From: a virus
DNA: 33,095 bases
Strand: one strand, 5' to 3'
IMG/VR virus record: IMGVR_UViG_3300024517_000067
Coordinates: 1 to 33,095 of that record
The notes below the pieces were generated by a model. That model did not search any database, was not told where the DNA came from, and saw nothing but the letters and a program-made list of their open reading frames with translations. Each line of letters begins with the position of its first letter. Within the stretch, counting starts at the first letter, position 1. The position numbers and the translations under genes are program-made. Shown here in pieces: positions 1 to 33,095 of the stretch.

Positions 1-31
1 TTCTTTATATCTCCCAAAGCAATCGCTCACA

Positions 32-51
32 CGCCATATAGAATATGGGCT
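32..51. promoter_or_regulatory. AT-rich dyad element, copy 1 (operator-like)
   Basis: The core CCATATAGAATATGG is a dyad with 6-bp arms (CCATAT/ATATGG) and a 3-nt centre. The whole 20-bp segment is repeated exactly, in reverse complement, at 31896-31915 inside the putative origin. It is AT-rich in GC-rich surroundings and lies just upstream of the terminase genes. A protein-binding site for transcription or replication control is the simplest reading. No convincing -35 box sits at the right distance, so I do not call a promoter. Confidence 0.6.
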
Positions 52-131
52 GTGGGCGACGGTGTTTTTGGCGTCTGTGGAGCTGGCAGCAGAAACCACG
101 CTGCGTGTGTGGTTTGGGCTATGGTCGGGCA

Positions 132-407
132 ATGCAATCTGGGCACAAGTTGGCATCGTCAGTGGCAGAGATGGTGGCGCCGGCTGTGGCCGCGGGTGGT
201 CGGGCGCGAGTGCTGGGTTTACTGGCTCAGTCTTTGGCGGATCGTATCGGCAGCACCATTGGTGTGGAGGACCGCTATCTGGCTGGCGTGGCCAAAGAGT
301 TGCGCCAGACATTAGAAGCGTTGGCAACAGAAGGGGCCCAGGGCGATGCGTTCGATGAGCTTGCTAAACAGTTGCGCGCCCAGATGGTCAACGCAGAGGA
401 CACCTAG
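132..407 (+). CDS. Putative terminase small subunit
   Basis: A 91-residue, Ala/Leu-rich, probably helical protein whose end overlaps the start of the large terminase. Small terminase subunits recognise the packaging site and load DNA onto the large subunit. The call rests mainly on position (after HNH across the window ends, before the large terminase) and on size and helical character. I chose ATG 132 because the protein looks natural from there. An in-frame ATG at 45 would add about 29 residues rich in Trp, Cys and Arg that look like out-of-frame translation. Neither start has a good Shine-Dalgarno sequence, so the start is uncertain. The window edge lies only 131 bases upstream. Confidence 0.55.
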   Translation: MQSGHKLASSVAEMVAPAVAAGGRARVLGLLAQSLADRIGSTIGVEDRYLAGVAKELRQTLEALATEGAQGDAFDELAKQLRAQMVNAEDT

Positions 408-1767
408 CCGCAAGACTTATGGGCCGGCTGTTGCTGCGCTCGCAGCTCAGTGGGGCCACGACTTGATGCCATGGCAGCGCCATGTCTTGGACACTGCACT
501 GGAGTTGCTGCCCAACGGTGAGCTGGCATATCGGCTGGTCACTGTGACTGTCCCGCGGCAGTCTGGCAAATCTTCGCTGCTGTTACCGCTGGCGGTGCAT
601 CGGTGTGTGGCGTGGGGATCACCGCAGCGTGTGGTGTACGCGGCGCAACATCGAAACGCTGCGCGGTCCAAACTGTTGGAAGACTGGCGACCGCTGCTGG
701 CGCAAGCACCAGGGCTGGGTGCCATTAGCAAAGTGATGGCCGGCAAAGGCGATGAAAAAGTGGAGTGGTCTAATGGCAGCTATTTCGAGCTCAGTGCGTC
801 CACTGAGATAGCTGGCCACGGCAAGACCGTGGATTTGGCGATTGTCGATGAGGCGTTTGCGTTGTCTGACAATCGCCTAGAGCAGGCGTTTAAGCCGGCG
901 ATGATTACGCGGCAGTCTCCGCAGTTGTGGGTGGTGTCCACTGCTGGCACTGATGCGGCTGTGTATCTGAACGCCAAAGTGGATGCTGGCCGTCAGGCTG
1001 TCGCTGATGGCGTCACAGAGTCTGTCGCATATTTCGAGTGGAGCGCCGAAGATGGCGCCGACGCGTCTGACCCAAAGGTGTGGGCTGGGTGTATGCCAGC
1101 TCTGGGGTTCACTGTCGATGAGTCTGCGATTAAAGCGGACTCGCTCACAATGGACACTGGCGAGTTCAGGCGCGCGTATCTGAACAGGTGGACCCCTGGT
1201 GTGGCATCACCGCCAGTGCCGCTGGCTGCGTGGGCTGCTTGTGGTGACGAAGATGTGACGCCAGATGGCCGTCTGGTTTATGGCGTGGACATAGCGCCGA
1301 ACAGGCGCAGCGCTTCTGTGTATGTGTGTGACGACGATCTGCGCATGGAGCTGGTGCACCACTGTGTTGATGACATGAGTGTGGCCGCGTTGGGTGCGTG
1401 GCTGGTGCGTTCTGTCGGCCAGCATGATGTGGCGCGGGTGTGTCTGGATGCGTCTGGGCCGGCTGGTTCTCTGGTGTCTGAATTGGCTGCCGCTGGGGTG
1501 GCCGCTCACACGGTGAGTGGTAGGGAGTTGGGCCATGCTTGTGCAGAGTTCTATGACGCAGTGACTGCGCGGAGAGTCCGCCACCGCCCGTCTGGTTTGA
1601 CAGCTACAGCGCTGGGTGCCGCAACGAAAAGGTCACTGGGTGATCTGTGGCTGTGGAATAGGTCCAACGCCATTGCAGACATCACACCCGCAGTGGCCGC
1701 AACGCTGGCGCTGCATGGTGCTAGTGCGCCAGATACAGACACTGGTTCGCCAGTGTTCGCTTATTGA
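346..1767 (+). CDS. Terminase large subunit (packaging ATPase-nuclease)
   Basis: A 473-residue protein that drives DNA into the prohead and cuts it. Walker A is at about residues 70-76 (PRQSGKS) and Walker B at about 164-169 (LAIVDE). The nuclease half has an RNase H-like beginning at about 311-316 (VYGVDI, Asp315) and a second acidic strand near Asp368 (VCLDAS). Length is typical. ATG 346 overlaps the small subunit by 62 bases, with a purine-rich stretch about 10 bases upstream. ATG 355 or TTG 361 are alternative starts. The HK97-type neighbours (portal, protease, capsid) agree with the call. Confidence 0.93.
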   Translation: MRSMSLLNSCAPRWSTQRTPSRKTYGPAVAALAAQWGHDLMPWQRHVLDTALELLPNGELAYRLVTVTVPRQSGKSSLLLPLAVHRCVAWGSPQRVVYAAQHRNAARSKLLEDWRPLLAQAPGLGAISKVMAGKGDEKVEWSNGSYFELSASTEIAGHGKTVDLAIVDEAFALSDNRLEQAFKPAMITRQSPQLWVVSTAGTDAAVYLNAKVDAGRQAVADGVTESVAYFEWSAEDGADASDPKVWAGCMPALGFTVDESAIKADSLTMDTGEFRRAYLNRWTPGVASPPVPLAAWAACGDEDVTPDGRLVYGVDIAPNRRSASVYVCDDDLRMELVHHCVDDMSVAALGAWLVRSVGQHDVARVCLDASGPAGSLVSELAAAGVAAHTVSGRELGHACAEFYDAVTARRVRHRPSGLTATALGAATKRSLGDLWLWNRSNAIADITPAVAATLALHGASAPDTDTGSPVFAY

Positions 1768-1779
1768 GAAAAGGTTTGC

Positions 1780-1917
1780 ATGTTATCGACGGTGTTAGAA
1801 GTGGCCGGCCTGGTGGTTCTGGTGGTGGCTGGGTTTCTGTTGTCGCCTGTCGCTGGTTTGGCGCTGCTGGGTTTGTCTCTGTTGCTGGTGGGCGTTCTAG
1901 TTGAGAGGACTAACTGA
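1780..1917 (+). CDS. Small hydrophobic protein between terminase and portal
   Basis: A 45-residue reading frame with ATG 1780 that ends in TGA overlapping the portal ATG by one base. Almost all of it is hydrophobic (Leu/Val/Gly/Ala), enough for one long or two short membrane segments, with a charged VERTN tail. Tight coupling on both sides and a strong G/T codon pattern matching the neighbours suggest it is real. Function is unknown; it could be a holin-like or membrane-tethering peptide. Confidence 0.65.
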   Translation: MLSTVLEVAGLVVLVVAGFLLSPVAGLALLGLSLLLVGVLVERTN

Positions 1918-3236
1918 TGGGTTTGTTTAACAGGCGCTCTGCTGCGCCGAAGTCTGAGGCGCGCAGCTTTACGCTGGGCCAACTGGGTGCGCATGTGGCT
2001 GCCGCCGGCGGTTCTACCACTGTGACTGACTCAGACACTGCGCTGCATAACGGCGCCATCTGGGCGTGCATAGATGTGTTGGCAACTTCTGCGAGCCAAC
2101 TGCCGCTGCGTTCTGTCGTCAGAAGCGGTGCCGGCATACGGGTGCCAGTCGAGCCGGCGCCGCAACTGTTGCTGGAACCGTCTGCGCTGGTAGAGCCAGA
2201 TGTGTGGGTGTACCAAATCATGTTTGCATTGGGCACTGACGGCAACTGCTTTGGGCGTGTCGCTGGTGTGGACCGCACTGGGCGGCCCACTGGTATAGAG
2301 CTGTTGGACCCATCCACTGTGACTGGTCGCGGCGTGGTTAACGGTCGCGGCGTGGTGCGTGTCGCTGGCGGCGACCCAGAACAACTGTGGCCGCATGGCA
2401 GCATTTGGCATGTACCAGGAAAGATGATCCGCCCAGGCTCGCCGTTTGGTCTGTCGCCGCTGGTGTATGCCGGCAGAGCCACTGGCACTGGGCTCGCTGC
2501 CGAAGACTTCGGCTCAGACTTTTTTGGTGGTGGCGGTCACCCGTCAGCCATCATCTCTGCAACTGATGAGCTTACAGAGACACAAGCCAAAGCGATTAAG
2601 ACCGCATATCAGAAGGCGACTGGTTCTAGCACCAGCCGCGAGCCGGCAGTGTTCGGCGCTGGCCTCAAGTTTCAAGAGGTTCAGAGCAAACCAGTGGACA
2701 CACAGTTTCTGGATTTGATGCGATTCAACGTGGAGCAGATATGCCGTTTCTATCGTGTGCCGCCAACGATGGTGTACGGCGTGAGCTCTGGTCAGGCAGT
2801 CACATACCAGAACGCCAGCCAAGCAGATTTGGCGTATCTAAAGCACAGCCTGGACGGGTATCTGTCGCGGATAGAGGGCGCGCTGTCTGCTGTGCTGCCG
2901 GCTGGGCAGCAGGCGAAGTTCAATCGCGACGCACTTCTGCGTGCAGACACTGCCGGCAGATACGACGCTTATGCGGTCGCATTAGAGCATGGCATTTTGA
3001 CGTTGGACGAAGTGCGAGCACTGGAAGACAGACCGCCGCTAGACGCTGATGACGGCACCACAGCAGAAGCTGCACGCAGTCAGTCAGTCGCAGAAACCAT
3101 CCAAAAGGTTTATCTGGGTGTTGACAAAGTGCTGACCAGTGACGAAGCGTGGCTAGTCATTAACGATGTGGGCGGGGATCTGTCACTACCTGGTCCAGAC
3201 TTCACAGATGGGCAGCCACACGCTGGGCAGCAGTAG
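1917..3236 (+). CDS. Portal protein (HK97 family)
   Basis: A 439-residue portal subunit that forms the dodecameric DNA channel at the capsid vertex. Recognisable features are the N-terminal segment with HNGAIWACIDVLATSASQLP (about 41-60), which resembles the start of HK97-type portals, and the conserved stretch near residues 270-300 (FNVEQICRFYRVPPTMVYG). The C-terminal part is acidic and low in complexity. It sits between the small membrane protein and the protease, as expected. ATG 1917 overlaps the upstream TGA. Confidence 0.92.
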   Translation: MGLFNRRSAAPKSEARSFTLGQLGAHVAAAGGSTTVTDSDTALHNGAIWACIDVLATSASQLPLRSVVRSGAGIRVPVEPAPQLLLEPSALVEPDVWVYQIMFALGTDGNCFGRVAGVDRTGRPTGIELLDPSTVTGRGVVNGRGVVRVAGGDPEQLWPHGSIWHVPGKMIRPGSPFGLSPLVYAGRATGTGLAAEDFGSDFFGGGGHPSAIISATDELTETQAKAIKTAYQKATGSSTSREPAVFGAGLKFQEVQSKPVDTQFLDLMRFNVEQICRFYRVPPTMVYGVSSGQAVTYQNASQADLAYLKHSLDGYLSRIEGALSAVLPAGQQAKFNRDALLRADTAGRYDAYAVALEHGILTLDEVRALEDRPPLDADDGTTAEAARSQSVAETIQKVYLGVDKVLTSDEAWLVINDVGGDLSLPGPDFTDGQPHAGQQ

Positions 3237-3275
3237 CGGCCCATATTATTTGATGTCAGAAGGGACGATACCTGC

Positions 3276-4088
3276 ATGACGACAATCACGGCACCACCCA
3301 CAGAGAATGTCCTTAGGGCGTGGCATACGCCAGACGCTTTGGAATACCGCGCTGACAGCACACCAGAAGGTGGTGGCGTTGGCACGATGGCTGGACACTT
3401 CGCAGTGTTTAACCGTTGGACAGAAATAGATTCGACGTTTGAAGGCCAGTTTGTTGAGCGCATCGCTCCTGGTGCGTTCGCTGACACATTCCGCGATCAG
3501 GGCGAACGTATCCGCGTGTTGTATGACCACGGCTCAGACCCAGCCATTGGCAACAAACCGCTAGGCACGCCAGATGTGCTGGCAGAAGACGAGCGTGGTG
3601 CACGCTACGAAGTAGACCTGTTTGACACTGAGTATGTGCGTGAGCTGCTGCCGGCATTAAAGGCCGGCGCATTGGGTGCCAGTTTCAGGTTTCGTGTGAC
3701 AGACCAGGAGTGGGCAGAGACACCAGAGCCCAGTGACGACAATCCCAAAGGGCTACCAGAGCGCACCATCACTGGTGTGCATCTAATGGAGTTCGGCCCA
3801 GTTACGTTTCCCGCATACGCAGAAGCCACAGCAGGGCTGCGCTCCATGACAGACACATTTAACGATCACCTGCGCGACCCGCAATTTGTCGCACGCTTCA
3901 CAGAGCGTGTCGGTTTGGGTGTCGCAGAGAAAGTGCTTGCAACGCTGCCGCCCGACGGACGCAACGAAGCAGAGCACACCCAGGAACAGCCGCCCGACGG
4001 GCACAGCGATGGGGAACCACAACCCACAGGGGGCAGCCTGTTGGCTGTCGCCATGACAGACGTTGCACAGCGACGTTCTAGGAGCTGA
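3276..4088 (+). CDS. Prohead protease (HK97 family, peptidase S78/U35 type)
   Basis: A 270-residue serine protease that trims the capsid scaffold during maturation. The likely catalytic His85 is in VLYDHG and Ser136 is in GALGASFRFRV, both in the usual family context. The C-terminal 60 or so residues are Pro/Glu/Gln-rich and look like a disposable tail. AGAAGGGA lies just upstream of ATG 3276. The 39-base gap before it contains GCCCATATT, the same nine bases that begin the dyad near 31.9 kb, which may be chance. Confidence 0.9.
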   Translation: MTTITAPPTENVLRAWHTPDALEYRADSTPEGGGVGTMAGHFAVFNRWTEIDSTFEGQFVERIAPGAFADTFRDQGERIRVLYDHGSDPAIGNKPLGTPDVLAEDERGARYEVDLFDTEYVRELLPALKAGALGASFRFRVTDQEWAETPEPSDDNPKGLPERTITGVHLMEFGPVTFPAYAEATAGLRSMTDTFNDHLRDPQFVARFTERVGLGVAEKVLATLPPDGRNEAEHTQEQPPDGHSDGEPQPTGGSLLAVAMTDVAQRRSRS

Positions 4089-4093
4089 ACACG

Positions 4094-5557
4094 ATGAATT
4101 ATTTAGAACTAATGGAAGGCCGACAGGCCGAACAGACCAGCGAGCGCGCTGCCGCTTTGGCTGACATGGAATCAGCCACCGCTGCTGCCGTATCAGAGGA
4201 ACGCTCAGCGCTCACAGCAGACGAAGATGCAGTGTTTGCAGAGGCACGTTCGCGTGTCGATGCGCTAGACGCTGACATTGCTGTGACAGCAGAACGAATT
4301 GCAGAGCTCCAGGCGTTGGCACAGCGTGCCGATGCTGCCGCATCTGCTGCACCGAACGTGATTATCCCAGCTAACGTTGAGGACACACCACGCGATGTGC
4401 GACGGATGAGTGACGCAGAAGCGCAAGACGCTGCGATGCGTTCGTTGGAAGACCATCGTGGCAGCGATCATCTGCGTTCAGACCAACTGGACAAAGTTGA
4501 CCGCCTATTGCGGACACGCACAGCGGACACTGACGGCGGCGAAATTGCTCGCCGTGTTCTGGTGACAGAAACGCCAGAGTATCGTGACGCATTCGTGAAA
4601 CTGGTCACTCAGGTTCAGCCCATCCTCACTGCTGGTGAGTCAGAAGCTGTCAACCGTTTCAACGAATACCGTGCAGCCTCTGGTGGTACAGATACCGCTG
4701 GTGGTTTCGGTGTGCCAGTGCTGATTGACCCATCCATTGTGATGACCGCTCAGGGTTCACTAAACCCATTCAGAGCAATCAGCCGCGTGGAGACAGTCAC
4801 CACTGACGCATGGAAAGGCGTCAGCAGCGCGGGCGTTTCATGGAGTTACGACGCAGAAGCGGCCACCGTTTCTGACGACGCAGCAACCGTGGCGCAGCCC
4901 ACAGTCCCAGTCCACATGGCTCGCGGGTTCATCCCCTACAGCATCGAAGTGGGCGGCGACTATCCAGGCTTCGCTGCTGAGATGTCTCGTCTTCTCTCAG
5001 AGGGCTATGACGAATTGCAAGCCAGTGCGTTCTCCACTGGTACTGGTTCAGACCAGCCAACGGGGATACTCACAGCTTTGGATGCGAACACCAATGTGGA
5101 AATCGCCACGCTCACTGCCGGCACTATTGCTGGCGGCGACATCGGCGCACTTTGGGGTGGTCTGCCAGACCGTTTCAAGACAAATGCCACATGGGTGATG
5201 AACCACGATGTTGGAAACGCAGTGTCTTCACTGTCCACCAGCGGCATGGGTTCTTACTACACAGTGAACATCAGTGAAGAAAACGCGCCGCAGTTGAAAG
5301 GGCGCCCAGTGGCTCACGCCACGCACTTCCCAGACCTCACTGACACCACTGGAGCTGCTGCCAACATCATTGTTGTGGGCGACTTCTCCAATTACTTGAT
5401 TGCAGACAGGGCTGGTATGAGTGTTGAGCTTGTGCCGCATCTGTTTGATGTGACCAACAACAGGCCAACTGGCCAGCGTGGTTGGTTTGCATGGGCACGA
5501 AACGGCGCAGATTCAATCAACGATCTGGGCTTTAGACTGCTCCAGGACCACACATAA
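4094..5557 (+). CDS. Major capsid protein (HK97 fold, with delta/scaffold domain)
   Basis: A 487-residue shell subunit. Residues 1 to about 85 are Ala/Glu/Asp-rich with coiled-coil character, as in the delta domain that acts as a built-in scaffold and is removed by the protease. The mature region probably begins before residue 197 (GGTDTAGGFGVP), a hallmark of HK97-type capsids. AGGAG at 4080-4084 is a good ribosome binding site inside the end of the protease gene. Strand composition is more balanced here than in the flanking genes, as might be expected of a highly expressed gene. Confidence 0.93.
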   Translation: MNYLELMEGRQAEQTSERAAALADMESATAAAVSEERSALTADEDAVFAEARSRVDALDADIAVTAERIAELQALAQRADAAASAAPNVIIPANVEDTPRDVRRMSDAEAQDAAMRSLEDHRGSDHLRSDQLDKVDRLLRTRTADTDGGEIARRVLVTETPEYRDAFVKLVTQVQPILTAGESEAVNRFNEYRAASGGTDTAGGFGVPVLIDPSIVMTAQGSLNPFRAISRVETVTTDAWKGVSSAGVSWSYDAEAATVSDDAATVAQPTVPVHMARGFIPYSIEVGGDYPGFAAEMSRLLSEGYDELQASAFSTGTGSDQPTGILTALDANTNVEIATLTAGTIAGGDIGALWGGLPDRFKTNATWVMNHDVGNAVSSLSTSGMGSYYTVNISEENAPQLKGRPVAHATHFPDLTDTTGAAANIIVVGDFSNYLIADRAGMSVELVPHLFDVTNNRPTGQRGWFAWARNGADSINDLGFRLLQDHT

Positions 5558-5578
5558 GAAACCTGGTGACCGTCATCT

Positions 5579-5620
5579 CTAATCGTTTCCCAACTAAGGC
5601 ATGGGGTTTGGTGCGATTAG
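5579..5620. other. Inverted repeat in gap after the capsid gene
   Basis: Seven-base arms CTAATCG (5579-5585) and CGATTAG (5614-5620) are separated by 28 bases in the 102-base gap between the capsid gene and the next gene. No U-tract follows. It could slow transcription after the capsid gene, stabilise its mRNA or be chance. The strong AGGGGAGG ribosome binding site of the next gene lies farther downstream, near 5645. Confidence 0.3.
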
Positions 5621-5659
5621 GGGTGGCGGAACACCGCAGAATGTAGGGGAGGCCTACTA

Positions 5660-5863
5660 ATGGACAAAGTTAGATACGCGATTGACACTGTGGTGGTGCA
5701 AGTGCTGGGCAATCCAGTCACGTTGCACGCCGGCGAGACATGGGCAGCAGATGACCCAGTAGTGGTGGAGCACCCCAGTTTGTTTGCTGCCAAGCCGTCA
5801 GTGGTTAGGCGCACTGTGCAGCGAGTTGAGCAAGCCACAGCCGCGCCTGGTCAGCGGCGGTGA
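5660..5863 (+). CDS. Small conserved-position head protein, unknown function
   Basis: A 67-residue protein directly after the capsid gene, preceded by AGGGGAGG. It has a short beta-rich start (VVVQVLGNPVTLHAGETW) and a basic, Gln-rich end. Many actinophages carry a small protein here whose role (head decoration or neck assembly) is not established. Its TGA overlaps the GTG start of the glycosyltransferase gene. I do not recognise a family. Confidence 0.7.
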   Translation: MDKVRYAIDTVVVQVLGNPVTLHAGETWAADDPVVVEHPSLFAAKPSVVRRTVQRVEQATAAPGQRR

Positions 5864-6588
5864 GCGCTGACGTAACGCTCGCATATCTGCATCCAGAGCA
5901 AGTGGGCCACAACTTTCATCGCTCACTAATGGACACACTTGTGTGGGACGTAGCGCACAACCAGCGGCTGGGTTCGTATCTGCCGATGCGATGCGGCACT
6001 GGTGGACTGGTCGCCGGCCGTAACACAGCCATCACCAACTTTCTGGAGCTCCCAGACACAGAATGGCTGTGGTGGGTGGACACAGACATGGGCTGGCAAG
6101 CCGACGCACTAGACAAACTGCTGGACGCTGCTGACCCAGTGGAGCGGCCAGTGGTTGGTGGACTCTGTTTCGCATGGAAAGAAACAGCTCTGGATGGGCT
6201 CAACGGTTACCACTGCGAAACGCGGCCCACCATAATGGATTGGGTAGACCTCGAGCAGGGTGCTGGGCACAGGTTCACTGGCAGAACAGAGTGGCAGGCT
6301 GACACGCTCACGAAGTGTGACGCCACTGGCTCTGCCATGGTGCTCATTCATCGCAGCGTGTTCGCTGACATCGCTGAGAAGCTGGACGCTGGTGGCCAAT
6401 GGTATGACCGCATCAGAACATCTGACGGCACAGACATGGGCGAAGACGTATCGTTTTGTGCGCGCGTCGGCGCCGCTGGTCACAGCGTGTGGGTGCACAC
6501 TGGTGTGCCAACTAACCACCTCAAATCTGTGTGGGTGGGGCCGCAACTGCATCCACCAGTGGTGGGTGAGATTCAGCAGACCGCGTGA
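5860..6588 (+). CDS. Putative glycosyltransferase (GT-A-like)
   Basis: A 242-residue protein with a DTD motif at residues 74-76 in EWLWWVDTDMGW, typical of the metal/nucleotide-sugar site of GT-A enzymes. GRNTAITNFL precedes it, and a GEDVSFCARV segment near residue 210 resembles the acceptor-side acidic region. GTG 5860 overlaps the upstream TGA (GTGA coupling). Together with the next two genes it forms a cassette inside the head operon. It may glycosylate virion proteins; sugar, acceptor and linkage cannot be read from the sequence. Confidence 0.7.
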   Translation: MSADVTLAYLHPEQVGHNFHRSLMDTLVWDVAHNQRLGSYLPMRCGTGGLVAGRNTAITNFLELPDTEWLWWVDTDMGWQADALDKLLDAADPVERPVVGGLCFAWKETALDGLNGYHCETRPTIMDWVDLEQGAGHRFTGRTEWQADTLTKCDATGSAMVLIHRSVFADIAEKLDAGGQWYDRIRTSDGTDMGEDVSFCARVGAAGHSVWVHTGVPTNHLKSVWVGPQLHPPVVGEIQQTA

Positions 6589-7253
6589 CAGCGAATGTGT
6601 TCGCTGTGATCCCAGTGAAAGATGAGCTCGCATTTACTGCACCACTGGTGACGCAACTGCACAGCGAAGGCGTTGGCGTCCTGGTGGTAGACAATGGCAG
6701 CACAGATGGCACCCGTGAATGGCTGACAGACAACGGTGTGCGATGGGTCGCTGCACCAGATGCGAACCTGCACCAGATGTGGAACATGGGACTAGACGCA
6801 GCACCAGGTGACGCTGATGTGGTCGCAGTGTTAAACAATGACATCACACTGGGCGACGGCACTATGGCAGTGTGCGCTGCTGCGATCACATCGTTAGATG
6901 CGCTGGTGTTGGCGTCACCAGACTACAGCGGCGGCACAGCGTTGGGTGGTGTGGAGTGGGCGACAGAGCTGGGAGAACACACTGGTGGCGTGGTCGGCTG
7001 GGCCATGCTGTTTGACGCCACATGGTTGACTGCCACAGGGTTCAGATTCCCAGAACAGTTGCAGTGGTGGTATGGCGACAACGTAGCGCTGGACACTGTT
7101 CTGCGCAGCGAATACAAAGCCGGCATTGTGGGCGGCACAGCAGTCACACACCACGGCTCTGCCACTGGCGGCGACTGGCGCCAGTATGGCGTGGAGATAG
7201 CATCAGACCGCCGCTGGTATGCAGCGTGGAGCTCTACGCACCCGACTGTCTAG
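6585..7253 (+). CDS. Glycosyltransferase family 2-like protein
   Basis: A 222-residue protein with two GT2 signatures: the nucleotide-binding start VVDNGSTDGT (about 34-43) and the metal-site region VAVLNNDITL (about 80-89, N85-D86). The order and spacing fit a compact GT-A fold. GTG 6585 overlaps the stop of the previous glycosyltransferase, so the two are probably co-translated and act on the same glycan. Virion glycosylation is the likely role by position; modification of host surface sugars is the alternative. Confidence 0.8.
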   Translation: MTANVFAVIPVKDELAFTAPLVTQLHSEGVGVLVVDNGSTDGTREWLTDNGVRWVAAPDANLHQMWNMGLDAAPGDADVVAVLNNDITLGDGTMAVCAAAITSLDALVLASPDYSGGTALGGVEWATELGEHTGGVVGWAMLFDATWLTATGFRFPEQLQWWYGDNVALDTVLRSEYKAGIVGGTAVTHHGSATGGDWRQYGVEIASDRRWYAAWSSTHPTV

Positions 7254-7281
7254 CACCAGCAATGGCTCACCAGATGCAACT

Positions 7282-7299
7282 CTAAAGGCAGCCCTTTAG
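7282..7299 (+). promoter_or_regulatory. Hairpin touching the methyltransferase ribosome binding site
   Basis: CTAAAGG (7282-7288) and CCTTTAG (7293-7299) form a 7-bp stem with a 4-base loop. The Shine-Dalgarno sequence AGGAGG is 7298-7303, so the 3' arm takes its first two bases. The hairpin could tune translation of the methyltransferase relative to the rest of the cassette. This is a reading of the sequence only. Confidence 0.45.
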
Positions 7300-7310
7300 G
7301 AGGCCATACA

Positions 7311-7817
7311 ATGCACGCTGCTGCGATGGAATGGATAGAAGCGCACGCCACAGACAAGAAAGTGGCAGTGCTCGATGTAGGGGGCAGAGACATCAACGGC
7401 ACAGCCAGAGCTCTGTTCCCGAAGGCCACAGAATATCTGGTAGTTGATCTGATGGAGCACAGCTCTGTGGACCTCGCAGTGGACGTTCTTACGCTCAAAT
7501 CCAAAGGCGCCAAAGCTGTTGGCCCATTCGATGTGATCGTTTACGCAGAAGTGGCAGAGCACAGCCCAGACTGGGCAGCCCACATTGCGCACATGCACAC
7601 ACTGATGGCTGCCGATGGGTGTTGCATCATCACTGCTGCCGGCCCGCAGAGACACCCGCACAGTGGCATAGACGGCAGCCCTATTCGTAGTGACGAGTTC
7701 TACGAAAACCTGAGCGAAGACCTACTGCGAGAAGCCATCGAAGTGGTTAGCGATGACTACCTAATCAACTCTAAAGGCGCCGACGTTCGCGCAGTCTTTT
7801 ACAAGGGGTCTAACTGA
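7311..7817 (+). CDS. SAM-dependent methyltransferase (class I-like)
   Basis: A 168-residue protein with a motif I-like strand-loop (VAVLDVGGRDINGT, about 18-31), an acidic end of strand 2 (YLVVDL), and FDVIVYAEVAEH (about 73-84) matching the strand 4 region of small-molecule methyltransferases. It has a strong AGGAGG site 7 bases before ATG 7311 and ends overlapping the connector gene. Being next to two glycosyltransferases, it may O-methylate a sugar, but this is inference. It lacks the (D/N/S)PP(Y/F) motif of amino-DNA methylases. Confidence 0.75.
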   Translation: MHAAAMEWIEAHATDKKVAVLDVGGRDINGTARALFPKATEYLVVDLMEHSSVDLAVDVLTLKSKGAKAVGPFDVIVYAEVAEHSPDWAAHIAHMHTLMAADGCCIITAAGPQRHPHSGIDGSPIRSDEFYENLSEDLLREAIEVVSDDYLINSKGADVRAVFYKGSN

Positions 7818-8407
7818 TGGGTGACTACTGCACCAAAGAGCAACTGCGCCAGCATCTGGGTTTTCGCCCAGAGTTTGTGGAAGATGATGCGCAGCTAACT
7901 GCTGCCATCGTCGCGGCAGAAGCAGCGATAGAGGACTACTGCGGCAGAGCGTTCACATTAGACGCTGCCAACAGTGACAGAATCTATGAAGGTGCAGCAG
8001 CCATCGCTGTGGATGACATCGCAGACCCATCAGCGGCGACTGTCTACACATCTGGCGACCGCGTAACGTGGACAGCCACCAGCGCCATCTATTTCTGGGA
8101 CACAGACGGCAGCGTGGCTGGCAGTGTTGGCGCTGGAGCTCCAGCAACAGTGCTCACATTCCGCGACGGCGCTCCAGCCACATACATAAAAGTGACAGCA
8201 GCACATGGATGGTCAGCAGTGCCGGCGCCGCTCACTGCTGCCACAAAGCTGGTCGCAGCGCAACTGCTATCACGCCGGCACTCACCCAACGGGATAGAAG
8301 CGTTCGGTGACTTCGGCAGCGTGCGTGTGTCCAGGTACATGGATTCACAAGCCACGCTGCTGCTGAAACCGTACCGCCGCGCGTCATCGTTTGTGGGTGT
8401 GGCGTAA
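7817..8407 (+). CDS. Head-tail connector (gp6-like adaptor)
   Basis: A 196-residue protein. The N-terminal helical pattern CTKEQLRQHLGF...DDAQLTAAIVAAEAAIEDYCGRAF is characteristic of phage connector proteins of the HK97 gp6/SPP1 gp15 type, which extend the portal. A long beta-rich insertion (about 60-130) precedes the C-terminal helix LTAATKLVAAQLLSRRHSPNG. It starts inside the TGA of the methyltransferase gene and overlaps the next gene by one base. Confidence 0.85.
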   Translation: MGDYCTKEQLRQHLGFRPEFVEDDAQLTAAIVAAEAAIEDYCGRAFTLDAANSDRIYEGAAAIAVDDIADPSAATVYTSGDRVTWTATSAIYFWDTDGSVAGSVGAGAPATVLTFRDGAPATYIKVTAAHGWSAVPAPLTAATKLVAAQLLSRRHSPNGIEAFGDFGSVRVSRYMDSQATLLLKPYRRASSFVGVA

Positions 8408-8802
8408 TGGACGTCGTTGCTGTAAGAGAACAGCTCTCAGAACAGATACGGGCAGAAACGCATCTGCCAGTGCTGGAGACTCCATCAGCGCTGCAAGCCA
8501 CACCAGCGGTGCTGATGGGCGCACCCCGCGGCACTTATGACGAAACGCTAGATGCTCAGAGTTTGATGCGAGTTAACTGGCCGCTGATTGCTGTTGTGTC
8601 GAAGTCTTCGCCAGACCATCTGACAGTGTTGACGCAACTGGTCGGCACTGGCACTGAGCGCAGCATCCCCGATGCAATCGACTCCGCAGAACCTACAGCG
8701 GCAGCCTGGTGGCGCGTGACAGAGTGGGACACATTCGAGGAGATAGAACTGGGTGCAGGTTCATATTGGGCGAGTGTGCTCAATATAGAGATTGTCGGCT
8801 GA
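8407..8802 (+). CDS. Head-tail joining protein (neck or tail terminator candidate)
   Basis: A 131-residue protein coupled by one-base overlaps to the connector gene upstream and the neck gene downstream. It has an N-terminal helix followed by alternating beta segments, in keeping with the small alpha/beta proteins that close the head or cap the tail. Position supports that role, but I cannot tell head closure from tail terminator by sequence alone. Confidence 0.6.
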   Translation: MDVVAVREQLSEQIRAETHLPVLETPSALQATPAVLMGAPRGTYDETLDAQSLMRVNWPLIAVVSKSSPDHLTVLTQLVGTGTERSIPDAIDSAEPTAAAWWRVTEWDTFEEIELGAGSYWASVLNIEIVG

Positions 8803-9338
8803 TGGGTGAATCCCAGTCAGCCAACCAGTTGGCTGGCAAGCTGGCACTGGCTGCCGCCAGTCTGAGCAAGGTTGACAAGCAAGCACTTAACGCTGGTTCT
8901 CTGATAGTGAAAACCACTGTGCTGGGTGGTGTTGCGTCTGCCATCGGCGGTGATATGGCGATGGGCAAAAAGCGTGTGAATGTGAGATACAAAGTGGCTG
9001 GCGATGTGTCCACAATCAGACCATCTGGCCCCATGCACTGGCTCGAAAAAGGCGTTAAACCGCACGCCGTTGTCACAAAAGGTGCTGGTGGAAGTAGAGC
9101 GAAACGCAGTGCACTGGTTGCTGGTGGCGGTGCGTTGTCGTTCGGTAAACCCAAAAGAGGCGCACGCGGGTTGGGTGCGCTCAGATTCTCAAATGGCAAT
9201 TTCCGCCCGTATGCCAGAGCTGCTGGCAGCTTTAAGGCGCAGCGAACATGGTCTAAAGGCGCCACCAAATCTGTGCCGCTAGTGAGCAAAGCGTGGCAGA
9301 AGATACACCGCGCAAATCTGGCGGCACAGTTTAAGTGA
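8802..9338 (+). CDS. Neck/tail-completion protein (gp10-like)
   Basis: A 178-residue, strongly basic protein (many Lys/Arg in the second half) with an N-terminal Ala/Leu helix and a Gly-rich middle. Its position between the connector set and the tail tube gene matches HK97 gp10-like or tail-completion proteins of actinophages. ATG 8802 overlaps the upstream TGA; upstream in-frame starts exist but would lie inside the previous gene. The end overlaps the GTG of the next gene. Confidence 0.6.
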   Translation: MGESQSANQLAGKLALAAASLSKVDKQALNAGSLIVKTTVLGGVASAIGGDMAMGKKRVNVRYKVAGDVSTIRPSGPMHWLEKGVKPHAVVTKGAGGSRAKRSALVAGGGALSFGKPKRGARGLGALRFSNGNFRPYARAAGSFKAQRTWSKGATKSVPLVSKAWQKIHRANLAAQFK

Positions 9339-10348
9339 GAGCCATTGTCGTAGACCCTATGGCAGACTTTTCCACAGCCGACGTGGCCAACGGCTGGGTG
9401 GACGGGCTGCGAGCCAACGGTGTGGAAGTGCAGCAATTCAATCTGGGCGAGCGTGTCGTTTACTATCGCAGCGCCACAGTGATAGGCGCAGACGGTGAGA
9501 CAGCGAAGCCGCCAATGGATTTAGACGACGCACGGCAAGCGGCGACTCTGAATCTGCTGGCAGAGATATATCGCACTGACCCAGATGTGGTGCTGATCGT
9601 TCACGGCGCACATGTGTGGCCGCCGCTGATGGCAGAAGTGCGATGCCCAACAGTGTGGGTAATGACAGAATCACCATACGAAGACGAAGCGCAGATATTG
9701 ACTGTGGCCGCGGCCGCACCCACAGCGGTCCTGGTCAACGACCCGACCAACCAGGGCGTGTTCTCTCAGGTGGCGCCATGCTGGTATGTGCCGCACGCAT
9801 ACCGCCCGACGTTGCACCACCCCGCTGGGCCATCCATTGCGCCAGTCGATGTGTCGTTTGTTGGCTCTGGGTATCCTGAACGCATCGCCACACTGGAGGC
9901 TGTCAACTGGGACGGCATAGACCTGGCGCTGGCTGGCTGGTGGGATTTGGATGAAGGCAGCCCACTGGCTGGGCGTGTCCTATCTGAGTGTGTGCCGAAC
10001 AGTGAAACAGTCGAGTGGTACAGAGGCACCAAAGTGGGTGTCAACATGTACCGCGAGCTGGTCGCCGGCGACAAAGCCAGCACCGCTGCCGGCTGGGCGA
10101 TGGGCCCCAGAGAAGTAGAGATGGCTGCGTGCGGTCTGTTCTTTCTGCGTGCACCGCGCCCAGAGTCTGACGACGTTCTAGGGTTTCTGCCATCGTTCAG
10201 CGACCCACGAGAACTAGAGGAGCTGATTAGGTGGTGGCTGCCACGCGATGCGCAGCGAGCAGAGCTCGCAGAGCGTGCGCGTGCAGCGGTCGCTGATCGC
10301 ACGTTTGACAGTCATGCCGCACGGTTACTGGCGCGTCTGGCTCAATAA
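9335..10348 (+). CDS. CgeB-like glycosyltransferase (GT-B fold candidate)
   Basis: A 337-residue protein resembling the spore-maturation CgeB/DUF3880 glycosyltransferase group. The N-terminal Rossmann-like half contains PDVVLIVHGAHVWPPL and PTVWVMTESPYEDE. The C-terminal half contains VDVSFVGSGYPERIATLEAV, KVGVNMYRE, and PREVEMAACGLFFLRAPRPESD, where the last follows the usual E-x-x-A-C-G acceptor of UDP-sugars. It starts with GTG overlapping the neck gene's TGA and sits just before the major tail gene. It may glycosylate the tail tube or another virion protein. Confidence 0.8.
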   Translation: MRAIVVDPMADFSTADVANGWVDGLRANGVEVQQFNLGERVVYYRSATVIGADGETAKPPMDLDDARQAATLNLLAEIYRTDPDVVLIVHGAHVWPPLMAEVRCPTVWVMTESPYEDEAQILTVAAAAPTAVLVNDPTNQGVFSQVAPCWYVPHAYRPTLHHPAGPSIAPVDVSFVGSGYPERIATLEAVNWDGIDLALAGWWDLDEGSPLAGRVLSECVPNSETVEWYRGTKVGVNMYRELVAGDKASTAAGWAMGPREVEMAACGLFFLRAPRPESDDVLGFLPSFSDPRELEELIRWWLPRDAQRAELAERARAAVADRTFDSHAARLLARLAQ

Positions 10349-10389
10349 TGGTGCATGTCTAAGACCGCCAACAATCGGGAGTTATTCTC

Positions 10390-10824
10390 ATGGCAGCATT
10401 TCATGGCCGCAACGGCCGCATTCTGGTAGATGTAGCTGCTACAGCAGCCGCAGAAGGCGCGGCAACCGCTGAGCCCATCCCACTTCTCGCAGACTTCTCT
10501 GTGGAGCAGGCACGCGACCGCGCAGAAGTCACCGCATTCGGTGACAGTACGAAAACCTACGTCGCCGGCCTGAGTGACGCTTCTGGCTCTGTGAATGGTT
10601 TTCTGAGCGATGATTCGCTAAATATTTTCACCGTGGCAGATGGAACCAGCCGCAGCTTCTACCTGTATGTCGATTACGACAACAACCCAGCCCCAGTCGG
10701 GTCATCTGGTGCAGGCTACTGGTATGGCCTCGCCACATTCGATGTGTCAGCCACAGGTGGCGTTGGTGACGCAGCCAAAGTTGCAATCAACTGGAGCGCT
10801 GCAACGTCCATCACGCGTCTATAA
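10390..10824 (+). CDS. Major tail tube protein
   Basis: A 144-residue protein, mostly beta-strand, of the size and position of siphovirus tail tube subunits. RAEVTAFGDSTKTYVAGLSDASGSVNGF (about 44-71) is the typical region in which actinophage tail tube proteins describe a small beta-barrel. It is followed immediately by the tail assembly chaperone and tape measure genes. A CGGGAG purine stretch precedes ATG 10390. No other gene in this stretch could fill the tube role. Confidence 0.85.
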   Translation: MAAFHGRNGRILVDVAATAAAEGAATAEPIPLLADFSVEQARDRAEVTAFGDSTKTYVAGLSDASGSVNGFLSDDSLNIFTVADGTSRSFYLYVDYDNNPAPVGSSGAGYWYGLATFDVSATGGVGDAAKVAINWSAATSITRL

Positions 10825-10842
10825 ACCTGGGGAGGTTTCAAC

Positions 10843-11163
10843 ATGGGCACATTTGCAGTGAAGACACCAGACGGCGAAGTGCGTCTAGTTGATCTGTCGT
10901 TTAACGAATTGGCAGACCTCGAGGCCGCATCTAAACAGCGATGGCCAGTGCTACTCAGTAGCCCAGCCATTACTGCGCAATCTGCGCAAGCCGTCTACGA
11001 AGCAGCATGCAAAAAGGTTGACGTAGAACCAGAGGAGTTAACACCAGCCCGTCTGATAACAGATGACATCTTTTACGAAGTGGAAGATGACAAGCCAACA
11101 CTCTACGAAGATGGAGGATTACCAGACCCAAAAGCGGAGGGCGAGACACAGACGGCTGGGTGA
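10843..11163 (+). CDS. Tail assembly chaperone, short form (gpG-like)
   Basis: A 106-residue, acidic, helical protein between the tail tube and tape measure genes, preceded by GGAGG (10831-10835). Such proteins bind the tape measure and recruit tube subunits. The zero frame stops at 11161-11163, but a second frame overlaps its end and a slippery heptamer lies at 11127-11133, so a longer frameshift product is expected. The C-terminal half holds EEL and EVEDDK acidic patches, common in this family. Confidence 0.82.
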   Translation: MGTFAVKTPDGEVRLVDLSFNELADLEAASKQRWPVLLSSPAITAQSAQAVYEAACKKVDVEPEELTPARLITDDIFYEVEDDKPTLYEDGGLPDPKAEGETQTAG

Positions 11164-11255
11164 TTTTCGCGCTGAGACAATGGGGCTGGCCACCAGATGT
11201 GACATTAAGACAGTCGCTGCGAAACATGCAGCTCCTAAGCGAAGCAGGCAGCTAA
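10843..11255 (+). CDS. Tail assembly chaperone, -1 frameshift product (gpGT-like)
   Basis: Slipping back one base at 11127-11133 joins the first 97 codons to a -1 frame that runs to TAA 11253-11255, giving about 137 residues. The -1 extension begins RSGGRDTDGWVIFALRQWGW, with the Trp-rich character seen in the T domain of actinophage GT proteins. The extension ends exactly one base before the tape measure ATG. The frame has no ATG or good ribosome site of its own for this part, which supports frameshifting rather than a separate gene. Confidence 0.8.
11127..11133 (+). other. Slippery heptamer for programmed -1 frameshift
   Basis: The sequence is C CCA AAA in the zero frame, a perfect X XXY YYZ heptamer. 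After the shift the tRNAs would re-pair on CCC and AAA. It lies 10 codons before the zero-frame stop and sits exactly where tail chaperone genes place their frameshift. Confidence 0.82.
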
Positions 11256-13691
11256 ATGGGACTGAGTGAAAAACTAGAGCTGATTATCAGCGCAGACACC
11301 AAAGGCGCCATCGCTGGTCTTAACTCTGTTGGCGCAGCCGCTGGTGACGTTGGCAAACAGTCATCGAAGCTAGACAAGGCTGGCGTATCCATGACGCGGA
11401 TGGGCGCCGCTGCTGTGGCTGGCGCCGCTGTGGCTGGCGCTGGACTTTACAGCCTCGCTAGTTCTGCTAGTGCTTACGGCGAACAGGTCTCCAGGGCGTC
11501 TAAGACCTTTGGCGATGATGCAGTGCCAGCGTTAGAGGAGTTCGCAAGCGCTGCCGCTGAAACGGCTGGCATATCTAAGACGCTTGGGCTCCAGACCGCA
11601 AACGAGTTTGCCGCACTTGGCAAGGCCGCAGGATTAAGCGGTGACGATTTGGTGGACTTTTCCACAGACATGGTGCAGAGCGCTGGCGACATGGCCAGCT
11701 TTGTGGACATTCCAGTGGAAGAGGCCATAACCGTTATCGGTTCCGCTATGCGCGGTGAGTCTGAACCTATAGCCAAGTATGGCGTGGACATGAAAGAGGC
11801 AGCGTTACAAGCAGAGGCTGTGCGTATAGGGCTGGTGAGCACTGAGGGCCCACTATCTGAGCAGAATAAACGTCTAGCGCGTAACTCCATTCTCCTGGAG
11901 GAGGGCAAAGCGTGGGCTGGTGACTTCGTAGACACGTCAGATGGTTTGGGGAATAGTCAGAAGCGGTTGGCGGCAGAGTTCGACAATGTGAAAGTGGCGT
12001 TAGGCGATGGCGTCCTACCCTTTGCGGAGGCTGGCATAGGGATAGTTGGTGGACTGGCTGAAAAGTTCTCAGACTTAGGACCAGACGCTCAGGGTGTGAT
12101 TGGCAAGTTTGCAGCCATGGCCACTGTTGGTGTCGGGCTACTTGGCACCATGTCTTTCATTGGCGGTCAAGCTATCAAAATGGGCGACCGATTCAGACCT
12201 ATGGGTGCTGACGGCAAAAGAGCGTTCAGCAAAATAGGCAAGGGTGCTGTGGGCGCATCTGCGGCGATAGGCGCAGCGGGTGTGGCGTATGCCATTTACG
12301 AAATTGGGCGAGCGATTGAATCAGCGACAGAGGACACACTTGGATTTAGCACCGCGTTAAGTGACGCAGCCGCTGCTGGTGCAGCGGATGACTATGACGC
12401 TTTGGCTGTGTCGCTGGGCGAAGCGGCAGAGTCCACAGAGGGATTGTTTGACAAAGTGGGCGACGCGATCACGCTTAACAGCGGTTACAAAGTATCTATA
12501 AATGACACAGTGATTGAGCTCGACGCTTTAGGGCAGGCGTTAGGCAAAGCGGCAGACGAAGACCCAGAAGGTTATAGAGCGTGGGTCGCAGCATTTGAGG
12601 ACGGCAAGTTTGCTATTGAGGGCATGGGGCCAAACACTGAAGAGGTAGCAAACTCGCTGTCCAAATTGGATGGCATTGTGGCGCCACACGCCAAGTCATT
12701 GAAATCACAAGCCACAGCAGCGCAGGCCAGCGCAGAAGCTGAAAGCGATCTAAGCGCAGCAATGGATGACGTGGGCGCCAGCACCGACGATGCGTCGGGT
12801 GCGCTAGACGCATACAGCGACGCGCTGACCGCCACACTGGACCCACTGTTTGGTGCTGTTGACGCCATCCAAGGTGTGCATGATGCGCAGATAGACACGA
12901 TGGAATCGCAAGCCGAAATCAACAAATTGCAATCTGAGGGCAAGCAAGGCACAGAGGAATATGCAGAGGCTGTGCGGAAATTAGAGGACGCAGACAGAGC
13001 GCAAGTGGACGCAGCCTACGACCAGGAAAAGGCGTTTATAAATCTGAAAAAGGCTGTGGCTGATGGCGGCGCTTCTGTAGAGGACGCCACCACGATGCTG
13101 GATGCGTGGGTGGATTCTGGCGCCATTACAGTTGACCAGGCGCGAAGTGTCACAGATGAGTTTGGGAATGTATCGGCGGCCGCCGACATAACAGGCTCAA
13201 AAAAGCCAGTGGTCACAGTGGGCATTAAGCCAGAATCTTTCTGGTCTGGTGCTGGCGAAGTGGACCGCAAAGGGTTTGATGGCAAAGGTGTGGCCGTTGG
13301 CGCAGACGCTGCTGACTGGTGGTCACAGTCCAGAACTATTGACGGCTGGCAATTCCGAAAAAAGCAAATAACCATCTCATACAACCAGGCCGACCTGAAC
13401 CGATTCAGGGCCGCTGGCGAGTTGCATGGCGGCGCAGCCGCGACCAGTCCGAACAATTCGTACATCGTTGGCGATCAGGGGCCAGAGCTGTTCACACCAG
13501 GCCCTGGTGGCGGCTCAGTGACACCCAACCACATGCTGGGCAATTACACAGCCGGCGGTGGTGGTGGTGGCTCTGTGGTCAACGTGAATGTCACAGCGGG
13601 CATCGCCACCAACCCAGCCGAAACTGGGCGCGCTGTAGTAGACGCACTGCGAGCATACGAACGCAGCAACGGCAAACACTGGCGCAACTGA
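11256..13691 (+). CDS. Tape measure protein
   Basis: An 811-residue protein that sets tail length and is ejected with DNA. It opens with KLELIISADTKGAIAGLNSVG, typical of tape measure N-termini, and is Ala/Gly-rich with long helical stretches. Hydrophobic segments lie near residues 50-68 and about 255-275 and 325-350. A helical domain (about 500-620) is rich in Ala, Asp and Glu. The end has a conserved-looking SYIVGDQGPELFTPGPGGG, common in phage tape measure C-termini. It starts directly after the chaperone stop codon. Confidence 0.93.
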   Translation: MGLSEKLELIISADTKGAIAGLNSVGAAAGDVGKQSSKLDKAGVSMTRMGAAAVAGAAVAGAGLYSLASSASAYGEQVSRASKTFGDDAVPALEEFASAAAETAGISKTLGLQTANEFAALGKAAGLSGDDLVDFSTDMVQSAGDMASFVDIPVEEAITVIGSAMRGESEPIAKYGVDMKEAALQAEAVRIGLVSTEGPLSEQNKRLARNSILLEEGKAWAGDFVDTSDGLGNSQKRLAAEFDNVKVALGDGVLPFAEAGIGIVGGLAEKFSDLGPDAQGVIGKFAAMATVGVGLLGTMSFIGGQAIKMGDRFRPMGADGKRAFSKIGKGAVGASAAIGAAGVAYAIYEIGRAIESATEDTLGFSTALSDAAAAGAADDYDALAVSLGEAAESTEGLFDKVGDAITLNSGYKVSINDTVIELDALGQALGKAADEDPEGYRAWVAAFEDGKFAIEGMGPNTEEVANSLSKLDGIVAPHAKSLKSQATAAQASAEAESDLSAAMDDVGASTDDASGALDAYSDALTATLDPLFGAVDAIQGVHDAQIDTMESQAEINKLQSEGKQGTEEYAEAVRKLEDADRAQVDAAYDQEKAFINLKKAVADGGASVEDATTMLDAWVDSGAITVDQARSVTDEFGNVSAAADITGSKKPVVTVGIKPESFWSGAGEVDRKGFDGKGVAVGADAADWWSQSRTIDGWQFRKKQITISYNQADLNRFRAAGELHGGAAATSPNNSYIVGDQGPELFTPGPGGGSVTPNHMLGNYTAGGGGGGSVVNVNVTAGIATNPAETGRAVVDALRAYERSNGKHWRN

Positions 13692-14956
13692 TGGCATGGC
13701 CAACTGTTTCCCTAGCGATAGGCACAGCATCCGCGTCTGACGCGTTTGTGCTCGACGACGCCACACAGGGCAAGCTGGACACTGGCGGCGAGTTGGGTGA
13801 TTCGCTGGGCTATGTGTGGGCAGACATCTCTGCCACGATGCGAGCCACAGACGGGTTGACCATCAACCGTGGCAGCACCCGCAACCAGGGCCCATATTTT
13901 CGTTACGAAGCTGGCAGTCTCACAGTGTCACTGGATAACCGTGACGGCGATCTGGACCCATTCAATCTGTCTGGCACCCATGTTTCTGCTGGTGTCACCC
14001 AGCTACGGCCTGGGCTGCCAATCAGAGCACAAGCCGCATACAACGGCACAACGTGGACACTGTTTGTGGGGTATGTGTCTGAGTGGACAGTGACGTATCC
14101 GCAAGCCGGCATAGATTCTGTGGTGCAAGTGGTCGCCACTGACGCTGTGGGCGTACTGAACGACGCAGACGGGTTGGCGCAACCATCACAAGGTGGCGGC
14201 GAGAATGTTGGCACCAGGGTGGGGCGCATACTTGACAATATCGGCTGGGACGGTAGCGCCAGAGAAATAGACACAGCGACGTTGGACACACTGAAAGATA
14301 CCCAACTGGCGCAGGCTGCGTGGGCAGAGATGCTGGTCACATCGGACAGTGTGAACGGTTATCTGTTTGTGGACTGTGACGGCTCTGTGGTTTGGCAACC
14401 CAAAAACCAGTTTCCGCGGGCTGCTGACATGGACGTTGGCATTGGTGGCATCAGTACAGCCACAGTGGAAGTGTCCAACGACGCGACGCAGCTTTACAAT
14501 GTCGTGAAACTAGCGCGAGCAGAAGGCGTGGAACAGGGTGGCCGCGATGAGACAAGCATCGCGCTCTACGGGCTGCGCGGATACTCGCGCAGCGATCTGG
14601 TGGTTAACACAGAATCACAAGTGCAGAGCTCTATGGGTTACATATTGTCTCAATACAGAGACATGGTGTTGCGTGTCGAAGGGTTCACGATTCGGCCCAC
14701 AGATTCGTGGTCAAATGACCACTGGCAAAAGCTATTTGAGACTGACATGACTCGCCGCATTTCTGCTGTGTTCACCACCACAGACGGCCGCACCATTACC
14801 CGCGAAGGGCTGGTGCGTGGGCTCACGCTGTCTGTGCATCCAATGCAGTGGAGTTGGAACATATCGACAACCCAGGCGCCAGAGGCGTTGGGCACGTTTA
14901 CATTGGACCACGCAGCGCTGGGGTTATTGGACACTGGCACGCTGGCCGCATTCTAA
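13691..14956 (+). CDS. Minor tail protein (distal tail/tail-tip type)
   Basis: A 421-residue protein directly after the tape measure (one-base overlap), the position of distal tail or hub proteins. It is beta-rich. The N-terminus has FVLDDATQGKLDTGGEL and the C-terminus has a related FTLDHAALGLLDTGTLA, so an LD-x-A-x-x-G-x-LDTG motif brackets the protein. RVGRILDNIGWDGSARE and QLYNVVKLAR resemble tail proteins of other actinophages. Its exact role, adaptor or hub, is not resolved. Confidence 0.75.
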   Translation: MAWPTVSLAIGTASASDAFVLDDATQGKLDTGGELGDSLGYVWADISATMRATDGLTINRGSTRNQGPYFRYEAGSLTVSLDNRDGDLDPFNLSGTHVSAGVTQLRPGLPIRAQAAYNGTTWTLFVGYVSEWTVTYPQAGIDSVVQVVATDAVGVLNDADGLAQPSQGGGENVGTRVGRILDNIGWDGSAREIDTATLDTLKDTQLAQAAWAEMLVTSDSVNGYLFVDCDGSVVWQPKNQFPRAADMDVGIGGISTATVEVSNDATQLYNVVKLARAEGVEQGGRDETSIALYGLRGYSRSDLVVNTESQVQSSMGYILSQYRDMVLRVEGFTIRPTDSWSNDHWQKLFETDMTRRISAVFTTTDGRTITREGLVRGLTLSVHPMQWSWNISTTQAPEALGTFTLDHAALGLLDTGTLAAF

Positions 14957-14970
14957 ATTAGGAGAATCTA

Positions 14971-15591
14971 ATGGCATCACAATTCAAGACATTCACAGCA
15001 GGGTCTGTGCTCACAGCATCAGAAGTGAACAGCTATCTGATGGGGCAATCAGTGATCGTCTGCGATTCGTCGTCTGACTATCCTGGCAGCCCAGTTGAGG
15101 GCATGGTCATTTTTGACAAAGCACTAGACCGCGGTCTGTTCTATACGGGCACCGCTTGGCTGCCGGCGTTCGGGTCGATGCCTGGAGTCAAAGCGAACCT
15201 ATCAACGGCCCAGTCGACAGCGAACGGAGCAGATGAGCCAATCGAATTGGACGGTGCCGACGATTGGGACACTGACGCATTTCACGACCCTGCGAGCAAC
15301 AACACAAGGCTGACGATCCCTGCAGGGTTGGGTGGTCGATATATGGTTGTTGGCAAAGTATCGTGGGCGACCGATTCAAATGAGCGGCGCATCGCTCGGA
15401 TCAAAGTGAATGACACAACATCGCACGGTTACGCGACGTCTAGCGCTGCGACAGGGACTCATGGTGTTATCACGACGACTGAACTAGAACTGGTTGCCAC
15501 TGATTATATTGAGCTGGTGTCGCAGCAGAACAGCGGCGGTGCGTTGAATGTGACTGGTGCTGATTTGTCGATACGCTGGGTGAGTAGCTGA
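14971..15591 (+). CDS. Tail fibre-like protein with jelly-roll C-terminus
   Basis: A 206-residue protein with AGGAGA (14960-14965) before ATG 14971. Residues 1 to about 70 (FKTFTAGSVLTASEVNSYLM and GLFYTGTAWLPAFG) match the short module that anchors many actinophage fibre proteins. Residues about 80-206 look like a C1q/TNF-type jelly-roll (TIPAGLGGRYMVVGKVSW, IARIKVN, LVATDYIELVSQQNSGGALNV), which usually trimerises and binds receptors. From about 15170 the DNA contains more TCG and CGA codons than its neighbours, so this domain may have been acquired separately. Confidence 0.72.
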   Translation: MASQFKTFTAGSVLTASEVNSYLMGQSVIVCDSSSDYPGSPVEGMVIFDKALDRGLFYTGTAWLPAFGSMPGVKANLSTAQSTANGADEPIELDGADDWDTDAFHDPASNNTRLTIPAGLGGRYMVVGKVSWATDSNERRIARIKVNDTTSHGYATSSAATGTHGVITTTELELVATDYIELVSQQNSGGALNVTGADLSIRWVSS

Positions 15592-15596
15592 CTCTG

Positions 15597-16298
15597 ATGG
15601 AGTTCGCGCCGGTCATAGATGTCATCACAGCGTTGGGTGTGATTGTCGCGTTGATGGTTGGTGTGCTCGCACTACTTCAGGCGCCGCCAATTAAACGGCT
15701 GTTGCACCGCACATTTCGCGATCCATTCCACAAGAGTGTGCGCGGTGCTGTGGATGACTCCAAATTGGCTACAGCGTTTGATGAACTAGACACATACACC
15801 CGCTATCACCTGGGCCCCAATGGGACAGCGCCAGCGCTGTTCTCTCGTGTTATGGCTGTGGAGTGGGCGAGTGAAAACCAGCAGGAAAAGCAGCGGCTGT
15901 TTCTAGACGAAGTGGACGCAGCAATCATGGAGGCCGACACAGACCAGCGCACCATCTTTGTGAATCGCCCATGCTGCGAGATATTCGGCGCAGAAGACTG
16001 GGAGCTGACAGGCCCCAACAGGTTTGATGAACCAGGACGCGGCTGGGAAAAGTTCATACACCCAGATGACCTGCCACAACTGAATGACAAATACGACGCA
16101 GCCCACACTGCCGGCGCTAAAGCAGAGTGGGAAGGCATTCGAGTCATCAACAGTGACGGCTCGCTGCGCTGCACATTTAACAGTGCCGCGTATCCAGTTA
16201 AAGCTGCCGATGGCCGCATGGTTGGATATATCGGTGTGTTAACAGTGGTCGAAGATTTTCGTGGTGATAAGACGCCACCCAAACAGGAGGACAGTTAA
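15597..16298 (+). CDS. Membrane-anchored PAS-domain protein in lysis region
   Basis: A 233-residue protein. Residues about 5-28 are a hydrophobic membrane segment (VITALGVIVALMVGVLALL), followed by a basic stretch. Residues about 105-222 form a PAS plus PAC domain: AIMEADTDQRTIFVN, the FIHPDDLPQLND motif, then WEGIRVINSDGSLRCTFNSAAYPVKAADGRMVGYIGVLTVV. No kinase, cyclase or HTH output domain follows; the protein ends with a charged tail. It immediately precedes the endolysin gene (ATG follows the TAA at once). PAS domains sense ligands, redox or light; here it may gate lysis or act as a holin-associated sensor, but this is inference. Confidence 0.8.
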   Translation: MEFAPVIDVITALGVIVALMVGVLALLQAPPIKRLLHRTFRDPFHKSVRGAVDDSKLATAFDELDTYTRYHLGPNGTAPALFSRVMAVEWASENQQEKQRLFLDEVDAAIMEADTDQRTIFVNRPCCEIFGAEDWELTGPNRFDEPGRGWEKFIHPDDLPQLNDKYDAAHTAGAKAEWEGIRVINSDGSLRCTFNSAAYPVKAADGRMVGYIGVLTVVEDFRGDKTPPKQEDS

Positions 16299-16853
16299 AT
16301 GACTGCAATCGCAGGCAACGGTTACACAATGGTCCCGCGTGGTGACTGGGGTGCCAGACACAGCCCTGGTGGCAGGTCGATGCGCCGCCCAGTTTCCAAC
16401 GTCTACATTCACCACACAGTGGTGGCGCCATCGGGGCCAGAGGGTTATGACAGCGATTTGGACACATCCGACGACCCATGCGGCGACATGCGCAAACTTG
16501 AAACGATTCTTAACGCCAGAGGATTAGCACCAGGCTACAGCTACGCCATTCACCCCAGTGGCGTGGTTCTCGAGGGCGCTGGCAAGCGGCGTGGAGCTCA
16601 CACTGGTGGACACAACAGCGACGGCTACGGCATAGCGTTCATGGGCAACTACGACAACCACCAGCCGACGCTGGCGCAACTGGTCGCAGCAGCTCGCACA
16701 GTGAACCTGTTACGCATGGATGGTTCGCTGGTGCGTGATCTGCCAGCGGTCAACATTGTGGGCCATCGCGACACCAAAGCAACAGCGTGTCCTGGAGCGA
16801 ACCTGTACCCGCTGTTGAAGTGGATCAGATGGTTTGCGCATGTCGGCACATGA
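16299..16853 (+). CDS. Endolysin: N-acetylmuramoyl-L-alanine amidase (Amidase_2/PGRP)
   Basis: A 184-residue single-domain amidase that cleaves the bond between muramic acid and the stem peptide. Expected zinc ligands are His38 or His39 (VYIHHT), His156 (IVGHRD) and Cys164 (ACPG). PRGDWGAR near the start and YSYAIHPSGVVLEGAG (about 80-95) are family hallmarks. There is no signal peptide and no obvious cell-wall-binding domain, so export needs a holin. AGGAGG lies before ATG 16299. Confidence 0.93.
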   Translation: MTAIAGNGYTMVPRGDWGARHSPGGRSMRRPVSNVYIHHTVVAPSGPEGYDSDLDTSDDPCGDMRKLETILNARGLAPGYSYAIHPSGVVLEGAGKRRGAHTGGHNSDGYGIAFMGNYDNHQPTLAQLVAAARTVNLLRMDGSLVRDLPAVNIVGHRDTKATACPGANLYPLLKWIRWFAHVGT

Positions 16854-16898
16854 ACACCCACCACGGCCACTGGTGTGGCTGTCCTTAATGTTGTGGGC

Positions 16899-17132
16899 GT
16901 GAACAAAGTGACAACCCTCTGGAACCGTGAGCCCGTGGCAATCGTGGCAGCAGTGCAAGCATTGCTTGCTGTGGCTGTCGGGTTTGGGCTGGCTTTGGAC
17001 GCAGAGCAGGTGGCGCTCATTCTCGCCGCTGTTGCTGCCGTGTTAGGGCTGCTCACTCGCTCGCGGGTTTCGTCGCCAGCGACTGTCGCAGGGTCTGAAC
17101 CACCCACCTATCCAGGCGGCGAAACACCGTGA
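16899..17132 (+). CDS. Holin-like two-segment membrane protein
   Basis: A 77-residue protein with two predicted membrane segments (EPVAIVAAVQALLAVAVGFGLAL and QVALILAAVAAVLGLLT) and a Pro/Ser/Glu-rich tail. Immediately after the endolysin gene this is the expected place and shape of a holin, which makes the membrane hole that frees the amidase. I chose GTG 16899 (NKVTTLWNREP start); GTG 16875 would add eight residues. The TGA overlaps the next gene's GTG. A 12-codon frame (16850-16888) precedes it and may only serve translational coupling. Confidence 0.72.
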   Translation: MNKVTTLWNREPVAIVAAVQALLAVAVGFGLALDAEQVALILAAVAAVLGLLTRSRVSSPATVAGSEPPTYPGGETP

Positions 17133-17374
17133 TATTTGACGACAACGGCAAAGTGGTGGACCGCGCCGCGCTGCGTTCTGTTGGCGTTCGGCCGGCTGGA
17201 TTCACAGCGCCGCGCAAGTGGCTCCACAACGGTGACAAGAATCGCAGCACAGAAGTGATTGACGACGACACAGGGCGAGTAATGGCCCACTCGACAGAAC
17301 ACCGCGGCAGTGACCGCGTCGATGCAAACGTATTCCCGCAACCCGCTACCGCTGGCGCGGGCGCTAAACAATAG
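17129..17374 (+). CDS. Small hydrophilic protein, unknown function
   Basis: An 81-residue protein starting at GTG 17129, overlapping the holin-like stop. It is polar and charged, with DDNGKVVDRAALRSVGVRPAG at the start and STEVIDDDTGRVMAHSTEH in the middle, and has no membrane segment or recognisable motif. Its place between the lysis genes and structural genes suggests a virion or lysis accessory protein. I do not recognise a family. Confidence 0.6.
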   Translation: MIFDDNGKVVDRAALRSVGVRPAGFTAPRKWLHNGDKNRSTEVIDDDTGRVMAHSTEHRGSDRVDANVFPQPATAGAGAKQ

Positions 17375-17388
17375 GAGCACACACCGCT

Positions 17389-17886
17389 ATGGCATGGCAC
17401 GCAACAGGCAGTTATGTAAACGGGCAGTTTTTGGAAGACGCACTCAGCAACACTGTGGCGTTTGATCTGGTTCAGGCCGGCACCACCACGCTGGAAGTGC
17501 GCATGTTCGATGAGACGATTGCATCGCAGGACCCCGACGCGTCAGAAACGTATGGCTCTGGCGCTTATGTGGTTGGCGATGAAGTGGCTGACTCTGGCGA
17601 TTATGTGGCGGCGACTCCGCTGACTTTGACTGGCACCACGCTTACATCTGCGTCTGGCAACCTCATTTTTGATGAGTCAGACCTGACTATGGCGTGGACT
17701 GGTGTGACATGGGCTGATGGTGCTGCACCCATCGGCTGTATCGTGTCCGATTCTGCGCTCAGTGATCGCGTGTTGTGTGCGATCAAGTTTGGCGCTGCTG
17801 ACATTCCAGTCAGCTCTGGCACTTTCACCATCACATGGGACGCATCGCTAGGCATCTTTTATGCCGACTATCGCACTGACGTTTAA
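17389..17886 (+). CDS. Beta-rich structural protein, unknown function
   Basis: A 165-residue protein with AGGAG before ATG 17389. It consists mainly of Thr/Ser/Val-rich beta-like stretches (TPLTLTGTTLTSASGNLIF, VSSGTFTITWDASLGIF) and has no enzyme motif. MAWHATGSYVNGQFLEDAL opens it. Being next to the large repeat/esterase protein, it may be a virion surface or fibre component. A small hairpin (CCCCT 17894-17898 with AGGGG 17908-17912) follows it and overlaps the G-rich ribosome site of the next gene. Confidence 0.6.
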   Translation: MAWHATGSYVNGQFLEDALSNTVAFDLVQAGTTTLEVRMFDETIASQDPDASETYGSGAYVVGDEVADSGDYVAATPLTLTGTTLTSASGNLIFDESDLTMAWTGVTWADGAAPIGCIVSDSALSDRVLCAIKFGAADIPVSSGTFTITWDASLGIFYADYRTDV

Positions 17887-17921
17887 GCACTAGCCCCTGA
17901 CCCTAAAAGGGGGGTGCACAA

Positions 17922-20906
17922 ATGGCAGATTACAATCCGAGCCAAGCTGCCAGTCATGGACACACTTATGGTGTTGGCTCGCAGTGGCGTGTGTCAGATA
18001 GCTGGGTGTGGTTTCGCTCGCACACAGCCAACAATTATCGGTCTGTTGCTGGGTTTCGTTTCGACATTCCAGACTCAGTGGACCCAGCGACAGTTACTGG
18101 CTGCACACTAAAGGTCAACGCGGCGAACGCCGGCAGCGGTTTTGAGACACTGATTACCGCTGTACCGCGAGCCACTGACTTCGCGAACACCAGCACCAAC
18201 AGACCAAATGATGTGTGGAGCACCACGCACGGCACTGTGGCATTCGATTCACTGTCTGGGCCAGCGGTAAACGATGAGTTTACGTCAGACGATTTTTCAT
18301 CTGTCATGGAGTCATGCCTGGACGCCACCACAGCATCTGGCGGCTACTACGAAATCGCGGTGCTGGTAGAAGCCACTGGCGCTGCCACCACATATGCAAA
18401 CCAGATTCAGGGCGATGTAACCAGCCCAACATATCCAATCGTGTTGTCTCTGGAGATAACAGCCGGCGCTGGTGTCACAACGACAGCGCCAGTGGTAACA
18501 CTCACTGTGCCGGCTGTGACTGTCGCCACCACATTCGATGCGGACGTTACGACCACAGCCGCATCAGTGACAGCTACTGCGCAGGCGTCTGGCTCTGGGC
18601 CATCCGCTGTGGTGACAGCAGCGCCGACAGTTTCTGCAACATGTGGGACAGTGCAAATATCGACAGACAATCTGGTGGCGAACGACTCCACTAACAGCAT
18701 CCACTGGCGCAGTTACACCATCTGGTGGCCGACAACAGCAGCACCCGCTGGTGGCCACCCTGTTGTGGCGTATGTCCATGGCGGACGCTGGCAAGCTGGT
18801 GGCCGCACACCCAGCAGCTCAGATGAAAACTATCTAGACCCGGACTGGCGTGACGCTTGCCTAGACGCTGGGCTGGCGGTCATGTCGATTGACTATCGTT
18901 TGACAGCGCAAGACGCGGTGCTGCAAACGCAGGTGCGGACCACGCAGCCGCTGCCGATTAAAGATGTGAAAACGGCGATCCTGCATTTGCAGAACGCTGC
19001 GAGCTCTGCCACCACTGGCGATGACACACTGCCGCTGAACGGCGAAACAATGGTTATCGCTGGTCACTCTGCTGGCGCCCATCTGGCGTTGTGGACTGTG
19101 GCGACCACAGACGACACAGCCGCCTATCTGACTGGCCGCGAAAACGCCGCGACTCTGGGCACATGGGGCGATGGCCGCAACGGCTACCAGGCCACCAGTT
19201 GGTCAGCCACATATCAGTACACATATGAGTACACGTTTGCTCCATGGGGTGACGGTGTGGTGGCGAGTGGCGGCACAGCACCAGACGACGCTAACAACAC
19301 CCACACAGAAATAACGCCGATGGCTGGAGCGTTTCTCTACGCACCCATCTGGGATATTTGGGGAGCACAAACATGGTCCTCTGATTCTGTGGTGGACACA
19401 GCGAACATTTGGGCTGTGCGAACCATCTACGGGCTGCACGCCAGCGCATTAGGTGGCGGCACTAATCCGCTGACAGTGGAAGGCCAACGCTACGAAGGTG
19501 ACATAGAAGACTACATACAAGCCACAGCCACAGAGACTGTCCCTGGCACATACGATTCCACGCACTACAACACGCGGCTATCCACCACTGCACGCACGCT
19601 GCCAGCGTTGGGTGTCGCATACTCAGATGACGACTTGCTGATAGGTCCAGTGGCTGGGTTCACACCCATGTCTGCGTTCTACACTGCGCAGGGCGCCGAC
19701 GTTGGCACCACACAAACGATGAGCTCTGCCGGCGAAGTGGTGCTATCCGCTGGCGAAGTAGAGAAGACTGGTTTGACTGCCATCAAACTGCCGTCTGGGA
19801 CAGACCACCCAGACGTTCTGTTTGATAGTTCACCAGCAGACTTTTTGACATGGCGCGCAGCGGTGCTTGCTACTGACGGCGCAGCTACGACTGTGGCGCC
19901 ACTGGTCGCTGTCACAGTGCCGGCACCAGCTATCAGCTACGACGCTGGCGTGACAGTTTCTGCTGCGTCTGTCACTGTCGCTGGTGGAGTCGCTGCCGGC
20001 GGTGTGCTGGTCAACGCCACTGCTGCGTCTGTGAGTGTCGCTCCTGGTGCGTCTGCTGGTAGCACCACAGGCGAGGAGACAGAGCCAGCATCAGTGTTGA
20101 CGACGTTCACACCTGGCGCCGCCACAGTGTCTGTGGACGCCATGACGACAACCACGGCGCCAGTGGCTTCTCTCACAGCCGGCACTGTCGGCATCACAGC
20201 AGACGCAGACCTGACGACCACAGCGCCATCAGCCACAGTCACCGTGCCGGCCGCAGTTGTTACTTACACTGGCGCAGCCACCACCACAGCAGCCGCTACC
20301 ACAGTCGGATGTGGGACAGCCACAGTAACTGTCGGCGCAGACATCACACTGACCGCCGCGGCTGTCACTCTGGCACCAGGAACGACCAGCACAGAAGTGT
20401 CTGGTGGCGCAACAGTCACAGCCATAGCGGTCAGTGTCGCTGCTGGAGTGTCCACTGGCACTGGCACTGGTTCAGCAGCAGCCGACGCTGTACCAGTCAC
20501 AGTGGGTGCCGGCACTGTCGCAATCACCACAACACGCGACGTAACGACCACAGCGCCAGCGGTCACAGTTGGTGCTGGCACAGTCACAGCTTCTGCTGGC
20601 GGCGACGTAGACGCCACAGCAGTGGCCACCACAGTCACTGTGCCAACTCCAGGCGTGCAAATCTCTGGTGGCAGCGAAGCCACACCAGCAGCCACAGTCC
20701 TATCCATCGGCGCTGGCACTGTCACCATCACTGTGGACGCCAATGTGGTGCTCGCAGCGGCTGTCCTGGTGGCACGCTGTGGCTCTGTTGGCGTGTCCAC
20801 TGGTGGAACTGCGCTACGCATCCGCAACACGAAACGCCGCCCAGATTACAGCCACACTGGTAGACGGCCAGATTGGTCACACACCCAACGAAGGGACTCC
20901 ACATAA
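17922..20906 (+). CDS. Large repeat protein with alpha/beta-hydrolase (esterase-like) domain
   Basis: A 994-residue modular protein, probably a tail spike or virion surface protein. Residues 1 to about 180 look like a beta-sandwich attachment/binding module. About 183-245 and 655-960 are Thr/Val/Ala/Gly-rich repeats of roughly 25 residues (variants of TTTAPAVTVGAGTV). Between them, residues about 255-645 form an alpha/beta-hydrolase: HGGRW at 286-290 (oxyanion hole), GHSAG at 381-385 (Ser383), an Asp cluster at 569-571 and His629, so a full triad is present. It may deacetylate or cut host surface glycans or lipids. The last 28 residues are basic, with RRPDYSHT/RRPDWSHT repeats. Confidence 0.82.
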   Translation: MADYNPSQAASHGHTYGVGSQWRVSDSWVWFRSHTANNYRSVAGFRFDIPDSVDPATVTGCTLKVNAANAGSGFETLITAVPRATDFANTSTNRPNDVWSTTHGTVAFDSLSGPAVNDEFTSDDFSSVMESCLDATTASGGYYEIAVLVEATGAATTYANQIQGDVTSPTYPIVLSLEITAGAGVTTTAPVVTLTVPAVTVATTFDADVTTTAASVTATAQASGSGPSAVVTAAPTVSATCGTVQISTDNLVANDSTNSIHWRSYTIWWPTTAAPAGGHPVVAYVHGGRWQAGGRTPSSSDENYLDPDWRDACLDAGLAVMSIDYRLTAQDAVLQTQVRTTQPLPIKDVKTAILHLQNAASSATTGDDTLPLNGETMVIAGHSAGAHLALWTVATTDDTAAYLTGRENAATLGTWGDGRNGYQATSWSATYQYTYEYTFAPWGDGVVASGGTAPDDANNTHTEITPMAGAFLYAPIWDIWGAQTWSSDSVVDTANIWAVRTIYGLHASALGGGTNPLTVEGQRYEGDIEDYIQATATETVPGTYDSTHYNTRLSTTARTLPALGVAYSDDDLLIGPVAGFTPMSAFYTAQGADVGTTQTMSSAGEVVLSAGEVEKTGLTAIKLPSGTDHPDVLFDSSPADFLTWRAAVLATDGAATTVAPLVAVTVPAPAISYDAGVTVSAASVTVAGGVAAGGVLVNATAASVSVAPGASAGSTTGEETEPASVLTTFTPGAATVSVDAMTTTTAPVASLTAGTVGITADADLTTTAPSATVTVPAAVVTYTGAATTTAAATTVGCGTATVTVGADITLTAAAVTLAPGTTSTEVSGGATVTAIAVSVAAGVSTGTGTGSAAADAVPVTVGAGTVAITTTRDVTTTAPAVTVGAGTVTASAGGDVDATAVATTVTVPTPGVQISGGSEATPAATVLSIGAGTVTITVDANVVLAAAVLVARCGSVGVSTGGTALRIRNTKRRPDYSHTGRRPDWSHTQRRDST

Positions 20907-21226
20907 TGATTCGCATTGCAGCAACAGCCGGCGAGAAACCAGAACCGCTGGCGCACACATGGGCTGACGCTGACGGCACAGTCATAGACCTAAGCGGCTA
21001 CTCGCACACCGCAGAATGGGTCAACTCAGAGGCAGCCACATCTGGCACTGTTGGCGGCACTGTTGGTGGCGTCACTGGCGTGTCCACTGTGACACTGCCA
21101 GAGGCCGCTCTAGCGTCGTCTGGTGTATGTCGGGTGGATTTGTGGGTGGGTAACGGCGTGCAGCGTTATGGCGCCAAATACATGCTGCTGATAGCAGCGG
21201 CAGCGGCAACAGCGCCAGCTATCTGA
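20906..21226 (+). CDS. Small beta-rich protein after the repeat/esterase gene
   Basis: A 106-residue protein; ATG 20906 overlaps the upstream TAA. It begins IRIAATAGEKPEPLAHTWADADGTVIDLSGY, continues with Gly/Thr/Val repeats (SGTVGGTVGGVTG), and ends in an Ala-rich hydrophobic tail. The start resembles short phage beta-sandwich proteins described as tail or baseplate accessories, but the match is weak. It is the last gene before the intergenic terminator-like region. Confidence 0.6.
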   Translation: MIRIAATAGEKPEPLAHTWADADGTVIDLSGYSHTAEWVNSEAATSGTVGGTVGGVTGVSTVTLPEAALASSGVCRVDLWVGNGVQRYGAKYMLLIAAAAATAPAI

Positions 21227-21235
21227 GCGAGTTCA

Positions 21236-21263
21236 CCCCGCCCAATCTCCTCCCCGGGCGGGG
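21236..21263 (+). terminator. GC-rich hairpin ending the late operon
   Basis: CCCCGCCC (21236-21243) pairs perfectly with GGGCGGGG (21256-21263), with a 12-base loop. It lies 9 bases after the stop of the last late gene. There is no U-tract, so it may be a weak intrinsic terminator, as is common in actinobacterial systems, or an mRNA-stabilising hairpin. Confidence 0.6.
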
Positions 21264-21273
21264 CAGTGGGTGG

Positions 21274-21317
21274 TCCTCTGGTGGCTGTGGTCCCTCGCCC
21301 ATCACAACGCCAGAGGA
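21274..21317 (+). terminator. Second inverted repeat in the late/early gap
   Basis: TCCTCTGG (21274-21281) and CCAGAGGA (21310-21317) are 8-base complementary arms with a 28-base loop, followed by a T-rich stretch (ATTTTC, near 21324-21330). With the preceding hairpin it may form a tandem terminator. The long loop lowers confidence. Confidence 0.4.
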
Positions 21318-21348
21318 TTGCTCCATTTTCAAGAATCCGCAGTTTTGT

Positions 21349-21360
21349 CACTGCGCAGTG
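21349..21360. promoter_or_regulatory. 12-bp palindrome upstream of the early region
   Basis: CACTGCGCAGTG is a perfect 12-bp palindrome centred about 20 bases before the first start codon of the early region. The 147-base gap here is the only sizeable one between the late and early blocks, so a promoter is expected, though I see no clear -35/-10 pair. The palindrome is a reasonable operator candidate. Confidence 0.4.
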
Positions 21361-21373
21361 GTAGACCTATGCC

Positions 21374-22141
21374 ATGCAACCCAAACCAATCCAACTAATC
21401 AACACCCACTGCCCGAACGAACACGGCGACACATACGAAGTGCGAGACATGGCAACAGGGCGCCAGCTCGCCATCTCTCAACGCACCCGCTTGTGGGGCT
21501 CTGGCCGTGGTGAACCTCGAGGCGGTGTGCGCTGGGTCACCAGTGTCGATGGCTCTAATTGGAACGCTGCGAAGACGCGCAAAGAATCAGTTGCAAAGTT
21601 TCTGGACACATACACAGAGCCAGAGCCAGAGCTGCATTCAGCTTTTGGTATCGCAGAGCCGGCGCCGATCATCGCTGAACAACGCGACCCAGACCGCTGT
21701 GTGACATGCGATGGTTTGATAAACCACGATGACTACCCGCACGGCGAACTAGACGCACCACAGTGCGCAGACTGTTGCGCCGACTGCACCAGGGTGCGCG
21801 CGGCAATGGCCAAAGACATGGCCACAGCCACAGTTATGGCAGAGCTCGCAGCGACAACATCGCAGCCAGAAACTGGCAGTGCACCAGCCACCATGAAAGA
21901 CGACAACGGCCACACCGCATACGGTGACGATGATTACCCAATTGAGTGCATCGACTGGCGCCCAGATGACACTTGCCGCGGTCTAGTGGAATGGCACAAC
22001 CCAGGCCACGGCTACGCAGTGTTTTCGCGATGCAGCAAGCACCAGGACGCACGACTCAAAAGAGAAGACGAAACGCGGCGCCGATACCCAGAGCAACAGC
22101 CGTCAGACTTTGACTCTGCCTATGCCGGCGAGGAGTGGTGA
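21374..22141 (+). CDS. Zinc-ribbon-like early protein, unknown function
   Basis: A 255-residue protein opening the early region. Cys109 and Cys112 (RCVTC) with Cys131, Cys134 and Cys138 (CADCCADC) could bind zinc. The C-terminal part (ECIDWRPDDTC...HGYAVFSRCSKH, about 197-225) looks like a second Cys/His cluster. The N-terminus has CPNEHGDTYEVRD. It is acidic and hydrophilic with no enzyme motif I recognise. ATG 21374 was chosen; ATG 21369 opens only a short frame. It could bind DNA or a host protein early in infection. Confidence 0.7.
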   Translation: MQPKPIQLINTHCPNEHGDTYEVRDMATGRQLAISQRTRLWGSGRGEPRGGVRWVTSVDGSNWNAAKTRKESVAKFLDTYTEPEPELHSAFGIAEPAPIIAEQRDPDRCVTCDGLINHDDYPHGELDAPQCADCCADCTRVRAAMAKDMATATVMAELAATTSQPETGSAPATMKDDNGHTAYGDDDYPIECIDWRPDDTCRGLVEWHNPGHGYAVFSRCSKHQDARLKREDETRRRYPEQQPSDFDSAYAGEEW

Positions 22142-22143
22142 CC

Positions 22144-22221
22144 ATGAAAGACGACGCCATAGCATGGGCGGTTCTCGCCTGTTTCACACTCGTGTTTGTC
22201 ATCAAATGGTGGCCACTATGA
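22144..22221 (+). CDS. 25-residue single-span membrane microprotein
   Basis: ATG 22144 lies two bases after the previous stop. The 25 residues contain one hydrophobic helix (AIAWAVLACFTLVFVI) between MKDD and KWWPL, and the stop overlaps the next ATG (ATGA). Its topology signals and coupling on both sides suggest a real small membrane peptide. Function is unknown; it is paired with the lipoprotein that follows. Confidence 0.5.
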   Translation: MKDDAIAWAVLACFTLVFVIKWWPL

Positions 22222-22667
22222 AACGCCGCCTAGCACTAGCAGCCATCGCTGCCATCACAGTCACAGCTTGCACGCCGCTCCAGATAGCGGCGTTTCATGC
22301 GTCCACCCCAGAAGTGCAGCAGCAGTGGCTGGCAGACCTAGCGCACGCCAACGCAGTGCAGCAATGGGGTGAAGCAGTCAACGCCAATGCGGCAGCCGCC
22401 TCGCGCGGCGACTGCTACAGCGCACTGAGCTACTTCTCTGGCAGTCACAGCACAGCGCGGCGAGTCATACACCGCGAGTCGCGCAACAACCCAGCAGCCC
22501 AGAACACCAGCTCCAGTGCGGCTGGGTGCTGGCAGTTGCTCGCCATACATGACTGGCGTTACGCCGCTGTTGGCTGTAGCGCAACACAGAAGTATCAGGC
22601 TGTGTGCAACACCAAAGCCGCAGACCATCTCTACCGTGCCGCGGGTTGGTCCCCGTGGGGGTTCTGA
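22218..22667 (+). CDS. Lipoprotein with lysozyme-like (SLT) domain
   Basis: A 149-residue protein. Residues 1-18 are a lipoprotein signal peptide (MKRR, hydrophobic core, lipobox VTAC with Cys18). The mature part holds a transglycosylase-like core: VIHRESRNNPAAQNTSSSAAGCWQL, with Glu87 as the probable catalytic acid, and AAGWSPW at the end. Cys66, 104, 120 and 130 could form disulfides outside the cell. It starts by ATGA overlap with the microprotein. It may loosen the wall, or block superinfection from the membrane surface; the early location argues against a lysis-only role. Confidence 0.75.
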   Translation: MKRRLALAAIAAITVTACTPLQIAAFHASTPEVQQQWLADLAHANAVQQWGEAVNANAAAASRGDCYSALSYFSGSHSTARRVIHRESRNNPAAQNTSSSAAGCWQLLAIHDWRYAAVGCSATQKYQAVCNTKAADHLYRAAGWSPWGF

Positions 22668-23824
22668 TGACCGCAGCGCGTTACATCATTGGCGATGTCT
22701 TCGATGTTATGAGTGGGCTACCAGATAACAGCGTGGACCTGGTGCTGACATCTCCACCATTTCTGGCATTGCGTTCATATCTTCCAGACGACCACCCGAA
22801 CAAAGACAAAGAAATTGGCTCAGAAACGACGCCGGCAGAGTTTATTGACACGCTGCTAGCGCTGACCGCTGAGTGGGAACGGCTGCTGGCGCCGCACGGT
22901 TCTATCTGTGTGGAGTTGGGTGACACATACAGCAGCAGTGGTGGGATAACAGACACCCGCGACAGCACATCTGGCGGCAATGACTTAGCACCCAGAGCTG
23001 GGCGTGGTGGCGGCGAAGGCTGGCCGCTTGCTAAATCGTTGGCTGGCATTCCGCACCTTTACCATCTGTCACTGGCGTATGGTCGCAACATTCTCACTGG
23101 TGAACCGTCACCAGCCGGCATGTGGCGTGTGCGTAACGTGGTGGCATGGGTGCGACCCAACCCACCAGTGGGTGCGCTTGGCGATAAGTTCCGCCCAGCG
23201 ACCAGCTACCTAACCATCGCAGCCAAAGCATCAGACCGCTGGTTTGATCTGGACGCAGTGCGCGGCGAAATGCCGGCAGAACAGCACTCTGGTTTCATCC
23301 ACAAACCCAATGGGAGAACAGACCGTAACGACTGGGGCCGCGAACGCTCACCAGTCACTGCTGGACCGCCACCACTCGACTGGTGGCAGATAAACCCGAA
23401 GCCATACAAAGGTTCTCATTACGCCACATTCCCAGCAGAGCTGTGTCAGAAGCCGATCCAAACAATGTGTCCGCGTGAAGTGTGCGAACAGTGTGGCGAA
23501 CCGCGGCGCCGCATCTCAGAAGTGGAAGGTCTGGGCGGCGCCAACTTTCTAAAGGACCGCGACAGAGCCACAGGCCTGGTGGGTGCACGCAAACCCATGC
23601 CGACGATCACACGCACCACAACAGGGTGGACTGAGTGCGGATGCGACACACCCACATACCGCGCTGGCGTAGTTCTGGACCCATTCGCCGGCTCTGGCAC
23701 AGCGCTCGCAGTCGCAACAGGTTACGGCCGTGACGCCATCGGCATAGACGTAGACGAACGCAACGCAGACTTAGCAGCAGAGCGTGTTGGCATGTTTCTC
23801 ACCACAGAACAGGCGCCAGCGTGA
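22667..23824 (+). CDS. DNA methyltransferase (beta class, N4-cytosine or N6-adenine)
   Basis: A 385-residue amino-methyltransferase. Motif IV (TSPPF, residues 28-32) comes before motif I (LDPFAGSGT, 337-345), the beta-class order; the TSPP form is more usual for N4-cytosine enzymes. An inserted Cys pattern (CPREVCEQCGEPRRR and ECGCD) may bind zinc. No restriction enzyme lies next to it, so it is an orphan that may protect phage DNA from host restriction or mark it for packaging. ATG 22667 overlaps the lipoprotein stop. Confidence 0.9.
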   Translation: MTAARYIIGDVFDVMSGLPDNSVDLVLTSPPFLALRSYLPDDHPNKDKEIGSETTPAEFIDTLLALTAEWERLLAPHGSICVELGDTYSSSGGITDTRDSTSGGNDLAPRAGRGGGEGWPLAKSLAGIPHLYHLSLAYGRNILTGEPSPAGMWRVRNVVAWVRPNPPVGALGDKFRPATSYLTIAAKASDRWFDLDAVRGEMPAEQHSGFIHKPNGRTDRNDWGRERSPVTAGPPPLDWWQINPKPYKGSHYATFPAELCQKPIQTMCPREVCEQCGEPRRRISEVEGLGGANFLKDRDRATGLVGARKPMPTITRTTTGWTECGCDTPTYRAGVVLDPFAGSGTALAVATGYGRDAIGIDVDERNADLAAERVGMFLTTEQAPA

Positions 23825-23862
23825 GCTCAGAAGACTGGCGGCTGCAAGCACTGTGCCGCGGC
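23803..23862 (+). repeat. Tandem-duplication arm A (start of WhiB-like gene 1)
   Basis: This 60-base segment, from CACAGAACAGG to CTGTGCCGCGGC, recurs at 24093-24149 with two or so substitutions and a 3-base deletion (one codon). It spans the end of the methyltransferase gene and the first codons of the first WhiB-like gene. Confidence 0.8.
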
Positions 23863-24114
23863 GAAGACACTGACGCATACTTCTCACGCAGCCGCGGCAA
23901 CCAATCCACGAAGGTGGCAGCCATGTGCGCCGCATGTCCAGTGATCCAGCCATGTCGCACACATGGCATCGCATTCGAGTTCTACGGCGTGTGGGGTGGC
24001 ATGACTGTCACTGCACGCAAAGCTGAACGCCGGCGGCTAGGCATCACACTCGAAACACCTGGCGAACACTTTGACTGGGGTGGCTCGCTGCCCACAGAAC
24101 AGGTGCCAGCATGA
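23821..24114 (+). CDS. WhiB-family iron-sulfur regulator 1
   Basis: A 97-residue WhiB-like protein with the four cluster-binding cysteines Cys12, Cys36, Cys39 and Cys45 (CxxC then C after five) and the turn motif GVWGG at 56-60. A basic stretch RKAERRRLG (about 66-74) follows, as expected for DNA contact. WhiB proteins bind a 4Fe-4S cluster and the sigma factor to redirect transcription. GTG 23821 overlaps the methyltransferase stop. Phage WhiB proteins are known to antagonise host WhiB2 in mycobacteria; the target here is not known. Confidence 0.93.
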   Translation: MSSEDWRLQALCRGEDTDAYFSRSRGNQSTKVAAMCAACPVIQPCRTHGIAFEFYGVWGGMTVTARKAERRRLGITLETPGEHFDWGGSLPTEQVPA

Positions 24115-24149
24115 GCTCAGACTGGCGGCTGCAAGCACTGTGCCGCGGC
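24093..24149 (+). repeat. Tandem-duplication arm B (start of WhiB-like gene 2)
   Basis: Near-identical copy of 23803-23862, covering the end of the first WhiB-like gene (TEQVPA, matching TEQAPA at the end of the methyltransferase) and the start of the second. The offset of about 290 bases equals one WhiB-like gene, pointing to a tandem duplication with a junction inside this repeat. Confidence 0.8.
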
Positions 24150-24422
24150 ACTGTCACAGAGATGTACTACCCGACTGGGCACAGCCACCACGCCAACCAG
24201 GTTCTCGCACTCTGCCGAACATGCCCAGTGATAGAACCGTGCCGCGAACACGGCGTAACCCATGAGCTCTACGGCGTCTGGGGTGGCACCACAGGCCACC
24301 AACGCAAACAGGAACGACGCAGGCGTGGCATCACACTCGCCACACCAGGACAGACACCAGCCACCCACCACCCAGAAAGAACAGACATGCCCAACCCACC
24401 AGCCACCCCAGTCACACTATGA
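24111..24422 (+). CDS. WhiB-family iron-sulfur regulator 2
   Basis: A 103-residue paralogue of the preceding protein with Cys11, Cys35, Cys38 and Cys44, GVWGG at 55-59, and KQERRRRG. The first 13 residues are nearly identical to regulator 1 in protein and DNA, but the middle has diverged strongly (YYPTGHSHHANQ in place of YFSRSRGNQST). The Pro/Thr/His-rich tail after about residue 75 is unlike regulator 1. ATG 24111 overlaps the upstream stop. A CAGAAAGA motif near 24373 precedes an internal in-frame ATG but opens only 11 codons. Confidence 0.92.
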   Translation: MSSDWRLQALCRGTVTEMYYPTGHSHHANQVLALCRTCPVIEPCREHGVTHELYGVWGGTTGHQRKQERRRRGITLATPGQTPATHHPERTDMPNPPATPVTL

Positions 24423-24649
24423 ACTGGGCAGCGTTCGCACTAGCAGCAGCCGCTGTTGTTGTCGCATGGTCCCGCGGTTACGACGCCGGCCGCAGACAAG
24501 CATGGCACCACGCCAGACAGATGATGGCAGCAGAAGGACGGCTACCACTCTGGGGTGACCAACGCACCGCTGGCAGCAGAGCCACAAAACGCGGTTCAGA
24601 GCGTGCACGACGCAACCACCCAGCCGGCCGCGGCGAACATTGGCAGTGA
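24419..24649 (+). CDS. Small membrane protein with basic tail
   Basis: A 76-residue protein with one N-terminal membrane segment (WAAFALAAAAVVVAW) followed by a very basic, polar tail rich in Arg, Gly and His. It starts by ATGA overlap with the second WhiB-like gene and its stop directly abuts the third. Its role is unknown; the tail could bind nucleic acid or a membrane protein partner. It separates the WhiB-like genes. Confidence 0.62.
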   Translation: MNWAAFALAAAAVVVAWSRGYDAGRRQAWHHARQMMAAEGRLPLWGDQRTAGSRATKRGSERARRNHPAGRGEHWQ

Positions 24650-25021
24650 ATGCGCCCAGACCTGAAATGGCAGACAGAAGCAGCTTGCAGAGGCATGGAG
24701 ACAGCGCTTTTCTTTCCAGCTCCAGGGCAGATAGTCCCAGCCGAAGTGACAGCAGTGTGCGCCACATGCCCAGTGCGCGCACAATGCTCCACACACGCAG
24801 TCCGATTTGGCGAGTACGGCTATTGGGGTGGCTCCAGCTCGCAGCAGCGCAGACGGGTGCGCAGCCGGCACACCATCACAGCCACACGGCTGACAGTGCA
24901 GACAGCGATCACCAACCCAGACTTATCCACCAAACCAGCCGAAGTGCGCAGACGCGCCAACAGGCGCCGCAACGCAGAGCAAACAGACAGACGCCAAAAC
25001 GGCGACAGCGAAACACGGTGA
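24650..25021 (+). CDS. WhiB-family iron-sulfur regulator 3
   Basis: A 123-residue protein with Cys13, Cys37, Cys40 and Cys46 and the turn GYWGG (57-61). It is clearly more diverged from regulators 1 and 2 than they are from each other. The tail (about 65-123) is long and strongly basic (RRRVRSRH, RRRANRRRN), which may bind DNA or RNA. ATG 24650 directly follows the previous stop. Retention of all four cysteines argues that it still carries a cluster. Confidence 0.9.
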   Translation: MRPDLKWQTEAACRGMETALFFPAPGQIVPAEVTAVCATCPVRAQCSTHAVRFGEYGYWGGSSSQQRRRVRSRHTITATRLTVQTAITNPDLSTKPAEVRRRANRRRNAEQTDRRQNGDSETR

Positions 25022-25025
25022 CCCA

Positions 25026-25343
25026 GTGACCAATCCCAGCAAACAGAAAGGCGACCGCGGTGAGCGTGCAGTGGTCGCATGGCTGTCCACGTTTCGCGGG
25101 TTTCTCGCAGAGCGCGTCAAAGCTGGCAGAGCGATAGACGGCGGAGACATCGTGTGGCCAGACTCGCCATGGCTGCTAGATGTGAAAGACCAGCGGCGCT
25201 GGATGGTGCCGGCATGGTTCGCAGAAGTAGAAGACGAAGCCACCCAGCAAGATTTGCAGCCGCTGCTGATACTGAAACGACCAGGGCAGACAGACCCAGG
25301 GCGATGGCTTGCCATCGTCCGACTGGAAGACCTCGAGCTGTAA
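25026..25343 (+). CDS. Holliday-junction-resolvase-like PD-(D/E)XK nuclease
   Basis: A 105-residue protein matching the small Hjc/VRR-type nuclease pattern: KQKGDRGERAVVAWL (Glu13 region), AIDGGDIVW (Asp41) and WLLDVKDQRR (Asp52, Lys54). These place the acid-x-lysine core in the right order. Such enzymes cut branched DNA during recombination or before packaging. GTG 25026 follows shortly after the third WhiB-like gene. The next gene is a second nuclease of the same fold, so together they form a DNA processing pair. Confidence 0.8.
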   Translation: MTNPSKQKGDRGERAVVAWLSTFRGFLAERVKAGRAIDGGDIVWPDSPWLLDVKDQRRWMVPAWFAEVEDEATQQDLQPLLILKRPGQTDPGRWLAIVRLEDLEL

Positions 25344-25353
25344 CCCAACCCAC

Positions 25354-25359
25354 AGAAAG
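25354..25359 (+). promoter_or_regulatory. AGAAAG ribosome-binding element
   Basis: AGAAAG within CACAGAAAGACAC lies 14 bases before ATG 25374. AGAAAG can pair with the extreme 3' end (CUUUCU) of actinobacterial 16S rRNA, next to the usual anti-Shine-Dalgarno bases. The same motif recurs before several starts in this half of the genome. Confidence 0.5.
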
Positions 25360-25373
25360 ACACACCTAAACCC

Positions 25374-26990
25374 ATGCCTATAGACCCAGAACTGTTTAGA
25401 ACCACCCACTACAAAGCGCGCAGATACATCGACCTGCAACCAGCGTGCGACATCGCAGACCCAACAGGCGCCAAAGAGAAACTGATTAACGTCACCACTC
25501 TGGCAAAAGCCATCGGCTCGCAATCCTTTTGGGGGCGTGTCGGCAACACATCGGCGCCACTGGACGCTGTGCGAACAGCGGACTACGCCAGAGACAACTG
25601 GGAACTACTCAGCGACATGCGCTCTGATGAACGCCACGAAATGCTTGCACTGTCCGCTGGCCGCGATCTTGCGCGGGCAGCCAGCCGCGGGACAGCAGTG
25701 CACGCCATGATTGAATCGCTACTAGGTGGAGCTCCACCCATGCTGCTGGAAGACGAAGCGGCAGAGTATCTGAAAGTGGCAGAAGATGTGGCCGCAGACT
25801 TCGCTGACCAGGTGACAGTGCAAGAGTTCGTTGCATTCAACCGCTCGCAGAGCCACACACCGTATGGCGGCACTGGTGACGCCATGGGCGCCAACCTGAT
25901 AATCGACTGGAAGACACGCGGACCGCGAGCCAAACACGGCGCATATGAGAAGGAAGTGGCGCAGTTGGGTTTGCTGTCACTGTGCGGCTACTACTTCGCA
26001 GAAGACGCAGACGGTGCACCGCACCGCGTGCAGATGCCAGTTGCACCAGAGCTGATGGTGGTCAGCATCAAACCAGACAGTTACGAAGTGTTCCCAGTGG
26101 ACCTGCACGGCGCCCGCGCCGCGGCAGAAGCAGCCATAGAAACATATGAAACGAAACGCAACGGTGAACGCGTTGGCCGCGCCGCTGTCGGCGCATCCAC
26201 ACTGGTACCAGTGGTTCGTGAGACTGTGCCAGTGGCGACCATCATGGACGCCAAACCAGCGGCATCTGCCGGCGCTGGCGCCGCTGCTGTCAGTGTCACA
26301 GTTGACCCACCATCAGCCGACAGTCTCGCATGGTTCATGGGCCGATACGACGCAGCACTAGCAGCCGGCGCCACCAGAAAAGAAATGGCAGCAGCATGGC
26401 CGCACGGTGTGGCAGGCCCAAAGAACGCAGACCAGTGGAGTGGCGCAGACTACGCGTCAGCGGTGCGCGCATTGGAAACGGTAGAAGCAGTGCACCAAAT
26501 GCCATTTGAGACTCCAGACCCAGCCACACCACCAGTCGAACCGCGCAACCCGTGGCCGATTACACCCACCACCACACCGATGCCACTGCACAACCCAGAA
26601 GACAGCGGCACCATCACAGCAGACGCAGCAGAAGTGGACGCACTCAGACACCACTACAACACAGACCTAAACGACGGGATAAGAGACACACTGACCCGCT
26701 GGCAGACAGAAGCCAATCAGGCTGGGCGCCCATGGCACATGGGCAAACAACCAGTTGGCCAGCGGCGCTTCTCAGTGGCACGCGCAGCCATAACTGTCGC
26801 ATCGCAAACACTCGACGATGAGATTGCCCGCGGCTGGGTCGCCCTGGTGCTAGGCGAAGTGGCCATAGACGGCCACGGCGTTGGCCCACTTCTAGGGTCA
26901 CTCACCATCTCAGAAGCAGACCGACTGACAGAGCTCGCAGCGCTGCCCACATACGCGGCAGCAATCGCAGCAGCCGCTGCCGACGCATGA
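25374..26990 (+). CDS. Cas4/RecB-like exonuclease with extra C-terminal region
   Basis: A 538-residue protein. Residues 1 to about 260 have the PD-(D/E)XK exonuclease motifs in order: RGTAVH (His110), GGTGDA (Asp169), IIDWKT (Asp178, Lys180) and QLGLLSLCGYY (about 197-207). Such enzymes degrade a strand for recombination or replication. Residues about 310-538 are an added region with Pro/Thr-rich linkers and a helical end (about 430-538) I do not recognise. It overlaps the next gene by ATGA. It probably works with the likely single-strand-binding protein and primase downstream. Confidence 0.85.
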   Translation: MPIDPELFRTTHYKARRYIDLQPACDIADPTGAKEKLINVTTLAKAIGSQSFWGRVGNTSAPLDAVRTADYARDNWELLSDMRSDERHEMLALSAGRDLARAASRGTAVHAMIESLLGGAPPMLLEDEAAEYLKVAEDVAADFADQVTVQEFVAFNRSQSHTPYGGTGDAMGANLIIDWKTRGPRAKHGAYEKEVAQLGLLSLCGYYFAEDADGAPHRVQMPVAPELMVVSIKPDSYEVFPVDLHGARAAAEAAIETYETKRNGERVGRAAVGASTLVPVVRETVPVATIMDAKPAASAGAGAAAVSVTVDPPSADSLAWFMGRYDAALAAGATRKEMAAAWPHGVAGPKNADQWSGADYASAVRALETVEAVHQMPFETPDPATPPVEPRNPWPITPTTTPMPLHNPEDSGTITADAAEVDALRHHYNTDLNDGIRDTLTRWQTEANQAGRPWHMGKQPVGQRRFSVARAAITVASQTLDDEIARGWVALVLGEVAIDGHGVGPLLGSLTISEADRLTELAALPTYAAAIAAAAADA

Positions 26991-27211
26991 ACAGTCCAAC
27001 GCAGCTACCGCTGGAACTGTCGCACAAGCTCACACCGACGGGCTACCGCCTAGAAGAACGCTCAACGCGACGTAACACCAACTATCTAATCGCTGTGCGC
27101 GAACACGGCGACCCATCTGCCGGCATCGCATCCATTCATATCGCTGTGCTCACAGATGGCGATGACCGTCTGCCGCTTATCGACACATATCACCGCGACG
27201 CCGAAGCATGA
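26987..27211 (+). CDS. Small alpha/beta protein, unknown function
   Basis: A 74-residue protein coupled by ATGA overlaps to the exonuclease gene before it and the next gene after it. It has a basic centre (LEERSTRRNTNYLIAVREHG) and a beta-like stretch (IASIHIAVLTD). No motif is recognised. The tight coupling to DNA-processing genes suggests a helper of replication or recombination. Confidence 0.6.
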   Translation: MNSPTQLPLELSHKLTPTGYRLEERSTRRNTNYLIAVREHGDPSAGIASIHIAVLTDGDDRLPLIDTYHRDAEA

Positions 27212-27873
27212 ACAGCCACGGCAACAACGCCATGAACGCTGCCGCAGCCGCCAAAGACGCTGCGCTAAACGATCACCCAAAACAGAAAGACAACACAATG
27301 CCAATAGAGATACCAGACACATCAACAGGCGAAGGTCACCCAGTGGTCAACGCCAGAGCCATAGGTCAAACATTCACTGGCTACCTGTGTGGCGAACCGC
27401 TCACCAGAGGCCGCCAAGGTCCAGACGGTGACCCAGTGCTAAAGCCAAACGGGCAGCCAGCCAAAGAGCTGGTTGTGACACTCATCGCCGGCCCAGGCTC
27501 CACCATGGTCACAGGCACAGTCGCGACACCCACACCGATAACAGCCGGCGAAACAGTGCGACTCATTCTGCGTGGTGGCGGTTTCGCTGAGTGGATCACA
27601 GCCAAGAGTGCCGGCCCCAAACCGCTGCAAGTGGGCGACTGTGTAACCATGAACTGTGACCGGGCGGTGATATACACCACAGGCGGATCACCTAAGACTG
27701 TGACCACGCCAGCAGAAGTGGACGCAGCACCACGCGGCACACAGATAGGGCACTACTCCAGCATCACAATTGAGCGCTCAACAGATGACGCCATGACGCT
27801 GGCCGCTGAGAATGCGTACCGCGCTTCTGCCGCCATCACACTGGAATCAGACGCAGACGTAGAAGCGTTCTAG
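27208..27873 (+). CDS. Possible single-stranded-DNA-binding protein
   Basis: A 221-residue protein (191 if ATG 27298 is used). From residue 31 it is beta-rich with an OB-fold-like alternation (FTGYLCGEPL, ELVVTLIAGPG, TVRLILRGGGFAEWI) and an acidic end. Position between an exonuclease and a primase/helicase fits an ssDNA-binding role, but I see no firm signature. Start choice is open: ATG 27208 is coupled by ATGA overlap and the first 30 codons look coding, while ATG 27298 has AGAAAG eight bases upstream. Both may be used. Confidence 0.6.
   Translation: MNSHGNNAMNAAAAAKDAALNDHPKQKDNTMPIEIPDTSTGEGHPVVNARAIGQTFTGYLCGEPLTRGRQGPDGDPVLKPNGQPAKELVVTLIAGPGSTMVTGTVATPTPITAGETVRLILRGGGFAEWITAKSAGPKPLQVGDCVTMNCDRAVIYTTGGSPKTVTTPAEVDAAPRGTQIGHYSSITIERSTDDAMTLAAENAYRASAAITLESDADVEAF
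27284..27289 (+). promoter_or_regulatory. AGAAAG ribosome-binding element before internal start
   Basis: AGAAAG in AACAGAAAGACAAC lies eight bases before ATG 27298, an ideal spacing. It supports an internal or main start at 27298 inside the longer frame beginning at 27208. Confidence 0.5.
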
Positions 27874-27880
27874 CAGCGCA

Positions 27881-29905
27881 GTGACTGCGCCCATGCCCAA
27901 CCACATCACACCATCGGCGGCAGCGTTGCAATACGCTGCCGCCGGCTGGCGTGTCATACCCATCAAACCTGGCGCCAAATATCCGCAACTCCCGAAGTGG
28001 CAGAAAGTGGCGACCACAGACCACGCAGTAATCACAGCATGGTACGCAGGCCTATACCGCGGGCACGGCGTTGGCATCGCCACAGGCGCAGAGTCTGGCG
28101 TGTTCGCTTTAGACGTAGACGACATGGCAGTGCTCGCAGAACTAGAAGCACAACATGGCACACTGCCAGACACAGCCACAACGGTCACAGGCAGTGGTGG
28201 ACGCCACCACCTATTCATCTACCCGACAGACGGCAGAGAAGTCACCAACGCCAACCAGCTCCCAGCCGGCATAGATGTCCGCGGTGACGGCGGTCAGATA
28301 GTAGCGCCACCCACCATCCACCCAAACGGCACACCATACGAATGGCTGAACGACTCCAGAACACCATGCGCAGCGCCAGAGTGGCTGCTGGAGCTCACAC
28401 AAGAACCACCCCGCCCAATACCATTGGCACCAGATAGGACAGCTCTAAACGCCACACACGGCGTGTCGTCTGTAGATGAGTGGTCACAAGCCACAGACTG
28501 GGCCGAACTACTAGGCGCCGACGGCTGGCAATACCATCACAGCGACCGCACTGGCGAACGCTACTGGACGCGACCAGGTAAGCCACTCAGAGAAGGACCG
28601 TCAGCCACCACAGAACACAAAGGCGACGGCGGTCTAAAAGTGTTCACCAGCTCACTGGCACACTGGGGACTCACAGAAGGTGAGTCATATTCTAAACACG
28701 GCTATCTGGCCACAGTGCACCACTCAGGCGACTACAAAGCAGCAGCAGCAGAACTGCGTGCAGACGGATGGGGTGCACAGCAGACAGCCACACAGAGCTC
28801 CACACAGCCAGCCACACCAGCCGGCACTGCACCACACCCAGACAGCGGCGAAGACATAGAGCTGCGCCAGCCATGGCCCATCACAAATCTGGCGGCAGTC
28901 ATCGCAGACGGCTGGCACCCACCAACACCCACCATGCTGCAACGCACAGACGGCATGGCACTCATATACCCAGGCCGATACAACACACTCAGCGGTGAAC
29001 CTGGTTGCGGCAAAACGTGGGTGGCGCTCTGGTGCATCGCAGAACAAATCAGCGCCGGCCACAACGTTGCAGTGGTCGATTACGAAGACACACCAGGAGC
29101 GCTAATAAATCGCCTCACGCTGCTGGGTGTGACCACAGACGACATCGCCAACCATGTCACATATATAGACCCAGCGGCGCCCATCACAAACCGTGGTGCC
29201 ATCACAGACGCCGGCGAACAGGCGTTGCACCAGCTCGCAGACATCACAGACTTGGCGCTGGTTGTTATTGACTCAGTGGGCGAGTCGCTCGCGGCAGAAG
29301 CATTCTCACCCAACGACGATGACGATGTAGCGAGATGGGTGCGCCACCTGCCACGCTCCATCGCACACAACACAGGCGCCGCAGTGTTCGGCCTAGACCA
29401 TGTGACCAAATCGTTAGAGACACGCGGCCAGTGGGCGATAGGCAGCCAACGCAAACTGGCAGCAGTAGACGGCGCCGCGTACACAATCACAGCCGGCATA
29501 GCACCCACCAAAACAGAAGACGGCCGGCTGACTGTACGCACAGCCAAAGACCGCCACGGCACCCACCAGCGCACCCACATAGCCGCAGAGATAGAAGTAA
29601 ACAACACACTCACAGGCGCAGTCGCAGTCCTAGTGAAACCACCAGAAGACCCGACAGTGACAGGGCACAGCATCTACCAGCAGCGCATCATGCAAGCAGT
29701 AGAAGACAACGGCGGCGACATCAGTGGCAAAGAGATGGTCACAGACGTAGACGGCAAAGCCGACCACATACGCGTTGCGCGTGACGAGCTGATTGCCAAC
29801 GGGCAACTGATAAGGCGACAACGATCAGGTAAAGGTGGCGGCTGGCTGTACTCCATGCCGGCACCACTGTCATATGATCCCAACCAGAAAGACACCAACC
29901 AATGA
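27881..29905 (+). CDS. Primase-polymerase/helicase fusion (Prim-Pol plus RepA-like ATPase)
   Basis: A 674-residue replication protein. Residues about 10-170 are a bifunctional Prim-Pol domain (ALDVDD near 76-81, GSGGRHH at 104-110, and IDVRGDGGQIVAPPTIHPNG at 131-150). About 190-300 is a linker domain with WQYHHSDRTGERYW. About 330-590 is a RecA-type ATPase with Walker A GEPGCGKT (372-379), DYED (400-403) and Walker B LVVIDS (460-465). The last 70 residues look like a winged helix. It can prime and unwind at the origin near 31.9 kb. GTG 27881 or ATG 27893 may start it. Confidence 0.88.
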   Translation: MTAPMPNHITPSAAALQYAAAGWRVIPIKPGAKYPQLPKWQKVATTDHAVITAWYAGLYRGHGVGIATGAESGVFALDVDDMAVLAELEAQHGTLPDTATTVTGSGGRHHLFIYPTDGREVTNANQLPAGIDVRGDGGQIVAPPTIHPNGTPYEWLNDSRTPCAAPEWLLELTQEPPRPIPLAPDRTALNATHGVSSVDEWSQATDWAELLGADGWQYHHSDRTGERYWTRPGKPLREGPSATTEHKGDGGLKVFTSSLAHWGLTEGESYSKHGYLATVHHSGDYKAAAAELRADGWGAQQTATQSSTQPATPAGTAPHPDSGEDIELRQPWPITNLAAVIADGWHPPTPTMLQRTDGMALIYPGRYNTLSGEPGCGKTWVALWCIAEQISAGHNVAVVDYEDTPGALINRLTLLGVTTDDIANHVTYIDPAAPITNRGAITDAGEQALHQLADITDLALVVIDSVGESLAAEAFSPNDDDDVARWVRHLPRSIAHNTGAAVFGLDHVTKSLETRGQWAIGSQRKLAAVDGAAYTITAGIAPTKTEDGRLTVRTAKDRHGTHQRTHIAAEIEVNNTLTGAVAVLVKPPEDPTVTGHSIYQQRIMQAVEDNGGDISGKEMVTDVDGKADHIRVARDELIANGQLIRRQRSGKGGGWLYSMPAPLSYDPNQKDTNQ

Positions 29906-30333
29906 ACACCAAACTGAAAATCACACTCGCAGCCACCATCGCTGCGCTCACACTCGCCACAGCGTGCGGTGAGCTCGACGGCATCGGCGCACCACCATCA
30001 GATAGCTGGCCAGAGTGGGCTGCTAACAACCCGCTCGCCGGCAGCTACATGGAAGAACTGGGCTACATCACAGGCTCTGCCGCTGGCGTAGACACGCCAT
30101 CAGAAATGATGCGAGTGTGCGCAGAGCTGGGCAGAGTGTCAGAGCTGATGCTTAAACAGCCCAACAGCCCAGACGGTGAATGGCACAAAGTGGCAGACAA
30201 TTTCAATCGGTCAGCAGACCACTGCACCGCCGGCGATTTCAACGCTGCCACACCACTGATGACAGCCGGCACCCAACACCTGGACCAGATGAACGCCAAC
30301 ATGGAAACAGTGCTAGACGGCGGCACACCATGA
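29902..30333 (+). CDS. Small lipoprotein, possible superinfection-exclusion factor
   Basis: A 143-residue protein with a lipoprotein signal peptide (MNTKLK, hydrophobic core, lipobox ATAC with Cys22) and a mostly helical mature part with Trp and Cys residues. AGAAAG lies at 29886-29891, ten bases before ATG 29902. The start overlaps the primase stop. Small phage lipoproteins often block later infections or modify the host surface. No enzyme motif is visible. Confidence 0.72.
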   Translation: MNTKLKITLAATIAALTLATACGELDGIGAPPSDSWPEWAANNPLAGSYMEELGYITGSAAGVDTPSEMMRVCAELGRVSELMLKQPNSPDGEWHKVADNFNRSADHCTAGDFNAATPLMTAGTQHLDQMNANMETVLDGGTP

Positions 30334-30533
30334 AACCATGCCCGCTCTGTTTCGGCACAGGAGCTCAACCACCAGGAGTGACAGACGCCATGGCAGACCG
30401 CAACGAAATAATCCAATGGCTCACCAACGCGTGCGCAGACGCAGACATACCAGTACCCATCAACCACAAACTGATCCCACTACTAGAAGCCATCTCAGAC
30501 CCAACCATCAGTTACGAACAGAAAGACAACTAA
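30330..30533 (+). CDS. Small CxxC zinc-knuckle-like protein
   Basis: A 67-residue protein starting by ATGA overlap with the lipoprotein gene. It opens with KPCPLCFGTG, a CxxCxGxG motif like one arm of a DnaJ-type zinc ribbon, then a helical stretch (NEIIQWLTNACADADIPVP). Its C-terminus, ISDPTISYEQKDN, is encoded by a direct repeat that recurs 200 bases downstream. Function is unknown; a single CxxC pair may bind zinc as a dimer. Confidence 0.62.
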   Translation: MKPCPLCFGTGAQPPGVTDAMADRNEIIQWLTNACADADIPVPINHKLIPLLEAISDPTISYEQKDN

Positions 30534-30538
30534 CCATG
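30487..30538 (+). repeat. Direct repeat copy 1 (gene end plus ribosome site)
   Basis: A 52-base segment from AAGCCATCTCAGACCC to TAACCATG. It encodes the end of the zinc-knuckle-like protein and carries AGAAAG (30520-30525) ten bases before ATG 30536. It matches 30688-30740 nearly perfectly, with one inserted base and one substitution. Confidence 0.85.
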
Positions 30539-30646
30539 CTCAACAGGATCGGGTCGTTGACGGTCGCCAAAGCAGCCATCTTGGTATTGGCCGCGATCCA
30601 AGCAACGCTTATCGCGTTCTGGTTACTGACTGGGCAACTGACATGA
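30536..30646 (+). CDS. 36-residue single-span membrane microprotein
   Basis: ATG 30536 is ten bases after AGAAAG. The peptide has a short polar start (MLNRIGSLTVAK) and one hydrophobic helix (AAILVLAAIQATLIAFWLL). Its stop overlaps the next ATG. Base use is richer in G and T than in the C/A-rich neighbours, suggesting separate origin. It lies between the two direct repeats, so recombination could remove it. Function is unknown. Confidence 0.6.
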   Translation: MLNRIGSLTVAKAAILVLAAIQATLIAFWLLTGQLT

Positions 30647-30735
30647 GCACACTAGAACCAGAATCAGGGTACGCACTCGACCGAGACAAGCCATCTCAGA
30701 CCCAACCATCAAGCTACGAACAGAAAGACAACTAA
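30643..30735 (+). CDS. 30-residue peptide ending in repeated SYEQKDN tail
   Basis: A short frame starting by ATGA overlap (ATG 30643) and ending at TAA 30733-30735 inside repeat copy 2. Its end, SSYEQKDN, matches the end of the zinc-knuckle-like protein (ISYEQKDN). In copy 2 an extra base brings this tail back into frame after an upstream frame difference. It may be a leftover of duplication or a translated coupling peptide for the GH16-like gene. Confidence 0.4.
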   Translation: MSTLEPESGYALDRDKPSQTQPSSYEQKDN

Positions 30736-30740
30736 CCATG
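30688..30740 (+). repeat. Direct repeat copy 2 (ribosome site of the GH16-like gene)
   Basis: A 53-base copy of 30487-30538. It contains AGAAAG (30722-30727) ten bases before ATG 30738. One extra base and one substitution near 30712-30714 distinguish it. The two copies are 201-202 bases apart. Confidence 0.85.
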
Positions 30741-31751
30741 GACGCAGAAACAGAAGCCGAACATCTAGCAGCCATCAGCAGAGCCATCGCAGAATACGGT
30801 GACAGCCTCGTGGCAGACGCATACGAATACGCAGACAACAGAGAAACAGATGTGCTCAGAGTCATAGAGAACCTGGTGGTTGATGAGGCACGCATCAGAA
30901 CAGACCAGATACTCGCACTCACAAACCGCATCAACGACCTGCAAGCAATCGTCACAGACAGACTGCTAACCACCCAACTACTAACAGCAGCCACACTCAC
31001 ACCCACCAGCGAGCTCTGGACCGCATACGGCCCAGGCGTCAACGAAACCTACGGCAGCGGCAACAACAGCCACCACCGCCACGACCCACAAATGGTGCAA
31101 TGGGGACACAACACAGCCACACTCCTCGCAGCCAAAGTAGACGGCGAATACCTATCTGGCGCCATCTCCACCAGAGAAGCACCCAACGGCACAGGCTTCT
31201 ACGGAATACCCGCAGACGCATACGGCATCAACTTCTGGTTTGACCTCGAGCTCTCCGACTACAACCACGCAGTCTGGCCATCAGTGTGGCTGCGCGGCGA
31301 AGGTGGCAGCAGTGAATCAGAGATAGATGTCATGGAGGGATTTTTTGCACAAGTGCTGCCAGAACACATCACACAAACACTCCACCACCACGGCAGCAAA
31401 GCCGGCAAGTCATGGCCCCATCCAGCAGTCCCAATGCGCTTCTCAGTCGCAGCACTCATCACCAAAGAACCAGCCGGCGGTCTACGCATCAGACTCAGCT
31501 ACGCAGCACCAGGCGACGACCACACAGCCACAGTGGACCAGACCGTGGACCTGCCACAGGACTACACATGGGACATCATCGCCCAGCAACAGATAGGTGG
31601 TAACTGGGTGGGCGACCCAACGAAACCATACACAGGGCTACTCCAGAACGGGCAGCCTGGTGTGCACCCCAATGCCATCACAGAGTGGGACGGTTCAGTG
31701 TCCACACTCACGCTCCACAACATTGGTGTGGCAGTAGTAAACGCCAGCTAA
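30738..31751 (+). CDS. GH16-like glycoside hydrolase with helical N-terminus
   Basis: A 337-residue protein. Residues 1 to about 80 are helical and coiled-coil-like (ARIRTDQILALTNRINDLQA). Residues about 90-337 resemble family 16 glucanases: AVWPSVWLRGEGGSSESEIDVMEGF has the E-x-D-x-x-E core (Glu195 nucleophile, Asp197, Glu200 acid/base), and GINFWFDLELSDYN precedes it as a sandwich strand. Such enzymes cut beta-1,3, beta-1,4 or galactan-type polysaccharides; the substrate is not evident. There is no signal peptide. It could be a virion depolymerase with a coiled-coil stalk placed outside the tail operon, or an enzyme released at lysis. Confidence 0.8.
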   Translation: MDAETEAEHLAAISRAIAEYGDSLVADAYEYADNRETDVLRVIENLVVDEARIRTDQILALTNRINDLQAIVTDRLLTTQLLTAATLTPTSELWTAYGPGVNETYGSGNNSHHRHDPQMVQWGHNTATLLAAKVDGEYLSGAISTREAPNGTGFYGIPADAYGINFWFDLELSDYNHAVWPSVWLRGEGGSSESEIDVMEGFFAQVLPEHITQTLHHHGSKAGKSWPHPAVPMRFSVAALITKEPAGGLRIRLSYAAPGDDHTATVDQTVDLPQDYTWDIIAQQQIGGNWVGDPTKPYTGLLQNGQPGVHPNAITEWDGSVSTLTLHNIGVAVVNAS

Positions 31752-31760
31752 TGCCAGACA

Positions 31761-31796
31761 GTTATCCACAGGGTTATCCACAGGGTTATCCACAGG
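31761..31796 (+). repeat. DnaA-box array 1 (three boxes)
   Basis: TTATCCACA, the consensus DnaA box, occurs at 31762-31770, 31774-31782 and 31786-31794, all in one orientation with a 12-bp period (unit GTTATCCACAGG). Confidence 0.9.
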
Positions 31797-31830
31797 AACA
31801 TGGACCCAAACACTTGACAGGCCATGATAA

Positions 31831-31865
31831 GGTGGTCCCGCAGTCTTCAAGACGCAGGGACCACC
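31831..31865. repeat. 35-bp imperfect palindrome in origin
   Basis: Outer arms GGTGGTCCC (31831-31839) and GGGACCACC (31857-31865) are perfectly complementary. Inside, GTCTT-C-AAGAC forms a second stem, separated from the first by 3-base mismatched patches. The outer arm contains the GGGACCA iteron core in both orientations, so it may bind the same protein as a dimer. Confidence 0.7.
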
Positions 31866-31882
31866 ATTACATCTGGTGGCGC

Positions 31883-32012
31883 GGGACCACGTTGGAGCCC
31901 ATATTCTATATGGCGGGACCATGTTGGGACCATGTTGGGACCATGTTGGACCATGTTAGGGCTAAATCGCCCACAACCCATACCCACCATGGGATTCAGG
32001 CGGGACCATGTT
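31883..32012 (+). repeat. 11-bp iterons GGGACCATGTT
   Basis: Perfect copies start at 31915, 31926, 31937 and 32002. Variants start at 31883 (C for T) and 31948 (first G missing). The three central copies are contiguous with an 11-bp period, about one DNA turn, so a bound protein would line up on one face. Confidence 0.85.
31896..31915. promoter_or_regulatory. AT-rich dyad element, copy 2 (inside origin)
   Basis: Exact reverse complement of 32-51. The dyad core is CCATATTCTATATGG. It abuts the first perfect iteron. It could be the unwinding element, an operator or both. Confidence 0.65.
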
Positions 32013-32050
32013 AGGCAATCGGCGCACCACCCAGCCACCCAACCCACAAA

Positions 32051-32086
32051 GTTATCCACAGGGTTATCCACAGGGTTATCCACAGG
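32051..32086 (+). repeat. DnaA-box array 2 (three boxes)
   Basis: TTATCCACA occurs at 32052-32060, 32064-32072 and 32076-32084, in the same orientation and with the same 12-bp period as array 1, from which it is offset by 290 bases. Confidence 0.9.
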
Positions 32087-32096
32087 GCCGGCAGCC

Positions 32097-32621
32097 ATGA
32101 CAAATCACCGCACCAAAGTCATGGTCGTCATCGGCCCAGGCCGAAGCTGCACCAGCGGAGTAGCCAGAGCACTGCACCACTCAGGCTGGTCGATGGGCCC
32201 CAGTCTGCTACCAGCTCACGAGTCAAACAGATGGGGCTTCTACGAAGACAGAGCACTGGTCAAACTGAATGACAGATATCTGCAAGACGCTGCACCATTC
32301 AGCGACTGGCTGCACCCAACCACACCCACACCCAACGGCGCCAACGTCGCGGCAGCACACAACTACATCACCGCACGCAGCCACCTAGCAGACGCAGGCC
32401 AGTGGGGAATGAAAGACCCACGACTGTCCATCACATGGCCCATCTGGGCGGCAGCATTCCAACGACGACCAGAGCTCGAGGTCATCATGGTCTACTCATC
32501 AAGAACAGACACAGCCATAGCCGACAGCCTCGCCGCACGCGACGGCATACCGCACGCCGACGCACTCGACTGGGCGCACACATACCGTGACGCAGCACTG
32601 ACCCACATGGCCGGCAGATGA
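32097..32621 (+). CDS. Sulfotransferase-like protein
   Basis: A 174-residue protein resembling PAPS-dependent sulfotransferases. VVIGPGRSCTSGVARALHHSG (residues 10-30) matches the 5'-phosphosulfate loop after the first strand, and WGMKDPRLS (103-111) matches the segment that contacts the 3'-phosphate. FYEDRALVKLND lies between them. It is shorter than most (about 250 residues), so the fold may be minimal. ATG 32097 follows the origin; an upstream in-frame extension would run through the iterons and DnaA boxes. It may sulfate a glycan on the virion or host surface. Confidence 0.75.
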   Translation: MTNHRTKVMVVIGPGRSCTSGVARALHHSGWSMGPSLLPAHESNRWGFYEDRALVKLNDRYLQDAAPFSDWLHPTTPTPNGANVAAAHNYITARSHLADAGQWGMKDPRLSITWPIWAAAFQRRPELEVIMVYSSRTDTAIADSLAARDGIPHADALDWAHTYRDAALTHMAGR

Positions 32622-32699
32622 CCACCACCCACCACCACCAGGTGGGCACCCACCCCCCACACACCCACCACCCCACCCACCACCCACACAGGTGACGCC
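32622..32699 (+). terminator. C/A-rich tract, possible Rho-dependent terminator
   Basis: The 78 bases between the sulfotransferase and HNH genes are extremely C-rich and G-poor (34 C, 9 G in 32641-32700), with repeated CACC. CCCACC (32628-32633) can pair with GGTGGG (32641-32646). Untranslated C-rich, G-poor RNA is the typical loading site for Rho. Confidence 0.4.
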
Positions 32700-32984
32700 A
32701 TGTCAACCAGTCCACTATCCCACCCACGCTGGCGACGATGGCGCCAGCACTGGATCGCCACACACCCCCACCCCCACTGCCACATCTGCCACCAACTGGT
32801 GGACATGAACCTGCGCTGGCCACACGCAGACTCACTGACACTGGACCACCTGCACCCCATCGCAGATGGCGGCGCCATCTACGACCCAGCCAACGTGGCA
32901 GCAGCACACAAGCACTGCAACGAACGCAAAGGCAGCAGCACCACACACACAAGCAGCGCAGCACCAGCGAGCAGACAGTGGTGA
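32700..32984 (+). CDS. HNH endonuclease
   Basis: A 94-residue HNH nuclease. CHIC (Cys27, Cys30) with a second pair near Cys73 forms the zinc site. LDHLHPIADGG (Asp49-His50), Asn65 and HKHCNERKG (70-78) supply the HNH catalytic motif. Phages of this type often place an HNH gene beside the terminase genes, where it is needed for cutting at packaging. If the window closes into a circle, the small terminase gene follows about 240 bases later. AGGTG precedes ATG 32700. Confidence 0.9.
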   Translation: MSTSPLSHPRWRRWRQHWIATHPHPHCHICHQLVDMNLRWPHADSLTLDHLHPIADGGAIYDPANVAAAHKHCNERKGSSTTHTSSAAPASRQW

Positions 32985-33022
32985 CCCACCCGCAAGCCAT
33001 ACCCACCCCATGCAATAACAGA

Positions 33023-33034
33023 CGGCCGCGGCCG
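33023..33034. other. 12-bp GC palindrome in end region
   Basis: CGGCCGCGGCCG is a perfect 12-bp palindrome between the HNH gene and the window end. With positions 1-131 it belongs to the non-coding stretch where a packaging (cos or pac) site would be expected. The role is unproven. Confidence 0.35.
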
Positions 33035-33036
33035 AA

Positions 33037-33067
33037 CGCGAAACGCTCGCGACTCCCAGAATTTTTT
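33037..33067 (+). terminator. Hairpin with T6 tract after the HNH gene
   Basis: CGCGA (33037-33041) pairs with TCGCG (33047-33051) around a 5-base loop; TTTTTT follows at 33062-33067. The 10-base gap between stem and T-tract is long, so it is a moderate intrinsic-terminator candidate. Confidence 0.45.
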
Positions 33068-33077
33068 AGTCACGCAG

Positions 33078-33093
33078 CGTGGTCGCCACCACG
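33078..33093 (+). other. Terminal hairpin at window end
   Basis: CGTGGT (33078-33083) and ACCACG (33088-33093) form a 6-bp stem with a CGCC loop, two bases before the window end. If the map is circular, TTCTTTATAT follows, so this may be a second terminator or part of a packaging site. Confidence 0.4.
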
Positions 33094-33095
33094 AG

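What the first reader, a model, noticed from the sequence alone, without database searches (positions are those of the whole stretch)
31752..32096. Iteron-type replication origin with two arrays of perfect DnaA boxes in a small virulent phage
Six exact TTATCCACA boxes in two groups of three, all in one orientation with 12-bp period, bracket iterons, a long palindrome and an AT-rich dyad. Clear DnaA-box arrays are known in bacterial chromosomes and in plasmid or plasmid-like phage origins, but here there is no integrase, repressor or partition system. This suggests a lytic phage that recruits host DnaA.
Basis: partly seen in the sequence, partly recalled or inferred. Interest (0 to 1): 0.88.

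Follow-up and report, generated by a model that had tools for sequence, protein, structure and literature searches.

The report
Phage replication origin borrowing host DnaA
A small environmental phage carries, in its largest gene-free stretch, two sets of three perfect binding sites for the bacterial replication starter DnaA, spaced as DnaA needs them, most likely so that the host's own starter protein opens the phage's replication origin; similar arrays turn out to be common in many unrelated phages.

Summary
Six exact TTATCCACA boxes, the only exact ones in the window, form two same-strand triplets with a 12-bp period at both ends of the largest non-coding gap (31752-32096). They bracket about six iteron-like GGGACCATGTT repeats, a near-perfect hairpin and a short dyad. 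There is no strongly AT-rich unwinding element. I read it as a DnaA-binding replication origin; no experiment shows this. Support: (i) in 2.9 million viral contigs three boxes at 12-bp period occur at least 119 times (scan truncated), at 13 bp 3 times, reversed 0 times, and boxes cluster at 11-12, 21-23 and 32-34 bp, matching the 2-3 bp gap E. coli DnaA requires; (ii) the window's exact 35-mer occurs 6 times in 84,980 prokaryote genomes, 4 of them beside dnaA and/or dnaN (oriC); (iii) in other phages such arrays lie inside lambda-O-like initiator genes or beside helicase genes. Against: capsid relatives lack the arrays (0 of 50), no Rep or initiator gene was found, the GC-skew switch lies about 1 kb away at the probable packaging end, and T7-like phages carry similar boxes at their terminal-repeat junction. 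The idea that arrays are confined to plasmid-like phages is wrong.

The parts
31752..32096 (.). Largest non-coding gap of the genome; proposed replication origin region
   Evidence: Gap between ORF 30738-31751 and ORF 32097-32621; largest of all gaps
31762..31794 (+). Left DnaA-box triplet: TTATCCACA at 31762-31770, 31774-31782, 31786-31794 (12-bp period, GGG spacers)
   Evidence: Exact matches
32052..32084 (+). Right DnaA-box triplet: TTATCCACA at 32052-32060, 32064-32072, 32076-32084, ending 12 bp before the ATG at 32097
   Evidence: Exact matches; 36-bp core identical to left triplet
31883..32014 (+). Iteron-like direct repeats GGGACCATGTTGG: 31883-31895, 31915-31927, 31926-31938, 31937-31949, 31947-31959, 32002-32014
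   Evidence: 0-2 mismatches; binding protein unknown
31797..31807 (-). Inverted partial iteron AACATGGACCC next to the left triplet
   Evidence: Inverted repeats I2, I3, I6-I8
31831..31865 (.). Near-perfect palindrome/hairpin GGTGGTCCC...GGGACCACC whose arms carry the iteron core GGGACCA
   Evidence: Inverted repeat I1; forms in predicted MFE and centroid structures; no T-run, not called a terminator
31896..31915 (.). 20-bp AGCCCATATTCTATATGGCG containing dyad CCATATTCTATATGG (31899-31913); repeated exactly, inverted, at 32-51
27881..29905 (+). PrimPol + AAA/RecA-type (DnaB/KaiC-like) primase-helicase, the only clear replication-fork gene found
   Evidence: PF09250 3e-43, PF13481 3e-14; PHROG 1156, 695
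30738..31751 (+). Unknown gene directly upstream of the left triplet
   Evidence: No PHROG or Pfam match; no convincing PDB match
32097..32621 (+). Unknown gene directly downstream of the right triplet
   Evidence: ORF frame; no PHROG, Pfam or PDB match
32700..32984 (+). HNH endonuclease; with terS/terL across the contig ends it suggests a cos-type end near 33095/1
   Evidence: PF01844 6e-8, PHROG 338; cos inferred from gene order

Best explanation
The 31752-32096 gap is most likely the phage's replication origin, or an essential half of it. Host DnaA binds the two helically phased, same-oriented triplets, as it does at chromosomal oriC. The two DnaA clusters bring or bend the intervening DNA together, much as the two DnaA-box arrays of plasmid/phage P1 oriR do around its iterons. 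A phage DNA-binding protein, still unidentified, occupies the GGGACCATGTT iterons and hairpin. The opened site is handed to a replicative helicase (host DnaB or the phage PrimPol-helicase), and the host replisome, since no phage polymerase other than PrimPol was found, copies the genome. Shown: box sequence, spacing and arrangement, iterons, hairpin, oriC location of the identical array in bacteria, and location of such arrays in phage initiator genes. Inferred: DnaA binding in this phage's host, opening, helicase hand-over, and that replication starts here.
For: Six exact boxes, two triplets. In IMG/VR at least 119 stretches have three boxes at 12-bp period, scan truncated; reversed pattern 0; 13-bp period 3 in a complete scan. 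Among box triples found with free gaps, neighbour spacing is 11-12 bp in 102 loci, 10 or 13 bp in 3, 21-23 bp in 69 and 32-34 bp in 38. E. coli DnaA binds pairs of boxes 2 or 3 bp apart, and one extra bp largely abolishes binding (PMC11317965). The window's exact 35-mer occurs 6 times in 84,980 genomes, 4 of them next to dnaA and/or dnaN. In about 16 of the 119 array loci the array lies inside a lambda-O/DnaD-like initiator gene. When that gene family was retrieved by protein, all 17 loci covering the linker had 1-3 perfect boxes, all 12 bp apart where more than one. 36 of 213 array loci have a second cluster 30-450 bp away, nearly always in the same orientation. In another PrimPol phage three boxes lie within a few bp of the end of the PrimPol gene. 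P1 oriR has two DnaA-box arrays with iterons (PMC4980987). Fourfold-site GC skew is about -0.42 in 30-33 kb and +0.28 in 1-3 kb.
Against: No AT-rich unwinding element in the gap. No Rep, O-like or DnaD-like gene found in the window. None of 50 capsid relatives has two boxes within 31 bp. The skew switch lies between HNH and terS, about 1 kb right of the arrays; the genes on both sides of the arrays have the same negative skew. T7-like phages, known to replicate without DnaA (own knowledge), carry similar clusters at the terminal-repeat junction, so box arrays need not mean an origin. After collapsing homologues the association of arrays with replication genes is present but not overwhelming.
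Confidence: 0.64

Rival explanations
1. DnaA sink: the arrays titrate host DnaA, as datA-type sites do, to stop new rounds of host chromosome replication; phage replication starts elsewhere.
For: Arrays with DnaA spacing also sit at the terminal-repeat junction of T7-like phages, which do not need DnaA (own knowledge). Perfect consensus boxes are high-affinity sites. The unit copy number changes easily.
Against: Arrays lie inside initiator genes in many phages, where a mere sink has no reason to be. In bacteria the same 35-mer sits at oriC. Six boxes per genome is a weak sink early in infection. Iterons and hairpin between the triplets are unexplained.
Confidence: 0.13
2. Packaging or concatemer-junction repeats: the two direct arrays bracket a terminal-repeat or cos region, like SRL/SRR short repeats around the T7 terminal repeat.
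For: Arrays lie about 1 kb from the probable genome end. Named phages have box clusters at the terminus: Arthrobacter Seahorse and Tiff81 50-90 bp from the right end beside HNH, Microbacterium Phinky and Phabia about 300 bp from the left end, T7-like phages between gp19 and gene 0.3.
Against: HNH, terS and terL and the contig ends put the packaging site near 33095/1, not inside 31797-32051. No terminal repeat was found in the contig. The strict 2-3 bp gap rule is a DnaA property, not one of terminase.
Confidence: 0.1
3. Transcription control: DnaA bound just upstream of ORF 32097 acts as activator or repressor, coupling the downstream genes to host DnaA.
For: The right triplet ends 12 bp before the ATG at 32097. 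DnaA is a transcription factor at paired boxes (PMC11317965).
Against: No promoter-like site found in 31500-33095. It does not explain the left triplet, iterons and hairpin.
Confidence: 0.08

Closest known systems
Plasmid replicon of phage P1 (oriR)
   Same: Two DnaA-box arrays with iterons, in a phage genome (PMC4980987)
   Different: P1 has an adjacent RepA gene, an AT-rich unwinding region and partition genes; here no Rep or par gene and no AT-rich region was found, and the iterons differ in sequence and length (own knowledge of P1)
Bacterial oriC (dnaA-dnaN intergenic DnaA-box cluster)
   Same: The identical 35-bp tandem box array occurs at oriC of several bacteria
   Different: No dnaA or dnaN and no AT-rich unwinding element; phage iterons in between
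Lambda-type ori inside an O-like initiator gene
   Same: In other phages DnaA-box arrays sit in the linker of O-like/DnaD-like initiator genes
   Different: Here the array is intergenic and no O-like gene is present; lambda's own iterons bind O, not DnaA (own knowledge)
T7 short-repeat arrays SRL/SRR
   Same: Direct arrays near a genome end; T7-like phages carry DnaA-box-like units there
   Different: HK97-type TerL (PHROG 9), HNH beside the putative cos, no terminal repeat in the contig

Membership tests
DnaA-binding array (oriC type) | Consensus boxes TTATCCACA, same orientation, 2-3 bp apart | tested here: met
   Six exact boxes, 3-bp gaps; spacing rule from PMC11317965 and viral survey
DnaA-binding array (oriC type) | Binding by the host DnaA | not testable with these tools
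   Needs footprint or ChIP; host unknown
Bacterial oriC-type origin | AT-rich unwinding element next to the boxes | tested here: not met
   At most 52% AT in the 50-bp windows sampled; least stable 100 bp is the left array itself, 98.8th percentile
Iteron plasmid / P1-type origin | Direct-repeat iterons between or beside DnaA boxes | tested here: met
   Six GGGACCATGTT-type repeats plus inverted copies between the triplets
Iteron plasmid / P1-type origin | Adjacent Rep (winged-helix) initiator gene | tested here: not met
   No Rep or initiator family in the PHROG and Pfam scans of predicted window proteins; several proteins remain unknown
Iteron plasmid / P1-type origin | Autonomous replication of the cloned region | not testable with these tools
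   Bench test
T7-type concatemer junction | Terminal repeat bracketed by the arrays, T7-like terminase | tested here: not met
   TerL is PHROG 9; no terminal repeat in the contig; virion ends not mapped
Plasmid-like (P1/N15-type) temperate phage | Partition genes, repressor or integrase | tested here: not met
   No PF00589 or PF01656 match; none in scans; absence in one contig is not proof

The most novel reading that the evidence does not exclude
Recruiting host DnaA through oriC-like box arrays is a general, largely overlooked way in which unrelated phages, including apparently virulent ones, start replication. In this phage the array is coupled to phage iterons and a PrimPol-helicase instead of a Rep or O protein, giving a hybrid origin: host opener, phage primase-helicase.
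Probability: 0.38. Interest if true: 0.75.

Novelty: new variant of a known kind. Interest (0 to 1): 0.57.

Why it matters
Textbook phages mostly bring their own initiator and bypass DnaA; P1's plasmid origin is the usual exception. The survey here suggests that DnaA-box arrays obeying the DnaA dimer spacing are common in phages and often sit in or near replication genes. If so, many phages would be tied to the host's DnaA supply and its cell-cycle control. That would be directly testable, would help predict origins in uncultured phages, and could explain some host-range limits.

Tried and rejected
PrimPol as query in viral contigs: no relatives; an alignment of distant PrimPols was not conserved enough to search. 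Iteron pair as pattern in viral contigs: 0 hits. blastn of the region against named phages: none. A PHROG near/far comparison of genes around arrays, with each homologous cluster counted once, gave only modest enrichment of initiator families near arrays (3 members for one replication-initiation family and 2 for several others near, none among the top 25 far), so I do not claim that most arrays sit at replication genes. Some arrays inside ORFs are probably coding repeats rather than origins, e.g. the membrane-protein family L012/L022/L033/L090 and L019. Rfam: only a chance-level hit. Promoter/terminator scan: nothing. Literature: no survey of DnaA-box arrays across phages found in the held library; isolated reports of predicted DnaA boxes exist (PMC11512268).

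Full report
1. What is there. The window is a single virus record of 33,095 bp. The main genes read on the + strand, in the order of an HK97-type siphophage: terL 346-1767, portal 1917, prohead protease 3276, major head protein 4094, tail genes, amidase 16299, DNA methyltransferase 22604, three WhiB-like genes 23821-25021, exonuclease 25374, PrimPol-helicase 27881-29905, HNH 32700-32984. The largest non-coding gap is 31752-32096. It begins and ends with a triplet of exact TTATCCACA boxes, all on the + strand with 12-bp period. Shuffling the gap never gives more than one exact box. Between the triplets lie six GGGACCATGTT-type repeats, mostly 10-11 bp apart, inverted copies of the same core, a near-perfect hairpin whose arms also carry that core, and a 15-bp dyad. 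An AT-rich unwinding region is missing.

2. Are these DnaA sites? The reversed pattern gives 0. The same boxes at 13-bp period give 3 in a complete scan. When the gaps are left free, neighbouring boxes are 11-12 bp apart in 102 loci, 10 or 13 bp in 3, 21-23 bp in 69 and 32-34 bp in 38. E. coli DnaA binds box pairs separated by 2 or 3 bp, and one additional bp strongly lowers binding (PMC11317965). The viral arrays follow this rule, and the window's 3-bp gaps fit it.

3. Where do such arrays occur? The window's exact 35-mer was found 6 times in one genome for each of 84,980 species. At four of these, DnaA and/or DnaN lie next to it: L348 (DnaN), L349, L352 and L353 (both). So the same string is used at chromosomal oriC. 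In viral contigs the array lies inside an ORF in many cases; eight tested representatives match PHROG replication-initiation, O-like or DnaD-like families, standing for about 16 of 119 loci. There the boxes encode a VDNSVDKSVDN linker between an N-terminal winged-helix-like part and the C-terminal part, the place where lambda's ori lies in gene O (own knowledge of lambda). Retrieving this gene by protein rather than by box pattern, all 17 loci that include the linker have one, two or three perfect boxes, 12 bp apart where more than one. In a family of 12 intergenic arrays the fourth and fifth boxes, which the search pattern did not require, are invariant, while the gap before the last box varies between 2 and 3 bp. 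Eleven loci have a helicase of PHROG 256 within 3.5 kb, the closest 57 bp away. Two clusters 30-450 bp apart occur in 36 of 213 loci, nearly always in the same orientation.

4. Named phages. A 36-nt array query finds 28 records among 50,697 phages, but only 4 (Xanthomonas) among 72,556 plasmids at the same E-value limit. Arthrobacter phages Seahorse and Tiff81 have boxes 49-92 bp from the right end beside HNH; Microbacterium phages Phinky and Phabia have them about 300 bp from the left end. T7-like Escherichia and Klebsiella phages have them between terL (gp19) and the early region, at the terminal-repeat junction. This last group is the best argument for a rival reading, since T7 replication does not need DnaA (own knowledge).

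5. The window's own relatives. 80 loci with a related major head protein were found, 40-66% identical. Of 50 whole records searched, none has two boxes within 31 bp. The closest, L261 (terL 46%, portal 49%), has no detectable PrimPol homologue; it carries one perfect box inside another gene that I suspect is an initiator, L325:7398-8102 (not confirmed by a family search). So the array is not inherited with the head module. Whether it is inherited with the replication module cannot be said, because no close PrimPol relative was found. In a more distant PrimPol record (L161) three boxes lie within a few bp of the end of the PrimPol gene. In L214 two same-strand clusters of 5 and 3 boxes lie 169 bp apart about 2 kb from a PrimPol-related gene.

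6. Skew. Cumulative GC skew has its minimum at the contig ends and its maximum at 17.8-20 kb, also at third and fourfold codon positions. The switch is between HNH and terS; genes on both sides of the arrays share a negative sign. This agrees with an origin in the neighbourhood, but it also agrees with a gene-module or genome-end effect, so I count it as weak.

7. Mechanism. Most likely host DnaA assembles on both triplets, a phage protein occupies the iterons and hairpin, and the opened site is handed to a helicase, with the host replisome doing the synthesis (no phage polymerase other than PrimPol was seen). The P1 oriR layout, two DnaA-box arrays with iterons (PMC4980987), is the nearest described analogue. 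Steps shown: sequence, spacing, arrangement, comparison. Steps inferred: binding, opening, hand-over, start site. Confidence 0.64.

8. Novelty. DnaA-box origins are known in plasmids and P1, so the kind is known. What differs is the setting: no Rep, integrase or partition gene found, and a PrimPol-helicase. What appears under-described is the wide occurrence of DnaA-spaced arrays in phages; I found no such survey in the open-access library, which does not hold most subscription papers.

Noticed in passing
window 31896-31915 and 32-51: 20-bp AGCCCATATTCTATATGGCG, containing a perfect dyad, occurs twice in inverted orientation: in the origin gap and just upstream of terS. It looks like an operator or a site flanking the genome end.
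   Followed up: partly
L234:2951-4272, L235:4880-5060, L237:4942-5067 (T7-like phages): T7-like Klebsiella and Escherichia phages carry clusters of DnaA-box-like units, 11-12 bp apart in the Escherichia ones, in the short-repeat region beside the terminal repeat, although T7 is thought not to need DnaA.
   Followed up: partly
L330-L346, initiator gene linker: The DnaA-box unit in a phage initiator gene varies between 1, 2 and 3 copies among close relatives with no damaged copy; the protein linker grows in step as VDNS/VDKS repeats.
   Followed up: yes
L019:1-594: A gene made of 12-nt units NIVD/NIRA/NIGA, mixing GTTATCCACAAT with GTTAGCCCGAAT; probably a coding repeat that resembles DnaA boxes.
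   Followed up: no
L351 (Nitrospira MAG contig), about 2947-3514: Seventeen exact DnaA boxes within about 570 bp, with a RusA gene nearby; probably a prophage or plasmid origin.
   Followed up: no
window 23821-25021: WhiB-like genes at 23821, 24111 and 24650, pointing to an actinobacterial host.
   Followed up: no
window 15597-16298 and 17922-20906: Among the tail/lysis genes, one protein with a PAS domain and one with an alpha/beta-hydrolase (BD-FAE) domain were matched in the group scan; the assignment to these ORFs is my reading of their sequences.
   Followed up: no
window 33000-33095 and 1-50: Contig ends lie between HNH and terS, and the closest relative L261 also begins just upstream of terS and terL, so both contigs may end at the natural cos site.
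   Followed up: partly
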